The notes under the pieces: model-generated
Database searches by the model: none
What the model saw: only the letters and a program-made list of their open reading frames with translations
What the model was told of the DNA's origin: nothing
Made by a program: the position numbers and the translations under genes
In this document: positions 1 to 45,987 of the stretch, piece by piece
Position numbering within the stretch: the first letter of the stretch is position 1
How the letters are laid out: each line of letters starts with the position of its first letter
Source: a virus
Length of the DNA: 45,987 nt
IMG/VR virus record: IMGVR_UViG_3300047469_000232
Location: 1-45,987 of that record
Reading direction: 5' to 3' (one strand)

Positions 1-59
1 GTCGCCTGGCCCTGTCCGAAAAATTTGCCTCCCCCTTCTAACGAAAACTCATAAGCCTC

Positions 60-99
60 TGATGAATAAAGCTATTTCTGATCTTTCGTCGCACACCCC
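60..99. other. attL core
   Basis: This 40-bp stretch matches 42256-42295 at 39 of 40 positions, differing only at 79 (T) versus 42275 (C). It starts just before the mutS ATG and covers the first 12 to 13 codons. Identity stops sharply on both sides, as expected for a tyrosine-recombinase core. The mismatch falls in a serine codon (TCT/TCC) and is silent in MutS. Confidence 0.92.
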
Positions 100-118
100 A
101 ATTATGCGTGGGTATTAA
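62..118 (+). pseudogene. mutS: Orphaned 5' stub of mutS at attL (18 codons)
   Basis: ATG at 62 begins [13 protein letters not shown] exactly like mutS at 42258, then runs into phage sequence (IMRGY) and stops at 116-118. It is the host start codon left on the far side of the insertion, together with whatever promoter lies in positions 1-59 and further left. The product should have no function. Its interest is that it marks where native mutS transcription now goes. Confidence 0.85.
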
Positions 119-122
119 CACA

Positions 123-167
123 GAAACCGCCTGAAACCCACATGGCATAGGGCTCGCAGGCGGTTTC
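123..167 (+). terminator. Terminator-like stem just inside attL
   Basis: GAAACCGCCTG (123-133) pairs perfectly with CAGGCGGTTTC (157-167) around a 23-base loop, followed by TTAGTT. It begins five bases after the stub stop codon, so it would end transcription arriving from the displaced mutS promoter. The loop is long and the U-tract weak. It could instead be part of the integrase/IHF architecture of attL. Confidence 0.45.
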
Positions 168-220
168 TTAGTTAGACTCGATAGCGTTCGGATGGCATGA
201 AATGGCATAGAATGGCGTAC
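142..220 (+). repeat. ATGGCAT-type direct repeats, candidate integrase arm sites
   Basis: Four copies of ATGGC(A/G)TAG-like 9-mers occur: 142-150, 192-200, 202-210 and 212-220. The last three are exactly 10 bp apart, one helical turn, and the first is 50 bp before the second. Position next to the attL core and helical phasing fit arm-type binding sites of a tyrosine integrase. Function is inferred from spacing and place. Confidence 0.5.
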
Positions 221-224
221 GGTC

Positions 225-242
225 TGCCCCATTTTTGCCCCA
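225..242 (+). repeat. TGCCCCA-n-TTTGCCCCA repeat, left arm copy
   Basis: The 18-mer TGCCCCATTTTTGCCCCA is a near copy (16 of 18) of 42210-42227 near attR. Each copy is itself a direct repeat of TGCCCCA. Presence in both attachment arms suggests a recombination protein binding site. Confidence 0.5.
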
Positions 243-585
243 TTGAATTCAAGGGCAGGAACTGATGTGAGCTAAGATACTGATGATCCCAACAGCCTCC
301 CTCACGTCAACAAGGTGTCTGTTTCCACTTTAACCCGCATACTCTCTTTGCCATGATCACTGGTCTTGGAACGTTTTTTAACGGGGCATGAAAAATATAG
401 AGCAACCTCTTGCTTCAAAAAATTATAGGAAAACCTCACCTAAAAAGATCATTAACCAAGGGCCTAGGTCAGAGTAAAAAGTTCCGCCACCTACGCTCGA
501 CCAGCACTACTTCCGCGAATGGCGTTTCCCACTATACCAAGCCGACTTCAGACCCGAGACCGATTCAGCCCTATTGATACCGAGT
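243..585. other. Gene-free stretch between attL and the accessory cassette
   Basis: No convincing gene is seen on either strand: short frames here lack ribosome sites and recognisable protein character. There is no clear terminator for the leftward cassette ending at 586. The stretch is mixed in base composition, with an A-rich part near 385-480. Confidence 0.5.
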
Positions 586-1251
586 TCAAGCCCTCAACCT
601 CCTCATTTCTGCAACAACCTCAAGCCCGGCCGGATGAACCTCACCATAATGGAGACGAGCCCCCTCATAGTAATGTGCTGCACCTACAGCATGCTCTGGG
701 CGAAAACGGGGGCAATGCCCAACCTTTTCGACTTGAGCCATAAACTGTGCCGCACTTAAACCAGCGGCGTCCAATATGCTAAGTTGCCAGGCAGAATCCT
801 GATCAGTAAGAGGCCACGTGCTCCTTTCAACCATATCTAAGCCGTGCTTTCGAAGCGTCTCTAATACGAAAGTAGCACAAGTAAAGCCATCTCCTGCCGC
901 AGTCATGACTAAAGCCCCCGACTCGTCAAAATAATCCGAATTAGAATACTCTATAGAATATGCCAAGCGACCACATGTTTCCGCCCACAAAAACTGCAAA
1001 AAACCTATAATAACCATTTCATTTTCAGGCTCTAAAAATGGAACAAAGATATAGTTATAGGTAGAACTAACATTGCTTCTTCTAAAGTCATTATTTCTAG
1101 CCAAATGAAAAAGAAATTTGTCCCCAGTTAAAGTCCTGGCAAAAAAACCTGTATGTCGCTGACTATCAGAATCGGTTCCACCGCAGATGACCAATGCTAA
1201 ACTAATATGCTCAGGCACCTCAACATCAAATTTTTGTAACACGAGACTCAT
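586..1251 (-). CDS. Accessory protein of unknown function, possible permuted papain-like hydrolase (cassette gene 3)
   Basis: This 221-residue protein was not recognised as a named family. Two stretches recall the circularly permuted NlpC/P60-like fold: an early His in RHTGFFAR (H33) with a second His in FLFHLA (H49), and a Cys at the start of a helix in GFTCATFVLETL (C125). In those enzymes a His in a beta strand precedes the catalytic Cys, as here. No signal peptide or membrane segment is visible, so it is probably cytoplasmic. It is the last gene of a leftward three-gene cassette, 23 bp after gene 2, and is more A+T-rich than the phage structural genes. A catalytic role is inference; an antiphage or toxin role is possible but unproven. 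Confidence 0.6.
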   Translation of the reverse strand: MSLVLQKFDVEVPEHISLALVICGGTDSDSQRHTGFFARTLTGDKFLFHLARNNDFRRSNVSSTYNYIFVPFLEPENEMVIIGFLQFLWAETCGRLAYSIEYSNSDYFDESGALVMTAAGDGFTCATFVLETLRKHGLDMVERSTWPLTDQDSAWQLSILDAAGLSAAQFMAQVEKVGHCPRFRPEHAVGAAHYYEGARLHYGEVHPAGLEVVAEMRRLRA

Positions 1252-1274
1252 AAAATCCCCACCTTCCTGGAATA

Positions 1275-1961
1275 TCAGTCATCCAATCCTGCTAAAAGCC
1301 TTTTTCGCCTCGGATTTTCTTCAAGTTGCGTTTTTACTGACTCATAAAAAAGATTCCAGGCGGGTAAGAGATGTTTGGCGGAAAATGATGATCGAAGAAG
1401 CGCAACCATTGACCACTCTGTCAATTGTTTAACTGACACACTTAACAACAATGAATTAATTGCTTCTAGATTTTGAGCCGCATAGTTTTTCTCAATAAAA
1501 AACACTGCATAAACCGAAGCCACTCGCCCATTACTGTTACGCTCCCAGTGATATAGCAGGTCCCTCGCATCCTTAATATTCGAAAGCGATGACTCTACTT
1601 GCCCTAATAATTTCTTCGCCCTCAAATCTTCCAAAGAATTCATCTGCTCGAAGACAGAACGATCGGAAGGAAAACGGTCAAGCCTAGAATTATAAATACT
1701 CTTATTATTATGCTGCAACTTGCGAAAAAGTTCACCCGCCTCTCGAATACTTGATAGTGAAGCCTCAACCTGCTCCAATATCTTTTTGACACCAATGTTC
1801 TCCACTGATTTTACGTGACCGGCAATAGAGCCATGAGACATATGCCCATCGGTTTTCAGACCACCATTAGAATTATAAAAATCCGTCAAATTAACATATG
1901 AACTTGGCTTATCTCCCCTTAATGAATCAGATTTCTGAAAGTAAACCACGACATCTTTCAT
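1275..1961 (-). CDS. Accessory protein of unknown function with an internal duplication (cassette gene 2)
   Basis: The 228-residue product was not recognised. It contains two copies of a helical unit, residues about 59-86 (KKILEQVEASLSSIREAGEL) and 116-143 (KKLLGQVESSLSNIKDARDL), separated by about 30 residues. The C-terminal half is Leu- and Ser-rich and probably helical. There is no signal peptide and no clear catalytic motif. Its ATG overlaps the stop of the upstream gene in an ATGA (1958-1961), so the two are almost certainly translated together. Base composition is clearly lower in G+C than the late genes, suggesting separate acquisition. A structural or adaptor role is a guess from the repeat. 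Confidence 0.65.
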   Translation of the reverse strand: MKDVVVYFQKSDSLRGDKPSSYVNLTDFYNSNGGLKTDGHMSHGSIAGHVKSVENIGVKKILEQVEASLSSIREAGELFRKLQHNNKSIYNSRLDRFPSDRSVFEQMNSLEDLRAKKLLGQVESSLSNIKDARDLLYHWERNSNGRVASVYAVFFIEKNYAAQNLEAINSLLLSVSVKQLTEWSMVALLRSSFSAKHLLPAWNLFYESVKTQLEENPRRKRLLAGLDD

Positions 1962-2695
1962 GGCGCTAAACCTTTCACCAACAAAGCTCGAACTTGATCA
2001 CTCAATTCGGTAGCCACCGAGCGCGCCTCATCTGGGGAGTTGAACCTTTTAACATCTTGAGAGGAATTCACATCCAGCTCAGCCCTAATAACCTTGTCCG
2101 CATCCATAGACGGCACTCCAACGGGGGCCAAATTTATAACTTGACGCTCTAAAGCTGACAAATTCAATATTCTATTTATTGTCAGACCGCTTACCACTTC
2201 AGAAGCACAAGGGGAGTTTGCCGAAATAGTTAAGTCGATTAACCCATCTACCTTTTCCAAACACACAAACGGAAAATATTCCGATATGAGTTTATTACCT
2301 TGTTCAATGTCGCCTACGGGAATAAATCCAACAGCTCCCAGCGCCAATCTATGGACACCCGCAGAAACGGCAGATAAAAGTCGGAGTACCGCTTCTAGCC
2401 ACTCATTCAGAAGTGCGTGAGGTTCGCCAGGCTCAGGAGCCCCAGGCAGCCCTGCAAAAGGGTAAGACACTATTAAGTCTACCCGATTGAACGCAATCTT
2501 TAACTCGCACTGACCGCCCAAATAACTTCCGCTTTGTACAAATTCACCTTGTTGGTGTTTATTTATTGTGACTTCTGGATCCTTATCAGTTACTTCACGC
2601 CAATATTCACGTTCCTGAGCAACAATCGGCTGATCAAAAAACAGGCTAGCTCGGAGTAGCTCTATACGCCAAGCGACAAGCTCAGGCAGACTCAT
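1958..2695 (-). CDS. Accessory protein of unknown function (cassette gene 1)
   Basis: The 245-residue product starts MSLPELVAWRIELLRASLFF and has a good ribosome site (AAGGAG, 8 bases before ATG). It is soluble-looking with alternating strands and helices. The middle part (HRLALGAVGFIPVGDIEQGN) is faintly like the sporadically distributed TIGR04255-type proteins, but this is too weak for a name. It is the first gene of the leftward cassette and overlaps gene 2 by four bases. The cassette sits between the attL arm and the SOS block, a common spot for lysogenic-conversion genes, so expression from the lysogen is plausible. No clear promoter could be placed upstream. Confidence 0.65.
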   Translation of the reverse strand: MSLPELVAWRIELLRASLFFDQPIVAQEREYWREVTDKDPEVTINKHQQGEFVQSGSYLGGQCELKIAFNRVDLIVSYPFAGLPGAPEPGEPHALLNEWLEAVLRLLSAVSAGVHRLALGAVGFIPVGDIEQGNKLISEYFPFVCLEKVDGLIDLTISANSPCASEVVSGLTINRILNLSALERQVINLAPVGVPSMDADKVIRAELDVNSSQDVKRFNSPDEARSVATELSDQVRALLVKGLAP

Positions 2696-2859
2696 TAACG
2701 TAGCTCCTTAAATTATTCCAATTCGTGCGCTTCCAGCACCTTTACTAGGTTAGTCGCAGATTTGCAAGACGCACGCCGAGAGTCCATGCAAGCCTCTTCC
2801 CCTTGTCGTATATCCTAACGTATGGCCGTTAACGGTGGTAGTAGCCCTTCAGGGTCGCC

Positions 2860-4140
2860 CTACCTGCAGCTCACGGTCCAAAGCTCCTCTAATTTCGTCG
2901 TGTAGCTTTGGCTCATCAGGTCCCGCCGCATCCCCCAATCCGACACGGCCGGTACGGTCGCCGACCGCACAGTTCCCCTTCCCCACCGACCGTTGATTTC
3001 GTCCAAAACCTTCATCACCCGATCAGTCGTGCACGGCTGGGTCACAGCGAATAAGTCGTCCGTGAATTCGCCGGGCTGCCTCAGATCCAGGAGCAGCACC
3101 TCGGCTTTGCTGTACCGAAACCCTTCTCTATAGATTCGCTCGACCGCCTCGGTCGCGGCACGCGTCATCATCAGCGTGTCATTCGTGGGGTACGGTAGTT
3201 CTACCAGGGCGCCCTGGGCATACCTCGGCTCATCGGGGTTGAACATGCCTGTCCGAATGCTGATTCGCATCTTTTTGCATAGCGAGTTCTGCGCCCGGAG
3301 CTTTTCGGCGGCGCGCTGGGTATACGTGGCTACGGCCTCCTTAATCGGAGCGATGTCGGTAAGGCGCTTGCCGAACATCCGTGAAGAGCAGATTTCTTGC
3401 TTGGGTGGGTCAGGATCTTCCAGCTCAATGCATGGTGTTCCGGACAGCTCCCTGGCGGTCTTTTCAAGCACGATGCTGAACCTGGCCCTAAGTGTCACCG
3501 GGTCAGCCTTAGCCAAGTCCATCGCGGTCTTGATGCCCATCCCCTGCAGGTGCGCGGTGAGCTTGCGCCCCACACCCCATACCTCTTTCACCTCAGTGTT
3601 GCGCAGTACCCAATCACGCTTGAACGGGTCGCAGATGTCCACCACGCCGCCTGTCTGCGCCTGCAAGCGTTTGGCCGTATGGTTAGCCAACTTCGCCAAG
3701 GTCTTGGTAGGGGCAATTCCTACCCCTACCGGTATGCCCGTGCAGCGCAGTATGCGAGCACGCATCTCACGGCCGAACTGGGTTAGGTTTCCAGGCATGC
3801 CGGTCAGATCCGCAAATTTTTCGTCGATGCTATAGGTTTCGCTGGCAGGCACCATGGACTCAATCAGTGTCATGACGCGCTCACTGATGTCGCCGTACAA
3901 CGCATAATTGCTGCTGAATGCCACAACCCCGTGCCGACGCAGTGCGTCTTTGATCTGGAAGTACGGCGCGCCCATTTTGACGAATGGTTTTGCGTCGTAG
4001 CTGCGTGCAATCACGCAGCCGTCGTTGTTCGACAGCACCACAATGGGTGTCTTGGCAAGGTCTGGACGAAATACCCTCTCGCAACTGGCGTAGAAGGAGT
4101 TGCAGTCGATCAGCGCGAAGACTTGCTCAGGCTTTGCCAT
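2860..4140 (-). CDS. umuC: UmuC-like Y-family DNA polymerase (translesion synthesis)
   Basis: The 426-residue protein is the catalytic subunit of a Pol V-type error-prone polymerase, copying damaged DNA with the processed UmuD partner. The N-terminus FALIDCNSFYASCERVF carries the first catalytic Asp (D12), and YSIDEKF holds D106/E107, the second metal-binding pair. The residue after DE is Lys where Ala is usual. The TKTLAKLANH and VWGVGRKL stretches match the palm and helix-hairpin region, and the UmuC-type C-terminal domain is complete. It overlaps the umuD-like gene by 14 bp, so the two form one SOS operon behind the LexA box at 4578-4597. Such genes are common in Pseudomonas prophages and plasmids (rulAB-like). 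Confidence 0.93.
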   Translation of the reverse strand: MAKPEQVFALIDCNSFYASCERVFRPDLAKTPIVVLSNNDGCVIARSYDAKPFVKMGAPYFQIKDALRRHGVVAFSSNYALYGDISERVMTLIESMVPASETYSIDEKFADLTGMPGNLTQFGREMRARILRCTGIPVGVGIAPTKTLAKLANHTAKRLQAQTGGVVDICDPFKRDWVLRNTEVKEVWGVGRKLTAHLQGMGIKTAMDLAKADPVTLRARFSIVLEKTARELSGTPCIELEDPDPPKQEICSSRMFGKRLTDIAPIKEAVATYTQRAAEKLRAQNSLCKKMRISIRTGMFNPDEPRYAQGALVELPYPTNDTLMMTRAATEAVERIYREGFRYSKAEVLLLDLRQPGEFTDDLFAVTQPCTTDRVMKVLDEINGRWGRGTVRSATVPAVSDWGMRRDLMSQSYTTKLEELWTVSCR

Positions 4141-4558
4141 GGGCGCGCACGCTGTACGTCACTACACCTTCGACGATGAAATCATCACCCTCAAGAACGA
4201 AACGGGGGTGGTATCCAACATTTTCTGAGAGCAAGACCGTGCTTTGTCCCCGCACGCTAAGGCGTTTGCACAGGTAGTCATTGTTCAAGCACGCAACAAT
4301 AATGTGCCCCGACTCAGGCTCAAGCGATTTGTCTACGATCGCCAGATCACCATCGTAAATGCCCGCTCCCTCCATGCTCGATCCGTCGATAAGTGCCAAA
4401 TAAACGTGTGGCGCACGCAGGTTCAGCAACTTGTCCAGCGATATTTTTTCCTCAATATGATCCGCTGCTGGCGATGGAAAACCGGCAGGAATTCGCTGCG
4501 ACAGAAACGGGAAGGCCACCCCGGAATCGGCCAGCGGTCCTAGAATTTTCGCGTTCAT
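4127..4558 (-). CDS. umuD: UmuD-like self-cleaving mutagenesis protein
   Basis: The 143-residue protein is an S24 family peptidase that is expected to cut itself on RecA filaments and then activate UmuC. The cleavage region IPAGFPSPAADHIE aligns with E. coli UmuD, with Ala25-Gly26 at the scissile position instead of Cys-Gly. The nucleophile is Ser61 in GSSMEG and the general base Lys98 in LCKRL, the normal spacing of 37. It is first in a two-gene operon with the polymerase. The start lies about 20 bp from the LexA box, so SOS control is strongly implied. All catalytic residues are present. Confidence 0.93.
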   Translation of the reverse strand: MNAKILGPLADSGVAFPFLSQRIPAGFPSPAADHIEEKISLDKLLNLRAPHVYLALIDGSSMEGAGIYDGDLAIVDKSLEPESGHIIVACLNNDYLCKRLSVRGQSTVLLSENVGYHPRFVLEGDDFIVEGVVTYSVRAHGKA

Positions 4559-4577
4559 GACGGCGCACCTCTAAAAA

Positions 4578-4597
4578 TACTGTATAGACGTACAGTT
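4578..4597. promoter_or_regulatory. LexA (SOS) box between umuD-like and SRAP genes
   Basis: TACTGTATAGACGTACAGTT contains the palindrome CTGT-N8-ACAG (4580-4595), an excellent match to the gamma-proteobacterial LexA site. It lies 22 bp from the umuD-like start and about 60 bp from the divergent SRAP start, so it may repress both. Confidence 0.9.
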
Positions 4598-4655
4598 AAC
4601 TTTGAGATGAGGCTGCGGTCAATCTTTGACAGGGGCAATTTCGACGGGTGACATC

Positions 4656-5342
4656 ATGTGCGGGCGCTACTCGATCTACGAATCGATGGACCATTATCTG
4701 AAGCAGCTCGAGCTAGAGCTGGTGATCATCAATGGCTACGACCATGAGCGGATCAACCGCTATAACGTCGCACCGTCGACGAAGGTGGAAATCATACGAC
4801 CAGGTGACGGCGGCCCGCGTGTCGATAAAGTGAAATGGGGATGGGCGCCTTTTTGGGCGAAAGGAAAGCGCCCCGACCCTATCAATGCAAGGGTCGAGAC
4901 GGTGGCCACCGGGAAGTTTTTCAAACAACTCTGGCCTGCCGGTCGCGCTCTAGCGCCGTCCAGCGGGTGGTTTGAGTGGCTGAAAGACCCAGATGGCCCG
5001 AAGAAGAAGCAGCCGTATTTCATTCGACTGAAGGGAGAGGAGCCGATGTTCTTCGCTGCCCTGGCCCAGGTGCACACGGACCTGGAACCGCACGAAGGCG
5101 ATGGCTTTGTGATCATCACTGATGCGAGTGACGAAGGAATGGTAGACATCCATGACCGGCGCCCGGTCGTACTGAGCCCGGAAGATGCCAGAGAGTGGCT
5201 TGAGCCCGATCTGCCTGCAGAGCGAGCCCTTGAGCTAGCCCGGCACTGCAGACCGGTTGAGGACTTCGAGTGGTTTGAAGTGGGTAAAGCCGTGGGTAAC
5301 GTCCGCAATCAAGGAGCCGAACTGATTGCTCCCCTTGCCTGA
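4656..5342 (+). CDS. SRAP/YedK (HMCES-like) protein shielding abasic sites
   Basis: The 228-residue protein belongs to the SRAP family, which forms a thiazolidine crosslink with abasic sites in single-stranded DNA and so protects them. The start was set at 4656 because the family needs Met-Cys at the N-terminus, the Met being removed to expose Cys2 (MCGRYS). Other family residues are visible: N78 in INARVET, E107 in SGWFEW and H166 in IHDRRPV. It is divergent from the umuDC-like operon with a LexA box between, which fits a role in damage tolerance next to translesion synthesis. The length is normal for bacterial members. Confidence 0.93.
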   Translation: MCGRYSIYESMDHYLKQLELELVIINGYDHERINRYNVAPSTKVEIIRPGDGGPRVDKVKWGWAPFWAKGKRPDPINARVETVATGKFFKQLWPAGRALAPSSGWFEWLKDPDGPKKKQPYFIRLKGEEPMFFAALAQVHTDLEPHEGDGFVIITDASDEGMVDIHDRRPVVLSPEDAREWLEPDLPAERALELARHCRPVEDFEWFEVGKAVGNVRNQGAELIAPLA

Positions 5343-5566
5343 CCGACTGACCAATTCAGGATCGACTCCAGGGAAACCCAGGGGTTTTCTGCAGGCTCAC
5401 CATTTCTGCTGCAGGTGCTCGCGTGCTTGAAAGACTCACCGAAATACTCGACTGACTGAAACTCAAGACATTCACTGCAAGCCACAAATCCACCCATCAT
5501 CAGCCAGTTCCGGTTCCACTCCATAACCTGGCTTAAAACGCTCTCGCGCTTGTGATAATCAATCAT
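5309..5566 (-). CDS. Small zinc-ribbon-like protein of unknown function
   Basis: The 85-residue product has ACSECLEF (Cys-X2-Cys) and, about 20 residues later, KHASTCSR (His-X3-Cys), together likely one zinc site. A strong ribosome site (GGAGGTG) precedes the ATG, which supports a real gene. A 7-bp GC-rich hairpin (5588-5605) lies just upstream. The 3' end overlaps the SRAP gene on the other strand by 34 bp. It lies downstream of the Dam-type gene and may share its transcript. Function is unknown; a nucleic-acid-binding or adaptor role is only a guess from the zinc-like site. Confidence 0.7.
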   Translation of the reverse strand: MIDYHKRESVLSQVMEWNRNWLMMGGFVACSECLEFQSVEYFGESFKHASTCSRNGEPAENPWVSLESILNWSVGQARGAISSAP

Positions 5567-5699
5567 TTCACACCTCCATGGCGTCTAGGCCGGGGCATCC
5601 CGGCCCGTCTTATCAGAGTAGCGAATGCTTTAGCTTCCGTTAGATCGTTCGGCAATTTCGGGCGATCAAGGTGGAACAATCAGCAAACTTCTCTCACGC

Positions 5700-6494
5700 T
5701 CAAAACAAACCGCCCAGGGCCGAAGGCTCCCAGTTCATGATCACCAGTTCACCGCTAACATCCGCCTTGCCCTGGCGCTGATTTGTCGTGGTGTACCTGA
5801 TATCCAGAGTTTCGAAGTGAAAGCCCTCGAAGACCTGGCGAATGTCAGGATGGTCATTGATGCTGACCATCACCTTGCCTTTGCAGCGACGCATGAACTC
5901 AGCCATACGCACGTAATTGTCGAACGGAAAATCCACCCCGTACCCAGCGGTCTGCCAGTAAGGCGGATCCATGTAATGGAATGTGTGCGGCCGGTCGTAG
6001 CGCTCGGCACACTCAAGCCATGACAGGTTCTCAACATAGGTGCCAGACAAGCGCTGCCAGGCGGCTGAGAGGTTCTCCTCGATCCGCAGCAGGTTGATGG
6101 CCGGGGCCGTGGTTGCTGTACCGAACGTCTGCCCAGACACCTTGCCCGCAAAGGCATGGTGCTGCAGGTAGAAAAAACGAGCTGCACGCTGGATGTCAGT
6201 GAGGGTTTCGACGCGGGTCATCTTCTGCCACTCGAACACCTGGCGCGAGCTGAGCGCCCATTTGAATTGCCGCACGAATTCTTCAAGGTGGTTTTGGACA
6301 ACGCGATACAGCGTCACCAGGTCGCCGTTGATGTCGTTAAGAACTTCAACCGGCGCGGCCTGGGGGCGCATGAAATAGAGGGCCGCACCGCCAGCGAACA
6401 CTTCAACGTAGCATTCGTGGGGCGGGAAGAGAGGGATAAGACGGTCGGCCAGGCGGCGTTTACCACCCATCCAAGGGATGATCGGATTGGTCAT
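5700..6494 (-). CDS. Dam-type (D12 class) DNA N6-adenine methyltransferase
   Basis: The 264-residue enzyme transfers a methyl group from S-adenosylmethionine to adenine in DNA. Motif I is EVFAGGAALYF (about residues 31-41) after the family start PWMGGKRRL, and the catalytic DPPY is at 176-179. The order and length fit phage Dam/D12 enzymes. The target is probably GATC or a related site, which cannot be read from the sequence. No partner nuclease is nearby, so it is an orphan methylase, perhaps protecting phage DNA or acting on gene control. A LexA box lies 17 bp upstream, an uncommon arrangement that suggests SOS induction. Confidence 0.92.
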   Translation of the reverse strand: MTNPIIPWMGGKRRLADRLIPLFPPHECYVEVFAGGAALYFMRPQAAPVEVLNDINGDLVTLYRVVQNHLEEFVRQFKWALSSRQVFEWQKMTRVETLTDIQRAARFFYLQHHAFAGKVSGQTFGTATTAPAINLLRIEENLSAAWQRLSGTYVENLSWLECAERYDRPHTFHYMDPPYWQTAGYGVDFPFDNYVRMAEFMRRCKGKVMVSINDHPDIRQVFEGFHFETLDIRYTTTNQRQGKADVSGELVIMNWEPSALGGLF

Positions 6495-6510
6495 TTAAAG
6501 CAAGCCTTTA

Positions 6511-6526
6511 CTGTATGGATAAACAG
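6511..6526. promoter_or_regulatory. LexA (SOS) box upstream of the Dam-type gene
   Basis: CTGTATGGATAAACAG has the CTGT-N8-ACAG form and is preceded by TA, as in strong LexA sites. It ends 32 bp and begins 17 bp upstream of the methylase start codon on the minus strand, where a promoter is expected. Confidence 0.75.
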
Positions 6527-6603
6527 GCGCTAGACTCCTCGCGCTTTGTGCACGGAGCAGGAGCCTTGGCTGGACTTGCAGGTATCGTCTGCGGTTCGGC
6601 GAT

Positions 6604-6631
6604 CTGACAGCATGTTGACGCATGCTGTCAG
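6604..6631. repeat. Perfect 11-bp inverted repeat between the late operon end and the Dam-type gene
   Basis: CTGACAGCATG (6604-6614) and CATGCTGTCAG (6621-6631) flank a 6-base loop. On the minus strand no U-run follows; on the plus strand the next bases are GTCGCTTCTTT. It stands 29 bp after the Rz stop, so it may stabilise or end the late transcript, or be a protein site. Confidence 0.6.
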
Positions 6632-6659
6632 GTCGCTTCTTTCATTGGCCTGATGGCCG

Positions 6660-7172
6660 CTATTTTTTCGTCAGGCTGTCGTAGGCAGCCTCACATGCAA
6701 GCCCCGCTATTCGGGCTGCGTCATAGACTTTTGCCAGCTCTCCCGCTCGCTGGTCAGCCCGCTGGAACAGGTCTGAGAGCACCATTGCGGCGCGGGCGGC
6801 TGACGCGCCTCGTTGGGCAACTGCGGGATCGCCGGAGGGGCAACTTGCTCGGGCTGCCAGTTCGCGGGCTGTGTCGTGCAGGCGCTGACCAGCAGCATCA
6901 GCGACCACAGCATCAGCAACTGCAGCGGTGTTTTGAGTTCGTGCATTGTCAGATACCTCATCTATTGCCGCTTGGCGGCGTTGTTCCTCGGCACGGTTTG
7001 CCGTCGTGGCTGCGGCAAGACCCTTCGCCTGAAGCACCTGCTGATCGGCCCACTTGCCCTGCCAGCGCCCATCAGCAACATCGACGCCATGGTCATACGC
7101 CAGGTACAGCGCACCGGCGAAAGCCAACACGGCCAGCACCAAGCCGCCCAACCGCAGGTAGAGCGCGCTCAT
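6660..7172 (-). CDS. Rz-like inner-membrane spanin subunit
   Basis: The 170-residue protein has one N-terminal membrane segment (LRLGGLVLAVLAFAGALYLA), then a long Ala-, Gln- and Arg-rich periplasmic helix. This is typical of i-spanins in Pseudomonas phages (DUF2514 type). With Rz1 it bridges the envelope and disrupts the outer membrane in the last step of lysis. It overlaps the endolysin gene by four bases and contains the Rz1 gene in another frame, the classic nested arrangement. It is the last gene of the late operon. Confidence 0.85.
   Translation of the reverse strand: MSALYLRLGGLVLAVLAFAGALYLAYDHGVDVADGRWQGKWADQQVLQAKGLAAATTANRAEEQRRQAAIDEVSDNARTQNTAAVADAVVADAAGQRLHDTARELAARASCPSGDPAVAQRGASAARAAMVLSDLFQRADQRAGELAKVYDAARIAGLACEAAYDSLTKK
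6707..6961 (-). CDS. Rz1-like outer-membrane lipoprotein spanin, nested in Rz
   Basis: The 84-residue frame lies wholly inside Rz. It has a short hydrophobic signal and a clear lipobox (LMLLVSAC), giving a mature lipoprotein beginning CTTQPANWQPEQ, followed by Pro-rich sequence. Small size, lipobox, proline content and nesting all fit an o-spanin. The first Met or the one five residues later (MHELKTPL, start 6946) could be used. Being nested, it is easily missed by automatic annotation. Confidence 0.8.
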   Translation of the reverse strand: MRYLTMHELKTPLQLLMLWSLMLLVSACTTQPANWQPEQVAPPAIPQLPNEARQPPAPQWCSQTCSSGLTSERESWQKSMTQPE

Positions 7173-7618
7173 GCAAGCGCCCGCCGCACGCCCTCGGCAA
7201 TGACTGCCGGTGCGTAGGGATTGCCGCCGTTTTCGTGCTGGACGATCGCGGTCACGATGCCCAGGAGCGTCCGCTGACTACGGATGTCGATCTGGGTGTT
7301 GGGCTGAACACCTGCAGCACTGGCCACCGCATCGATGTATGAGTCGGTGTTGTTCTCAGACGATGGCGCCCAGCGGTTGATGGTTTCGCGCACGGTGTCG
7401 ATGCCCGGCGCGCCGATCCCTGGCATGCCATCCTTGCCGCGATAGTTGATCAGCAGTTTGGCCAGGGCACGGATCCCGTTCTCCGGCGTATCGAAGCGGG
7501 CAAAGCGCGGCGTGGGCACACCCTCTTCGTAACCGAGTTGGCCCTGCCAATCGTTGGCTTTGTTGAAGTCGATGTTGCCGGGGTTGTTGTTGCGGATACC
7601 GCGAGTAGCTGTAGGCAT
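7169..7618 (-). CDS. Phage endolysin-like muralytic protein (RGIRNNNPGNI type)
   Basis: The 149-residue protein begins with RGIRNNNPGNIDF, a signature shared by many Pseudomonas phage and prophage proteins often labelled structural protein or endolysin. It lies immediately before the Rz/Rz1 pair, the usual endolysin position, with a four-base overlap to Rz. No signal peptide is visible, so it would depend on the holin. The exact bond cut cannot be told from the sequence; lysozyme-like or transglycosylase activity is likely. A terminator (7637-7659) lies just upstream. Confidence 0.75.
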   Translation of the reverse strand: MPTATRGIRNNNPGNIDFNKANDWQGQLGYEEGVPTPRFARFDTPENGIRALAKLLINYRGKDGMPGIGAPGIDTVRETINRWAPSSENNTDSYIDAVASAAGVQPNTQIDIRSQRTLLGIVTAIVQHENGGNPYAPAVIAEGVRRALA

Positions 7619-7636
7619 TTCACTTTCCTCAGGACG

Positions 7637-7659
7637 AAAAAAAACCGCTCAATGGCGGC
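7637..7659 (-). terminator. Intrinsic terminator between gpD and the endolysin gene
   Basis: Read on the minus strand, CCGC-CATTGA-GCGG is followed by eight T. It lies inside the late operon before the lysis genes. The stem is short but the U-tract is strong. Confidence 0.65.
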
Positions 7660-7681
7660 ATGGTTGGTGAGGCTGTAACGG

Positions 7682-8722
7682 TCATTCGAGTTCGACGACC
7701 TTCCCTGGCCCTTTGGTTTTCTTGCCTTTCGCGTTGGCCTTGCCTTTCTTACCGGCGTTGCACTCGACGGTTGTGGTCCAGCCCCCCTGGCTGAATACCT
7801 GCTCTACTGAATCAGCCAGGTACGTGCCGTCGACGCCGTCCTTGAAGCCCTGCGCGTTGATCTCGCACTCAGCAATGATGTCAGTTCGGCCTTCCATTTC
7901 GAGCCGTACGCTGGCCGTGGAGCGGTTGAATCCCGCCAGACGCGCTTTCGCGGCTGCCTCGGCCGCGCTTTGGTTCGGATGGATATGCCGGTCGGTATGC
8001 ACCGGCGGAAGGCCCGAGGGGCTGCCTTCGTCGTTGCTCAGCTCGACCGTCTTCAGATCGCCCTTCTTGTCTGCATATGCGGCCTTGACCGCACTCTTGA
8101 CGTTGTCGTCGCCCAGCCGGAACTGAAAGCGCTCCACATCGCTACGACGAATCGTGATCATCGGCAGCTTTTGGCCTGTGCCGGTTTCGCCACCTTGGCG
8201 CGGCAATACCAGGAGCTTGCCGTCCGCGACCTTTGCGGTGCAGTCGTACTGCTTTGCCAGCCGGTTGATGAACGTCAGATCGGATTCGTTGAGCTGATCA
8301 GCCCGCTCGACAACTGTCTGCACGGGGCACTCGGGAGTCCAGCCGTTGCGCTCCGCGACGTCACTGACTATCTGCGACAAGGGCACGCTCTCCCAGCTGC
8401 CGCTACGTGACGTTTTCGCGCCGCTGCGGGTATCCGATGACTTGCTGCGGATCACAATCGTGTCCGGCGGCCCGGAGTAATCCAGTTCATCGGCGGTATA
8501 CGTACCGAGCTTCGTCAGGCCCTGGCCTTCGTAGCCGAGGTAAATGGTCAGCTTGGCGCCACGGGCGGGCAGCGCGACCTTGCCGTCGCGGTCATCGATG
8601 CGCAGCTCAAAGTCATCCGAGTCGTCACCCGGCTTATCGATGGTGCGCAGGCCCAGCAGCCGATCATTGATGCGCGCAGTGATGTCGACGCCATCAGCGA
8701 CGATGCGAAATATGGGATTCAT
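7682..8722 (-). CDS. D: Tail protein gpD (P2 late control D-like, baseplate hub)
   Basis: The 346-residue product matches the P2 gpD family, the baseplate hub to which the spike attaches. Family features include the start FRIVADGVDITARINDRLL, the strand-rich hub domain and LNESDLTFINRLAKQYDCTA in the middle. The C-terminus is Lys- and Gly-rich. It follows genes X and U as in P2-like phages and closes the tail block before lysis genes. Length is near the family norm. Confidence 0.92.
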   Translation of the reverse strand: MNPIFRIVADGVDITARINDRLLGLRTIDKPGDDSDDFELRIDDRDGKVALPARGAKLTIYLGYEGQGLTKLGTYTADELDYSGPPDTIVIRSKSSDTRSGAKTSRSGSWESVPLSQIVSDVAERNGWTPECPVQTVVERADQLNESDLTFINRLAKQYDCTAKVADGKLLVLPRQGGETGTGQKLPMITIRRSDVERFQFRLGDDNVKSAVKAAYADKKGDLKTVELSNDEGSPSGLPPVHTDRHIHPNQSAAEAAAKARLAGFNRSTASVRLEMEGRTDIIAECEINAQGFKDGVDGTYLADSVEQVFSQGGWTTTVECNAGKKGKANAKGKKTKGPGKVVELE

Positions 8723-8748
8723 GCGTGGATCTCAACTGGATGAAAGCA

Positions 8749-8955
8749 TCAGTCCCACAGGGAGACTGATTCGTTGGTGACAATTGGCATGTCCGGCAGG
8801 CGGATGACGATGCCGGAGCGAAATGGCTGGGGCTCCCGAGCCAGACCTTCGTTCGCTTCGAGTACCAGCTCGACGCTGCCGTTGAGGTGGCCGTAGTAGT
8901 TCAGGCAAAGCGTGTCGAGCATGTCGCCGCTAGATGTTCTGCAGGTCGTCGCCAT
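8749..8955 (-). CDS. X: Tail protein X (LysM-like)
   Basis: The 68-residue protein resembles P2 gpX, a small LysM-like tail protein. The core GDMLDTLCLNYYGHLNGSVE and RSGIVIRLPDMP match the family pattern. The ATG at 8955 is chosen; a TTG three codons upstream keeps the frame but is less likely. It overlaps the 3' end of the U gene by 26 bp, indicating coupled translation. Confidence 0.88.
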   Translation of the reverse strand: MATTCRTSSGDMLDTLCLNYYGHLNGSVELVLEANEGLAREPQPFRSGIVIRLPDMPIVTNESVSLWD

Positions 8956-9778
8956 AGCGCTCAAACTCCACGGTGAACGATTGTTTGCGCGGGATACCGC
9001 CGGACATCAATGCGCCCTGCTCTTCCTCGACGCTCTTCAGGCACCAGTTGCCCAGCGCTTCGCCGTACCCGGTCACCAGGCCCAACGGTTGCATATGGTC
9101 GCCGACACTGCGCAGTTTGTTGAGCTGGCCGATACCCACCTTCTGGAACTGCGGGAACACCACGCCGCGCAGGCTGATCGTTTCGTCGCCAATACCGACA
9201 CCCTGCTTGGCGGGCCTGCGCGTCAGCCGTTCCTGGGCGGCCCAACGCCACTGGGACGAACGCCGTAGCTCTTCGAAGGCTGCCGTGCTCAGGTTGAAGT
9301 AATAAGGCTGCTGCTTGGAGTCGTGTGGCTGGAGGATCAGCAAGTGCGGCAACGGGGAGACCGCTTCGGCGGGCAACGCCTTGACGGTAGCCAACGCCGC
9401 ACTCGGCACCACCACCTCTTTCGGTTGCTCACCCTGATCCGTAACCCTGTTCGCCGCCGACTTGACCCGGTCGAACCGTTCGCCGAACTGATCGAACCGC
9501 TCCTGTGCCATCGACGCCGCCCGTGTTGCCTGGCTATAGGTCGACAGGACTTTGCCGACCGTGGCCTGGGCCGCCGAGATGGCCCCCGTCACCCGGCGTA
9601 ATTTGGCAGAAATGACGGGACCTACAAACGGGATACCCTCCAATTCCGACGCCGCGCCGGTCACCGAATCGATAGCGCTGTTGATCGGCGAGACAACGCC
9701 ATCGATCTGGGTTCGACCAGCCTCCCCGGCCTCAATCAACGATTTGAGGCCGGACTGTAAGCTGTTGAGATACTCCAT
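8930..9778 (-). CDS. U: Tail protein gpU-like with an N-terminal extension
   Basis: The 282-residue protein carries a P2 gpU-like domain in its second half (from about residue 140: LPHLLILQPHDSKQQPYYFN; end IPRKQSFTVEFERYGDD). The first 130 residues are Ala- and Ser-rich and helical, and P2 gpU itself is only about 160 residues long. The N-terminal part may be an internal tail piece or a chaperone segment. It sits between the tape measure and X genes, the usual U position. A longer form of this protein is seen in several Pseudomonas myovirus-like prophages. Confidence 0.85.
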   Translation of the reverse strand: MEYLNSLQSGLKSLIEAGEAGRTQIDGVVSPINSAIDSVTGAASELEGIPFVGPVISAKLRRVTGAISAAQATVGKVLSTYSQATRAASMAQERFDQFGERFDRVKSAANRVTDQGEQPKEVVVPSAALATVKALPAEAVSPLPHLLILQPHDSKQQPYYFNLSTAAFEELRRSSQWRWAAQERLTRRPAKQGVGIGDETISLRGVVFPQFQKVGIGQLNKLRSVGDHMQPLGLVTGYGEALGNWCLKSVEEEQGALMSGGIPRKQSFTVEFERYGDDLQNI

Positions 9779-9788
9779 TGACCTCCCC

Positions 9789-12605
9789 TTATGTCAAAGG
9801 CGCATCGACCATCGAGCGCCGTTCGTTTTGCTGGGCCAGGCTGCGCAGGGTCCGCTCGATCTCTGGCATCAGCTGCTGAGCCATTTCGCGCGGATCCTTG
9901 GCGTCGCCCTGCACCTGAATGTGAACCTGTGGGCTCCACTGGTAGGTTTGCTCAACCTTTGCCGGGGCGGCCGCTGCTACCGGAGCGGGGGGTGCGAGCA
10001 GGCTGATCGGCGCCGGACCACCAGGTGAGAGCAGAGACTGCGAGGCAGACACGGCCTGACCGCCGCCCGCTGCTGAATCACCACCGGCGTACGCTGCCTG
10101 CATCTCGGCCAGGGTCGGCACCTTCGGCGCAACGCCCGTCCCATCAGCCACGGCCTCGGGCGGTTTGTCATCACCGAAGAGCATCTTGCCCAGGTATCCA
10201 CCGGCTGCCTCACCGCCAAAGCTACCCAGCATGCCGCCGATCAAGCCGCCGATTGCGGTGCCAATGATCGGTACCACCGAACCGATGGCCGCGCCCGCTG
10301 CTGCACCGGCTAGGCCACCAGCCAGGTTACCGGCCACCGACCCGTAACCCTCGGCCTTTTCGTCCTGCGTGGTCGCGTTCTGATACACCTCAAGCGCGCC
10401 GGTACCGGCCTCGATCAACGATGCACCAGGTATCCGGCCCGCCAGTTTCGATGCGCCACCTGCAAGGCCCATGGCCCGAGCGCCCAACCCCACCCGAGGC
10501 GGAACTGGTGGCGGCACCGGCGGCAAAGGAGCGGGCAACGGCGGCCGGCCGCCGGTGCCACGTCTGCGACGACGCCGCCGACTGCTACGACTGCCACGGT
10601 CTGCATCCCCAGGACCGGCATCACCGACACCAGCCCCGGCACCGCCTCGGGCCAACCCAAAGTCGGATGTGTTAACGACAATGACCTTCTGCGGCCCGCC
10701 GTCGCCAGCTTCGCCGCCCTTCTCTTCCTTGCTGTCGATGATGCTTTCCAGCACGGATAAGCCCGCTTCAACGACGCCCTTCTTGCCATCGTTGTCGCCG
10801 TCCCCAGCTTCGTCAGCCTCTTTTTTGTCACCTGTTTTCTTGCGCTCGCTGTACGCTTTCACACCGGCGCCAACCAAGGCCGACACGGCGGCACCACGGC
10901 TTTTCGGTTTCGCCTCTTCGGTTGCGCCCTCGGCCTTGCCACCTGCATCGTCGCCAGCACCGCTGGCCGCTTTACTCGCTGCACCGCCGCGACCGAGGGC
11001 GCCCCGACCGATATTGATCAATCCTTTACCGATCTTGAACGTGCTGATTGCCGACAGGACGACAGCGATAGCTGCACCCGCACTGACCAGGCCAGCGGCA
11101 AGACCTGGGCTCTTGTCGCTGATGTCGGTGATGCCGTGGGCCACCTTGGTCAGCACATCCGCCGCGACGTCCGTGATCGGCCGTAACGCATCACCAATAC
11201 TGCGCAACGAATCGTCGACCGCGTTCCCGGCTTCCTTCCACTTCTGCGAAGAGGTGTCACGCCGCTCGGCCAGGTTCTTGTCGAGGATCCCCGATGCCCC
11301 GCCAGAATCGCGCTTGAGTTGCTGATACAGCGCCTTGTTCTGCGAATAGGCAGTGAGCGCAGCCTTGACCTGCATGTCCGCGAAGAGGTCGCCGGTACGC
11401 AGCGAAGCCTCCAAAGCGTTCATCATTTCCTTGGCCTTGGCCGGATCGGTCTCCTTGTCGATCTTGCCGTAAGCTTCCTGCATGGCCTTGGCCCGCTTCG
11501 GGTCCGTCGTGGCGACGTACTTCTGAGCGAGCGAAAAGCTGGCCTCCAGCGGTGACATGCCCTTGGCAATGCCGGACTGGAGCGACTTCTGGTAGTCGAT
11601 ACCGGCGTCCTTGTACGCCTTGACGACATCGCCGCTGCCGATCTTCTCAATCCAGTTTTTGAGGTTGTTGGCCGCTTCATCCGAGCTGCCCGCAGTTTTC
11701 ATCTGCACCTGAAGCATTGCGCCCAGAGATGAAACCGCATCGTTACCGGTGACGCCCATCTTCGCCATACTGGCGAGCAGCTCCGGGAACCACTTCGCCA
11801 TGTCCGCCGCTTCAAATGACCCGGCCTGGCCTTGGTAAGCAATGGCTTCGAGTGCCTTCTGCATCTGCCCGGCATCGGTTATCTTGGCGTTCTGACCGAG
11901 CGCGTTGATCATCTTCGCCGTGTCGGTCGCGTCGGCACCCTGGCCGACAACGAACTTGGAAGCGACCGGCGCGTATTCAATGGCCTTCGACACGTCCATG
12001 CCCGCGCCGACCAAGGCGTTGACCACGTCCGCCACTTCATTGCGGCCCAGGCCATTATCCCGGCCGGTCGAAATGATCGTTTTGGACATCTTCGATTCTT
12101 GATCAGTACCGGCAATGCCCGCCTTGATCGCGATGTCGCGGATGATCGCGTTGTAATCTGCGCTGATTTTTGTCGGTACCACCACGGCTGCCGTCGCGGC
12201 AGCAGCTGCAATACCTGTTTTCTTCAAGCCATCCACACCCGACTTGGCCTGCTCGATCCCCTTGGCCTTCATCTCGGCACTGCGGGCCGTGCGGCCGTAC
12301 GCTTCATAAGCGCGGGTCAGGTTCCTGACCTCAACCCCCTGACGGCGCAATGTGGACAGGTTGCCCTCCAACTTGCGCCGCAAGGTATCGGCACCAGCGG
12401 CGCCGGTGTCGTGCGCCTTCTTCCATTCATCGCGCAGGCGCATCGTTTCGGCGATAACACCCTGCATGACCCGCGACTTGCCCGCCACGGACTGCAAGCG
12501 CTTGACCCGGCCTTCCACCGTGTTGAAGGCTGCGCCGACTGTCGGACTGACCACGCCGCCGACAACGACGCCTAATTTCATATCGCCTGCCATCGCCCGC
12601 TTCAC
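9789..12605 (-). CDS. T: Tail tape measure protein
   Basis: The 938-residue protein sets tail length and is probably extruded during DNA entry. The N-terminal 450 residues are helical and contain the tape-measure core (ISADYNAIIRDIAIKAGIA, then GRNEVADVVNALVGAGMDV). A Gly/Ala-rich hydrophobic stretch near residues 750-810 (LAGGLAGAAAGAAIGSVVP) is typical for membrane insertion. An Arg-rich run (SSRRRRRRRG) near residue 670 follows a low-complexity linker. The frame opens with GTG at 12605; an ATG four codons later (12593) is equally possible. It follows the E/E' chaperone genes as expected. Confidence 0.93.
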   Translation of the reverse strand: MKRAMAGDMKLGVVVGGVVSPTVGAAFNTVEGRVKRLQSVAGKSRVMQGVIAETMRLRDEWKKAHDTGAAGADTLRRKLEGNLSTLRRQGVEVRNLTRAYEAYGRTARSAEMKAKGIEQAKSGVDGLKKTGIAAAAATAAVVVPTKISADYNAIIRDIAIKAGIAGTDQESKMSKTIISTGRDNGLGRNEVADVVNALVGAGMDVSKAIEYAPVASKFVVGQGADATDTAKMINALGQNAKITDAGQMQKALEAIAYQGQAGSFEAADMAKWFPELLASMAKMGVTGNDAVSSLGAMLQVQMKTAGSSDEAANNLKNWIEKIGSGDVVKAYKDAGIDYQKSLQSGIAKGMSPLEASFSLAQKYVATTDPKRAKAMQEAYGKIDKETDPAKAKEMMNALEASLRTGDLFADMQVKAALTAYSQNKALYQQLKRDSGGASGILDKNLAERRDTSSQKWKEAGNAVDDSLRSIGDALRPITDVAADVLTKVAHGITDISDKSPGLAAGLVSAGAAIAVVLSAISTFKIGKGLINIGRGALGRGGAASKAASGAGDDAGGKAEGATEEAKPKSRGAAVSALVGAGVKAYSERKKTGDKKEADEAGDGDNDGKKGVVEAGLSVLESIIDSKEEKGGEAGDGGPQKVIVVNTSDFGLARGGAGAGVGDAGPGDADRGSRSSRRRRRRRGTGGRPPLPAPLPPVPPPVPPRVGLGARAMGLAGGASKLAGRIPGASLIEAGTGALEVYQNATTQDEKAEGYGSVAGNLAGGLAGAAAGAAIGSVVPIIGTAIGGLIGGMLGSFGGEAAGGYLGKMLFGDDKPPEAVADGTGVAPKVPTLAEMQAAYAGGDSAAGGGQAVSASQSLLSPGGPAPISLLAPPAPVAAAAPAKVEQTYQWSPQVHIQVQGDAKDPREMAQQLMPEIERTLRSLAQQNERRSMVDAPLT

Positions 12606-12623
12606 TCGACGCCGGGCAGCGGC

Positions 12624-12746
12624 TCAATCCGTGAGCCACCACACCATTTCGGAATACCGCATGTCACGAATCTCGGCACGGGTGAAACCCGTTTCCCGTG
12701 CCAGTCGTTTTGCGGCCTGTTTCAACAGCGCCTGGCTAAATGTCAT
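12624..12746 (-). CDS. Tail assembly chaperone second frame (E'-like), 40 residues
   Basis: This short frame begins MTFSQALLKQAAKRLARETG and ends MVWWLTD. It corresponds to the E' part of the P2 E/E' tail chaperone pair, which sits between E and the tape measure. It overlaps the end of E by 11 bp. Relative to E it is in the +1 (equivalently -2) frame. It may be made by its own ATG at 12746 or as a frameshifted E-E' fusion. The frame is open back to the region of GTGAAGGACTAC in E. It is too short for most gene finders. Confidence 0.65.
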   Translation of the reverse strand: MTFSQALLKQAAKRLARETGFTRAEIRDMRYSEMVWWLTD

Positions 12747-13044
12747 CCTCTTCGACCAGACGAAAATAGCCTTTGTTGACGCGGTTGTAGTCCTTCACGG
12801 TCAGCGCGCTCAGATCGCTGACCCCGGCGTCCATGAGGCTGGCGAACAGGATCTTGTCCGACGCCCGCGATCCCGGATCCGCCTGTGCTTCAGCGGCATC
12901 AACGTCCTGCAGCTTGGGCGTGCGCATGGTCAGTTTTTCAACCTGTACACCGTTGATCATGGAAGGAATGGAAAGGCTGATCACGACCTTGTCCGCGTGC
13001 AATTCGAGCCAGGACGGCAGCTTTTCGGTATTTGCTTTGCTCAT
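12736..13044 (-). CDS. E: Tail assembly chaperone gpE-like
   Basis: The 102-residue protein resembles the P2 gpE family of tail assembly chaperones, which bind the tape measure while the tube polymerises. The core LTMRTPKLQDVDAAEAQ and the position between tube (FII) and tape measure support the call. A short second frame follows at its 3' end and may be joined by frameshift. It starts 9 bp after the tube gene stop, so expression is coupled. Confidence 0.88.
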   Translation of the reverse strand: MSKANTEKLPSWLELHADKVVISLSIPSMINGVQVEKLTMRTPKLQDVDAAEAQADPGSRASDKILFASLMDAGVSDLSALTVKDYNRVNKGYFRLVEEDDI

Positions 13045-13053
13045 GACGGCTCC

Positions 13054-13557
13054 TTAAAGGCCCAGGTTTTCACGGTGTTCGGCGAGTTGGTCGACGCCGT
13101 CGATGATTCGGATCATGTTCACGGGATCGATTTCAAACATCACCGCGCCGCCGATCTCCAGCTTGTAGTAGGAGACCGACACGGCATATTTGAACTCGCC
13201 CTTTTCACCAGGCTTCCACTCGCCCGGATCGCACTCACGCAGCCGACCGCGAATGGTGGCGATCACACCGAGCTTGGCGCCCGTCTGCTCTTGATAGGAC
13301 CCACGAAAGACGGACTTGAAGGCAGTACCGTCCGACAGCCCGAAGAACTTCATGACCTGCTTACGGATTCCGTTCGTGGTGAACGAGGACTCCATTTTTT
13401 CCAGGCCCTGATCCATATCGACTTCGCCATCCATACCGCCTGCGCGGTAGGCCTCGGTCTTGACGGTCAGTTTCGGCAGCGACAGGCTGGGCACATCGCC
13501 CTGCAGACTGATGCCGTCGACGAACATGTTCATGTTGAAAAGCGTTTGCGGAATCAT
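13054..13557 (-). CDS. FII: Major tail tube protein gpFII
   Basis: The 167-residue protein is the P2 FII-type tube subunit that forms the inner tube of the contractile tail. The start MIPQTLFNMNMFVDG and the segment KLTVKTEAYRAGGMDGEVDM are characteristic. It follows the sheath gene by 12 bp. Length is normal for the family. Confidence 0.95.
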   Translation of the reverse strand: MIPQTLFNMNMFVDGISLQGDVPSLSLPKLTVKTEAYRAGGMDGEVDMDQGLEKMESSFTTNGIRKQVMKFFGLSDGTAFKSVFRGSYQEQTGAKLGVIATIRGRLRECDPGEWKPGEKGEFKYAVSVSYYKLEIGGAVMFEIDPVNMIRIIDGVDQLAEHRENLGL

Positions 13558-13569
13558 TGAGCGGCCCCC

Positions 13570-14754
13570 TTATGAGCGTGTATCGAGTACTTCGGTGATC
13601 CAGTCGTCCGTGACCTCGACGTCGAAGTTCGGGTTTTCTGCGGGTGGCACATCGGTGAAGCGGATGCGCCAGAACGCCTTGCCCTGGGAGAGCATCGAGG
13701 CCGTTGTCTTGTCCTTGTCGACATACACCTCGAAATTGATCACGGCGCCCTGGGCTTTCAGGTCGCGCATGAAATCGTTGAGGCCATCCGTGACATCGCG
13801 GATGTAGGTTTTGGTGATGCTGCGGTCCACGGCCCACTTGTGGCCGTACAGGATCGCCGCCATGACCATGGCCTGGGTGCGGACGCGAGTGACAAACGAC
13901 CACTTCGAATCACTCGACAGGGTACGATTGCCCCAGAGCCGGAAACCGTCGTCACGGATGATCGTCGCGATGTTCGCGTTGTTGAGCAGGTTGGCCCGGC
14001 AGGTCGGGTCGCCGTCCAGGTATTCGATGGGACGGCCGGTACCGGTGATGCCAGTGATGATCTTGTTCGACGGAGACGCCCAGAAACCGTAGGTCGCGTC
14101 GGTCCACGCAAACATCGCCGCCGCCCTGGCCGATCCCGGCGCATCAACATCAGCATTCGCAGTCGTCGACCAGTACTTGACCCCAGGGTCGACCATGTAC
14201 AGCCACTTGCTACCGAAGTTTTCCGCGTAGTCAAACGCCGCTTCGTCGGTAGTGCCGGGGCCGTCGATGATACCCAGGCCCTGCAGCTTGGCCGCCAGTT
14301 GGTCCATGGCGGTTGCGACTGGCAACTTGCGGGAATGACCAGGTGCGATCAGCAATCGCGGCTGGGCGTTGAACAGGCTCTTGCCATCGAGCAGGGCCTG
14401 CAAGCCAGTACGCGAGCCGTCAGCCTTGACCCCGCCGATCACCGCCGAGGTCAGCGCCGCGTCGGCTGCCGCTTCCACGGCGACCGCGATGATGACCGCC
14501 TGGGTGATGTCGTAGATCGCCAAGGCAGACTTGGTGATGTCCGAATCGGCGCCGAACGCGGCGACAGCCTCGGCCTTGCTGGTGAGCATGGTGGCGACGT
14601 TGGGCAGCGCTGCACCCGGTGTCGCCAGAGCGGCCCAGCCTGCCGGTACGGTGTCGACCAGGCCGATGATGGAAGAGGACGGGATAGAGATAGTGCGCGT
14701 GCCGGTGTCGACGCTGCTCACCGTGACGCCGTGGAAGAAACTCGTTGAACTCAT
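13570..14754 (-). CDS. FI: Major tail sheath protein gpFI
   Basis: The 394-residue protein is the contractile sheath subunit, P2 FI type. Family features are the start FFHGVTVSSVDTGTRTIS, VPAGWAALATPG, and the C-terminal half with FRLWGNRTLSSDSKWSFV. It is followed by the tube gene in the same operon. A terminator (14774-14796) lies just upstream of the ribosome site, so sheath expression must involve read-through or a local promoter. Confidence 0.96.
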   Translation of the reverse strand: MSSTSFFHGVTVSSVDTGTRTISIPSSSIIGLVDTVPAGWAALATPGAALPNVATMLTSKAEAVAAFGADSDITKSALAIYDITQAVIIAVAVEAAADAALTSAVIGGVKADGSRTGLQALLDGKSLFNAQPRLLIAPGHSRKLPVATAMDQLAAKLQGLGIIDGPGTTDEAAFDYAENFGSKWLYMVDPGVKYWSTTANADVDAPGSARAAAMFAWTDATYGFWASPSNKIITGITGTGRPIEYLDGDPTCRANLLNNANIATIIRDDGFRLWGNRTLSSDSKWSFVTRVRTQAMVMAAILYGHKWAVDRSITKTYIRDVTDGLNDFMRDLKAQGAVINFEVYVDKDKTTASMLSQGKAFWRIRFTDVPPAENPNFDVEVTDDWITEVLDTRS

Positions 14755-14773
14755 TGTTCAGGCTCCAGAAACG

Positions 14774-14796
14774 AAAAAACCCGCGAAGGCGGGCCA
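14774..14796 (-). terminator. Intrinsic terminator upstream of the sheath gene
   Basis: Read on the minus strand, CCCGC-CTTC-GCGGG is followed by six T. It lies about 20 bp upstream of the sheath start, inside the late operon. Confidence 0.65.
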
Positions 14797-14821
14797 GGGG
14801 TAAAGCAGATAGGTGACGCGA

Positions 14822-15133
14822 TTAGGTCAATGTCTTGCCACGGTCTGGCTCGATACTGAGTTCACAATGATTCGGCTGAAACCAGTCGAGCAGCTTGCAC
14901 AGCACGCAGCCCCAGCGCTTGCCCTTCCGGGCCGCTTTTCCTGCGCGAGAGCTAATGGTTTCGTCTTCGCTGCCTCCAAATGCAGTGTTTGCGAGCTGGT
15001 CATAGGAGACGGCCAGGCGCCAAGCACGGGCGCTATTGCCCACAACGGCGGCCAACATCCAAAGGCCCCCTACCAGAGCAGCCAACATGCATAGCAGCCA
15101 AAGGATTAACCCCAACAGAACGCGCTTCACCAT
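14822..15133 (-). CDS. Small phage membrane protein of unknown function (ETISSRA motif)
   Basis: The 103-residue protein has a strongly hydrophobic N-terminus (VLLGLILWLLCMLAALVGGL), probably one or two membrane spans. A basic, Cys-containing C-terminal half follows, with DETISSRAGKAARKGKRWG and DWFQPNHC. A DETISSRA-like stretch in small proteins of other Pseudomonas phages is recalled, without known function. It sits between the fibre-assembly and sheath genes, overlapping the fibre-assembly gene by seven bases. A lysis-related or superinfection role is possible but not supported by sequence alone. Confidence 0.65.
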   Translation of the reverse strand: MVKRVLLGLILWLLCMLAALVGGLWMLAAVVGNSARAWRLAVSYDQLANTAFGGSEDETISSRAGKAARKGKRWGCVLCKLLDWFQPNHCELSIEPDRGKTLT

Positions 15134-15696
15134 GAGATAGCTCCTATTGCTTCGAGATCCTGAGCCAGGCCGAGCTGATCTTCCAGCGCCTGCCGCTTAC
15201 CAATGATTGCGCCGGACAGCGTCGCGTAACCCTGGGCTTTGGCTTGCACACGGTCAGCCAGATCTGCGACCGACAGCCCGCGAGCCTCGGCAATGGCCGC
15301 CAGCAGCGGTGTTGCGCCTGGCGGGTCAAGTTGCAGCGCGGCCGCCTCCTGCACTTGCTGTGGCCAGCTCTGCAACTCACCGGGCGGGTAAGTGCTTGTC
15401 AGCTCCGACAATGCCTGCTCACACGCCGCATTGATCAGCACCAGCTTTGCCGCTTTTTCGGCCAAGACCTTGTGCGCTTCGGCGGCCGGGTAGTCCAGCT
15501 GGCCCAGGTACTCGGTGTCGCTCATCGAGCACGCCGGAATTTCGGGCGGCTGGCCCGGCAAAGTAACTGCGACGAACAGGCCGTTATCGCGATATTCCAG
15601 CGGCACGGCCCACACGTTTACCGTCGCGTCCGCCTGAATTTCAGGCAGCACGACGCTCTGACCTCTAACGGTCAGGGTTCCATTTTTGATGTTCAA
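15127..15696 (-). CDS. Tail fibre assembly/chaperone-like protein
   Basis: The 189-residue protein follows the fibre gene, the usual place for a fibre assembly protein. It has an N-terminal strand-rich part (VNVWAVPLEYRDNGLFVAV) and a helical Ala-rich C-terminus (AEAHKVLAEKAAKLVLINAA), resembling the XkdW/DUF4376-type assembly proteins. No catalytic motif is seen. A terminator (15710-15733) separates it from the fibre gene. Confidence 0.7.
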   Translation of the reverse strand: MNIKNGTLTVRGQSVVLPEIQADATVNVWAVPLEYRDNGLFVAVTLPGQPPEIPACSMSDTEYLGQLDYPAAEAHKVLAEKAAKLVLINAACEQALSELTSTYPPGELQSWPQQVQEAAALQLDPPGATPLLAAIAEARGLSVADLADRVQAKAQGYATLSGAIIGKRQALEDQLGLAQDLEAIGAISW

Positions 15697-15709
15697 TTTT
15701 TAACCCCAC

Positions 15710-15733
15710 AAAAAAACCAGCTCGACGGCTGGC
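15710..15733 (-). terminator. Intrinsic terminator downstream of the tail fibre gene
   Basis: Read on the minus strand, CCAGC-CGTCGA-GCTGG is followed by seven T. It falls between the fibre gene and its assembly gene. Confidence 0.65.
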
Positions 15734-15759
15734 ATGTTTACATTCCGGGAGACCGGGTT

Positions 15760-18348
15760 TTAGACTTTGGAAAGGCGTGCCCCCAAGTTTGAACCGGCGA
15801 CCGCAGGGCTGTACTGAAGATCGAACGAAAATAGCCCCGCCTCGGTGGCCGAACCCCACCAGCCGCCGAAATTCATAACCGTCGACGAGGCCGCATAGTA
15901 GGCATCCGCATAAGTAGCATTGGACCAAGATGCATCAGCAGAGCCGGGAATAAACGTGTCGGACAGGTCATAACTAACACCAACATCATCAGCCGTAGAT
16001 GTAGCCCAGCGTGGCATCGTAGGGTTTGTAGGGGTTGGTGCGAGAATGCGCGTTGTCGTCTGGTATGACTTATTGCCATTGCGGTCCCAAATGACGACTC
16101 TAGACGAACCGTCAAGCTGTACGCCGTCGACATATTGGCAAACGTTACCCCATAGGCCGACAATCCCACGCCACGTTGCCTGGGCAACAATGGGATCATC
16201 AACAGGTAGCGGGCCAGATGAATGAATATTACCTATGCCAATTAATGACTGCGAATCAGAGCCGCCCATCTCAATCAGTGCGAGCGTTTGGATAGCGGAC
16301 AATTGATAAATGGACCACAAGGAAAATCCTGTAACCCCGCTATTATTGCGCGCCTCTGCGCGGGCTCTCATTGTCGCCATATCCAGCAAAGTCAGAGGAG
16401 CCACACCCGGCTTCGAGCCTAATTTTGTACTGCCATCCTGCGTGCCTTGATATTTTCCAACCCAAAATTGGGCCATGTCACCACCAGCATTTTTGAACGC
16501 TGGGTGCAACGAATACCCCACCGTTGGCTGATCCGACACCCATACAGCTTTTTTCCCCGCGTAAGCTCCGGCTGCAATGACCCCGCGCTTCACGTAGAAA
16601 GCAGGGATTTTGACCATATATTGCCCGTCAACAATCTGGTCTTGAATACCACCGAAAACCGGATGCGACCCAAAATACGCGGCGTCAGCGGCCCTTGCCG
16701 CGCCGTTCTCATCAACCCGCGCCCACGTCCCGGTGGCGCCGCCAGAATTCAGCAGGGCCAGTCCGATGATATTGGCGAATGATTTTTTCGTCGTGAACTT
16801 GACCTCGGGCGACCATTCCGACACGCCCTTGGCCGTACCTTCATGCTGCGCCTGGGCGTAGTAAACCGATTCGTTCGAAGACAGCACGTTAGCCGGTACA
16901 ACAATGCTCAGTTTGTTCACGGTATCGCGGCCGCTATCCCACAGCGGCACCGCATAAGTCCCAGTCGCAGTACGTATGCGGAAGCGGCTGGCCGCATGCG
17001 TATCCGCAGTGCCACCGACCATCGTAAACGCCGAGGTCGACAGCGTAGGCGTAGCCGAAACGTCCAGGGCATTGCTCGCCGGGGCGGTCATCGTCGGTGC
17101 CGCGACATACGCATACGAAGCCGCTGTAGTGAAACTGATCGGCAACGACCAGTCAGACCACTGTCCCGAAACGTCCTTGACACTGCCCACGACGTAAAAC
17201 TTGGTGCTGATCGGCAGAACACCGGCCGGGATTTGATACGACAAGCCGCTGGCCAACTCGCCCGACTCGTGCAGCAACACCGCCATGTCGGCCGTTTTCG
17301 ACAGCTTGAAGCGCACCGCTGCCTGAGCAATGTTGGTCGGGCTGCTGTAGGCCGCCAGGGCGAGCGTTGGCCGCTCCATGATGCCCACGGCACCATCAAG
17401 CGGCGAACTCATGACCGGCGTGTTTGGGCGCAGAGCCGGGTTCAAGAAGCCGCCCAGGCCGGTCGTGCTGCCCAACGCAACGATATGCGCGATGGTCATC
17501 GGCTCGCCCACTACATCCGCCCGTAGATTGCCATCGCCACGCATCGGCAGCACATACTCATAGTCTGCGAAGTTCACGGGGACAGTGCCCCCGGTACGGC
17601 GATACGACCAGCCGCATTCTGTCCACGCAGCGTGATAGCTATCACGGTAATACAAACGGATTTCACCCGTATTCAACTGGCGACGAATCACGACCGCGCC
17701 GCCGTCCGCATCGGTGCCGATGTTGATCGTCTTACTCAGGTAGATATCGCCCACATCCGCCTTCGCGTTGCTTGCGCCAAGAATGGTCAGGCTCGACCGC
17801 GACAACACGGCCGCGCCGCCCCACGCTTTTTTCAGGTTTGCGGCAAGGCGAATACGCGCAGGCGTCAGAATCGACACGACCTGTACCAGCTCCGAGAAAG
17901 GCGCCGGACCGCCCTGAGCGTCTACGGCAGTCGGATCGGTCAGCACATAGTAATCGCCGACCTTGAGCGCCGACGTATCGGCCACGTCCAGGGAGTCGTC
18001 ACCGGCAACACCTTGCACGACAGCAATGGACGCCACATCGATCAGGGTATAACCCGGCGTGAACAGCTCGAAATTGATCGCATTGTTACGGTAGGTCCAA
18101 TCCAGGGAAACGGCTTTCTGGACCGATACCGAGCTGGTCGCCTCGACCGCGCCGACGCGCTGATCGAGCTGCGCGGCGGCCTGATCGGCGGCCTGCTTGT
18201 TCGCAATTACGGCCGCATTGATCACCGTGTCGTTATCGAGAAGCGCTTGATGGATCGGGTTCCAGGTGTCCGGGTGGCCGACGCTAGCGCCTGTTAGCTT
18301 TACCAGCTCAGACGCCAGCACGGGGTTGGGGCTTGGGGTCAACGGCAT
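15760..18348 (-). CDS. Tail fibre/receptor-binding protein with a C-type-lectin-like C-terminus
   Basis: The 862-residue protein starts MPLTPSPNPVLASELVKLTG, like fibres joined to a P2-type baseplate. A coiled start, repeated beta domains (fibronectin-like around residues 310-520), and a C-terminal domain follow. The last 130 residues contain ATWRGIVGLWGNVCQYVDG and end GGWWGSATEAGLFSF...SNLGARLSKV. This resembles the formylglycine-enzyme/C-type-lectin fold of variable proteins in diversity-generating systems. No reverse transcriptase is in the window, so active diversification is not supported. The protein probably binds the host surface. Confidence 0.88.
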   Translation of the reverse strand: MPLTPSPNPVLASELVKLTGASVGHPDTWNPIHQALLDNDTVINAAVIANKQAADQAAAQLDQRVGAVEATSSVSVQKAVSLDWTYRNNAINFELFTPGYTLIDVASIAVVQGVAGDDSLDVADTSALKVGDYYVLTDPTAVDAQGGPAPFSELVQVVSILTPARIRLAANLKKAWGGAAVLSRSSLTILGASNAKADVGDIYLSKTINIGTDADGGAVVIRRQLNTGEIRLYYRDSYHAAWTECGWSYRRTGGTVPVNFADYEYVLPMRGDGNLRADVVGEPMTIAHIVALGSTTGLGGFLNPALRPNTPVMSSPLDGAVGIMERPTLALAAYSSPTNIAQAAVRFKLSKTADMAVLLHESGELASGLSYQIPAGVLPISTKFYVVGSVKDVSGQWSDWSLPISFTTAASYAYVAAPTMTAPASNALDVSATPTLSTSAFTMVGGTADTHAASRFRIRTATGTYAVPLWDSGRDTVNKLSIVVPANVLSSNESVYYAQAQHEGTAKGVSEWSPEVKFTTKKSFANIIGLALLNSGGATGTWARVDENGAARAADAAYFGSHPVFGGIQDQIVDGQYMVKIPAFYVKRGVIAAGAYAGKKAVWVSDQPTVGYSLHPAFKNAGGDMAQFWVGKYQGTQDGSTKLGSKPGVAPLTLLDMATMRARAEARNNSGVTGFSLWSIYQLSAIQTLALIEMGGSDSQSLIGIGNIHSSGPLPVDDPIVAQATWRGIVGLWGNVCQYVDGVQLDGSSRVVIWDRNGNKSYQTTTRILAPTPTNPTMPRWATSTADDVGVSYDLSDTFIPGSADASWSNATYADAYYAASSTVMNFGGWWGSATEAGLFSFDLQYSPAVAGSNLGARLSKV

Positions 18349-18359
18349 GACGATGTTCC

Positions 18360-18725
18360 TCAGTATTCAAAGACGATTTCAACTTCGAGTTCAGTGCTGC
18401 TTTCGAACTCTTTGGGCTTCATTACCCGCCGCCCCAGCAGCACCCCCGACGCGGTGAACACAGCCACTTCGCGCAGTACGTTGGTGCCCACCTGATCGCC
18501 GGTCAGCACGCCTTTAACCGTCATCTCTGCCCCGATCACGCTCGTCGTCACGGGCATACGGAAAAACTCGGCATACAGCCCCGTGTCTTCATCGGGCGAA
18601 TAGGCTTTGTCGCTGGACCCGAACGCCATGAAGGCGGCCGGTGAAATGGCAGTGCCATTGGCCGCGCTCAGCGCGACCTGATGACGATAAGTCAGGGCTA
18701 CAGGAGTAGCGGTTGGATTGCTCAT
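18360..18725 (-). CDS. Tail fibre attachment/collar-like protein
   Basis: The 121-residue protein lies between gpI and the long fibre. The sequence ALTYRHQVALSAANGTAISP and ALxxAFGSSDKAY-like region resemble the N-terminal, baseplate-binding part of gpH-type fibres (phage tail-collar family). Here that part appears as a separate protein. It overlaps gpI by four bases. It probably links fibre to baseplate; this is inferred from position and resemblance. Confidence 0.7.
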   Translation of the reverse strand: MSNPTATPVALTYRHQVALSAANGTAISPAAFMAFGSSDKAYSPDEDTGLYAEFFRMPVTTSVIGAEMTVKGVLTGDQVGTNVLREVAVFTASGVLLGRRVMKPKEFESSTELEVEIVFEY

Positions 18726-19840
18726 AGCGGTTCCTGTGTTGTGATGCCGTTTTGTCTGATGCGGACAACGCCGCTAAACCACAGCCGAGGGCCGCCCAGC
18801 TCGCCGCCAAGCAACCAGGTGCCATCGAGACGCGGCAGGGCAAGGCGGTCCAATTGGGCGCTCGCGAGGCTTAAGCCCTTATCCATGGGCCAGCCCTGCA
18901 GAGCCATTTCGCCGAGCGTCCAGCTGCCATCGAGCGGCATCCAGACATTGCCCAAGGGCTTGGGCGGTTCACGACGCAGCCCCGCCATAGTCATGCTCAG
19001 GCGTATCTTGAGTTTTTGCCGGGTATCGATATGCCCGTTATCCAGCGGCACGCCGGTTAGCGTGCGGCCATCCAACCGCCGACCGTCGAGCGTCCAGCTG
19101 CCATCAAGCAACAGCGGCACCTCGCCGCCGTCGAGCTTCCAGCAACCGTCAAGGGTGCGCCGGGCCGCTGGCTGAAACCGCCTGCACTTGCTCAGTCGAA
19201 TGCGCAGACGAGCCGCCAGCGCCTTCAGGGTGATGCGAGCCTCAAACGCCAGATTCAGACCCGCAATCAGCGATACCAGCTCGCTTCGACCAGGTGCGAA
19301 GGCTTCGGCAAGCGCCCGAATCTTCCGCTGGTGCTCTCGGGTCCAGATGCCCGAGGTGGCATTGAGCCGGATAGCGTACTGCGCCCAGTGGTTGAGCGCC
19401 GTGCGCCGCATGATCTGGCCGTTGCTGGCCGTTTCCGGGGTGCTCAGCACCACTGTCCCGTCGAGCATCCAGCTACCATCGAGTACATGTCCGCCAGCAG
19501 CAACCCACTGAGCGTGATAGTCCATTTGCTCGATCAGCTCCAAAACCGGATAACCGAAGGCGGCCAATGCCTGCTTGATCGCCCAAGGGGTACCCCGTTT
19601 TCGATGCCACTGAATCGCCCCAAGAATCAGATCGCGTCGCTCATCATCGGTTTGCGCCAGTTCCCAGAAGTCAACTGACAGCGACCATGCGAGGTAAGGA
19701 AGAAACTCAGGCGGACAGGTGTCGGCGTTCCAGAGCGTGCGGATGATGTCAGGGTCAAGATCCCGCAAGGATCCTGCGTCGGTAACAGCCCGCTCCAGCG
19801 TTGTTCTACTGCTCGGCAACAAACCGGATGGGCTACTCAT
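18722..19840 (-). CDS. I: Tail protein I (baseplate wedge) with LDGSW-repeat extension
   Basis: The 372-residue protein carries a P2 gpI domain in its first 130 residues (TLWNADTCPPEFLPYLAWSL, DERRDLILGAIQWHRKRGTP). The remaining 240 residues are an extension with repeated LDGSWxLDG-like units (LDGSWMLDG, LDGCWKLDG, LDGSWTLDG, LDGSWTLG, LDGTWLLGG). P2 gpI is about 176 residues long, so the extension doubles it. The repeats are probably short beta units exposed at the baseplate. It overlaps gpJ by eight bases. Confidence 0.88.
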   Translation of the reverse strand: MSSPSGLLPSSRTTLERAVTDAGSLRDLDPDIIRTLWNADTCPPEFLPYLAWSLSVDFWELAQTDDERRDLILGAIQWHRKRGTPWAIKQALAAFGYPVLELIEQMDYHAQWVAAGGHVLDGSWMLDGTVVLSTPETASNGQIMRRTALNHWAQYAIRLNATSGIWTREHQRKIRALAEAFAPGRSELVSLIAGLNLAFEARITLKALAARLRIRLSKCRRFQPAARRTLDGCWKLDGGEVPLLLDGSWTLDGRRLDGRTLTGVPLDNGHIDTRQKLKIRLSMTMAGLRREPPKPLGNVWMPLDGSWTLGEMALQGWPMDKGLSLASAQLDRLALPRLDGTWLLGGELGGPRLWFSGVVRIRQNGITTQEPL

Positions 19841-20678
19841 AATCCACCACCGGTTCCAGCAAAATGCTGGTGCAATAGGGAGCGCCTTGCAACTGCGCCT
19901 CTATATCCTGCACTGGCGACAACAGCTCGACGTCCGTGACGCCAGCAAGCCCCAGGGCGGCTATCAACATGCTCTGCTTGATAGGCGTCCTAATCTTGTG
20001 TTGTGCCAAGGCGTAAGCGCTGGCTGCGTCCTGCGCGGCCAGCATGACCGGCTCATAGGCCGCTCCGCTTGCGAAATGCAGGCGGGCACTCAAAACCCAG
20101 GGAATGACATACGCGGGCTCGACGAGCACGGTGTCGTTGAGAGGTCGAACATCTTCGGCATTCAGCGCCGCCCGAACAGCTGTCAGCACCTCTTCAGCCG
20201 GCACACCATCGCCAACACGGCTCAGAACGGTAACGCGCACAACACCCGGTGTTGGCCGATCAACCCACACACTGCGCACGTCTGAGTGCGCACTTAGCGC
20301 GTGATACTCATAGGCTTTAAATGGCCCCGCCGTGCTGAACCCGTAGGGCGCCAATCGACCCCGAGCCTTGAACGCAGGATCTAATTCCCCCTCCAAACGC
20401 GCAACATCCAGCAGGGCCAACACGCCATCAAGATCGCTCCCCCCAGACGACGCTAGCAACACGGCACGGGCAGCGGCATTGATCCGGGCGCGCAAAGTGA
20501 TTTTCTCGTACGCAACCAGCTCAAGCAGCTTCATCGCAGGGTCAGACTCCAGCAAGGCATCCCACTGATCACCCATCAGCGATTGATAGCGCTCCAAGAC
20601 TGCGGAAAACTCGCTTTCGTATTCGATTGTCTCAATGACGTCGGGAACAGGTAGTTTCGATAAATCCAACTGGCTCAC
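19833..20678 (-). CDS. J: Baseplate assembly protein gpJ
   Basis: The 281-residue protein is a P2 gpJ-type baseplate wedge. The start LSKLPVPDVIETIEYE, the YEKITLRARINAAARAVLLA segment and VTVLSRVGDGVPAEEVLTAV in the middle are typical. It is flanked by gpW and gpI in the canonical V-W-J-I order, overlapping both neighbours by a few bases. Confidence 0.95.
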   Translation of the reverse strand: MSQLDLSKLPVPDVIETIEYESEFSAVLERYQSLMGDQWDALLESDPAMKLLELVAYEKITLRARINAAARAVLLASSGGSDLDGVLALLDVARLEGELDPAFKARGRLAPYGFSTAGPFKAYEYHALSAHSDVRSVWVDRPTPGVVRVTVLSRVGDGVPAEEVLTAVRAALNAEDVRPLNDTVLVEPAYVIPWVLSARLHFASGAAYEPVMLAAQDAASAYALAQHKIRTPIKQSMLIAALGLAGVTDVELLSPVQDIEAQLQGAPYCTSILLEPVVDYE

Positions 20679-21001
20679 GCAGCCACCTCCAACACAGCAG
20701 AATCGCCCAGGTATTCACCCGTGATACGCAAATGAATTTTCCCCTGCTTGACCGCCAGGACCATGACGCGCTCGATGCGTATACGCGGCTCCCAGCGCCG
20801 CAGAGCGCGGATGACCTCCGCCGCAACACTGCTTTTCCACCCACCGGTGACCGGCAAGTCGACATAGAGGTAAAGGTCCGAGCCGTACTCGGGCCGCATG
20901 CGACGGCTGCCGCGCCGGGTCCCCAGAATGTCTTCTATGGATTGCCGCAGATGCGCGACGCCAGCCAGAGGCCGCCCCGTGCGGCGATCCATTCCGATCA
21001 T
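20675..21001 (-). CDS. W: Baseplate protein gpW (gp25-like)
   Basis: The 108-residue protein matches the gp25/gpW lysozyme-like fold family of baseplate proteins. It contains HLRQSIEDILGTRRGSRRM and RPEYGSDL, the conserved EPR-like sheath-initiating region. It overlaps gpJ by four bases. Length is normal. Confidence 0.94.
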   Translation of the reverse strand: MIGMDRRTGRPLAGVAHLRQSIEDILGTRRGSRRMRPEYGSDLYLYVDLPVTGGWKSSVAAEVIRALRRWEPRIRIERVMVLAVKQGKIHLRITGEYLGDSAVLEVAA

Positions 21002-21005
21002 GGGA

Positions 21006-21257
21006 TTACTCCACCTGGCGCTCGAACTCGGGGTTGGCGGTCAGCCAGGTCAGCAGCTCGGTATCGGTTGCGGTCACGCGACCGCGAGCCACAGGCACCG
21101 TGCGCCCGCTTTCGAGAACCAACGTGCGCGACGTGAACACCTTGTCGCGAAACACCGCACCACCAGGTACTGGCGCAACTGCAACGGCGGTGACCGGCAA
21201 CGGCGAGCTGATCACTTGATCAGCGGGCAGGTCATGGGCATCGTCTTTCTTCGCCAT
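21006..21257 (-). CDS. Small phage tail-region protein of unknown function
   Basis: The 83-residue protein lies between gpV and gpW. It has a Pro/Val-rich N-terminal half and a C-terminal VTATDTELLTWLTANPEFER. It is likely a virion or assembly accessory, judged only from its place. A terminator lies just upstream (21275-21298). Confidence 0.7.
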   Translation of the reverse strand: MAKKDDAHDLPADQVISSPLPVTAVAVAPVPGGAVFRDKVFTSRTLVLESGRTVPVARGRVTATDTELLTWLTANPEFERQVE

Positions 21258-21274
21258 GGGTATCCTCCAGGCAG

Positions 21275-21298
21275 TAAAAAGCCCGCACTGGGCGGGCT
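21275..21298 (-). terminator. Intrinsic terminator between gpV and the downstream baseplate genes
   Basis: Read on the minus strand, AGCCCGC-CCAGT-GCGGGCT is followed by five T. The 7-bp GC-rich stem and U-tract give a strong match to an intrinsic terminator, inside the late operon. Confidence 0.75.
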
Positions 21299-21302
21299 GG
21301 GT

Positions 21303-21866
21303 TTAGTGTTTGTGATTCGGCGTATTGCCGCCGGTATCGATGATCGTGCCGCCGGACCAGATGTCGCCGGTGACACGCAGTGGGCCGGTGATGTTGACCG
21401 GCCCTTTTAAGTTGATGGTCCCTGAAGTGACGTCCACCGCGCTGTCAGTGATCACTGCATGGGTGCCGCCGACGCTGATGGTCACTGTGCCGGTCGGCAA
21501 GGTGATGGTGTACGTCTTGGCCTCCCAGTCGTAGACCAGGGAGCCGCCATCCTCAAAGCGCCACACCTCGACGTGATCGCGGTTGTCCGGCTGCGGAAAA
21601 GCCTCACTGTAAAGGCCTGCGACGAATCGGCCTGCCTGCGGCACTCCGCTCGGACTGATCAAAGTCCCGCGCTCCCCCATACTGGGTGCCCGCCAGTGCC
21701 TGGCTTTCCCTGCGGCGGCCCCATGCCAGCGCACCCACGGGCTCACCCAGTCGTCACGACCCTTGACCCGGACCATTGCAGTGATCGTATCGACGGCCAC
21801 AACGTCGCCCTGCATGATCATCGCGCCGAGCATACGGTCGTGAGCCTGCAACACCTCACGACTCAT
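21303..21866 (-). CDS. V: Baseplate spike protein gpV
   Basis: The 187-residue protein is the P2 gpV-type membrane-piercing spike. The N-terminal OB-like domain (DTITAMVRVKGRDDWVSPWVRW) is followed by a strand repeat and a C-terminal tip ending NTPNHKH. The His-X-His pair is the signature of the iron-binding spike tip. It is the first gene of the P2-like baseplate set, right after the head-completion genes. Confidence 0.95.
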   Translation of the reverse strand: MSREVLQAHDRMLGAMIMQGDVVAVDTITAMVRVKGRDDWVSPWVRWHGAAAGKARHWRAPSMGERGTLISPSGVPQAGRFVAGLYSEAFPQPDNRDHVEVWRFEDGGSLVYDWEAKTYTITLPTGTVTISVGGTHAVITDSAVDVTSGTINLKGPVNITGPLRVTGDIWSGGTIIDTGGNTPNHKH

Positions 21867-22375
21867 AACACCTCCAGCTCGACGTCAACCCCGCCAGGCA
21901 GATTGAGATCCAGGTACTGCGGATCGTCAACATCGGACCAGGGCCATTGCTCAGCACCGAGGAACACCGCGTGCGTCCACTCGACCTTCCAGACTGTGAA
22001 CCCATCCAGCTCAGGCCGCGTCCAGTCTTGTTCAGCCTGCATAAAGTCAGCAGCACCAACGTTCTCCAAACCCCAAGTATTGGTTCGCAGCATCACCGCC
22101 AGCTGACTCGCCAAGTGCGCGGCTTGGTGGTTATGGCCTGCGGTTTCAGAGCCGACTACAACATAGGCCTCGAAGCGAGCCAACAAGGCGACCTTGCCCG
22201 TGCCATCGTCGCGGCCCGGCTCCATGCCAGCCAGTTCGAGAATCAGAGCCGGGAGTCGGACGCGATCCCGAATGTCCGGCCACATGGCGACCGTCTCAAA
22301 ACCAGGCAGCGCCGCGACTATCCCCTGCTCAATCGCCGTGAACAGGTCCACAAGCTCCAGCGGCTGCTTATCCAC
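21863..22375 (-). CDS. Tail/head completion-like protein (gp37/DUF1834-like)
   Basis: A GTG at 22375 (MDKQPLELVDLFTAIEQGIV) is taken as the start, giving 170 residues. It follows a GGAGG ribosome site and overlaps the upstream stop by eight bases. The frame stays open further upstream but that part is only a shadow of the neighbouring gene. The sequence (LPALILELAGMEPGRDDGTG, RFEAYVVVG) resembles phage gp37-type proteins that occur near head-tail joining genes. The role is probably tail completion; the family match is moderate. Confidence 0.75.
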   Translation of the reverse strand: MDKQPLELVDLFTAIEQGIVAALPGFETVAMWPDIRDRVRLPALILELAGMEPGRDDGTGKVALLARFEAYVVVGSETAGHNHQAAHLASQLAVMLRTNTWGLENVGAADFMQAEQDWTRPELDGFTVWKVEWTHAVFLGAEQWPWSDVDDPQYLDLNLPGGVDVELEVL

Positions 22376-23033
22376 GCCCACCTCCACGCAGGTATTTCTG
22401 CAACTCGAAATTGATTTCCTGCCGAAGGATCTCCAGCAGCCGGGCCTCGGCCTTGCGTGTCCACTCATTGAAGTGCGGACGGACACTGGCGAGCGACACC
22501 ATGGCCTTTGCCAGCGGAAACCGGCTGCCATTCTCAGCAATCCAACCATAGCTTTGCCCAGCAGCACCGCTCAGGCTGCTGTTTGGGTAGTCACTGGCGC
22601 TGAAATGCTTACTGGCGGTACGAATCCAGATATCCGGGCTGCCGCCATAGACCTGCTTGTAGAACGCTCCCGCGTAACGACGGCGCCCCACCGACACACC
22701 GGCCTGAGTCTGGCGCGCTCGACCCGTCCGGCTGGCTGCCAACGGGTTGATACCGAACCAAAGCTTACCCGCCGTGGCACTGCCCTGAACGTTGAAGGCC
22801 CGCATACGCGCACGCACTGCCCGCATGGCGATACCCTCGGCACGGCCAACGTCACGGGCAATGTGCGTTCGAAGCCAGCCCAACGTTTTGTTGATCGCTC
22901 GCCGCTGGGCCTTAACGATGGCCTTGGGAAACTGCTGGCCGAACTCGGAGAACGCCCGCATATCCTCGGCCGAGGGCTGGATGGTGATGAGCCCCGCATT
23001 GGCGGTTGTCTTATAGAAAGAACCGATGCTCAT
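22368..23033 (-). CDS. Minor tail protein Z-like
   Basis: The 221-residue protein resembles the prophage minor tail Z family. It has an N-terminal helix with FPKAIVKAQRRAINKTLGWL, a middle FNVQGSATAGKLWFGINPLA, and a basic C-terminus. It follows the lambda FII-like gene, as Z follows FII in lambda. It overlaps both neighbours by a few bases, indicating coupled translation. Confidence 0.85.
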   Translation of the reverse strand: MSIGSFYKTTANAGLITIQPSAEDMRAFSEFGQQFPKAIVKAQRRAINKTLGWLRTHIARDVGRAEGIAMRAVRARMRAFNVQGSATAGKLWFGINPLAASRTGRARQTQAGVSVGRRRYAGAFYKQVYGGSPDIWIRTASKHFSASDYPNSSLSGAAGQSYGWIAENGSRFPLAKAMVSLASVRPHFNEWTRKAEARLLEILRQEINFELQKYLRGGGRG

Positions 23034-23344
23034 GGGCGCAACCTCAACACCAGGGAAACCAGACCGTCACCATTGGGCTCAAAGCTGACGATGGTGTAAT
23101 CGCCACCGCCGTCCAGAGTAGGCAGGTCGATATAAACCGCCTGGCCCTTATCGACCCCATCCGCGTCGGCCACCTTGACGACAAACACTGGCTCTCGCAG
23201 GCCGGTGTTCAGCCTGCCGATCTGCGGTTGCCGCCACGGCGCAGAGAACATCCCCTGCACCGTCCGGCCCTCAATCGAGCCACTGTCGGACAGGGTGTCG
23301 AATACCACCATGTCAATATCGCTGACCAGATCGCGAAAGCTCAT
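23030..23344 (-). CDS. Head-tail joining protein, lambda FII-like
   Basis: The 104-residue protein resembles lambda gpFII, which completes the head for tail attachment. The features are the start SFRDLVSDIDMVVFDTLSDS, a central GMFSAPW, and a C-terminal YTIVSFEPNGDGLVSLVLR. It sits between the capsid and Z-like genes as in lambda. Length fits (lambda FII is about 117 residues). Confidence 0.87.
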   Translation of the reverse strand: MSFRDLVSDIDMVVFDTLSDSGSIEGRTVQGMFSAPWRQPQIGRLNTGLREPVFVVKVADADGVDKGQAVYIDLPTLDGGGDYTIVSFEPNGDGLVSLVLRLRP

Positions 23345-23346
23345 CG

Positions 23347-24342
23347 CTACATCGTCAGCTGAATTTGCGCACGCGGCCGGGTGCAGAGGTGCAGCGGGTT
23401 GGACTGAGCCTCACCAGCAACACCCTTGCCGAACGGTAGCGGCTCCAGTTTGCTGTAGTACGGCACGCCCTGGGTGTTGACCGTTTCCATGTAATCGGCC
23501 GGAGCGAATGCCGAGATGTACAGGTCAGGAACACCCTCGGGAACCAGCAGCGCCTTGTCATCGTGAACGAAGGACACACCCGCCACCTTGCCGCGATAGC
23601 GTTCCCAAACGATGCCGCCGAACTCGAAGCTGGTACGCGCATCCCCGCGCAGCTCTGACGCCTGAGCGGAGTTGAGGTAGGTATCCTTGACCGATTTGTG
23701 CGTGATCAGCTTGTTCCAGAAGTTCTTGCCGCAGAACGCTCGGGATCCGCTACTGGTCACGCTCCCCAACGCCTCTTCCTGCATGTCCAAAGCTTCACCA
23801 GCTTGCACGCGCATATCAGCGTTGGCGTCGTTGAGGCCCATCGCCAAGGTCTGGCGCTGTACGCCAAAGCGGCTGTAGATGTCGAGCAGCACAGTGGTGC
23901 CGTCCGCATCCAGGATCTGCCCGTTGAGGGCGCCCATACGCTGGAATTCGTGAGTGGCGTCGAGCTGACGACGCATCTTAGCCAGACGGGCATTCACTAC
24001 ATCCTGCACCGCCTGCAGCTCGCTCCGGGTACCGAAAGCGCGGATACCCTGGATTTCGTCGGCCAGGATCGTGAAGCGCTGCGGCAGGTGAACTGTATTG
24101 AATGGAATCAACTGACGCTTAGATGCTGTCACCACCAGGCCAGAAGTGCCGCGCTCACCTGCCTTGACCAGGGCCAAGGTGTCGCCGTCCTTTTCGATCT
24201 GGACGGTCAGGGTGGTAATGCCTTCCTCTTGAAACAGGCCGAGGCCACTGATGCGACCTGGCAGGTAAGGCTGATCGTTGATGGCAGCAGTCAACGTCGG
24301 AACGCTGAACGCGGCATCTTCAAAAATGGCGATTTCGGCCAT
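23347..24342 (-). CDS. E: Major capsid protein, lambda gpE-like
   Basis: The protein forms the phage head shell. The Met giving MAEIAIFEDAAFSVPTLTAA (24342) is chosen because it follows the preceding in-frame Met by eight residues and fits the family start; the product is 331 residues. Typical features are PYLPGRISGLGLFQEEGITT, DEIQGIRAFG and the C-terminal SNPLHLCTRPRAQI. It follows the decoration protein D as in lambda. A terminator lies just upstream. Confidence 0.93.
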   Translation of the reverse strand: MAEIAIFEDAAFSVPTLTAAINDQPYLPGRISGLGLFQEEGITTLTVQIEKDGDTLALVKAGERGTSGLVVTASKRQLIPFNTVHLPQRFTILADEIQGIRAFGTRSELQAVQDVVNARLAKMRRQLDATHEFQRMGALNGQILDADGTTVLLDIYSRFGVQRQTLAMGLNDANADMRVQAGEALDMQEEALGSVTSSGSRAFCGKNFWNKLITHKSVKDTYLNSAQASELRGDARTSFEFGGIVWERYRGKVAGVSFVHDDKALLVPEGVPDLYISAFAPADYMETVNTQGVPYYSKLEPLPFGKGVAGEAQSNPLHLCTRPRAQIQLTM

Positions 24343-24363
24343 GAGGGGTACTCTCCAGAAATG

Positions 24364-24386
24364 CAAAACCCTGCTCAGGGCAGGGT
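24364..24386 (-). terminator. Intrinsic terminator between decoration and capsid genes
   Basis: Read on the minus strand, ACCCTGC-CCTGA-GCAGGGT is followed by TTTTGC. The 7-bp stem is perfect; the U-tract is only four bases. Confidence 0.6.
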
Positions 24387-24439
24387 CGGGAAATAGTGGT
24401 GTAGCCAGAATTTGTAGTCGTATAGCGGTGGCAGCAGGG

Positions 24440-24787
24440 CTAGCGAACGATCAGGAAGCGGGTAGCCAGCGATTTTTCGGCCGCCAGATCCAGGCCCGTC
24501 AGCAGCGATTCGGTAACCTCGGCCAGGCGCACAACCGCTCGGCCACGGCGCACGATCTCGGATTCGGCCAACGGGCCAAACAGGATGGCGGTAGCGTTCT
24601 CGCTGCCATTCTCGGCGGTCGGATCGTAGGGCGCGAATTCGCCCGTTGCCGTGACCAGGCCGAGCAACTGGCCTGGGTTCAAAGCAGGGCCAGCGGCCAC
24701 GTTGATCGCTTCGCGCGAGATGTTCCCGGCGCCTTCGGAGAGAAGGAATTCACCGGCGTGGATCGGTTCCATTTGGATGCCTGTCAT
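24440..24787 (-). CDS. Head decoration protein, lambda gpD-like
   Basis: The 115-residue protein resembles lambda gpD, the trimeric cement that stabilises the filled head. It contains FLLSEGAGNISREAINVAAG and ATAILFGPLAE, typical of the family. It overlaps the protease gene by one base. The Met five residues in (MEPIHAGEF) could also be the start. Confidence 0.9.
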   Translation of the reverse strand: MTGIQMEPIHAGEFLLSEGAGNISREAINVAAGPALNPGQLLGLVTATGEFAPYDPTAENGSENATAILFGPLAESEIVRRGRAVVRLAEVTESLLTGLDLAAEKSLATRFLIVR

Positions 24788-25923
24788 TATCGTGCCCCTG
24801 TTGCAGAGTGAGTTTTACCGGCCTGGGCAGCCCGGCGGGCCGCGTAAATGCCGGATGGGTCGGGTTGTTTGGCTTGCGCCTTGATGGCCGGGTCGTTCTC
24901 CAGCGGCAGGCTGTTGTCAATCTCGAAGCCTTTTCCGCTGCCCACCAGCTTGTCGAACAGGCGGCCGCGCACTGCATCAGCGCCCAGCCCAGCGGCGACA
25001 AACTCGCCGGTGAATTCAGGCAAGCGAGCGGCGACACAGAGATCGTGCACGGCCTTGGCGCGGGTCAGAGCCTCATTGACCACGGCCTCGCTTTCCAGCT
25101 TGGTCGACTGAATCAGCGGTTCGATCAGGTTGCTGATGCCTTCCTTGGTACAGCGTTGGGTGATGAGCAACGCCAGCTTGGACTGATCAATCACCGGATC
25201 GGCCGGTGGATCCTCTGGCGGATCCTCTGGCTTCGTGACGTCGTCCAGCTGAGCCAACAAGTCCTTCGGCGCGTTCTTGAATCGCTGGAGTACCGTGCCC
25301 TGCCCCACGCAGGCATTGACCTTGATCCCGTCGCCGATTTCATCCGCCAGGCCCAGCGCAACAGCCTCGTTGGCCGTGAGCCAGGTCTCTTCGTTGACCA
25401 GTCGCCGCAGCTCGACCTCATCGATGTCCGGCGCCTTGGCCTTGTAGGCCGCAATGATGGCCTCGGTGGTCTGGTCCAGCACGTCGGCCACCTTGCGCAG
25501 GTCGTCCGCATCACCGGCGGTGTACGTCCAGGGGTTGTGGATCATCATGATCGAGTTGGCGGACATCACGACCCGGTGCGCGCCGCAGACCGCGACACTG
25601 GCAGCACTGGCCGCCAGCGCATCTACACGGCCGGTGCCACGTTCGCCGAGGCGGGCCAGGGCATTGTGAATCGCCAGACCATCGAACAGATCACCTCCGA
25701 TGCTGTTGAACGCGACGATCACCTCCGACACGCCGTCGTCTACGGCGCGCAGATCCTGCACAAACTGATTGGCCGTAACGCCCCAGGTGCCGATCTCGCC
25801 ATAGACGAAAACCTCAATCGGTTGGCCTTCAGCTGCGGCCAGGACGTGGTACCAGTGCTTGTCCTGAACCGCGACCTTTTGCCCGGCCCGGTTATAAATA
25901 GTGGGAGCAGCTTTTTTACTCAT
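24787..25923 (-). CDS. Prohead protease, ClpP-like, with scaffold-like C-terminus
   Basis: The 378-residue protein has a ClpP-type protease domain in its first 200 residues. The nucleophile is probably Ser106 in LAASAASVAV and the base His129 in MMIHNPW, with VAFNSIGGDLFDG (about 70-82) as the oxyanion region. The C-terminal 150 residues are charged and helical, as in lambda C where the scaffold Nu3 is part of the same frame. It would process the portal region and scaffold during prohead maturation. It overlaps the portal gene by four bases. Confidence 0.92.
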   Translation of the reverse strand: MSKKAAPTIYNRAGQKVAVQDKHWYHVLAAAEGQPIEVFVYGEIGTWGVTANQFVQDLRAVDDGVSEVIVAFNSIGGDLFDGLAIHNALARLGERGTGRVDALAASAASVAVCGAHRVVMSANSIMMIHNPWTYTAGDADDLRKVADVLDQTTEAIIAAYKAKAPDIDEVELRRLVNEETWLTANEAVALGLADEIGDGIKVNACVGQGTVLQRFKNAPKDLLAQLDDVTKPEDPPEDPPADPVIDQSKLALLITQRCTKEGISNLIEPLIQSTKLESEAVVNEALTRAKAVHDLCVAARLPEFTGEFVAAGLGADAVRGRLFDKLVGSGKGFEIDNSLPLENDPAIKAQAKQPDPSGIYAARRAAQAGKTHSATGAR

Positions 25924-27401
25924 GGTTTTTCCTCAGGATCCGGGTGCTCGGGAGTTTCGACGAGCGTTTTGTAGTTGAGTCCTTTGTCACGGGCGCGGGC
26001 AGCATCGGCGGCGTTTTCTTCGTCCACGGTTTCCGCGTCGTAGCCAGTGCGCAGCACCATCTCGCTGCGCGATGCGAAGCCTGCATTCACTTCCATTGTG
26101 CGAGCCTGCACGTCCTGCACCGGGTTGATGTACGCCCAGCCCTGCGGCACCCAGCGTGTGCGCAGATATTCGCGGCGCCGTAGCGCGTAATCGGGCAGTG
26201 ACAGAGCGCCGGACAGCACGGCCATGTCCATCCAAGCGGCCCGCACCGGGCGGCAGAGCTGGTGGACGTAGACGCTGAATTGCAACTGCTCCAGTCGCCG
26301 CCGAAACTCGGTCAGCACCACACGGAGCGCCCGGTCGTTGACCTCGCGCATGTCGCCGGTGAGGATCTCGTAAGGCGTGCCCGTACCAGCCGCCGCAGCC
26401 ATCAGTTGCTGACGCATGAAGTCGGGGTAGCTGTTGCCAGCATCCGGCGGCTTGGAGAACTCCACCTCCTCACCGGCGCCCAGCTCCTGCATGGTGCCCG
26501 GCTCAAGCGCCACCATCGGCGTGAAGCCGTCGCGGTCAACATTCAGCGGCGCGCCGGTGACCGGATCGCGCGGCACCTGGGCGGCCTCGGGCGCTGGGCG
26601 TTTGATGAAGCCCGCGAAGAGGTTGGAAACCTCCTGCCGGAACAGCACCGCGTCATCGTAGTTGTCCAGGCTTCGCAGCCGCTTCAGCACCGGCGACAAG
26701 CGCGGCACGCCCCGCAACTGGCCGGGTTCGACCGGCTCAAAGATGTGCAGCACCTGGCTGGCCGGAACGCGCACCAGTTGGTTGTAACTACTGTTCAGCG
26801 ACGACATGTCGCCGGGGTGAGAGCGGTACATCCAGTAGGCGACCCGCTTGCCGATGGGATTGAATTCAATCCCGGCGCGGATGATGTTGCCGGTACGGGT
26901 CACCTCGAACTTGTCGTGTGGGACAAATTCAGGCGCCAGGGTCTGCAATTGCAGCGGCACCGCGTAGCCGTCTTCCAGGCGACGCGGCCGCAGCCGGACG
27001 AAACACTCACCCGCCGCCTCAACCGTCCGGGCAATCAGGGCCTGCTGGCCGTAGAAGTCGGTCAGTTCGTCGGCGTCGGCCTCATCGACCCAGTCATCCC
27101 ACAGTTCTTGCAGGAGATGCCGCAGCTCCACATCCTGCGTTTTCGGGCGCGGGTTGATCCCGGTGCCAATCAGGTTGCTGACGCGCTTGTCGATGACGTT
27201 GAAGGCATACGGGTCATTGCGAATCGCAGCCCGTGAGCGCGCCCGCAGATTGCGCAGGGCGGGCATCACCAGGGTGTTGACCCCGCTGTCGGGCGCATCC
27301 CAGCTCGCGGAACGACGGCCTTCACCGGCGCCTTCGTAACTGGCCTTGATGCGATCCGGCAGCAGGAATCCGTTACGTGAAAGCGTCGGATAGCGTGGCA
27401 T
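25920..27401 (-). CDS. B: Portal protein, lambda gpB-like
   Basis: The 493-residue protein is a lambda B-type portal, the dodecameric ring at the DNA entry vertex. Typical stretches are SWDAPDSGVNTLVMPALRNL, DPYAFNVIDKRVSNLIGTG and RQEVSNLFAGFIKRP. The position between gpW and the protease is canonical. Length is near lambda B (533 residues). Confidence 0.96.
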   Translation of the reverse strand: MPRYPTLSRNGFLLPDRIKASYEGAGEGRRSASWDAPDSGVNTLVMPALRNLRARSRAAIRNDPYAFNVIDKRVSNLIGTGINPRPKTQDVELRHLLQELWDDWVDEADADELTDFYGQQALIARTVEAAGECFVRLRPRRLEDGYAVPLQLQTLAPEFVPHDKFEVTRTGNIIRAGIEFNPIGKRVAYWMYRSHPGDMSSLNSSYNQLVRVPASQVLHIFEPVEPGQLRGVPRLSPVLKRLRSLDNYDDAVLFRQEVSNLFAGFIKRPAPEAAQVPRDPVTGAPLNVDRDGFTPMVALEPGTMQELGAGEEVEFSKPPDAGNSYPDFMRQQLMAAAAGTGTPYEILTGDMREVNDRALRVVLTEFRRRLEQLQFSVYVHQLCRPVRAAWMDMAVLSGALSLPDYALRRREYLRTRWVPQGWAYINPVQDVQARTMEVNAGFASRSEMVLRTGYDAETVDEENAADAARARDKGLNYKTLVETPEHPDPEEKP

Positions 27402-27607
27402 CAGATCCCCTTGCCCCCGTGCTGGAGCCGATACGCCCGAGGGCGAGGAGCGGCCGCACTGAGCAGCGAGGCGCGAATCTCTTCACGGGCCTGCAGCAGC
27501 TCACTGACATCACGGTATTCAACGTTGCGGTCGGCATAGCGCACGGTTTTCTCACCGCGAGCAATGGCCGCCTCAACCGCGTCGAGGTGCTTCTGGGTAA
27601 ACGACAT
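27401..27607 (-). CDS. W: Head-tail joining protein gpW (lambda type)
   Basis: The 68-residue protein matches lambda gpW in size and place, between terminase and portal. It contains LDAVEAAIARGEKTVRYADR and EYRDVSELLQAREEI, typical of the family. It stays in the head to allow FII to bind. The stop overlaps the portal start by one base. Confidence 0.93.
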   Translation of the reverse strand: MSFTQKHLDAVEAAIARGEKTVRYADRNVEYRDVSELLQAREEIRASLLSAAAPRPRAYRLQHGGKGI

Positions 27608-27608
27608 A

Positions 27609-29636
27609 TCAGCGTCTCTTCAGGTAGCCGCTTTGCGAACTGCGGCGTTGAGGGGCCGGTGCAGTTGGGCGCTGTTGGGCGACCGGTGCAACGGGTTGCG
27701 GCTTCGGTTGAGGCGTTGGTACGGCGGCCGGTGCGGGTTTGGCCGCTGGAATGGTCGCAACGGCTGAGCGCGGGGCTTCAGCGGGCTTGTCATCGAACAA
27801 GGTGGACTGTGCCATTGCCTGTCGGATCCGGTCCCAGTCGTGTTCGTGGTAACGGTTGATACCGAGGTAGTGCGCCATCGCCAGGCAATACACCATCAGG
27901 TCCAGGGCTTCGTTGCGTTCGCCCTTGCCTTTGACCCAATCGATGAATTTATAACCACGAATGTAACGAGCCACCTTGCGCTCAACGACGCACTGGGCGA
28001 AGAACTCATCCGGCAGGTTGTTGGCAAAGTGCAGCGAACCTGGCCCGTCTTCAAACGCATAGCGGTTGTAGATCCAGTCTTTGGCGGTGTCAGTACCCAC
28101 AAACCACAGCTCAACGCCATTACGCTCGGTCTGCCCCTTCCAGGTGACGTCCATCATCGACGGTCGCTGGGCGATCACCGGCTTTCCGCGCTTGCTCGCG
28201 CCTTTCACAGCAAAGATGTTGCGCCAGCGACGAACACGACAGAAATGGTAGACCTCATCGGTGTGATGCCCGCCGGAGTCGATCCCCGTGGCAAGGATTG
28301 CCAGCCCGACACCGCACGGATGGCGATATCGGACCTTGAGCAGATCATCGAGCGTTGACCAGGTTCGATCATCAGCAGGGTCGCCCCAGATGATCTGGTG
28401 ATCAACGATCCAGCGCTCCATGCCGACGCCCCAGCCCATCACCATCAGCTCCAAGCGGTTGGCCTGGACGTCAACGGCGCCGGTCAGCATCAACACTCCC
28501 GCAGGCATCGAACCTAGGCCATAGGTTTCAAGCCTCGCTCTGGCGATCAGCACGTCAGCCTTGGTTTGCTCCTGGGCGCTGTCCCACACCTTGGCAAGGC
28601 GAGTGTTGTAGAACACCTGCATCAGGCCCAGATCACCTTTCGCCTGAGCCTTTTTGGCCGCTTCGTATTCCTTCGCAAGCGATGACCAGGACATCCACCC
28701 GGCCGGTGAGTACAACGCATTGAGGCAAAAACCCACGGTTTCGCCGTCACCTTGCCCGTGCGCCCGCCATTCGCCGCGCGCCAGCATGTCGGTCTTGTGG
28801 TGCTCTTCGATCAATACGTCACAGCCCTCCCCTTCACACTGGTAATGGACCGTGTTGAAGTCGGCGCTGTACAGCAGCCGCTCCCATTCCAAAACCTGCA
28901 TATGCCCACAGGTGGGACATGGGACGTAGTAGTAACGCTGGTCACTGGACTCGAACAGGTCATCAATGCGCGAAGCGCCCTTGATCGTAGGCGAACTGGA
29001 AAAGTAAAACTTCGCGTTGCGGCCGAAGTTGGTCCCCCGTGCCTCAGCCAGGGCGATAGGATCACCCTCCTGACCAACGTCGTTTTCCCAGCGGTCGACC
29101 TCATCTCCGTACACGTACCGAGCCGACAGCTCCGACAAGTTCGCCGCAGAGCCTGCCGTCGTGACATACAGCGAGCCGCCCGCAAACTCTTTCGTGTCCA
29201 TGGTGTTGCGGGAGTCCCGTGAGCGGCTGCCTGCGACTCGCTCACGCAGCACAGGCGTGGCCTTGATGGTCTTGCTAATCCGGCCGGAGACACGTTTGGA
29301 CAGGCTCAAGCTGGGCAGCAACGCCAGTATGTTGGCCGGGGCCATATGAATCAGGCCGCCAATCCAGTTCAAGGCGATCTGCGTTTTCATCAGCTGCGAA
29401 GCCACCTTGGTCACCACGCGCTTGCATGGATGCGCCGGTGACAAGCACCGCATAGGCTCACGAGCGTAGGGTGTACGCATCGTCCGATACTGCCCTGGCT
29501 CCGGGGCACCGGTGTCCCGCGCAATACGCATGTACTCATCAGCCCATTCGTCGATCCAAAGGTCAGGATCGGGCCGCAGGCCACGGAAAAACGCCTCACG
29601 GTACACCTGGGCGCCGTCAGGGAATTCCGTCTGCAT
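27609..29636 (-). CDS. A: Terminase large subunit, lambda gpA-like
   Basis: The 675-residue protein packages DNA with ATP and cuts the cos site. The N-terminal ATPase part contains VVTKVASQLMKTQIALNWIG, and the nuclease half contains MLTGAVDVQANRLELMVMGW, a GpA hallmark. CPTCGHMQVLEWE is the zinc-like region of the family. The C-terminal 70 residues are Pro/Ala-rich and probably bind the portal. It follows the small subunit by three bases. Confidence 0.96.
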   Translation of the reverse strand: MQTEFPDGAQVYREAFFRGLRPDPDLWIDEWADEYMRIARDTGAPEPGQYRTMRTPYAREPMRCLSPAHPCKRVVTKVASQLMKTQIALNWIGGLIHMAPANILALLPSLSLSKRVSGRISKTIKATPVLRERVAGSRSRDSRNTMDTKEFAGGSLYVTTAGSAANLSELSARYVYGDEVDRWENDVGQEGDPIALAEARGTNFGRNAKFYFSSSPTIKGASRIDDLFESSDQRYYYVPCPTCGHMQVLEWERLLYSADFNTVHYQCEGEGCDVLIEEHHKTDMLARGEWRAHGQGDGETVGFCLNALYSPAGWMSWSSLAKEYEAAKKAQAKGDLGLMQVFYNTRLAKVWDSAQEQTKADVLIARARLETYGLGSMPAGVLMLTGAVDVQANRLELMVMGWGVGMERWIVDHQIIWGDPADDRTWSTLDDLLKVRYRHPCGVGLAILATGIDSGGHHTDEVYHFCRVRRWRNIFAVKGASKRGKPVIAQRPSMMDVTWKGQTERNGVELWFVGTDTAKDWIYNRYAFEDGPGSLHFANNLPDEFFAQCVVERKVARYIRGYKFIDWVKGKGERNEALDLMVYCLAMAHYLGINRYHEHDWDRIRQAMAQSTLFDDKPAEAPRSAVATIPAAKPAPAAVPTPQPKPQPVAPVAQQRPTAPAPQRRSSQSGYLKRR

Positions 29637-29639
29637 AGA

Positions 29640-30242
29640 TCAACTCGCTGTCAGTGCATGCTCAAGTTCTGCTGAAGACAGGCGCTCGGCCTCTTCCAGC
29701 GTTTTGCGGATCGTCCCCGAGAGGAGCTTTTCGATTTCCCAAGGATCGGTCATGGCGGCCAGGTCGTGAGATAGCTGGGGCAAGGGACCGAACAACTGAT
29801 CGCGCAGTAACCGGCCAGCGTCATAGGCACCGGTGTCGACGGCAGCCTTGCTCACCAATGAACCCTGAGCCTTGTGCAGCTCAATCGCCGCCAACTGCGC
29901 CATGTTGTGCTCGCGCATGGCGCGGGCCTTCTGGAAGTCTGGCTGCCTGCCGTCGCCGCTAACCATCTGCTGCGGCGCAGCCGTTGTTGTCGGCTCTGTC
30001 AGAGGGGAAAGCTGGCTGTAAACGTCCCGCTGGATCCGGTCCTGTTGATGGCGAGCCGCGACGGCGGCCTTACTGGGGTCGGCGGTCTCCTGGATGAGCG
30101 CTTCGGTCGCAAGCACGTCGACCTTTTTGCCATCGGCCGACAGCACCAGGCGATTGTTGTCTTTCAACCAGGTGATGTAACTGGGAGACCGTCCGATCTT
30201 GGCCGCGAAGGCGCTCTTAGACAGGAAGAGTTGATCTGTCAT
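29640..30242 (-). CDS. Terminase small subunit, Nu1-like
   Basis: The 200-residue protein has an N-terminal winged-helix DNA-binding part (FLSKSAFAAKIGRSPSYITW) like lambda gpNu1. A helical C-terminal half (from about 140) should contact the large subunit. It would bind cosB and direct the cut. A lambda-like cos candidate lies about 85-110 bp upstream, consistent with this role. Confidence 0.88.
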   Translation of the reverse strand: MTDQLFLSKSAFAAKIGRSPSYITWLKDNNRLVLSADGKKVDVLATEALIQETADPSKAAVAARHQQDRIQRDVYSQLSPLTEPTTTAAPQQMVSGDGRQPDFQKARAMREHNMAQLAAIELHKAQGSLVSKAAVDTGAYDAGRLLRDQLFGPLPQLSHDLAAMTDPWEIEKLLSGTIRKTLEEAERLSSAELEHALTAS

Positions 30243-30327
30243 AAGCCCTCCTTTTCAACGGCTTTTCAATGGAAACCTTTCAATTTCAATAGATTGAATT
30301 TCAGTAAGTTGCAGGGCCAGCGGCTAA

Positions 30328-30353
30328 CGCTTTCCCGCGGGTTCGACCGCCCG
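30328..30353. other. Candidate cos site (cosN-like)
   Basis: Read on the minus strand, the segment holds GGGCGGTCGAACCCGCGGG. Lambda cosN contains GGGCGGCGACCTCGCGGG, so the two match closely after a one-base gap. It lies about 85-110 bp upstream of the Nu1-like start, close to the lambda arrangement. The lambda-type terminase implies a cos site nearby. Exact nick sites cannot be set from sequence. Confidence 0.5.
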
Positions 30354-30445
30354 TACCCCCAGAAAAACCCCAGGGTCCCCTCGACTTTTCGGCGCCCCAA
30401 AACGGGGCGAGCCTCAAAAAATCGTGGAGAATCGAGGCCACCAGC

Positions 30446-30793
30446 CTACTGCCCCGGCTCGCCACCGGCGGGCGGCACCTCGCATACACCCAACCGCTTG
30501 GCGGCCCAGCGTTCGTAAAGCCCGATTGCGACATCGGCACCGGCCATGGCGGTGAGGCATCCGAAGCCACCGGCAGTCCAAATCGAAACCCCCGCCGCGT
30601 ACAGCAGCATCATGGTCGACAACCCGCAGACCACGCACGCCCCGGACCGCAGGGCCAGGCGTCGGAGCAACGACCAACCGTGCATGCCGTCCTTGTCCGC
30701 GCGCCACATCTCGCCCGACACGCCGCCAATCAGCGCAAGGACGATCACTAACCAGATTGGCATCTCTGCCAGCGTTTGCTGTTCCGTTGTCAT
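30446..30793 (-). CDS. Phage holin (LydA/lambda-family-like)
   Basis: The 115-residue protein has three likely membrane segments: PIWLVIVLALIGGVSG, a middle one with LRSGACVVCGLSTMMLLYAA, and GGFGCLTAMAGADVAIGL. The charged stretch MWRADKDGMHGWSLLRR between them fits LydA-like holins. The start at 30793 is chosen because the frame upstream runs through a terminator. It is the first gene of the late operon, while the endolysin and spanins are about 23 kb downstream; the lysis genes are split. Confidence 0.82.
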   Translation of the reverse strand: MTTEQQTLAEMPIWLVIVLALIGGVSGEMWRADKDGMHGWSLLRRLALRSGACVVCGLSTMMLLYAAGVSIWTAGGFGCLTAMAGADVAIGLYERWAAKRLGVCEVPPAGGEPGQ

Positions 30794-30811
30794 CGCCCGC
30801 CCCTTAAACGC

Positions 30812-30835
30812 AAAAACCCGGCGCGAGGGCCGGGT
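30812..30835 (-). terminator. Intrinsic terminator ahead of the late operon (tR'-like)
   Basis: Read on the minus strand, ACCCGGC-CCTCGC-GCCGGGT is followed by five T. It stands between the Q-like gene region and the holin, the same relation as lambda tR' to Q and the lysis genes. Confidence 0.75.
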
Positions 30836-31018
30836 CATGTGGTGTGGTGCCTGCCGCGCTATGCGGTCGCACCTATCGAAGATGTGTACTTTTTACAGGT
30901 CGATTTTACTGGCAGCAAGCCTGTTTTAATGCCACCGGCGAATATGTAGGCAACGCAGCATGAACGCCCCGGCAATGTAGCTGAATACACCACAACGGCC
31001 ATTCGCTTTTGAGCACTG
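30836..31018. other. Noncoding leader upstream of the late operon
   Basis: No convincing gene is present. On the minus strand a weak promoter-like pair, TTGCTG and TAAAAA with 17 bp between, lies near 30890-30920 and could start the late transcript. Frames on both strands here are short and without family character. Confidence 0.4.
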
Positions 31019-31283
31019 GTCCCACCGTCCCACCAGCTTAAAGACAGGTGGGACGGGTGAACCACCCGAAAACAGGGCGTTGTCCCACCGTCCCACCTTT
31101 ATTCTACTTTTCTCGTGTAAAGAGGTAGTTATTAAAAGCACGCTTACGCGCGCATAGCGCGTGATGGTGCCCGCTACGCTACATGCGAGATTCGCACAAA
31201 CAGGTGGGACGGTGGGACGGGCCAACGAATACGGGGGCGTTCCCCGTCCCACTATGCACGCACAAGGTGGGACGAGGTGGGCC
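31019..31283. repeat. GTCCCACC repeat array in the late/replication control region
   Basis: The octamer GTCCCACC, or its complement GGTGGGAC, occurs about nine times. Tandem doublets lie at 31019-31034, 31082-31097 and, inverted, 31203-31218; single copies at 31048, 31246 (seven of eight) and 31266; and a variant at 31276. In doublets the units abut at 8-bp spacing. The two orientations could form long stems. The array follows the Q-like and primase genes and precedes the late operon. It could be a replication origin, a late-activator site or a structured leader. Confidence 0.7.
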
Positions 31284-31317
31284 ATAGCCGGAATGGCGGA
31301 CAAGTACGCAATAGGGG

Positions 31318-31677
31318 TCAAGCCGCTTTCCCCATCAACAAGACAGCAATGCACTCGTGTGCCAGATGCAAGCGTTGGTAGTACGTCCTGGCACTGCACC
31401 CGCAATGCAGCATCTTCTGAGACAGTAAGCTGTCGTGGTTGCAGTAGTGCTCACGCACAGCCACCGCCAACTCGGGCGCCAGGTGCTTGTTTACGATCAA
31501 CTCAATATCAACCGATTGGTCAAGCAACACTCGGCTGCCGCGAGTGCCTCGGATCAGCTCCCCTTTGCACTCCATCAGCATGGCTATCATGTTGCCTCCA
31601 CCAGGTACACCCTCGGTGATCGGAGAATGAAGGTCCTGCGCCCATAACTTGAGCATTTCATCTATGTACCTAATCAA
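31318..31677 (-). CDS. Putative Q-like late antitermination/regulatory protein
   Basis: The protein (about 119 residues) has a C-terminal helix-turn-helix-like part (LLSQKMLHCGCSARTYYQRLHLAHECIAVLL) recalling phage antitermination and ArpU-like regulators. The N-terminal part has EGVPGGGNMIAMLMECKGEL. A strong GAGGAGG site points to a TTG start at 31677; a GTG at 31695 or the ATG at 31656 are alternatives. It overlaps the primase gene end by eight bases. It lies just before the terminator that guards the late operon, the lambda Q position. The antitermination role is inference from place and motif. Confidence 0.65.
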   Translation of the reverse strand: MIRYIDEMLKLWAQDLHSPITEGVPGGGNMIAMLMECKGELIRGTRGSRVLLDQSVDIELIVNKHLAPELAVAVREHYCNHDSLLSQKMLHCGCSARTYYQRLHLAHECIAVLLMGKAA

Positions 31678-33886
31678 AACAGGCCTCCTCGACACGCTGG
31701 TCGCCTGGCATCACCCCAGCCCCCCAACCATCGGGTTTCTTGTAGACCCAGTGACGCTGGCCGCTCTTAGACAACGTGGGCAGCCGCGTCCGTTTCCAGC
31801 CAAACCGATGCATGATCGCGCCGACGCGCATCTGCTCGGGCTTGCCCCAGTGGCCGGGGTCCAGCTTCAGCGCAGTGCCAAGTAGTTCGCTGCCGGTCGT
31901 GGTGGCGCCGATCTGCGACTCCTCCAACCAGTTCAAGATCGGGCCTTCCCATTCGTCCACGACAAAGCGCTCGTCTTGTGCCTCCGAGAACATCGACGCT
32001 TCGTCTCTGTTCACCCACCAGACGTCACCGGCCTCATAGCAGAACACCGCTTCTGCCCAGAGCTGGTCGCGGATCTCGCGCAACAGATCCAGCTCCACGC
32101 GAGTACACGCTACCGGCCAGTACCGCCGGTTGCCCGTGGCGTCTTTGAGGTATTCCTCTTGGTTCGTGGTGCCGACGAAAACACACTGGCGTGGCACGTC
32201 GTTCGTTCTTCGGCCATAGCTTTCGCGGTAGGTGTCTGTGGACGCCGAGAAGAACTGCTTGGCCTTGGTGCTTTCAGCCTTGTTGAAGCTGTCCAGCTCC
32301 CCCAGCTCGACGATCCATTTGCCACGGATCGCCTGGAAGCCGTCTTTGTCACCCAAGGCAAAAGGCGTATCCATGAACCAATCACCGCCGAGAATGCTCA
32401 TGGCGGTCGATTTACCCGCACCCTGGGCACCTTCGAGGATCAGCACCGAGTCAGCCTTGCAGCCGGGTTTCACGACCCGCGCTACTGCTGAGATCATCCA
32501 GCGCTTTCCGACCTTCTTCACGTAATCGCTGGGCGTTACACCCATGACGTCGATCAGCCACTGCTCAAGCCGAGGCACTTGGTCCCACTCCAGCTTTTGC
32601 AGGTACTCACGCACCGGGTGGAAGGCGTGGTCGTGGGCGACGATGCTGACAGCCTCGATAACGCTGGAGGCTTTCACCCGCAGGTTGTAGGTCTGTGCGA
32701 GCCATTTCATGACGCGCATATCGTCGATGTCAGCCCAATCACCGGTACCACCGCCATAAGGGGCCGCACGCAATTTGACGATCTTGGAGCTGAAGGCACT
32801 GAAGCTGATGACTCCGGCCCAGCGTTCGTCATTGCCAAGAATCAGCTCGACATTCTGCATATGAGCAATCAGCGCACCGCTTTCACTGCGCGCCAGTTGA
32901 TCCTTCCAACCACCGGCGGCCGGCGGCTTGACCACAGCGAGCACCTGACGGCGTACCGCCTCCAAGCCTTCGGCGCAATGCAGATCGTTAAAGTCGGTCC
33001 ACTTGTCCTGGCGCTCGCTGCTGAAGACAGGAGCGACGACCTGACCACCAACAACCAGGGCGGCATTGTTTGCCTTCTCTTCACCGGGGTTCCAGGGGTC
33101 GCCGTTCGGGCGTTTGGTTTTCCAGTCGTCGTCGCGACAGATGATGATGGGACGCCCAGGAAAGCGATCACGCATCAGTTTGGCAACTGGGAGCAAGTTG
33201 CCCGCATCAAAGGCTATCGCCACCCCATAGGACGTCGCCATGTGCAGGCTCGCGCCGGTCGCATAGCCTTCACAGATCAACAGGGGCTCGCCCGGTTCAG
33301 GCTCCGGGCCGATCAGGTGAAAGGCGCCCTCTTTCGACATGCCGTAAGGCCAGTAAGATTTATCCCGACCAGTGTCTTCCTGGGGCTTAGGATAGATCAC
33401 CTGCAGGCCGACAACCTGATCGCGGGCGTTGCTCATCGGAACAAGAAATGCGCCTGAACGAGGCGCATAGCGAACACGGAAGCCAACAATCTGCTTTCGA
33501 TCCAGGTAGCTGCTTTTCCCTTTCTCTGGCATGCGCTTGAACAAGCTGCTGGCCCGGTTCGCAGCACGCCGGGCAGCATTAGCTGCGACCTCAGCTGCCC
33601 GTTGCCGAGCAGCCTCCTGCCGAGCGCGCATCACTTCGCGCTCTTCCGGGGTCATACGACCAGCCTTGACCTTGATCTTTTGGGACTCACCCGACCGCCA
33701 ATCACCGAAGCTGCCGAAGATCAGCGTTTCGTTTTTCTCGGTATGGTGTTCATGTACGACGTACCAGCCGTTCTTTTCCTTTCCTTTGTCCTGTCCGGTC
33801 TTGCATCGGGTCAACTTGCCGAACACTAAGGGCTGTGCAGGCTCAAGCCCATAATCCGCGAACTGGTTCAGTACCTCGTCAAGCAT
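31670..33886 (-). CDS. Primase-helicase: Toprim domain plus VapE-like P-loop ATPase
   Basis: The 738-residue protein is the probable phage replication enzyme. The N-terminal half has a Toprim-like core (PLLICEGYATGASLH near residue 205, later IIICRDDDWK) that makes primers. The C-terminal half has a P-loop (LILEGAQGAGKST near residue 487) and WIVELGELDSFNKAEST, characteristic of virulence-associated E helicases. A helical Arg-rich linker lies near residues 75-120. It is between the zinc-finger and Q-like genes, overlapping both. A repeat array possibly acting as origin is downstream. Confidence 0.92.
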   Translation of the reverse strand: MLDEVLNQFADYGLEPAQPLVFGKLTRCKTGQDKGKEKNGWYVVHEHHTEKNETLIFGSFGDWRSGESQKIKVKAGRMTPEEREVMRARQEAARQRAAEVAANAARRAANRASSLFKRMPEKGKSSYLDRKQIVGFRVRYAPRSGAFLVPMSNARDQVVGLQVIYPKPQEDTGRDKSYWPYGMSKEGAFHLIGPEPEPGEPLLICEGYATGASLHMATSYGVAIAFDAGNLLPVAKLMRDRFPGRPIIICRDDDWKTKRPNGDPWNPGEEKANNAALVVGGQVVAPVFSSERQDKWTDFNDLHCAEGLEAVRRQVLAVVKPPAAGGWKDQLARSESGALIAHMQNVELILGNDERWAGVISFSAFSSKIVKLRAAPYGGGTGDWADIDDMRVMKWLAQTYNLRVKASSVIEAVSIVAHDHAFHPVREYLQKLEWDQVPRLEQWLIDVMGVTPSDYVKKVGKRWMISAVARVVKPGCKADSVLILEGAQGAGKSTAMSILGGDWFMDTPFALGDKDGFQAIRGKWIVELGELDSFNKAESTKAKQFFSASTDTYRESYGRRTNDVPRQCVFVGTTNQEEYLKDATGNRRYWPVACTRVELDLLREIRDQLWAEAVFCYEAGDVWWVNRDEASMFSEAQDERFVVDEWEGPILNWLEESQIGATTTGSELLGTALKLDPGHWGKPEQMRVGAIMHRFGWKRTRLPTLSKSGQRHWVYKKPDGWGAGVMPGDQRVEEACFD

Positions 33887-34091
33887 GGCGAGCGGCCCTT
33901 ACCTCATCGAGGGACTGACAATCGATGCACTGAGTGCAGCCCGGTACGGCAAGGCGTCGCTTCAAAGGGATAGGGTCATCACAACCCACGCAAAACAGAA
34001 AAGAATGGCCTACAGGTGCAGGCTTCCGCGAAGCGAGCGTGTGCGCCACGCCCTCAAGAACCAGATCATTTGCAAAATCCACGTTATCCAC
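33879..34091 (-). CDS. Small C4 zinc-finger protein (TraR/DksA-like)
   Basis: The 70-residue product starts at a GTG (34091, MDNVDFANDLVLEGVAHTLA) preceded by GGGGGA at good spacing. It has FCVGCDDPIP and CTQCIDCQ, two Cys pairs forming a C4 zinc finger as in phage TraR/DksA-like proteins. Such proteins can bind RNA polymerase, but the helical arm is short here. It overlaps both neighbours by about eight bases. A longer open frame upstream is a shadow. Confidence 0.8.
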   Translation of the reverse strand: MDNVDFANDLVLEGVAHTLASRKPAPVGHSFLFCVGCDDPIPLKRRLAVPGCTQCIDCQSLDEVRAARHA

Positions 34092-34602
34092 GGGGCATCC
34101 CCCGCGTCGTCTGGTTAACGTAGGAGGCACGGTTGTACATCCCCAGGAGACCTTGGATGCAACGAAAGACCAACTGGCGCAGCTCGGCCAACTCGTGGTC
34201 ATCGACGCGGCCGTCACTGATATGCGACGCCCATACTTCAGCCAGGTCCGCGACCTGATGGAAGTACTTGGCGATCCCAACCGTGAGGGTCTCAGGCATA
34301 TCACCGGTATAGCAATCCGCCAGGTCCTGCCAGATCGTGTCGCCTACCAATGCATGGATCGCATCAAGGATGCGGCGATCCTTGGTCAGCTCCAGGATTT
34401 CCCCCATTTCCTGCACATTGATGATGTGGGTCGGATGGGTCGGGGAAAGCTTGTGCTGCAACGTGGTGGGGTTTCTGCCGGTGGTGGCGGCGATTGCGGC
34501 AGCGCCGCCTGGGTAATCCCGTGCAGCATGGTATAGCGCTAATTCGAGCGTCAGGACTTCCCGTTGTGCTCGGTCAACGCAACTCAGAGCGATTCGGCTC
34601 AT
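34084..34602 (-). CDS. CII-like phage regulatory protein
   Basis: The 172-residue protein (start MSRIALSCVDRAQREVL at 34602, with AAGGA 8 bases upstream) resembles the phage regulatory CII family. The helix-turn-helix region is GGAAAIAATTGRNPTTLQHK, followed by NVQEMGEILELTKDRRILDA. It is third after the Cro-like gene in the leftward early operon, the CII position. It would help to decide between lysis and lysogeny; its targets are not visible. Confidence 0.8.
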   Translation of the reverse strand: MSRIALSCVDRAQREVLTLELALYHAARDYPGGAAAIAATTGRNPTTLQHKLSPTHPTHIINVQEMGEILELTKDRRILDAIHALVGDTIWQDLADCYTGDMPETLTVGIAKYFHQVADLAEVWASHISDGRVDDHELAELRQLVFRCIQGLLGMYNRASYVNQTTRGMPRG

Positions 34603-34613
34603 GGCATTAATCC

Positions 34614-34733
34614 TTATAAGTTGCCAGTGCCGCGCGGTATGTAGTGGTGATACATTTGCCGCGTGGCTTGAAAGGGTCCACACGCCGGTCTAACCGGCAC
34701 CGTGCCTGAGCGAACAATCCGTTGCTCACTCAT
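34614..34733 (-). CDS. Candidate 39-residue protein between Cro-like and CII-like genes
   Basis: The frame ATG at 34733 begins MSEQRIVRSGTVPVRPACGP and ends YIPRGTGNL, with a stop 11 bp before the CII-like start. It lies in the right operon and strand, but the ribosome site is weak (AAGG about 13 bases upstream). It is too short to judge by composition. The opposite strand carries a candidate small RNA. It may or may not be translated. Confidence 0.4.
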   Translation of the reverse strand: MSEQRIVRSGTVPVRPACGPFQATRQMYHHYIPRGTGNL

Positions 34734-34912
34734 GGCGCAACAGCTGCCTTATCTGTGGTGGAGACGGCAGCAACACCGAGGCTTCCGAGCCTCGGAATCA
34801 CGTTAAGGATTGGCGGTTTGCATGTGGTGTGCCCGTCAATCATTACCGTGACCTGATAGCACTGTGGTGGTGTCATCAGGAGGAACTAGGCGGCCCAAGG
34901 GTCGCCTTTTTT
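34684..34912 (+). ncRNA. Candidate antisense small RNA in the cro-cII leader
   Basis: The plus strand between the CII-like and Cro-like genes carries a series of hairpins ending in a strong terminator and no gene of size. Hairpins are GCCGGT-CTA-ACCGGC (34684-34698) and CCGAGGCT-TCCG-AGCCTCGG (34776-34795). A weak promoter pair, TTGAAA (34668-34673) and TAACCG (34691-34696), is 17 bp apart. A transcript would be antisense to the leftward early mRNA ahead of CII, much as lambda OOP is to cII. Small frames of 24 and 9 residues exist but look incidental. The 5' end is uncertain. Confidence 0.4.
34888..34912 (+). terminator. Intrinsic terminator, plus strand, at the cro-like 3' end
   Basis: AGGCGGCC-CAAG-GGTCGCCT forms an 8-bp stem with one G-U pair, followed by six T. 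It acts on a plus-strand transcript, although the neighbouring genes run leftward, which implies a plus-strand RNA here. Confidence 0.7.
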
Positions 34913-35137
34913 CTAAGCAGCTTTACAAGTCACGGGCTCGGGCGGAAATACATCATCCAACGAGCACTTTGCTCCGAGCTTGTTCAATACGCGCACGATT
35001 GCCCTGCATTCTGCGAGGCCCGCAGTACGACGACCTGCCTCATAGTTGCTGACCCGCGTTTGCGTCCAGCCAAGCTCTGCGACCAGCTGCCTCTGCTTAA
35101 TACCCGCACCTTCTCGATATTCAGTAATACGATTCAT
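34913..35137 (-). CDS. cro: Cro-like helix-turn-helix repressor
   Basis: The 74-residue protein (start MNRITEYREGAGIKQRQLVA at 35137, with AGGAG 7 bases upstream) has an XRE-type helix-turn-helix, QLVAELGWTQTRVSNYEAGR. It is divergent from the CI-like repressor with shared operators between, the Cro position. It starts the leftward early operon to the CII-like and replication genes. Upstream in-frame codons run through the promoter, so a longer form is unlikely. Confidence 0.85.
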   Translation of the reverse strand: MNRITEYREGAGIKQRQLVAELGWTQTRVSNYEAGRRTAGLAECRAIVRVLNKLGAKCSLDDVFPPEPVTCKAA

Positions 35138-35162
35138 AAGGGGTCTCCTGTGATCGACGGCC

Positions 35163-35202
35163 ATATTAAGCACGATACGTGAACTTTTCAACACGAAAAG
35201 TG
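35163..35202 (-). promoter_or_regulatory. Leftward early promoter with repressor operators
   Basis: On the minus strand, TTGAAA (35186-35191) and TAATAT (35163-35168) are 17 bp apart, a strong sigma-70 promoter for the Cro-like operon. The palindrome CACG-ATA-CGTG (35171-35181) lies in the spacer. A near copy, CACGAAAAGTG (35192-35202), lies just upstream. Both are good candidates for CI/Cro operators. A half site CGTG at 35222-35225 is near the repressor start. Confidence 0.8.
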
Positions 35203-35238
35203 GGATTAATTGATTTCAGTTCGTGATAAAAAAACCAC

Positions 35239-35988
35239 ATGAACACACTCGGCACTCGCATTAAGCAACTACGTAAAGCCGCTGGCTTGAGTCAGCAGGC
35301 TCTGGCACAAGCTTGTGGCTGGGAATCCCAGTCGCGTATCGGTAACTATGAGAAGGGCACGCGCCAGCCAAATCTGCAGGACCTTGAAAAGCTCGCCAGC
35401 GCATTGAGGGTTTCATTGCCCGATCTCGTGGCAGGCCGTGATCGGTCTGAAATTGACTCGTTTCCCGATCACATCCAGGGCCGTGTGCGGTTTGAAGACA
35501 GGATTGCCAAAGAGGCTGGGCGCTCTAGGGATAAAGGAATGGCTGTCAGCATGAATGTAGGATGGGCAAAAGATGGACGGATCCCAGTGCTAGGCAACGC
35601 GCAGCTAGGGAACGAAGGATATTTTGAGGCTTTAGATTTCCCCCCTGGCCACGGGGATGGATATCTGAATATCCATAGCGATGATCCTGATGCTTATGGC
35701 CTGAAGGTAACCGGTGACAGCATGCTGCCCCGGATCAAGAACGGTGAGTTCGTGCTCATCGAACCCAATAAAAGCTTCTACAGCGGGGACGAGGTTATGG
35801 TCCGCACCACTGCGGGCAGGACTATGATCAAAGAATTCATTTACTTGCGTGACGGGATGTACCGACTAGACAGCGTGAACTCGGAGCATTCCCCTATCCA
35901 TCTGCCTGAAAATGACGTGTTAGAGATACATCTGGTAGGCGGAATCTTGAAATCATCACGCTTTTTACACAGCTCAGCCGAGTTTTAA
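35239..35988 (+). CDS. cI: CI-like phage repressor (XRE helix-turn-helix plus S24 peptidase)
   Basis: The 249-residue protein maintains lysogeny by binding operators on both sides of its gene. The N-terminal helix-turn-helix is LSQQALAQACGWESQSRIGN (18-37). The C-terminal domain is a self-cleaving S24 peptidase with Ser161 in GDSMLPR and Lys198 in MIKEF, spacing 37. The cleavage hinge lies near PVLGNAQLG (116-124). It is therefore expected to be cut during the SOS response, inducing the phage. No clear ribosome site precedes the ATG, as in some weakly translated or leaderless repressor messages. Confidence 0.93.
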   Translation: MNTLGTRIKQLRKAAGLSQQALAQACGWESQSRIGNYEKGTRQPNLQDLEKLASALRVSLPDLVAGRDRSEIDSFPDHIQGRVRFEDRIAKEAGRSRDKGMAVSMNVGWAKDGRIPVLGNAQLGNEGYFEALDFPPGHGDGYLNIHSDDPDAYGLKVTGDSMLPRIKNGEFVLIEPNKSFYSGDEVMVRTTAGRTMIKEFIYLRDGMYRLDSVNSEHSPIHLPENDVLEIHLVGGILKSSRFLHSSAEF

Positions 35989-36000
35989 TCACACATTGTA

Positions 36001-36029
36001 TTGACACCAATAAGCACGTTGCGTGATAT
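36001..36029 (+). promoter_or_regulatory. Rightward early promoter with repressor operator
   Basis: TTGACA (36001-36006) and TGATAT (36024-36029) are 17 bp apart. The palindrome CACG-TTG-CGTG (36015-36025) overlaps the spacer and -10, the same form as the operator at 35171-35181. So this promoter is very likely silenced by the CI-like protein in the lysogen. It drives the operon from 36066 towards integrase. Confidence 0.82.
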
Positions 36030-36065
36030 TTGCCTCACTCTTCCACCACAGAGCGAGGCAACACC

Positions 36066-36242
36066 ATGCACACCACTGCAACGCTGCACGTCCATCCGGC
36101 CGTAGCGAACCCCATCCGCGTCTTTGAAATTCGCCACCTGGCTCGCGAAGCAGGCTGCGCGTTCATCAGTAGCAAGCCCAAAAGCAAGCTCCGCAGCACT
36201 CCCACCCCCTTCGACCCTAACGGCGGCGGGCGTGCAGCATGA
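36066..36242 (+). CDS. Small phage protein of unknown function (first early gene)
   Basis: The 58-residue product (MHTTATLHVHPAVANPIRVF) is the first gene after the repressor-controlled promoter. The Met at 36066 is chosen because the frame upstream lies in promoter sequence. The protein is basic and Pro-rich at its end, with KPKSKLRSTPTPF. It overlaps the next gene by four bases. Function is unknown. Confidence 0.65.
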   Translation: MHTTATLHVHPAVANPIRVFEIRHLAREAGCAFISSKPKSKLRSTPTPFDPNGGGRAA

Positions 36243-36829
36243 GCAAGTTCAAATTCGATAAACGCGCCCTCACTCTGCTCAGCGCCCAGGTCAACCTGAG
36301 CGAGACCTTCACTCACATCCTGCGATCAACACCACAGCGGAAGGCCCTTTCCTTTCGCTTGAAGATCGAGCGTAACGATGAAGACACCACCTTCATCGTT
36401 GAGCTGGGCTCTGAGCGGCATACGCTGACCCTGGCAAACGGCAAGAAGAGCCACTTAAAGCTGGCCGACTTCATCGAAGAGATCGCCAACGGGCCTGGAG
36501 AGCATCATTGCAACGGTGCTATCGCAGCGCTTCCCCAGGATGAACGTCAGTACGGCGTTCTGAGCACAGAGCAGCGCGAACAGGTGTTCAACCTAGTGTG
36601 TAAAGGGGGAACGTTGATGCTGGATCTCGGCTTCGAGCTGCCCATTCATATCGCGCACCACCGTACGTACACCCGCACGGGCTCCACGACAATCATGAGC
36701 ATTGGCATCAAGAATCCAAGGACCAAGTGCTTCACCCTGACCGGCGATGAAACCGACATCTACAAGCGGCTGATCGAATCCATCAACCACCTGGCAGCGA
36801 TTGCAACGCCTGCAGCGCATGCGGCGTAG
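36239..36829 (+). CDS. Phage early protein of unknown function
   Basis: The 196-residue protein begins MSKFKFDKRALTLLSAQVNL and was not recognised. It looks soluble and mixed alpha/beta, with a strand-rich first part (ALSFRLKIERNDEDTTFIVE) and a helical end. It is not truncated and its start overlaps the previous stop. Its place in the early operon suggests a role in host takeover or in regulation. Confidence 0.75.
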   Translation: MSKFKFDKRALTLLSAQVNLSETFTHILRSTPQRKALSFRLKIERNDEDTTFIVELGSERHTLTLANGKKSHLKLADFIEEIANGPGEHHCNGAIAALPQDERQYGVLSTEQREQVFNLVCKGGTLMLDLGFELPIHIAHHRTYTRTGSTTIMSIGIKNPRTKCFTLTGDETDIYKRLIESINHLAAIATPAAHAA

Positions 36830-36839
36830 GGAGGCGATC

Positions 36840-37124
36840 ATGGACCGCGACCTCAAGAAAACCGCCGACTACTTCGGGATCTCCCGCCCAAAGCTGATTT
36901 CCTTGATGCGAGAGAAAGGCTTGCTCAATGACCGGCGCTTGCCGGCCTTTCCCACTCGGGACCGCGCTTACCTGGGCGTGAAAGACGGACAGTGGTTTCA
37001 CCCGGTACATGGCATGCAGTACTGCCAATCCCTCCGGGTGAAGCAACAGGGCATCCCATGGCTTGCAGAGCAGCTGGGCCTCGAACTCCCGCCAATACCG
37101 GCGGACAGCCGTGGCGTGGCCTAG
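36840..37124 (+). CDS. KilA-C-like (phage antirepressor domain) protein
   Basis: The 94-residue protein starts at 36840 (MDRDLKKTADYFGISRPKLI) behind a GGAGG site. It resembles the KilA-C DNA-binding domain of phage antirepressors, with a helix-turn-helix KTADYFGISRPKLISLMREK, followed by LPAFPTRDRAYLGVKDGQWF and GMQYCQSLRVKQQGIPWLAE. It lacks the N-terminal Bro or KilA-N domain of full antirepressors. It could bind DNA or counter the repressor. Confidence 0.8.
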   Translation: MDRDLKKTADYFGISRPKLISLMREKGLLNDRRLPAFPTRDRAYLGVKDGQWFHPVHGMQYCQSLRVKQQGIPWLAEQLGLELPPIPADSRGVA

Positions 37125-37275
37125 GGAATACGCTCGCCAGATAGTCGCCTTAAAAACCAAAGAGGAGCGCAACGCAGCGCTCCTTGAGGTTCCAGAGCAC
37201 CTGCGCGAGCTGACAAAAACCCATTGCCTGATCGCCTGGAACCACCCCAAAAGGAAAAAAACCGATGACAAGTAG
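37111..37275 (+). CDS. Small phage protein of unknown function
   Basis: The 54-residue product starts at a GTG (37111, MAWPREYARQIVALKTKEER) that overlaps the end of the previous gene by 14 bases. It is charged and helical, with RNAALLEVPEHLRELTKTHC. A longer frame from 37063 is only a shadow of the neighbour. Its 3' end overlaps the next gene by 11 bases, as in tightly packed early operons. Small proteins of this kind are common in Pseudomonas prophages and their role is unknown. Confidence 0.65.
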   Translation: MAWPREYARQIVALKTKEERNAALLEVPEHLRELTKTHCLIAWNHPKRKKTDDK

Positions 37276-37588
37276 CCAGCCACCGCTACGACTGATGCCA
37301 CCACCAGAGGCGGCTACCGTCGAGCTGCTCTATCGCACTTTTGGCGATGTGCTGATCCCCCTGGACAAGCTGCGCGTGCAGTACTTCCGCAACCTCAATG
37401 AGCGCTCGTTTGTAACAGAGATAGAGAGCGGCCGCATCCAGCTTCCGATCACAACACTGGACAGCAGCCGCAAGGCTCCGAAGTTTGCCCACATCCGACA
37501 CGTCGCGGCACTGATCGATATTCGGGCCTACAAGGCGGACGAAGAAATGGACGCGCAACAGAAAGGCTTAACCGACCAACCCACGTAA
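37265..37588 (+). CDS. PrtN-like (pyocin activator family) protein
   Basis: The 107-residue protein resembles the PrtN family, whose best-known member activates pyocin genes in P. aeruginosa. Typical parts are ATVELLYRTFGDVLIPLDKL, QYFRNLNERSFVTEIESGRI and LPITTLDSSRKAPKFAHIRH, ending in a helix-turn-helix-like region. It lies in the repressor-controlled early operon. In this phage it may activate late genes, but that is inferred from the family. Confidence 0.8.
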   Translation: MTSSQPPLRLMPPPEAATVELLYRTFGDVLIPLDKLRVQYFRNLNERSFVTEIESGRIQLPITTLDSSRKAPKFAHIRHVAALIDIRAYKADEEMDAQQKGLTDQPT

Positions 37589-37631
37589 ACCAAAGGCTGC
37601 CACCACCAGCCATTACCCAAGGCACACCACC

Positions 37632-38090
37632 ATGACCAATACACAGAGCATTGCGCTATTAGCACTGATCATCCTGGCACTCGCGATCATCTGGATCAGC
37701 TACTGGATGGGCCGCCGAGAAGGCCAGGAAAACCGCGCCACAGACATCGAAACCGACCTGCAGGTCATGGACTTGTCCGAGAGTTTGGCGAAGGCCAACA
37801 GAGAGCTGTTTTCCGTGAGACTCGATTGTGCCACCAAAATCGAGGACCTACGCCAAGAGGTTGCGAAGCACAAACAGACCCAGACACTGAGTCTGAAGGT
37901 CGAGACATCTGACCTGCGCACCCTCTACCGGCTCGCAGCGATTCTGACACTCGCAGCTGACACTTTCGAAGGTTTGCGCGCCAAACTCAAAGCCGCCGAA
38001 GCCCGTAAAGCGGCGCAAGACTGCTTGGCCTTGGCGGCGACTCTCAAGATGCAGGCCCCCCAAGCAGCAGCTATGGAGCGTGCAGCATGA
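37632..38090 (+). CDS. Membrane-anchored coiled-coil protein of unknown function
   Basis: The 152-residue protein has a clear N-terminal membrane segment (IALLALIILALAIIWISYWM), followed by a charged helical region likely to be coiled coil (SLAKANRELFSVRLDCATKI, DLRQEVAKHKQ) and an Ala-rich end. The topology would put the bulk in the cytoplasm (basic MGRREGQ after the segment). It overlaps the next gene by four bases. The role is unknown; superinfection exclusion is only a possibility. Confidence 0.75.
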   Translation: MTNTQSIALLALIILALAIIWISYWMGRREGQENRATDIETDLQVMDLSESLAKANRELFSVRLDCATKIEDLRQEVAKHKQTQTLSLKVETSDLRTLYRLAAILTLAADTFEGLRAKLKAAEARKAAQDCLALAATLKMQAPQAAAMERAA

Positions 38091-38308
38091 ATCGCACTCC
38101 ACTGGCTCGCCTCACCCCACGCGCAGCGGGCGAACTGCAACATCACTGCGAATGCATCAGCAAACGCCTGCATGAGCTTGCCCGCTACCACGAAGAGTTC
38201 GATCAACAGCTCAAAGCGCTGATAGGTCCCGACGCAACCCTTGAGCTGCATCAAAAAACCGCAGATGCGGTCTTGCTGGCAGCGCTGAAAAAGGAGGTTG
38301 CAGCATGA
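38087..38308 (+). CDS. Small helical phage protein of unknown function
   Basis: The 73-residue protein starts MNRTPLARLTPRAAGELQHH and is helical and charged (RLHELARYHEEFDQQLKALI). It overlaps both neighbours by four bases (ATGA), so it is certainly translated with them. No known motif is seen. Confidence 0.7.
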   Translation: MNRTPLARLTPRAAGELQHHCECISKRLHELARYHEEFDQQLKALIGPDATLELHQKTADAVLLAALKKEVAA

Positions 38309-39123
38309 GCTGGATCCTCACTCATACCGGCCAGCGCTTCGACCTGCATGAGCCGGACGCCGCTCTGATCGACCCACGGGATATCTCTCACGCACTGGCG
38401 AACATCTGCCGCTTTAACGGCCACACACGCGAGTTTTACAGCGTCGCCCAGCATTGCTGCATGATCGCTGACCTGGTTGCGGACGAATACAAGTTAGCTG
38501 CGCTGCTGCATCACGCATCTCAAGCGTACACCGGCGATATGGTCCGCCCCCTTAAACAATGGATTCTTCAATTCCTGGACGTTCAAGACTGGCTCTGGGA
38601 GCGGATCTGCACTCGCTTCGATCTTGATACGGAACTGCCTGAACCCGTGCGCCAAGCGAACCTCACTGCTCTCGCGACAGAACGCCGTGATCTCATGCCC
38701 CACGATCCGGCTATCTGGAATTGCTTGGTAGGCATCGAGCCACTCCCCGAGCGCATCCGCCCATGGTCGGCTATCGAGGCCCGGAACACCTACCACCATC
38801 GCCTGATGGATCAGCTCGCAATCGAGCACCGGAGAAAAGCGGGGAGTGCAATTGCTGAGGCTTACGCAATGCCCGCCCCCGCTTTGCTCCGTGATAGCAG
38901 CAGCATCGACACGCAGAAAACAAACAGATGCTGCGAAGCAGTAGGCATTACCGCTTTTTCCAGCGCCGCCTCCGATGTGCCTCTACCCCATGAAAAGCTG
39001 CGCGAGGCAGCTTTTCCCGAAGGAACGCTAAACGCTCAACAATGCCCGCACGCGCAGCTTGTCGTGGGGTATACGGACGTTACTACCGCTCAAACCGGGC
39101 CGGTGAATGAGGTGCTGAAATGA
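38305..39123 (+). CDS. HD-domain-like nucleotide phosphohydrolase with altered HD motif
   Basis: The 272-residue protein resembles YfbR/HDc-type phage nucleotidases: MSWILTHTGQRFDLHEPD, YSVAQHCCMIADLV (His50) and ALLHHASQAYTGDMVRPLK (67-84). The usual motif here is LLHDASEAYIGD; this copy reads HH at 69-70 and Q73 in place of E. Both changes are single G-to-C changes in the codons. The Asp of HD normally binds metal, so activity may be reduced. A C-terminal tail of about 85 residues goes beyond the family. It precedes the cytosine methylase gene. Confidence 0.82.
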   Translation: MSWILTHTGQRFDLHEPDAALIDPRDISHALANICRFNGHTREFYSVAQHCCMIADLVADEYKLAALLHHASQAYTGDMVRPLKQWILQFLDVQDWLWERICTRFDLDTELPEPVRQANLTALATERRDLMPHDPAIWNCLVGIEPLPERIRPWSAIEARNTYHHRLMDQLAIEHRRKAGSAIAEAYAMPAPALLRDSSSIDTQKTNRCCEAVGITAFSSAASDVPLPHEKLREAAFPEGTLNAQQCPHAQLVVGYTDVTTAQTGPVNEVLK

Positions 39124-40805
39124 CCTCTTTCATCCACACATCAATCACTACTGCGATCAACACTCAGTTCGGGCTGAATTTAGGCGGTGGGCTTCGCGTC
39201 GACCTATTCGCCGGAGGCGGCGGTGCAACTATGGGCCAAGAAATGGCTACCGGCATCCCAGTGGACATCGCCATCAACCATAACCAAAACGCGATCAGCA
39301 TGCACAAGCGCAACCATCCGGGTGCCGATCACTACATCAGCGATGTATATGAAGTCTGCCCGCGCAGTGCTACACGCGGCCGCCCGGTTCACCACCTGCA
39401 TGCCAGCCCAGAATGCACTCACCATAGCCTCGCGGCGGGAGGCCAGGCACGGTGCACGAGCAGTCGCTCGTTGTCATGGGTAATCATCAAATGGGCAGGC
39501 CAAGTGCGCCCTGACAAGATCACCATGGAAAATGTGATTCAGATCCTTCAATGGGGGCCGCTGATCGCGAAAAGATGCCCGAAAACTGGAAGAGTCATTC
39601 GTAAAGATAAGACAGTTGCTGCACCAGGCGAACGGGTTCCGGTACAAGATCAATATCTGATACCTGACCCAAAACGCAAAGGCCGGACATGGAGCCGGTT
39701 CGTGCAATTGTTGAAAGACATGGGCTACCAGGTCATGCACGGCAAGCTGAAAGCTTGTGATTTCGGCGCGGCAACCACCCGCGATCGGCTGTACTTCATA
39801 GCACGATGCGACGGTAAGCCTTTGCGGTGGCCCGAGCCGACACACTTCAAAGTACCTGCGAAAGGACAAGCGCCCTGGGGCACCTCCGCCGACATCATCG
39901 ACTGGTCAATTCCTTGCCCCAGTATTTTTCTCGACAAAGAGCAAAGTAAGGCAGCTGGCGTTCGACGACCGCTTGCAGCCAAAACTATGGAGCGCCTACG
40001 TAAAGGTGCAAAACGCTACGTCACCGAACATCCAAATCCATTCATCGTCGGCCGCACCGACCGTGTTCCGCTAATAGGCCAGCCTTTGAAACTGGCACCG
40101 TTTCTCACAGAACATGCCAATGCGACCAGCCAACGCAACATGTCCGTCGAGGCACCCCTGGGGACCGTCTGCGCGCAGGTCAAGGGAGGTCACTTCGCTT
40201 TAGCAGTTGCATACGTCGCGCAGCACAACGGCGGTTTCAACACCACGTTAGGACGTCATCCCAGCGAGCCGCTGACAGCAATCACTACCACCGGAAGCCA
40301 GCAGCAGATCGTCACGGCTCACTTGAGCACACTACGTAGAAACGGCGTGGGACGCGCTATCAGCGAACCCGTCCCAACGATTACTGCCGGCGGGGAACAT
40401 CACGCGCTAGTCGAATACACCCTCGCTCCAGAGAACGAGGCCGGTGCAATGCGCGTGGCCGCGTTCATGATGGGTTACTACGGCAGCGACAACACCTACG
40501 ACCTACGCAACCCAACAGCAACCATCACCACCAAGGACCGGCTTGCGCTGGTCACCGTCACGATCAAGGGCACGCCCTATGTGATCGTGGATATCGGCAT
40601 GCGGATGCTGACACCCAGAGAGCTGTATCGAGCGCAGGGCTTCCCGGACAACTACGTGATTGACCAGGGGCATGACGGGCGGACGTTCAGCAAGAAAGAC
40701 CAGGTGAAGATGTGCGGAAACTCGGTTTCACCGTGGCCGATGATGGCGCTGATTAAAGCCAACATGGATCAGGAGCAGGAAGAAGTCAGGGGGATTGCAG
40801 CATGA
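39120..40805 (+). CDS. DNA cytosine C5-methyltransferase (phage Dcm-like)
   Basis: The 561-residue enzyme methylates cytosine using S-adenosylmethionine. Motif I is DLFAGGGGAT (28-37). The catalytic Cys is in SPECTHHS (C99), the phage variant of the usual PCQ motif. ENV (137-139) is motif VI, and the C-terminal part with TPRELYRAQGFPDNYVI is motifs IX/X. Target recognition lies in between and its specificity is unknown. With the Dam-type gene, the phage has two methylases and no restriction partner. It overlaps both neighbours by four bases. Confidence 0.92.
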   Translation: MTSFIHTSITTAINTQFGLNLGGGLRVDLFAGGGGATMGQEMATGIPVDIAINHNQNAISMHKRNHPGADHYISDVYEVCPRSATRGRPVHHLHASPECTHHSLAAGGQARCTSSRSLSWVIIKWAGQVRPDKITMENVIQILQWGPLIAKRCPKTGRVIRKDKTVAAPGERVPVQDQYLIPDPKRKGRTWSRFVQLLKDMGYQVMHGKLKACDFGAATTRDRLYFIARCDGKPLRWPEPTHFKVPAKGQAPWGTSADIIDWSIPCPSIFLDKEQSKAAGVRRPLAAKTMERLRKGAKRYVTEHPNPFIVGRTDRVPLIGQPLKLAPFLTEHANATSQRNMSVEAPLGTVCAQVKGGHFALAVAYVAQHNGGFNTTLGRHPSEPLTAITTTGSQQQIVTAHLSTLRRNGVGRAISEPVPTITAGGEHHALVEYTLAPENEAGAMRVAAFMMGYYGSDNTYDLRNPTATITTKDRLALVTVTIKGTPYVIVDIGMRMLTPRELYRAQGFPDNYVIDQGHDGRTFSKKDQVKMCGNSVSPWPMMALIKANMDQEQEEVRGIAA

Positions 40806-40999
40806 CACTACCACGCTGGGTACTCATTAACCGCGCCTCTGAATTGACCGGCTATAGCGAAGACGCAATCCGCCACAAAGTAAAGAACGGAACTTGGCCA
40901 CAAGGCAGGATCTGGCGAAAAGCACCCGATGGGCGCATCACCATCAATATGACGGAGTACGACAAGTGGGCCGAGAGCGCACCGCAGGAAGCAGCCTAG
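40802..40999 (+). CDS. xis: Excisionase (Xis-like)
   Basis: The 65-residue protein has the pattern of phage excisionases: MTLPRWVLINRASELTGYSE, DAIRHKVKNGTWPQGRIWRK, and [14 protein letters not shown]. It directs the integrase to excise the prophage. It sits directly before integrase and overlaps its probable GTG start. Confidence 0.88.
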   Translation: MTLPRWVLINRASELTGYSEDAIRHKVKNGTWPQGRIWRKAPDGRITINMTEYDKWAESAPQEAA

Positions 41000-42237
41000 A
41001 AAACGAGCTGGCTAAGCATAAAGGCATAGAGCTTCATGGCGGATATCTACGCATCGTCTTCATGTGGCGACGCAAACGACACCGCCAGGCGCTTGGCCTT
41101 CCATCAACTAAAGCCAATATTAAGTATGCCGCCCAATTACGGGCGGCAATTCTTCATGAGATAAAAACCGGGACATTCGACTACGCTCGACACTTCCCGG
41201 ATTCCATTAACGCACAGAACAAAAGTTCACGAAGGGATGAACCGCTAAAAGAATTGGCAAAGCGATACAAACCACTGAAAGCTGTCGACCTCACCCCAAT
41301 GACAGAGACCAAGTACGAAGTAGCCCTCGACATTTGTGTGGAGCTGGTCGGCGAAGATCGTTTCGCCAGCATTTTGTTGCCTGAAGATATCCAGGTATTG
41401 CGCACTCAGCTCATCACAGATCGAGCCCCGTCCACAACAAATCACTATTTGGCCACCTTTGCTGGTTTTTTGTCGTGGTGCGAAACCAACGGATACGCTC
41501 GAGCAGGACTGGCCGCGACGTGCAACCGATTCGCGATGAGCGTCAAAGATCCCGATCCGCTCACCAAAGACGAGTTTGAATTACTGATAACCAAAGGTTG
41601 CCTGCATATCCAAGACACTGCCGCCATTACGTTAGCCGTGTACACCGGACTACGACCAGGTGAGCTTTGTGCTTTAGGGGTTGAAGACATCGATTTTGAC
41701 GCAGGATTGATCAACGTAACACGCGCCATCACTGCAGACGGCGAATTCAAAGTGCCCAAGACGGAGAGAAGCCGCACAGTTTTACTTATGCCTCCAGCGA
41801 TTGAAGCATGCAAGCAACTGGTTGCCCTTGCTGCAACACTCAAACCAATAAATGTACGGGTGGCACTGAACCGTCACGAGAGCAGGTTCGACAAGATAAC
41901 TCCGCTGCTTTCGCCCAGTACACAAGCTCGAAAGGAGATAATCAATGATTGGTTTACGCCAACGGCATGGAATACCAAATGGGGGAACGTACAACGACGG
42001 GCAGGAATTCGGCACCGGCGACCCTACCAAACCAGGCACACCTACGCCTGCTGGTGTTTAACCGCCCGTGGTAACCTTGCGTTCATCGCAAAGCAGATGG
42101 GCCACAAAGACTTCACCATGCTGGTTGAGGTCTACGCCAAGTGGATGGATGACGAATCACCGACCGAGCTTCAGCACATCTGGTCAGGCATTCAGAAGCA
42201 AAAGCAAAATGCCCCAAATTTGCCCCACAAAAATTGA
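40966..42237 (+). CDS. int: Tyrosine integrase
   Basis: The protein (about 423 residues from GTG 40966, behind GGAG) joins phage and host att sites. An alternative CTG at 41008 gives [12 protein letters not shown] and 409 residues. The N-terminal arm-binding domain contains [20 protein letters not shown] and [17 protein letters not shown]. The catalytic domain has [11 protein letters not shown] (first Arg), [16 protein letters not shown] and the nucleophile Tyr in VYAKWM. Next to attR, it stops 20 bp before the mutS ATG. No terminator lies between, so int transcripts can continue into mutS. Confidence 0.93.
42210..42227 (+). repeat. TGCCCCA-n-TTTGCCCCA repeat, right arm copy
   Basis: TGCCCCAAATTTGCCCCA lies within the last codons of integrase, 28 bp before the core. 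It matches 225-242 at 16 of 18 positions. The two copies lie on either side of the prophage. Confidence 0.5.
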
Positions 42238-42255
42238 CAAGTATTCGTAACCTAT

Positions 42256-42295
42256 TGATGAATAAAGCTATTTCCGATCTTTCGTCGCACACCCC
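42256..42295. other. attR core
   Basis: The right copy of the 40-bp core overlaps the mutS start. Host sequence follows directly (mutS codon 14 on). The single mismatch to attL (42275) is silent in MutS. Confidence 0.92.
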
Positions 42296-44837
42296 CATGA
42301 TGCAGCAATACTGGCGGCTGAAGAATCAGCATCCTGATCAGTTGATGTTCTATCGCATGGGTGACTTCTACGAAATCTTCTACGAAGACGCGAAGAAAGC
42401 CGCCAAATTGCTGGATATCACCCTGACCGCGCGTGGCCAGTCCGCCGGGCAGAGCATCCCCATGTGCGGCATTCCCTATCACGCCGCCGAAGGCTACCTG
42501 GCCAAATTGGTCAAGCTCGGTGAGTCGGTGGTGATCTGCGAGCAGATCGGCGACCCCGCAACCAGCAAAGGCCCGGTTGAACGCCAGGTAGTACGTATCA
42601 TCACGCCCGGCACTGTCAGCGATGAAGCCCTGCTCGATGAACGCCGCGACAACCTGATCGCCGCCGTACTGGGTGACGAACGCCTGTTCGGCCTGGCCGT
42701 GCTGGATATTAATAGCGGACATTTCAGCGTCCAGGAGATCAAGGGCTGGGAGAACCTGCTGGCCGAACTGGAGCGGACCAATCCGGTCGAACTGTTGATC
42801 CCGGACGACTGGCCTCAGGGTTTGCCCGCCGAGAAACGTCGCGGCTCACGGCGTCGTGCGCCCTGGGACTTCGAGCGTGACACGGCCCATAAAAGTCTTT
42901 GCCAGCAATTCGCTACCCAGGACCTGAAAGGCTTCGGCTGCGAAAACCTGACCCTGGCCATCGGTGCTGCCGGTTGCCTGCTGGCCTATGCCAAGGAAAC
43001 CCAGCGCACCGCCCTGCCACACTTGCGCAGCCTGCGCCACGAGCGCATGGACGATACCGTCATCCTTGATGGCGCCAGCCGCCGTAACCTGGAACTGGAC
43101 ACCAACCTTGCCGGTGGCCGCGACAACACCCTGCAATCGGTGATGGACCGCTGCCAGACCGCCATGGGCACGCGCCTGCTGACCCGCTGGTTGAACCGTC
43201 CCTTGCGCGACCTGAACATCCTGCTGGCGCGGCAGAGCTCGATCCGCTGCCTGCTGGAAAGCTACCGCTTCGAAAAGCTGCAACCGCAGCTCAAGGAAAT
43301 CGGCGATATCGAGCGGATCCTTGCCCGGATCGGCCTGCGCAATGCTCGGCCTCGGGACCTGGCGCGCCTGCGCGATGCCCTAAACGCCCTGCCCGAGCTG
43401 CAAGTGGGCATGACCGAGCTGGACGCCCCGCATTTGCAACACCTGGCTACCACCACCAGCACCTATCCGGAATTGGCCGACCTGCTGCAACGCGCGATCA
43501 TCGACAATCCGCCTGCGGTGATTCGCGATGGTGGCGTGCTGAAAACCGGCTACGACGCCGAACTGGACGACCTGCAATCGCTGAGCGAAAACGCCGGGCA
43601 GTTCCTGATCGACCTGGAAACCCGGGAAAAGGCCCGCACCGGCCTGGCTAACCTGAAAGTCGGTTATAACCGTATCCACGGTTACTTCATCGAGCTACCG
43701 AGCAAGCAGGCTGAACAGGCGCCCGCTGATTACATCCGCCGCCAGACCCTCAAGGGCGCGGAGCGCTTCATTACCCCTGAGTTGAAAGAGTTCGAAGACA
43801 AGGCGCTGTCCGCCAAGAGCCGCGCCCTGGCCCGGGAAAAAATGCTTTACGAAGCATTGCTGGAGGACTTGATCGGCCATCTGGCGCCCTTGCAGGACAC
43901 CGCGGGCGCTCTCGCCGAACTGGATGTGCTCGCCAACCTGGCCGAACGCGCGCTGAACCTGGATCTCAATTGTCCGCGCTTCGTCGACGAGCCGTGCATG
44001 CGCATCGACCAGGGCCGGCATCCGGTAGTCGAGCAGGTCCTGACCACGCCTTTCGTGGCCAATGATCTGGCCCTGGACGACAGCACCCGCATGTTGGTGA
44101 TCACAGGTCCGAACATGGGCGGTAAATCCACCTACATGCGCCAGACCGCTCTGATTGTGCTGCTTGCCCATATCGGCAGCTTCGTTCCGGCCGCCAGTTG
44201 CGAACTGTCCCTGGTGGATCGCATCTTCACCCGTATCGGCTCCAGTGACGATCTGGCGGGCGGGCGTTCGACCTTCATGGTGGAGATGAGCGAAACCGCC
44301 AATATCCTGCACAACGCCACGGACAAAAGCCTGGTGCTGATGGACGAAGTCGGCCGCGGCACCAGTACCTTTGACGGTTTGTCCCTGGCCTGGGCTGCGG
44401 CGGAATGTCTCGCCCAGTTGCGCGCCTATACCTTGTTCGCGACTCACTATTTCGAGCTGACGGTTCTGCCGGAAAGCGAGCCCCTGGTGGCCAACGTCCA
44501 TCTCAATGCCACCGAACACAACGAACGTATCGTCTTCCTGCACCGGGTACTGCCGGGGCCGGCCAGCCAGAGCTACGGCTTGGCCGTGGCCCAACTGGCG
44601 GGGGTTCCAGCCCGTGTCATCGGTCGCGCCAAGGAGCATCTGCAGCGCCTGGAAACCACCAGCCTGCCCCACGAGCAGCCGAAAGCCAAGCCAGGGAAAC
44701 CGGCAGTTCCGCAACAAAGCGACCTGTTCGCCAGCCTGCCGCACCCGGTGCTGGAGGACTTGAGCAAGGTCAAACTCGACGACCTCACGCCGCGTCAGGC
44801 ACTAGAGTTGTTGTACACATTACAAACTCGCCTGTGA
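42258..44837 (+). CDS. mutS: DNA mismatch repair protein MutS
   Basis: The 859-residue protein binds base mismatches and begins repair with MutL. The start is set at ATG 42258 ([20 protein letters not shown]), the native start; an in-frame TTG at 42234 is phage sequence. Mismatch-binding [11 protein letters not shown] lies near residue 35-45, the Walker [15 protein letters not shown] near 617-630, and [14 protein letters not shown] near 695-708. The C-terminal [14 protein letters not shown] is the usual tetramer region. The protein is complete, but its native promoter is now 42 kb away. There is no good ribosome site in the new leader; the native one was also weak. Confidence 0.97.
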
Positions 44838-44850
44838 CGCAACCGGTTAC

Positions 44851-44891
44851 AAGCTGTTAGAATCCCGCGCGGTTTGGGAAGCTGACAGCTT
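44851..44891 (+). terminator. Weak terminator-like stem after mutS
   Basis: AAGCTGT (44851-44857) pairs with ACAGCTT (44885-44891) around a 27-base loop and is followed by TTAG. The long loop makes it a weak candidate. A promoter-like -10 (TTAGAAT) overlaps the left arm. Confidence 0.3.
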
Positions 44892-45059
44892 TTAGCCTGG
44901 CTGAGCAGATGATCCAAGCCGCGTGATGAGCGGGCGAACCAAGGGCGTGGCGCAATAGCGCTGGCCAAAAGCCTGTTTTTCATACGGTACGGGGACTCCC
45001 GAATCTAGCAGCCCCACCCGTAGGGGCCTTGCTGCCGCCGCCTGAGGAGAGAATTAGAA

Positions 45060-45383
45060 ATGACCTTCGTCGTCACCGACAACTGCATCAAGTGCAAGTA
45101 CACCGACTGCGTAGAAGTCTGTCCGGTGGACTGCTTCTACGAAGGCCCGAACTTCCTGGTGATTCACCCGGACGAGTGCATCGATTGTGCGCTCTGCGAG
45201 CCTGAATGCCCTGCCAACGCGATCTTCTCCGAAGATGAGATACCGGCAGGCATGGAAAACTTCATCGAGCTCAACGCCGAGCTGGCTGATATCTGGCCCA
45301 ACATCACTGAAAAGAAAGAAATGCTGCCCGACGCGGCGCAGTGGGATGGCAAGCCAGGCAAGATCGCTGACCTGGAACGCTGA
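45060..45383 (+). CDS. fdxA: Ferredoxin FdxA (7Fe, 3Fe-4S/4Fe-4S type)
   Basis: The 107-residue protein is a small cytoplasmic electron carrier. The N-terminal Cys series ([20 protein letters not shown]) and the second ([16 protein letters not shown]) bind two iron-sulfur clusters of the Azotobacter 7Fe type. The ribosome site AGGAG is 10 bases before the ATG. Its location between mutS and rsmZ/rpoS is conserved in Pseudomonas. A GC-rich hairpin lies in the leader (about 45008-45035). A terminator follows the gene. Confidence 0.96.
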
Positions 45384-45397
45384 TTGGCGTCGCCATG

Positions 45398-45427
45398 AAA
45401 AAAGGCCCGTAAAAACGGGCCTTTTTT
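45398..45427 (+). terminator. fdxA intrinsic terminator
   Basis: AAAGGCCCGT-AAAA-ACGGGCCTTT followed by TTT is a strong symmetrical terminator 15 bp after the stop. The A-run upstream makes it potentially bidirectional. Confidence 0.88.
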
Positions 45428-45433
45428 ATATTC

Positions 45434-45461
45434 GGGAGATCCTCTGCAAGCGATCTCCCGA
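45434..45461. repeat. 9-bp inverted repeat between fdxA and rsmZ
   Basis: CGGGAGATC and GATCTCCCG flank a 10-base loop. It lies between the fdxA terminator and the rsmZ terminator, so it may serve as extra transcript end for either side. Confidence 0.55.
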
Positions 45462-45597
45462 AAGAGAGAAGGGGCGGAGTGATCCGCCCACATTTTTTCC
45501 TTAGTCCCTTTAATCCTTTTTCATCATCCTGATGAATCGCATCCTGCGACGTCCTTGACTGTCATCCTTGACGGCCTGTGCCTATCCGTTGGCACAG
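45461..45597 (-). ncRNA. rsmZ: RsmZ regulatory RNA, RsmA/RsmE sponge
   Basis: The minus strand carries seven GGA motifs plus one in the terminator: ACGGATA, AAGGATG, AAGGACG, CAGGATG twice, AAGGATT and AAGGAAA. Several sit in stem-loops, as in RsmZ of P. protegens. The first hairpin is CTGTGCC-AACGGATA-GGCACAG. The RNA ends at GGGCGGA-TCAC-TCCGCCC (45471-45489). A -10 TAATAT is at 45603-45608 about 7 bp upstream. The length (about 130 nt) and location between fdxA and rpoS match known rsmZ. It sequesters the translational repressors RsmA/RsmE under GacS/GacA control. Confidence 0.9.
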
Positions 45598-45757
45598 TTC
45601 TGATATTAGTGATTTCTCAGCAGAGAGCAACTATACGGACGGGTAAAAACCATACCGTATGTAACGCACATATCATTTTATAATTCTTTCAAATCAATAA
45701 GTTAAAATTAATTTACGTATCACGATCGTAATAACCTCAAGACACTCAGCCCAAAAA
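45598..45757 (-). promoter_or_regulatory. rsmZ promoter region
   Basis: The minus-strand -10 TAATAT (45603-45608) lies near the start of RsmZ. No convincing -35 is found, as expected for an activator-dependent promoter. The region up to the inverted repeat at 45758 is A+T-rich and holds no gene. Confidence 0.55.
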
Positions 45758-45774
45758 CTTACAACCCTCGTAAG
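45758..45774. promoter_or_regulatory. Inverted repeat upstream of rsmZ, candidate GacA site
   Basis: CTTACAACCCTCGTAAG has the halves CTTAC and GTAAG. It lies about 160-180 bp upstream of the rsmZ start, where the GacA upstream site is expected. The published consensus TGTAAG-N6-CTTACA has the halves in the other order, so the match is not perfect. Confidence 0.5.
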
Positions 45775-45866
45775 TAAAGGCTGACATGAATAATCCCGTC
45801 CTTCTTAAATGCACTATCTTATTAATATCATCATACTTCCCGACAAGTCGTCATAGGCCCGAAAAA

Positions 45867-45894
45867 CAAAAACACCCCATGCGGAGTGTTTTTG
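45867..45894 (-). terminator. rpoS intrinsic terminator
   Basis: On the minus strand, CAAAAACACTCC-GCAT-GGGGTGTTTTTG is a long stem with one mismatch ending in a T-run, 33 bp after the rpoS stop. The symmetrical A/T tracts allow bidirectional use. Confidence 0.8.
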
Positions 45895-45926
45895 TATGCG
45901 TCTAAAACTGTAAAGAGTAAACGCTT

Positions 45927-45987
45927 TTACTGAAACAGCGACTCACTCGACAAGCCGTTCTTTTCGAGGATCTCCCGCAGGCGCTTG
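45927..45987 (-). CDS. rpoS: RpoS C-terminus (stationary-phase sigma factor), cut by the window edge
   Basis: The minus strand from 45986 reads KRLREILEKNGLSSESLFQ and stops at 45927-45929. This is the conserved C-terminus of Pseudomonas RpoS (sigma 38). The rest lies beyond the window. Convergence with rsmZ/fdxA matches known Pseudomonas gene order. Confidence 0.9.
   Translation of the reverse strand, partial: KRLREILEKNGLSSESLFQ

Follow-up and report, generated by a model that had tools for sequence, protein, structure and literature searches.

How does a lysogen keep expressing mutS when a prophage occupies the first codons of that gene, and does the phage repressor govern the supply? The window analyzed here (the whole stretch of DNA, 45,987 bases, a virus record from a provirus collection) raises both questions. 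The original prediction had answered them together: a repressor acting on one operator form at both early promoters could, on SOS cleavage, release a transcript that runs from the rightward promoter through xis and int into mutS, coupling a repair gene to phage induction.

A prophage in the first codons of mutS

Codons 1–13 of mutS are present twice in the window: at 60–99 (+ strand), where they are followed by unrelated sequence, and at 42256–42295 (+ strand), where they continue into the full gene (mutS, 42258–44837, + strand; NCBIfam equivalog TIGR01070, 1295.8 bits). The host gene fdxA lies 3′ of mutS (45060–45383, + strand; NCBIfam equivalog NF045490, 6.5e-52). The two copies share 39 of 40 bases (exact runs of 19 and 20 around one synonymous mismatch), and the repeat ends at CACACCCC, which encodes H-T-P; MMQQ comes next, so that the codons of the HTPMMQQ motif are the insertion point. 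The repeated mutS start at both ends indicates that the phage inserted within mutS, the copy at 60–99 being the attL core (an orphan host mutS start) and that at 42256–42295 the attR core, in which the phage restores the reading frame. Judged by these features, the window is a temperate Pseudomonas prophage, integrated via its own tyrosine integrase in mutS codons 1–13, and because of this position mutS in the lysogen depends on phage-side DNA. Probable Int arm-type sites, a function inferred, occur as GCCCCATTTTTGCCCCA in the left arm (226–242, + strand) and as GCCCCAAATTTGCCCCA in the right arm (42211–42227, + strand), the latter also being found upstream of mutS in relatives; the arm-type sequence has two matches in the window against 0.11 expected. 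We considered GCCCCANNNNTGCCCCA as a promoter and rejected it: copies lie beside both att sites, and we take them to be Int arm sites.

Relatives of the integrase were collected at 26 loci from a genome scan and 68 from a viral scan. Of the genome loci, 25 have mutS downstream of the int relative, and the stretch of the remaining one (L013), which ends 1.3 kb past int, contains no mutS. Both int and a mutS start are visible in 79 loci, the window included; the remainder end before mutS or have no mutS match. These 79 loci fall into two layouts. Int abuts mutS in 25 (the direct layout, with gaps of −1 to 79 bp), among them the window, where int ends at 42237 and the mutS ATG is at 42258, a gap of 20 nt. 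The other 54 (the cargo layout) carry about 0.8–4.4 kb between the two genes, with ORFs (picked mechanically) mostly on the opposite strand. Because cargo separates int from mutS in 54 of 79 relatives, an int–mutS transcript is not a conserved feature, and on these layouts co-transcription of the two genes is not a general property of the elements. Overlap of the int stop with the mutS ATG was also discarded as a common form of coupling: only three of the 25 direct elements overlap (L022, L107, and L128), and the integrase proteins of L022 and L128 are identical.

The slot between int and mutS has contents of its own. Ten cargo proteins were tested, of which seven have a PIN_8 domain, two a metallo-beta-lactamase fold, and one an AAA ATPase domain (PtuA/AriA models); the loci include L006, L009, L010, L075, L080, L088, and L020, and the slot may be a defence hotspot. 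Four loci (L002, L003, L070, and L079) have an extra int-like 3′ fragment beside mutS as well as a complete int, which suggests that their cargo entered between two int ends. Outside Pseudomonas, the int search found two of 369 genomes of the class at 1e-60 and two of 390 genomes of the order at 1e-80, the centre genome being included in both counts. E. coli DNA matches covered at most 12% of the query among the matches listed, and phage records gave two weak matches only.

The early switch and the rightward operon

A CI-like repressor with HTH and S24 peptidase domains (35239–35988, + strand; PF01381, 9.9e-17; PF00717, 2.7e-17; phrog_4, 9.1e-42) is divergent from a leftward early gene for a Cro-like HTH protein (34913–35137, − strand; PF13560/PF01381), and a CII-like regulator (Phage_CP76) is encoded at 34084–34605 (− strand; PF06892, 1.7e-20; phrog_101). 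The promoter scan placed a leftward promoter, TTGAAA-17-TAATAT, at 35163–35191 (− strand) and the rightward early promoter PR at 36001–36030 (+ strand; TTGACA-18-GATATT, 10 of 12, or by eye TGATAT at 17 nt). As predicted, CACG-N3-CGTG is seen in both, at 35171–35181 (CACGATACGTG) and at 36015–36025 (CACGTTGCGTG), so that the early promoters have an operator form in common, with one site in each −35/−10 spacer. A second left operator-like site, CACGAAAAGTG (35192–35202), can be read 21 bp from the first, and in relatives the similar CACGNAAAGTG stands at its place.

The number of such sites is not in itself informative: the window has three, including one at 17624, against 1.55 expected, and at least three were found in 18 of 100 shuffles. 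What gives CACG-N3-CGTG its meaning is its position in the promoter spacers, and that position is kept in relatives. Among 34 repressor relatives on viral contigs, which were not dereplicated and include several near-copies, 26 have the exact left form at precisely 68 bp upstream of the repressor start, 21 have a relaxed form (T/C and A/G at the ends) no more than 53 bp beyond the repressor stop, and 13 have a site on both sides. Where the exact left form is missing, the rows read have a site at that position with one to three mismatches. The three central bases vary (ATA, AAA, TAT, ATT, GAT, CAC, and others) and the arms are constant, which is what would be expected of an operator. We therefore find it convincing, from sequence and comparison, that these are the predicted operators of a CI/Cro switch in which divergent repressor and Cro-like genes share operators at both early promoters; that the two sites are chance matches, as their number would allow, is very improbable given their fixed position in relatives and their varying centre.

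S161 and K198 of the repressor's S24 domain are invariant in 10 aligned repressors, and so is the dipeptide near the expected cleavage site, Leu123-Gly124; LexA and CI are cleaved at Ala-Gly or Cys-Gly. SOS cleavage of the repressor is uncertain because its likely site is Leu-Gly, though the S24 serine and lysine are present. Among the 60 matches listed, solved structures for the repressor comprised only HTH relatives and no S24 relative.

All of the genes assigned between 36239 and 42237 are on the + strand. An early gene of unassigned function (36239–36829; phrog_15582, 1.1e-72) is followed by one with weak similarity to KilAC/Ant antirepressors (36840–37124; PF03374, 7.1e-4, which is below the cut-off; phrog_5689), a similarity that points to a possible induction route other than SOS. 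The gene at 37265–37588 belongs to the PrtN-like pyocin activator/excisionase family (PF11112, 2.9e-29; phrog_1300); a gene of the PrtN family thus stands inside a phage early operon, and related genes occur in many relatives. Further along are genes for a deoxyribonucleoside 5′-monophosphate phosphatase-like protein (38305–39123; phrog_318, 7.1e-62), a DNA cytosine methyltransferase (39120–40805; PF00145, 5.1e-27), an Xis-like protein (40802–40999; phrog_539, 2.7e-14), and the tyrosine integrase (40978–42237; PF12167 and PF00589), the exact start of which is uncertain. The int reading frame (ORF from 40858) overlaps xis, and the codons in the overlap are almost invariant in both layout groups, as expected of dual coding. 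The PR transcript would begin with a conserved 5′ leader stem-loop (36034–36065, + strand), with 11 pairs and −15.4 kcal/mol in nine sequences; it is almost invariant, so that it offers no covariation test. The GAGG that precedes the first ATG lies in its 3′ arm, and translational control is possible.

The original prediction also held that this operon reaches mutS without a visible terminator, and here too the sequence agrees with it. PR, the xis-like gene, int, and mutS all read in the + direction; the + strand terminator hits from 36030 to 42258 fall within int, and the region as a whole has 13 hits, compared with 13.2 in shuffled sequence. Read-through from PR to mutS is thus possible in this element.

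A candidate mutS promoter within int

Comparison of the elements placed a candidate mutS promoter inside int. Its extended −10, TGGTAACCT (42069–42077, + strand), is written in the R-G-N-L codons of int and lies 189 nt upstream of the mutS ATG, and a weak −35-like CTGCTG (42048–42053, + strand) can be read 18 bp before it, in Ala and Cys codons that are conserved in the direct group. The R-G-N-L codons contain TGGTAAYCT in all 25 direct elements, whereas the −10 form TGNTANNNT is found there in only seven of the 54 cargo elements (Fisher 1.3e-14, ignoring kinship); after dereplication the counts were 22/22 and 6/51. A scan of the 134 four- or six-fold degenerate int codons open to testing ranked Gly 42070 (1.00 versus 0.36) and Arg 42067 (1.00 versus 0.41) first by how far codon sharing in the direct group exceeds that in the cargo group. 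Part of the signal may be regional, since the direct group likewise shows stronger conservation at other codons near the 3′ end of int (T 42115, A 42046, I 42178, E 42166, K 42091, and D 42109). On an int tree of 73 rows built by a quick method, in which supported, independent pairs were counted, the layout changes 12 times; the motif went with the layout in six pairs, against it in none, and did not differ in three (p about 0.03).

In cargo elements a similar element is found next to mutS itself. In the 250 nt preceding mutS, the strict motif TGNTA[AC]NCT occurs on the + strand in 41 of 54 (36 of 49 after dereplication), between the cassette and mutS, and is absent from 13. Shuffled sequences gave means of 0.9 for the cargo elements and 0.4 for mutS leaders that have no int (described below), and 85 of 14,397 random windows had a match. 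On the − strand before mutS, the strict motif was found in none of 49 cargo elements and none of 40 int-less leaders. In the cargo elements the motif is not just inherited int sequence, since 34 of the 41 cases have flanks unlike int.

New loci drawn from 398 genomes of the genus behaved similarly as long as the integrase was closely related. With integrases of at least 66% identity, the int motif was present in three of three direct loci and in none of six others, although in four of those six mutS is absent from the short stretch, so that int does not abut it; one of the direct loci (L206) comes from a genome whose mutS leader had already been sampled (L184). Three divergent loci lack the motif: L190, which abuts mutS directly (59% int identity); L210, which carries cargo (56%); and L209, which has no mutS within its stretch.

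A TTGACA-like −35 consensus is not enriched upstream of the motif (2.31 matches versus 2.30 in shuffled sequence); many int-less leaders, like the window, have the word CTGC at a spacing of 17–18 bp. We also tried a standard sigma70 scan as a finder of mutS promoters and set it aside: it gave nothing within 300 bp of mutS in the window and nothing in the 54 int-less leaders, which indicates that it is blind to whatever drives mutS.

The int-less leaders come from a search of 199 Pseudomonas genomes, of which 198 have a mutS start. We examined the sequence upstream of 60 of these starts and found a matching integrase within 3 kb in six, leaving 54 leaders without int. The strict motif is present in 46 of the 54 and absent from eight, and 36 of 40 have it on the + strand, but the leaders are related to each other and these counts are not independent. 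Of the 46 motif-bearing leaders, 39 resemble int in the sequence flanking the motif as well (shuffle fraction <0.01). An HMM of the int C terminus scored six leaders below 0.01, all on the + strand, and no shuffled leaders; the best of them reads SACVGLTAHGNLAPIAEKPGH against a stretch of 21 protein letters. The next gene upstream was read by eye at 14 loci: in several it looks like an HTH-S24 (PrtR-like) repressor, and in L159 like cinA.

Such leaders raise the possibility that mutS-inserting phage integrases carry a mutS promoter written in synonymous codons, and that decay of a prophage, for example to a tailocin cluster, would leave about 20 int codons with the promoter as the mutS leader. 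That many Pseudomonas run mutS from a promoter born in a phage int and kept as a fossil, with a CI-controlled second input possible in intact lysogens, is a proposal that we regard as evenly balanced. If it is true, mutS transcripts of tailocin-bearing Pseudomonas would begin just past TGNTAACCT.

Accounts of mutS expression and known systems

We consider it probable that a prophage in mutS codons 1–13, whose early promoter PR is shut by CI/Cro, keeps mutS on through the int-embedded TGGTAACCT. Integration leaves the host's promoter and mutS start stranded at the left end, and an intact mutS is rebuilt behind int by attR. In the lysogen, CI (with Cro on the lytic side) would act at the CACG-N3-CGTG sites to shut PR, and the extended −10 in the R-G-N-L codons would maintain mutS. 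This −10 is consistently preserved by synonymous codon choice in elements whose int adjoins mutS, and those with cargo usually have an equivalent element beside mutS. Induction may bring read-through from PR that adds to, or interferes with, the int-embedded promoter, and excision would give mutS back to the host promoter. This account predicts that mutS is not silent while the element is integrated.

The alternative that survives best, which we hold as a tentative possibility, makes the int-embedded promoter the source of basal mutS expression in the lysogen and gives PR read-through a part after induction, as a CI-dependent layer that adds to or interferes with it. Both promoter candidates and an open path are present, and the available account of SpyCIM5 offers a parallel, in that an int promoter drives mutL and mitomycin C lowers expression (Scott et al., PMC3430984); a read-through of 6.2 kb may, on the other hand, be attenuated. 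It is unlikely that the TGNTANCCT motif is some other element, such as a protein site or an integration accessory site, or that its conservation reflects shared ancestry near attR. Such a reading would suit the missing −35 consensus and the conservation of neighboring codons, but the motif is strand-specific (36/49 on the + strand and 0 on the −), its distance from att varies (about −81 to −190) in a way unsuited to a fixed att site, and 34 of 41 cargo elements have it amid unrelated sequence.

We regard as quite unlikely the account closest to the original prediction, in which mutS is expressed mainly from CI-controlled PR through xis and int, so that SOS induction raises mutS and lysogens have little. 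The operator in PR, the co-directional genes, terminators no more frequent than in shuffles, and the 20 nt gap between int and mutS are all in its favor. It would, however, leave lysogens short of MutS; cargo, mostly opposed, separates int from mutS in 54 of 79 relatives; int itself contains a conserved promoter candidate; and the CI cleavage site is atypical. The proposed coupling of repressor to mutS accordingly keeps its parts (the operators, the common direction, the lack of a clear terminator, and the S24 domain) and loses its place as the main control, given that a lysogen needs mutS while PR is repressed, that so many relatives carry cargo, and that int contains a −10 candidate of its own. 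The int-embedded promoter is probably the better account of mutS expression, and repressor-to-mutS coupling is at most an added layer.

Two claims that had been joined are thereby separated: operator control of the early promoters, which is well supported by sequence comparison, and a possible control of mutS. The comparison narrows the candidate mutS promoter to within 30 bp. If the preferred reading is right, lysogeny in a repair gene need not turn the host into a mutator, selection on synonymous codons maintains a promoter within a phage gene, and part of Pseudomonas may depend on phage-derived DNA to control its mutation rate. Among the titles and abstract openings listed in searches of the open-access literature, we found no description of an int-embedded, synonymously conserved mutS promoter in Pseudomonas.

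In lambda-type CI/Cro immunity, a divergent repressor and Cro-like gene share operators over two early promoters, and the repressor has an S24 domain. The window has the same divergent genes, shared operators, and S24 domain, but it differs in that xis and int belong to a rightward operon that ends at attR, and in its operator sequence and Leu-Gly dipeptide.

The SpyCI islands of Streptococcus pyogenes are likewise mobile elements at the 5′ end of a mismatch-repair gene. In the available account, the promoter that drives mutL in SpyCIM5 was mapped to that island's broken int, and a reporter for this region was expressed less after mitomycin C (Scott et al., PMC3430984). The proposed likeness is that a promoter within the int reading frame, here a candidate, can drive the repair gene. 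The SpyCIM5 case concerns mutL, an unrelated host, and a cryptic promoter in a broken int, whereas here the gene is mutS, int is mostly intact, and the −10 element is conserved across many elements.

Within Pseudomonas, prophages and tailocin-like clusters have been described between mutS and cinA, the same chromosomal site (Mavrodi et al., 2009, PMC2647930); the accessible part of that report makes no mention of insertion inside mutS codons or of int-derived mutS leaders. The closest known elements are those of Chu et al. (2017, PMC5296598), whose paper, in its accessible part, describes elements that insert in mutS in Beta- and Gammaproteobacteria, with Pseudomonas putida F1 among the hosts; these elements target HTPMMQQ and supply a mutS promoter region and start. 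As in those elements, a tyrosine integrase is adjacent to mutS here, the insertion lies in the HTPMMQQ codons, an orphan host mutS start remains at the far end (60–99), and mutS is kept in frame with a start supplied by the element; by every sequence feature that could be tested, the element belongs to that kind. The same account leaves open how element-supplied mutS regulation behaves during occupancy and does not locate the promoter, whereas here comparison places a candidate inside int and a CI/Cro switch is described upstream of it.
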